This document shows positions 1 through 7,987 of a stretch of DNA of 7,987 nt, piece by piece. The stretch's first letter is position 1. Each line of letters starts with the position of its first letter. Origin of the DNA: a bacterium. GTDB lineage: Bacteria > Electryoneota > Electryoneia > Electryoneales > Electryoneaceae. The notes under the pieces are model-generated. The model ran no database searches. It was given only the letters and a program-made list of their open reading frames with translations, and was not told the DNA's origin. The translations under genes and the position numbers were made by a program. Where the stretch lies: NCBI GenBank assembly GCA_028278125.1, contig JANQEY010000276.1, forward strand, positions 1-7,987, in the 5' to 3' direction.

Positions 1-1
1 T

Positions 2-106
2 AAAAGGATCGCCGCCGAGGGAGAAGCGGCAGCCAACAGAATTATTAACAATAGTCTTACGGATGCATTACTTAAAATGAGAGGAATTGAAGCCACGAAT
101 GTATAG
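2..106 (+). CDS. Prohibitin-family (SPFH) protein, C-terminal end only
   Basis: Only the last 34 residues are in the window; the gene begins to the left. The reading frame gives an Ala/Glu-rich helix followed by ANRIINNSLTDALLKMRGIEA and a TAG stop. The pattern AEGEAxANRIIxxSLTxxLLxxRxIEA is typical of the end of prohibitin-like SPFH proteins, which form membrane-associated ring assemblies and often modulate membrane proteases. The stop codon overlaps the start of the next gene by 8 nt, which suggests co-transcription and coupled translation with the csiV-like gene. The family call rests on the tail alone; the membrane anchor and band-7 domain cannot be seen. Confidence 0.8.
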   Translation, partial: KRIAAEGEAAANRIINNSLTDALLKMRGIEATNV

Positions 107-923
107 GTTAATCATTAAAACCTTAATCTGTTTGATTCCGCTATTGTGGACAACAATTCGTGCGGAAACAAACTGGTATCAGGTGGAAGTAATTGTTTTT
201 GATTATCTAAATCCGGATCTGGATCGGGAACTTTGGTATCAGAATCCCGGGTTGCCACAAAGCGATATGTCGATTGAATTAATTACCGATGTTCCGGATG
301 AAATCGATGTGGCTGATATTAATACCCTGCTGGATATGGAAAGTGAAGAAGAACAGGATCAGGAAGAGATTACTGATGAGGCATTGAAGCCTGACCTTGT
401 CCCCTATCTGGCGCTACCGGAAGATAAGTTCCGGTTAAAAAATGATTATCGCATTTTGAAGCTGTCCTCCGGCTATCGACCCCTGTTACATGTGGCCTGG
501 CAGCAGCCGGGTCTGCAAACAGAGGAAGTGCGTTTTGTACATCTGGAAGGAATTGTCGAGGAGAAACCATCACAACAACCATTAATACAGGAACCCGGAA
601 ATATTATCGATGTCGGCAGCCAGGTGCTCATAGAACAGATATACAAACCACCCGAAATGATTTTTGCAGGGAATATCAGGTTGCGCAGTACAAAGTTTTT
701 GCATATCGATGTGGATATAGCCTATTTCCCGAAGGACTTTACCGGCATTCTAAACAGGCAAGTACAGAAGGATACGAGGAAGGATAGCAGTCTTGCGAAT
801 TATGAAGCGGACTATGTACGGCTGACGGAAAGCAGAAGGATACGGCTTAATGAATTGCATTATTTTGATCATCCACTGTTTGGTGTCATTCTCCAGGTCA
901 GCAGAATTGAAACAGAAGAATAA
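99..923 (+). CDS. csiV: CsiV-family periplasmic protein
   Basis: This encodes about 274 aa. Residues 1-22 form a signal peptide: a short basic start, a hydrophobic core (LIIKTLICLIPLLW) and a likely cleavage after IRA. The mature protein opens with WYQVEVIVFDY and closes with ESRRIRLNELHYFDHPLFGVILQV, the two conserved ends of the CsiV family. Vibrio CsiV is a peptidoglycan-binding periplasmic protein needed for cell-shape integrity with the PBP1a/LpoA synthase; that role is known for the family and inferred here. The middle is acidic (about residues 70-95), as usual for a variable linker. I chose the ATG at 99. The TTG at 87 in the same frame would extend it by 4 residues but leaves only 2 nt after the GAGG at 81-84. 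The gene overlaps the preceding SPFH gene by 8 nt and the next gene by about 17 nt. Confidence 0.8.
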   Translation: MYRLIIKTLICLIPLLWTTIRAETNWYQVEVIVFDYLNPDLDRELWYQNPGLPQSDMSIELITDVPDEIDVADINTLLDMESEEEQDQEEITDEALKPDLVPYLALPEDKFRLKNDYRILKLSSGYRPLLHVAWQQPGLQTEEVRFVHLEGIVEEKPSQQPLIQEPGNIIDVGSQVLIEQIYKPPEMIFAGNIRLRSTKFLHIDVDIAYFPKDFTGILNRQVQKDTRKDSSLANYEADYVRLTESRRIRLNELHYFDHPLFGVILQVSRIETEE

Positions 924-1338
924 ACTTAAAACAAAAAGTGCAATTCAAAGCGCTCTTGATAGACTAGACGACATGGGGTTTGAAGCGTTGCAAGAGCCTG
1001 AAAAAGTATTAGTGACTATATGGGCGATGGAAGGTGAAGTTAATAATGGAGGATTTGAGCAGTTCTTTTTTAATTCCGCCGGAGATCTTGCGTTTTACGG
1101 CCCGGAGGCATTGCGGGCTATCGGTGCTGATACCATGGCCGAATTGGCTGAAAAGGCCAACTCAGTATTCGGCGAGGCCGGTCCCAGCAAGGATTTGGAA
1201 GAACGGAGAGAACTGCTTTTATCATTGGGTGAAAAATACAACGGCTTTCTCGATAAAATCGATGTTCAATTTTTCGAGTATCCAGATGATTTAACATCAT
1301 TGATGGAGAAATATGTTGAGGAGCAATTAAAAGAATGA
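907..1338 (+). CDS. DUF4375 / DMP19-family protein
   Basis: This is an acidic protein of about 143 aa. The core has EGEVNNGGFEQFFFNSAGD, then an ALRAIGA segment and an acidic C-terminus (FEYPDDLTSLMEKYVEEQL), which is the DUF4375 (DMP19) pattern. The founding member, Neisseria DMP19, is a dimer that mimics DNA and sequesters a transcription factor; most family members are uncharacterised, so no specific role is claimed. The start is uncertain. An ATG at 850 would overlap csiV by 74 nt and add a sequence unlike the family. The TTG at 907 has AGG at 895-897 about 9 nt upstream and keeps the conserved N-terminal helix. The ATG at 973 would remove that helix. The gene ends in TGA, showing that TGA is a real stop here. 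It may be translationally coupled to csiV, but its content suggests an accessory gene. Confidence 0.75.
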   Translation: MKQKNKLKTKSAIQSALDRLDDMGFEALQEPEKVLVTIWAMEGEVNNGGFEQFFFNSAGDLAFYGPEALRAIGADTMAELAEKANSVFGEAGPSKDLEERRELLLSLGEKYNGFLDKIDVQFFEYPDDLTSLMEKYVEEQLKE

Positions 1339-1451
1339 AAAGGCGGTCCAACAGGGTAGATTCATTCGGACAGTCAAGAACGTCAATTCGTCCCGTTTTA
1401 CCTGGTAGTGATTTGTAACATTAGACGGTTATCATAAACATTATAAAGTGT

Positions 1452-1459
1452 GAGGAGGA
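1452..1459 (+). promoter_or_regulatory. Strong Shine-Dalgarno site of the GFA-family gene
   Basis: GAGGAGGA lies 4 nt before the ATG at 1464 and is the best ribosome binding site in the window, fixing that start. The 125-nt gap before it (1339-1463) also holds a weak possible promoter (TTGTAA at 1413-1418 and TAAACA at 1435-1440, 16 nt apart), which suggests this gene may be expressed separately from the csiV group. Confidence 0.7.
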
Positions 1460-1463
1460 AGAC

Positions 1464-1898
1464 ATGACAGAAGAAATCGAACGAAGAGGAAGCTGTCTTT
1501 GTGGTGCAGCGGGTATTTCAATAAAAACGTCGGGCAGGAGCGTGGGTACCTGTCATTGCAATATGTGCAGAAAATGGACAGGCGGGCCTTTATTTGCAAT
1601 CGAGTGTGATGGCAAAGTTCATTTTGAGAGTAATGACAGTATATCTGTCTTCAGTTCTTCGGACTGGGCTGAGCGCGGTTTCTGCAGCAAGTGCGGCAGC
1701 CATCTTTTTTACCGCCTTAAGAAAGAAGAACATTATGCGATTCCTGTCGGGTTGCTCGATAACAGCGAAGATTTGGTCTTTGACCATCAGATATTTATTG
1801 ATGAGAAGCCGTCCTTCTATGCGTTTGCCAATGAAACCAGGAATATGACAGGCGAGGAAGTATTCGCCGAGTATTCGGCATCCTTGGAAAAGGAGTGA
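1464..1898 (+). CDS. GFA-family zinc-binding protein
   Basis: This is a 144-aa protein of the GFA fold (glutathione-dependent formaldehyde-activating enzyme family). All expected zinc cysteines are present: CLC at 11-13, CHCNMC at 30-35 and CSKC at 74-77, followed by GSHLFYR. The family-typical end motif (IDEKPSFYAFANETRNMTG) sits at about 112-130. The founding enzyme, Gfa of Paracoccus, was reported to speed the joining of formaldehyde and glutathione, but most homologues have no known substrate, so enzyme activity here is unproven. The length is normal for the family. The protein is soluble with no signal peptide. It ends in TGA. The next gene begins 25 nt downstream, so the two probably share a transcript. 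Confidence 0.88.
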   Translation: MTEEIERRGSCLCGAAGISIKTSGRSVGTCHCNMCRKWTGGPLFAIECDGKVHFESNDSISVFSSSDWAERGFCSKCGSHLFYRLKKEEHYAIPVGLLDNSEDLVFDHQIFIDEKPSFYAFANETRNMTGEEVFAEYSASLEKE

Positions 1899-1922
1899 GA
1901 GTGATCACCATGGTTGTAACAA

Positions 1923-2627
1923 GTGACCTCAGAACAAATAAGTAAAACCCTGAGAGGGTTGGCCGACCCTGCTATAGCACAACATTCACAGCGTTTTTTC
2001 AAAACAGGGAAGGGCGAGTATGGAGAAGGGGATAAATTTCTCGGTATCCGGGTCCCGGTACTCAGGGCACAGGCCAGAAAACACCAGGATATTGCATTGA
2101 AGGAAGTCCGGCGGTTGCTACAATCTGCCTTTCATGAGGAGCGTTTGTGTGCGCTTTTGCTGTTGGTTCGTAAATTTACCAGAAGCAATGAGGAAGAAAG
2201 GGCGGTCATTTATGAACTATATTTAAACAACACCAGGTACATCAATAATTGGGATTTGGTTGACAGTTCGGCTCACTATATCGTTGGTGTGTATCTGGAA
2301 GATAAAGACAAACAGGTGCTATATGAGTTATCCGGATCCGATAGTCTCTGGGAAAGACGAATCGCCATCATGTCGACCTTTCATTTCATCAAGAACGATC
2401 GTTTCAATGAAACGCTGGACCTGTCAAAGCAGCTAATCAACGATAAAGAAGATTTGATACATAAAGCAGTCGGCTGGATGCTCAGGGAAGCCGGGAAACG
2501 CAATATGGCTGTTGAAAAAGCTTTTTTGAAAGCACATTACAGGAAGATGCCTCGCACTATGCTGCGGTATGCGATAGAGAAGTTTCCTGAACGGGAAAGA
2601 AAAAAGTACTTACAAGGCAAAGTATAA
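1923..2627 (+). CDS. AlkD-like DNA alkylation repair protein
   Basis: This 234-aa protein is of the DNA alkylation repair (AlkC/AlkD) family, a HEAT-like helical solenoid that removes alkylated bases such as 3- and 7-methylpurines. The N-terminus shows the hallmark RFFKTGKGEYGEGDKFLGIR at about 24-43. Residues matching the base-excision site of Bacillus cereus AlkD (W109, D113, R148, W187) are visible here as W110 and D114 in NNWDLVD, R145/R146 in WERRIAI and W185 in VGWMLREAG. The C-terminal KMPRTMLRYAIEKFPE is also typical. The start is GTG at 1923: an in-frame TAA at 1917 rules out anything earlier, and the family N-terminus begins here. No clear Shine-Dalgarno site precedes it, so translation may depend on coupling to the upstream GFA gene. 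The gene converges on the cyclase gene 98 nt downstream. Confidence 0.92.
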   Translation: MTSEQISKTLRGLADPAIAQHSQRFFKTGKGEYGEGDKFLGIRVPVLRAQARKHQDIALKEVRRLLQSAFHEERLCALLLLVRKFTRSNEEERAVIYELYLNNTRYINNWDLVDSSAHYIVGVYLEDKDKQVLYELSGSDSLWERRIAIMSTFHFIKNDRFNETLDLSKQLINDKEDLIHKAVGWMLREAGKRNMAVEKAFLKAHYRKMPRTMLRYAIEKFPERERKKYLQGKV

Positions 2628-2725
2628 ATAACTGTCACCGCCCTTAATGGGATGTAGCGAAACACTTAGCCGTAACATTAAAAGAGGTAAAAGACAGATT
2701 ACAGAATTGCTCGGAATAAAACCGC

Positions 2726-4054
2726 TTAAGAACTCTCACGAGGTTGATAGAGTTTACTGCTAACCCGGTTTCTACCCTGGTGCTTTGCATCGTACAAAGC
2801 GATGTCTACAGTGACAATCATATCGCGCATTTCAGTGGATTCGTCCGGTATCAGGCTGGTTACGCCTGCACTTAATGTAACGATGTCTGCAAGGTTTGAG
2901 CCCGCATGAGGCAGTTGTAAATCCATGACTGCTTTTCTGATGGATTCCGCAATGATTACTGCCCCCTCAAGTCCTGTGTTCGGTAATATGATGGCAAATT
3001 CTTCTCCGCCATAGCGTGCCACCAGATCTGCGGGCCGGTTACAGACTTTTGTAATGGTCTGGGCAATTGTGTAAAGACATTCATCTCCGTGCTGGTGTCC
3101 ATACCTGTCATTGAACTGCTTAAAGCAGTCAATATCACACAGTATCAGCGACAATGGCTCCTTGTCGCGTAACATACGCTTCCATTCATTCTCCATTTTT
3201 TCGTCAAATCTGCGCCGGTTTGCGATATTGGTTAATGGATCAGTGATGGCATATTCCATCAACTGATTTTGCCTGTCAGCGATGGTATTGAACTGGTTTT
3301 CCAGTTTATCTGCCATGTGGTTTATTGCTCTGGACAGGCTGGCCAGTTCTTCCGCGTACGGTATTTCGAGTCTTTTGCTGAAGTCACCCATGGAAAAAGC
3401 CCCGGCGATTTCTTTCATGTTCCTGAGAGGTTTGCTGATACGGTGGGATATATAAAGACTGAAAAGGACTATCAGGACTGCAAGAACACTGGCGATGATC
3501 AGTGCATCTCGATAGATTTCTTCGATGCTCTCATCGAACTCTGTCACCGGTACCGAGGTACGTAACACACCGATAATCTCTCCTTTCACCAGTAATGGGA
3601 TCGCAACATGCATCAGGTCTTTGTGCAGGATCTTACTGTAGCGTATGGAATTACCGGGATGCCCGATCATGGCGGTTTTAATCTCAGGCCGGTTTATATG
3701 GTTATCCATTATCTCGGGGTCTCTGTGGGAATCAGCAATGACAACACCGGAAGGCAAGATGACCGTGATTCGAGTATCTGAGGCGATACCGGCGTTTTTG
3801 CTGATATCGTCGATGATATTGTTGCGGTACGGGGTGTTTGACGAGGTCTGCATCAATTCCAGGATATGTCCATAAATTAACCTGGCCCGTGATTCCAAAT
3901 CCTTTTTTGTGTGCTGCAGAAAGGATTTTTCCCAGTCGTTTATCAGTAACCCGGCAAATATCACAAGCGGTATAAGTGCCAGTAATAGATAAGAGGAGAG
4001 TAACAACCATGCCAAGGGCTTCTGTTTAGAAGCCTTTTGGTGTGTTTGATTCAT
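2726..4054 (-). CDS. Membrane sensor diguanylate cyclase (HAMP-GGDEF)
   Basis: This 442-aa inner-membrane enzyme should make cyclic di-GMP from two GTP. Order: TM1 at about 13-38; a periplasmic sensor of about 145 residues with the Cache/PAS-like pattern VAIPLLVKGEIIGVLRTSVP at 150-169; TM2 at about 184-204; HAMP at about 205-257; GGDEF domain at about 264-434. The active site reads GGEEF (349-353), with metal-binding D307 in CDIDCFKQFND and DPLTNIANRR at the domain entry. The inhibitory I-site RPAD (340-343) lies exactly five residues before GGEEF, as in PleD, so product inhibition is expected. The ATG at 4052-4054 is preceded by GGAAGG at 4057-4062. The signal sensed is unknown. The gene stands alone in its direction after a 185-nt gap from the redoxin gene and probably has its own promoter there. 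No EAL domain is present. Confidence 0.95.
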   Translation of the reverse strand: MNQTHQKASKQKPLAWLLLSSYLLLALIPLVIFAGLLINDWEKSFLQHTKKDLESRARLIYGHILELMQTSSNTPYRNNIIDDISKNAGIASDTRITVILPSGVVIADSHRDPEIMDNHINRPEIKTAMIGHPGNSIRYSKILHKDLMHVAIPLLVKGEIIGVLRTSVPVTEFDESIEEIYRDALIIASVLAVLIVLFSLYISHRISKPLRNMKEIAGAFSMGDFSKRLEIPYAEELASLSRAINHMADKLENQFNTIADRQNQLMEYAITDPLTNIANRRRFDEKMENEWKRMLRDKEPLSLILCDIDCFKQFNDRYGHQHGDECLYTIAQTITKVCNRPADLVARYGGEEFAIILPNTGLEGAVIIAESIRKAVMDLQLPHAGSNLADIVTLSAGVTSLIPDESTEMRDMIVTVDIALYDAKHQGRNRVSSKLYQPRESS

Positions 4055-4082
4055 AACCTTCCCGGGTGATATGCCTTCTCAG

Positions 4083-4178
4083 TGTATCGGTCAGTTTAGC
4101 CGAGGAAAAGTAACAATTTTGTAAACATTTGGTTAAGAAATGGACAGCAGGGATATGACCGAAAAATGTATCGGGCAG
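4083..4178 (-). repeat. Repeated TCGGTCA-type element upstream of the cyclase gene
   Basis: TGTATCGGTCAG at 4083-4094 recurs as TGTATCGGGCAG at 4167-4178 (11 of 12 bases), 84 nt apart, or about eight helical turns. The core TCGGTCA (4087-4093) also appears inverted as TGACCGA at 4156-4162. The copies lie in the only non-coding region upstream of the diguanylate cyclase start (4054). They could be operator half-sites, but a chance occurrence in 185 nt is possible. I could not place a convincing promoter here. Confidence 0.3.
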
Positions 4179-4239
4179 GATAAGTCATGCTATACAGGCT
4201 TTACCCATTGATGATTACGATAAAGGAGGTAATGGTTGA

Positions 4240-5355
4240 CTAACGGAAGCCTCCGGGATGTCTGATTGTCTCCGGTGAGCGTTGCCTGTTATGAGAGATG
4301 AGATCCAGCTCAAATGTGATGGGTAATTCGGCCGGCGGAAAACAGATTTCATCATCACAGGTTTGATACTGGAGTGTTGCCGCAACCGTGATCGATGAAG
4401 CCTTGTAGTGGGGAGAGACGGTTAATTCCCGGTTTATCCTGACTTTTCCATGATACACCGGCACGGTTTCATCGATGACATCGAGATGAATCATTTCCGG
4501 TTCCGGCAGTTCCAGCGCACCGGTACGTAATGCGGGGTGTTCCGCTATTTTGAGATCGACCGCGCGATAGGATGAACCGGGTGCATACAGGTGCACCTTG
4601 TCGTACAAGTCGAAGTCCGCTATCAGGACAATACGATTTCCCGGACGGATTTCATCCTGAGACGGATAGGCCGTCAGTTTAAACTGGCGTGTGACATCAG
4701 CCTCGACACGTTGCCCTCCATCTCCGACGCCGAATACTTTTAATAATACTGTATCGGCAGTGATACGCTGCCGGTGTGACTGGTCAAAGAATTTTTCCTT
4801 AACAATACCCTCAGCATCAACAAGATAACTGCCCGGGAATGCCATGCCGTGCAGCATGGTACCGGGTTTTGTATTGGGGTTAAGCAATCCGAATGCTTCA
4901 ATAACTTCGGATTTCGGATCGGCAAGCAAAGTATATCGGAACGGTCCCTTACGCCTGGTAAAATCCTGCAGGATTTCGATGCTGTCATAACTTATAGCCA
5001 CGACACCGAGTCCCTGGTCGGTGAAGCTGTCGTAGGTTCTTTCCAACTCCACGAGTTGGGTTTTACAGAAGGGTCACCAGTCAGCAGAGCGATGAAACAG
5101 AATATAGGCCCCGTTTGTTCCCTTGATGTCATTAAAACTGCGTAACTTTCCATGTTGATCAGGACTTTGAAAATCAGGGATGCGTTCGCCGATCTCCGGG
5201 CCGGTAGCCCAGTTGTTATTCAGCGGGCTGGGTTGGTCGAATACTTTAATTTCCTGTGGTATACCGGGAATAGTAATACTTAACAGTACAAAAAGGATAG
5301 TAATCCTGAATATATTGATGCTATTTGTATTAAAAGTACTCATCATCATTACCAT
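4240..5355 (-). CDS. Probable selenoprotein: exported UxxC redoxin fused to a DsbD-alpha-like domain
   Basis: Read through its single in-frame TGA, this is one 371-aa protein. Residues 15-33 are a hydrophobic export signal or membrane anchor, placing the rest in the periplasm. Residues about 56-205 are an AhpC/TSA-type redoxin: GERIPDFQSPDQHG at 56-69, then HRSADW-U-PFC with the TGA at 94 and Cys at 97, VVAISYDS, and FPGSYLVD with the likely cis-Pro at 174. Residues about 215-352 resemble the DsbD N-terminal (alpha) domain, with YQTCDDEICFPP giving C333 and C338. Related redoxins have Cys where the TGA lies (SADWCPFC), so Sec at the nucleophilic position is the simplest reading. Reduction of periplasmic disulfides or peroxides is inferred; the substrate is unknown. 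The start is ambiguous among four ATGs (5355, 5349, 5346, 5343) with no clear Shine-Dalgarno site. Without recoding it appears as a 93-aa fragment and a false 270-aa gene starting at GTG 5052. A disabled Cys gene or a sequence error remains possible. Confidence 0.82.
5043..5059 (-). promoter_or_regulatory. SECIS-like hairpin after the in-frame UGA
   Basis: In the mRNA, CCAACUC and GAGUUGG form a perfect 7-bp stem closed by a GUG loop. The loop starts 21 nt after the UGA and its first base is G. Known bacterial SECIS elements lie just downstream of the UGA inside the coding region, with a short stem and a loop having G at or near its start, typically about 16-37 nt from the UGA. A possible lower stem, UUCU with AGAA across an internal loop, could extend it. 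The hairpin also encodes QLVELE, so some of the pairing could be chance. Confidence 0.7.
5074..5076 (-). other. In-frame TGA read as selenocysteine (Sec94)
   Basis: The mRNA context is UGG-UGA-CCC-UUC-UGU (W-U-P-F-C). The TGA sits at the first position of the CxxC motif, and the following base is C, a weak context for UGA termination in E. coli. TGA ends two other genes in this window (stops at 1336-1338 and 1896-1898), so a genetic code in which TGA is always sense is excluded. Sec insertion would need selA, selB, selC and selD elsewhere in the genome; none is in this window. Confidence 0.75.
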
Positions 5356-5384
5356 GTCTTCGGAATTTTCTACATCTGTTGCTA

Positions 5385-5413
5385 AATATAGTGCTCCGAA
5401 TCACCTTGTACAA
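5385..5413 (-). promoter_or_regulatory. Possible sigma70 promoter of the redoxin gene
   Basis: On the minus strand, TTGTAC (5408-5413) is followed after 17 nt by TATATT (5385-5390). The -10 matches the consensus at 5 of 6 positions and the -35 at only 3 of 6. Transcription would start about 20-25 nt before the ATG at 5355. This lies in the 127-nt gap after the phosphorylase gene, so the redoxin gene could be transcribed on its own. Confidence 0.35.
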
Positions 5414-5482
5414 TAGCTGTCTAGTTTAGTCGTTGTTGCTCCAATAGTGCAAGTTACTAAAAATAATCGACGGATAATTGTC

Positions 5483-6223
5483 TTAAATTTTTGGGAGCAC
5501 TGCAGACAACAGCGTATAAACTTTTTCAAGCGCAGTATTCATATTTTTTTCAATCATTGCCATGGTGATTTCTTCATCCGATTTACCGGCCGTCCAATTG
5601 ACCACGATGGAAATCGAGGCATAATTTATTTCCAGCTCACGGGCCAGGGCGGTTTCCGGCATACCGGTCATACCGACAATATCACAACCATCCTGTTCCA
5701 TTTGTTTAATCTCAGCAGCGGACTCGAGACGTGGTCCCTGGGTTGCCCCATAGGTTGCATGGGGTAAAACATCCAGTTGTAATGTTTGTGCCGTGTTAAT
5801 GATTAATTCTCTGATGTTTGCACTGAATGGGTGGGTAAAATCTACATGTGTGACATGGGAAAGTTCTTCTTCAAAGAAAGTATGTTTTCTGCCCCAGGTG
5901 TAATCGATGATTTGATCCGGAATAACTAACCGGCCCGGTTCCATTTCATGAGTTATCCCACCTACGGCATTAATACTTAGAATGGCTGTGACTCCGTTAT
6001 CCTTCAGTGCCTGTAAGTTGGCGCGATAGTTCACTCTGTGAGGTGGAATGTTGTGAGGATCGCCATGCCGGGGCAGAAAGATGATCTCTTTACCGGCATA
6101 GTGTCCATGAACAAGTTTTGCCGAAGGTTGACCATAAGACGTTTCACAGGTTGTCTTATGCGTGATCTCCAGACCCTCCATACTGGTCAGACCGGAGCCA
6201 CCGATGATTGCCAGTTTAGTCAT
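5483..6223 (-). CDS. S-methyl-5'-thioinosine phosphorylase (MTAP/PNP family)
   Basis: This 246-aa cytoplasmic enzyme of the MTAP/PNP family probably splits methylthioinosine with phosphate into hypoxanthine and 5-methylthioribose-1-phosphate, recycling the by-product of polyamine synthesis. Visible motifs are IIGGSGL at 6-12 (phosphate site), PRHGDPHNIPPHRVNYRAN at 51-69, NAVGGI at 85-90, GATQGPRLESAAEI at 159-172 and VGMTGMPE at 183-190. The base-recognition motif is VVNWTAG: N209 stands where adenosine-type MTAPs have Asp (the DYD motif), which favours a 6-oxopurine such as hypoxanthine over adenine. Pseudomonas aeruginosa PA3004 is the characterised precedent. The start overlaps the HPRT stop by 8 nt and AAGGAG (6226-6231) sits just ahead, so translation is probably coupled. 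Ordinary MTAP activity is the main alternative. Confidence 0.88.
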   Translation of the reverse strand: MTKLAIIGGSGLTSMEGLEITHKTTCETSYGQPSAKLVHGHYAGKEIIFLPRHGDPHNIPPHRVNYRANLQALKDNGVTAILSINAVGGITHEMEPGRLVIPDQIIDYTWGRKHTFFEEELSHVTHVDFTHPFSANIRELIINTAQTLQLDVLPHATYGATQGPRLESAAEIKQMEQDGCDIVGMTGMPETALARELEINYASISIVVNWTAGKSDEEITMAMIEKNMNTALEKVYTLLSAVLPKI

Positions 6224-6782
6224 TACTCCTTACCGCATAAATACCATCACAGTTACGTAAATATTCTTTATAATCCATCCCGTAACCGAAGACATATTTA
6301 TCCGGGACACTAAGACCCGTGAAGTCAACTTTGGAAAATTGTTTTGGTTTATTGATCTGTTTATCAACTAGCACGGCGGTATAAGTCTGTTTTGCCCCAG
6401 CCCGCCGGCACTCATCGATAACTGATTTAAGTGTAATCCCCTCGTCCAGAATATCGTCAATGATCAATACCGAACGATCACGTATTGAAGTATCGGGTTC
6501 TCTTGTCCATTTAAGTTCACTGCCTGATGTTTCGCCCCGGTAGCGGCTTGCGTGCAAATATTGCACCTGCAACGGGAAACGAAGTCTGGGTAATAATCGT
6601 CCCGTAACAATGACCGCGCCGATCATGAGACAGAGTACGACAGGATTTTTATCATGCAATTCGCGGTTTATTCGGGCTGCCATTTCATCCAGTGCAGTTT
6701 CCACTTGTTCGGCAGAATAGAGTAACTCCGCATGATTCAGGATGTGTTCTGCTTCTCGCTGAAGTTTATCCGTATCACTCAT
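6216..6782 (-). CDS. Hypoxanthine-guanine phosphoribosyltransferase
   Basis: This 188-aa enzyme transfers phosphoribose from PRPP to hypoxanthine or guanine to give IMP or GMP. The PRPP loop is VLIIDDILDEGIT (105-117). The purine site is formed by DK at 140-141 and VPDKYVFGYGMDYKEYLRN (159-177), and YLHASRYRGET (75-85) is typical of this proteobacterial branch. The pyrophosphate loop reads MIGAV (53-57), where relatives more often have a Gly-Gly pair; this is a modest change. The next gene overlaps it by 8 nt and makes its substrate hypoxanthine, so the two form a salvage unit. The ATG at 6782 is supported by the family N-terminus (LQREAEHILNHAELLYSAEQV), though no good Shine-Dalgarno site is seen. 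Confidence 0.93.
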   Translation of the reverse strand: MSDTDKLQREAEHILNHAELLYSAEQVETALDEMAARINRELHDKNPVVLCLMIGAVIVTGRLLPRLRFPLQVQYLHASRYRGETSGSELKWTREPDTSIRDRSVLIIDDILDEGITLKSVIDECRRAGAKQTYTAVLVDKQINKPKQFSKVDFTGLSVPDKYVFGYGMDYKEYLRNCDGIYAVRSND

Positions 6783-6817
6783 TAGTAATATTCAGTATCC
6801 CCGGTAAAGATATAGGT

Positions 6818-6832
6818 AGTTATTATATAACT
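6818..6832 (-). promoter_or_regulatory. Possible -10 box within an AT-rich inverted repeat upstream of HPRT
   Basis: AGTTAT-TAT-ATAACT is a perfect inverted repeat of 6-bp arms. It overlaps a consensus TATAAT on the minus strand (6822-6827), about 40 nt before the HPRT start. No good -35 is found at 16-18 nt, so an activator or a chance AT-rich match is possible. The 72-nt gap after the ligase gene gives room for an independent promoter of the salvage pair. Confidence 0.35.
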
Positions 6833-6854
6833 TCTACTGAATGCAGGTATGATG

Positions 6855-7987
6855 TTATTTCAAGATGTGAAAGCGTTTTGCCTTGAGTTCGAAACGGGGT
6901 AAAGTACCGGCATCCACGATTTCGACATTCGGTCGCAGCCCCAGGGTCGATTTCATATGTTCCAACAGATCTGTCTTGGCACTATTTGCGTCAGTATTGG
7001 CTGCGACTTCGATCTCGATGGTTAATTCATCCAACTGGCCCTGTTTGTTAACCGTTGCACGATATTCAATGATTTGATCGAACTTTCGAACAAAATTATC
7101 AATGGCGCTGGGATAGATATTCACACCCCGGACAGTTGTCATGTCATCAGCCCGTCCGATAACACCGCCTTCCAGAAACATGAAACTGCGATCGCCAACC
7201 TGTTCAGTGGACGGTAAAACCATATCACCGGTACGATATCGAATAAGGGGAAACCCCCAGCGTCCGAGATTAGTCAGGATCAATTCGCCTTTTTCACCGG
7301 GTGCTGCAGGTTCCCCGGTTTCCGGATTGATAACTTCCGCAATGAATTCTGTCTCGGTGATATGCAGGCCGTTTCTGCGTTCAGCTGACTCGAACCCGTA
7401 GGCACCTACTTCTGACGCGCCGGCATGGTCGTAACATTTTGCCTGCCAGCTCGATTCGATACGTTCTTTGATTGGCGGGATGTTGGCTCCTGGCTCACCG
7501 GCATGGATAGTAGTATGGATCTTCAGAGCACCCAGATCGAAGTTATTGTCATTAGCAACTTCGATGAGATGCAGGGCATAACTCGGGGTTGAACAAAGCA
7601 CCGTACACTCGGTTTCTTTCATGAGATGTAACCGTTCCAGTGATGAGCGGCCTCCACCCGGGATCAGTAGTGCTCCTATCTTGCTGGCACCATCGACAGC
7701 AGCCCAGAATCCTATAAACGGACCAAAGGCGAATGCACAAAAAACCCGGTCTTCAGAGGTGACCCCGGCTCCCGCAAAGACGTGTCCCCAACATCTTCCC
7801 CACCAGTCCCAGCTGGTTGCTGTATCAAATACTCGCAGTGGCTTGCCGGTTGTCCCTGAAGTTTGATGGAAACGGGTATAGCGGGACATGGGGTAGGTCA
7901 GGTTGCAGGCGAAACCATTCTCTTCCTGGGCTTCAGCAAATTCCGACTTTCTGGTAAACGGTAGTTTTGCGATATCCTCATTTGATT
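6855..7987 (-). CDS. PaaK-like adenylate-forming CoA ligase, 5' end outside the window
   Basis: At least 377 codons are visible. The frame stays open past the ATG at 7889 to the window edge, and the extra residues (DIAKLPFTRKSEF) match the N-terminal region of phenylacetate-CoA ligases, so 7889 is not the start. The ATP-binding motif TSGTTGKP is at about 7839-7862, YRTGDMV at about 7219-7239 and the hinge motif GRADDMTTVRGVNIYP at about 7108-7155. The C-terminal subdomain ends with LPRFELKAKR, which carries the likely catalytic lysine. These enzymes activate an aromatic or other carboxylic acid as acyl-AMP and then make the CoA thioester. The substrate cannot be told from the sequence; no phenylacetate (paa) pathway genes are nearby. 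The neighbouring salvage genes give no clear link. Confidence 0.9.
   Translation of the reverse strand, partial: SNEDIAKLPFTRKSEFAEAQEENGFACNLTYPMSRYTRFHQTSGTTGKPLRVFDTATSWDWWGRCWGHVFAGAGVTSEDRVFCAFAFGPFIGFWAAVDGASKIGALLIPGGGRSSLERLHLMKETECTVLCSTPSYALHLIEVANDNNFDLGALKIHTTIHAGEPGANIPPIKERIESSWQAKCYDHAGASEVGAYGFESAERRNGLHITETEFIAEVINPETGEPAAPGEKGELILTNLGRWGFPLIRYRTGDMVLPSTEQVGDRSFMFLEGGVIGRADDMTTVRGVNIYPSAIDNFVRKFDQIIEYRATVNKQGQLDELTIEIEVAANTDANSAKTDLLEHMKSTLGLRPNVEIVDAGTLPRFELKAKRFHILK

What the first reader, a model, noticed from the sequence alone, without database searches (positions are those of the whole stretch)
4240..5355. Unannotated selenoprotein: a redoxin with UxxC in place of CxxC
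An in-frame TGA at 5074-5076 sits precisely at the first cysteine of the redoxin active site (SADW-TGA-PFC). There are 93 good codons before it and 277 after it in the same frame, both within one recognisable redoxin domain. TGA is an ordinary stop for other genes in the window. A catalytic-site position, an intact frame and an adjacent hairpin together argue for Sec rather than decay. Thioredoxin-like and peroxiredoxin-like UxxC selenoproteins are known in bacteria; I cannot tell whether this fused form has been described.
Basis: partly seen in the sequence, partly recalled or inferred. Interest (0 to 1): 0.92.

Follow-up and report, generated by a model that had tools for sequence, protein, structure and literature searches.

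The report
Widespread redoxin–DsbD selenoprotein, hidden by UGA
A gene that looks cut in two by a stop codon very probably makes one exported redox protein with selenium at its active site, joined to its own electron-receiving domain, and relatives in other bacteria carry the same hidden stop.

Summary
The gene is on the minus strand (5355-4240). UGA at 5076-5074 replaces the first Cys of CxxC in an AhpC/TSA redoxin domain, followed by a domain like the N-terminal domain of DsbD (nDsbD). Of 120 listed homologues, 113 start after this position; four N-terminal halves from other contigs end exactly at RSADW. In 199 genomes of one phylum (Acidobacteriota), 20 carry the family: 21 of 25 genes have TGA, 4 Cys codons, none TAA/TAG. 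A hairpin at fixed distance after UGA, with compensatory changes, is kept in all 22 TGA genes (one with a mismatch) and broken in 4 Cys genes. SelB is present in 18 of 18 TGA genomes, tRNA-Sec (60 bits or more) in 17; neither in 2 Cys-only genomes. One genome has the gene beside selC-selA-selB-selD. UxxC peroxiredoxin-like selenoproteins are known; I found this nDsbD fusion neither in NCBIfam nor in a 2026 catalogue. The role, an envelope reductase or peroxidase fed by DsbD-type transporters, is inferred. The window's own genome is not held, so its sel genes are untested.

The parts
4240..5355 (-). Whole selenoprotein gene: 371 residues read through UGA, ATG start, TAG stop
   Evidence: conserved family
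5074..5076 (-). UGA codon read as selenocysteine (U94), first position of U-P-F-C in the redoxin active site
   Evidence: TGA in 21 of 25 genes of relatives; 4 N-terminal halves end just before it
5065..5067 (-). Codon of C97, second residue of UxxC
   Evidence: Cys at this place in the 25 genes printed
5043..5059 (-). Putative bacterial SECIS hairpin, 7 bp stem with GUG loop, loop 21 nt after the UGA
5260..5355 (-). N-terminal hydrophobic leader, probable export signal (by eye, no predictor run)
   Evidence: the homologous halves P0123-P0126 begin with similar leaders
4795..5193 (-). Redoxin domain (AhpC-TSA, residues 55-187)
   Evidence: fold match to peroxiredoxins
4243..4713 (-). nDsbD-like domain (Pfam DsbD_N residues 238-343; residues 215-371 modelled) with C333 and C338

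Best explanation
The gene encodes one exported selenoprotein. The UGA at 5076-5074 is decoded as selenocysteine (Sec) by SelB and tRNA-Sec with the help of a SECIS hairpin 14 nt downstream; the evidence for this is comparative and strong, though no protein has been measured. The protein is a peroxiredoxin-like thiol oxidoreductase domain with a U-P-F-C active site, joined to an nDsbD-like domain that keeps an invariant Cys pair. The inferred mechanism: in the cell envelope the nDsbD-like domain takes electrons from a DsbD/ScsB/CcdA-type membrane transporter and hands them to the Sec/Cys pair, which reduces peroxides or oxidised thiols. I put Sec decoding at about 0.93, the redox-relay architecture at about 0.6, and peroxide as the substrate (rather than protein or small thiols) at about 0.4.
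Against: The window's genome is not held and the contig carries no tRNA gene and no sel gene among the proteins scanned. No DNA of a close relative was found: 0 of 369 and 0 of 360 class genomes (overlapping draws), 0 of 53, 2, 5 and 17 in four orders, so in the close relatives the stop is known by position, not by codon. The window's hairpin alone is not better than shuffles. The encoded peptide QLVEL favours such a hairpin: by synonymous codon choice alone each gene has a 4-34% chance of as many pairs. Two of the five covariation measures are no better than shuffles (160/500 and 380/500). SelB is common in the phylum anyway (133 of 199), and my 60-bit limit for tRNA-Sec was set after seeing a gap in the scores; by Rfam's own cut-off 35 of 40 genomes score, the two Cys-only ones included. 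G546 carries a TGA gene but no tRNA-Sec above 60 bits (48.9). Function and export are not measured.
Confidence: 0.88

Rival explanations
1. The UGA is an ordinary stop that broke the gene (pseudogene), or a sequencing error in this contig.
For: One contig only for the window; the window's hairpin alone is not significant.
Against: The same site is a stop in 4 N-terminal halves and TGA in 21 other genes; those 21 genes show no other stop in frame; dN/dS 0.08-0.22 on both sides of the TGA in three close pairs.
Confidence: 0.02
2. The two halves are made as two proteins: translation ends at UGA and restarts at the GTG/ATG codon 102.
For: Codon 102 is GTG in the window and gene callers start there in 86 of 113 truncated hits.
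Against: Codon 102 is GTC or GTA in 9 of the 22 TGA genes (alignment). The break falls inside the redoxin domain at the catalytic residue, and the second half would lack the leader. The 7 listed homologues without a stop there are single proteins.
Confidence: 0.03
3. UGA is read, but as Cys or another residue, for example by a selC-like tRNA-Cys.
For: Such tRNA-Cys species are described (PMC7609411, passages seen); Cys is the homologous residue.
Against: The two tRNAs seen beside or near the family gene are called tRNA-SeC with anticodon UCA, with selA, selB and selD alongside in L109; a SECIS-like hairpin is kept in the TGA genes and not in the fused Cys genes. The tRNA identity was not examined further in the other genomes.
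Confidence: 0.03
4. Sec is right, but the enzyme is a thiol-disulfide reductase or isomerase of envelope proteins, not a peroxidase.
For: The motif is UxxC as in thioredoxin, not PxxxTxxU of Sec peroxiredoxins (motif from PMC13188914); ResA-type structures are among the sequence matches; the fused domain resembles the electron donor of DsbC (title of 1jzd) and, as recalled, of CcmG.
Confidence: 0.45

Closest known systems
Prx-like (UxxC) selenoproteins: 'Prx-like thiol:disulfide oxidoreductase', GOS 'Prx-like 1' and 'Prx-like 3'
   Same: PF00578 or PF08534 domain with a UxxC motif (PMC1088965 and PMC2398784, passages; PMC13188914, Table 1)
   Different: Here fused to a DsbD_N domain. In the main texts searched for the word DsbD it is not mentioned for these families. 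GOS 'Prx-like 3/Unknown_3' is a fusion, but by the text Unknown_3 has three conserved Cys with a CxxC, whereas here the conserved pair is C-x4-C. Sequences of their representatives were not compared.
N-terminal domain of DsbD / ScsB (DsbD_N, PF11412)
   Same: Pfam hit above cut-off, fold match to 6c29, 1jpe, 1l6p, 3pfu, invariant Cys pair
   Different: No membrane domain and no C-terminal thioredoxin domain in the chain; it sits behind a redoxin domain
SelL-related redox protein (NF040769)
   Same: A selenoprotein-related NCBIfam model that matches the redoxin domain
   Different: 40.4 bits for the window and 36-48 for four TGA relatives, against a cut-off of 120; the match covers the redoxin domain only
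TsoB, rhodanese/DsbD fusion-like selenoprotein (NF045694)
   Same: A DsbD-like domain in a selenoprotein fusion (PMC13188914 Table 1)
   Different: Sec in a UxxxxU motif and a rhodanese partner, by the table; no NCBIfam hit for the window's nDsbD domain
Caulobacter ScsB-TlpA-PprX envelope peroxide pathway
   Same: Works like: a membrane transporter feeds a periplasmic peroxiredoxin (PMC5403849, passage)
   Different: There three separate proteins; here the adaptor domain is fused and the active site holds Sec. Analogy only.

Membership tests
Bacterial selenoprotein (UGA-Sec) | In-frame UGA at a position where homologues have redox-active Cys | tested here: met
Bacterial selenoprotein (UGA-Sec) | bSECIS model as given in PMC13188914: loop 3-9 nt, stem 4-16 bp, G in first two loop positions, 16-37 nt from UGA, energy at or below -7.5 | tested here: met
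   window: 7 bp, 3-nt loop GUG, 21 nt, -7.6 for the hairpin alone, -9.1 by RNAfold; 20 of 22 TGA genes by my version with unbroken stems; chance rate 57 of 2119 codons in the window's genes, 627 of 6360 in the family genes of relatives
Bacterial selenoprotein (UGA-Sec) | Sec machinery in the same genome | tested here: inconclusive
   not testable for the window. Relatives: selB 18 of 18, tRNA-Sec of 60 bits or more 17 of 18; Cys-only 0 of 2
Bacterial selenoprotein (UGA-Sec) | Selenium in the protein | not testable with these tools
   needs Se-75 labelling or mass spectrometry
Prx-like UxxC selenoprotein | AhpC-TSA/Redoxin domain with UxxC | tested here: met
Prx-like UxxC selenoprotein | Sequence kinship with the named representatives | not tested
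   WP_010940744.1 and HEU0032618.1 were not fetched
Classical Sec/Cys peroxiredoxin | PxxxTxxC/U motif | tested here: not met
   window has S90-x3-U94-x2-C97; motif from PMC13188914
SelL-related redox protein NF040769 | Score over curated cut-off | tested here: not met
   40.4 bits against 120
DsbD/ScsB N-terminal domain | DsbD_N profile over cut-off and nDsbD fold | tested here: met
DsbD/ScsB (whole transporter) | Transmembrane and C-terminal thioredoxin domains in the chain | tested here: not met
   only AhpC-TSA, Redoxin and DsbD_N are found at E 0.001

The most novel reading that the evidence does not exclude
A large selenoprotein family so far predicted as truncated 'redoxin' fragments, spread over Acidobacteriota and, by the names of a few hits, Gammaproteobacteria: a one-chain envelope electron relay in which a detached nDsbD domain plugs a selenocysteine peroxiredoxin-like enzyme directly into DsbD/ScsB/CcdA transporters.
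Probability: 0.55. Interest if true: 0.72.

Novelty: new variant of a known kind. Interest (0 to 1): 0.62.

Why it matters
Of the 120 listed database entries of this family 113 are cut at the same place and are probably wrong gene models (590 were found; the other 470 were not seen). If Sec is right, 18 of the 199 Acidobacteriota genomes searched carry this selenoprotein. The TGA and Cys forms side by side, with the hairpin kept or lost, make a natural test of SECIS function and of what Sec buys an envelope redox enzyme. The fused nDsbD domain gives a concrete, testable guess about its electron donor.

Tried and rejected
Finding DNA of close relatives: the genome-contig scan with the single protein used peptide patterns that include the Cys form and returned 77 loci; the 75 that span the site all have Cys there, so this is no measure of how common TGA is. 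Viral contigs gave no relative and plasmids no match covering 80% of the query. Class and order draws around genomes taken as gammaproteobacterial were empty, even near the genomes with the closest CsiV. Rfam on the window found only matches far below the curated scores. Profile and single-sequence searches of PDB sequences with the C-terminal domain found no nDsbD; Pfam and the fold comparison did. Neighbour ORFs of seven family loci were listed; family models were run on a few ORFs of L109 and L110 only, with no DsbD-type hit; L111-L115 were seen as ORF starts only. Paper searches for this fusion: (listings); main-text word searches or sections of PMC13188914 (Table 1 whole, sections 5 and 7 in part), PMC2398784, PMC5029168, PMC12013277, PMC1088965, PMC1794560 (passages); I saw no redoxin-DsbD_N selenoprotein in them. 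Supplementary files were not read, so GOS Figure S1 and its datasets are unchecked. PMC12013261 (ref. 64 of the review) is not held. Mistakes: and protein 6 used a wrong frame of L109 (the right frame is printed); one search aligned a wrong stretch of L085; both were discarded.

Full report
1. What is there. The gene runs 5355 to 4240 on the minus strand. With TGA read as U it gives 371 residues: a hydrophobic leader, a redoxin domain (AhpC-TSA 55-187), and a DsbD_N domain (238-343). The in-frame TGA is residue 94, in RSADW-U-PFC. The stop of the frame is TAG; DMP19 and GFA in the window end in TGA. The neighbours are CsiV, DMP19, GFA, a DNA-alkylation-repair enzyme, a GGDEF protein, a purine phosphorylase, a phosphoribosyltransferase and an AMP-binding enzyme. 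No tRNA was found on the contig. The names given to two listed homologues (P0029, P0050) say Gammaproteobacteria; that is a lead, not a test.

2. The stop is a property of the family. A protein search found 590 homologues; the best 120 were listed. Of these, 113, the window's own included, begin after residue 94, and 86 of the 113 begin at residue 102; 7 span residue 94, with Cys in 6 and Leu in 1 (P0113). This is what a gene caller makes of a stop at residue 94. A search with the first 93 residues found the window's own half and 4 others; all 4 end in RSADW. So the frame stops at the same codon in those relatives; which stop codon it is there, I could not read.

3. DNA of relatives. Among 199 genomes drawn from the phylum of G008 (the genome of locus L004, titled Acidobacteria), 20 had the family at E 1e-40 or better, in 25 places. 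At the residue-94 codon, 21 are TGA and 4 are TGC or TGT; none is TAA or TAG. The 21 TGA genes, in 18 genomes, show no other stop in frame. Three close pairs, all within the clade L098-L101, give dN/dS 0.13-0.22 before and 0.08-0.12 after the TGA; in two more distant pairs the upstream ratio was 0.31-0.33, and the downstream part was not computed because lengths differ.

4. The hairpin. After the UGA, at fixed distance, columns 18-24 pair with 28-34. All six outer pairs form in 21 of 22 TGA genes (window included) and five in the last (L103); the 4 fused Cys genes have 2 to 4. Among 75 Cys loci (two of which, L004 and L005, appear to repeat fused Cys genes), 1 has all six and 11 have five. In 19 distinct TGA sequences, pair 18-34 is G-C in 15 and C-G in 4, and pair 21-31 is G-C in 15 and A-U in 4, with no unpaired case in either; the innermost pair fails in 9. 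Percentage paired, cells changed on both sides and covariation score exceed all 500 shuffles; the counts of pairs with double change (160/500) and of pair types (380/500) do not; and related sequences can exceed shuffles without structure. Pair 18-34 joins the third position of codon 99 to the first position of codon 105 (Glu, Gln or Ala), so it is not forced by the protein. By synonymous choice alone a gene reaches its observed pairing with probability 0.04-0.34. The published bSECIS limits (PMC13188914, section 5 read), in my version with unbroken stems, are met by 20 of 22 TGA genes, 0 of 4 fused Cys genes and 1 of 75 Cys loci; other codons meet them in 57 of 2119 (window genes, the family gene among them) and 627 of 6360 (TGA genes of relatives) cases. 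In the window alone the hairpin is not better than shuffles (24 of 200), and in a 51-nt stretch another fold wins.

5. Machinery. SelB (TIGR00475) is over its cut-off in 133 of the 199 genomes, in 18 of 18 with a TGA gene (Fisher p 0.0009, kinship ignored) and in 0 of 2 with only a Cys gene. tRNA-Sec was sought in 40 genomes, the 20 carriers and 20 others. By Rfam's cut-off (47 bits) 35 of 40 score, but the scores leave a gap between 61 and 53 bits; I set the limit at 60 after seeing it, taking the lower ones for other long tRNAs. By this limit 17 of 18 TGA genomes have it (G546, best 48.9, does not), 0 of 2 Cys-only genomes (47.9 and 50.4), and 12 of the 20 others; three of those others (G435, G442, G446) have SelB without it. 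In L109 (genome G458) the order is TGA redoxin gene 3695-4843, tRNA-Sec with anticodon UCA 4853-4947, selA 4989-6392 (585.6 bits), selB 6398-8404 (357.9 bits), selD 8464-9426 (366.3 bits). In L110 (G613) selB and tRNA-Sec lie on the same contig, selB some 4 kb from the gene.

7. Evolution. In a tree of 47 chosen sequences the window falls in one group with the 14 truncated proteins included (100/99), next to two Cys proteins (99/94). TGA and Cys forms interleave: the Sec label and the Cys label each need at least 6 changes. Direction was not tested.

8. Known or new. UxxC peroxiredoxin-like selenoproteins were described in marine data (PMC1088965 and PMC2398784, passages). The 2026 review's Table 1 (PMC13188914, read) lists UxxC PF00578 and PF08534 families but no DsbD_N fusion; its only DsbD entry is TsoB. 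No NCBIfam model passes its cut-off on the window protein or on four TGA relatives. [quoted passage not shown] the figure was not seen. I therefore call it a new variant of a known kind, with the reservation that earlier datasets may hold it unrecognised.

Noticed in passing
P0004 and P0005 (616 aa): Tandem forms: a first redoxin cut at the same place, DsbD_N-like part, then a second copy whose active site reads SADW-S-xYC, with Ser in place of Sec/Cys.
   Followed up: partly
P0113: A full-length homologue with Leu at the Sec position (SADW-L-PYC); could be a TGA-to-TTG change or an error.
   Followed up: no
L103, L107, L108: A divergent branch with SAVW-U-PxC, all three TGA, apart from the rest of the family in the tree.
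   Followed up: partly
L109:3695-9426: selC, selA, selB and selD clustered with the family gene in genome G458, drawn from the phylum of G008.
   Followed up: yes
G546; G435, G442, G446: SelB over cut-off but no tRNA-Sec of 60 bits or more; incomplete genomes or unusual tRNAs.
   Followed up: no
window:850-1338:+: The DMP19 frame overlaps the end of CsiV when read from its first ATG; its true start is probably later.
   Followed up: no
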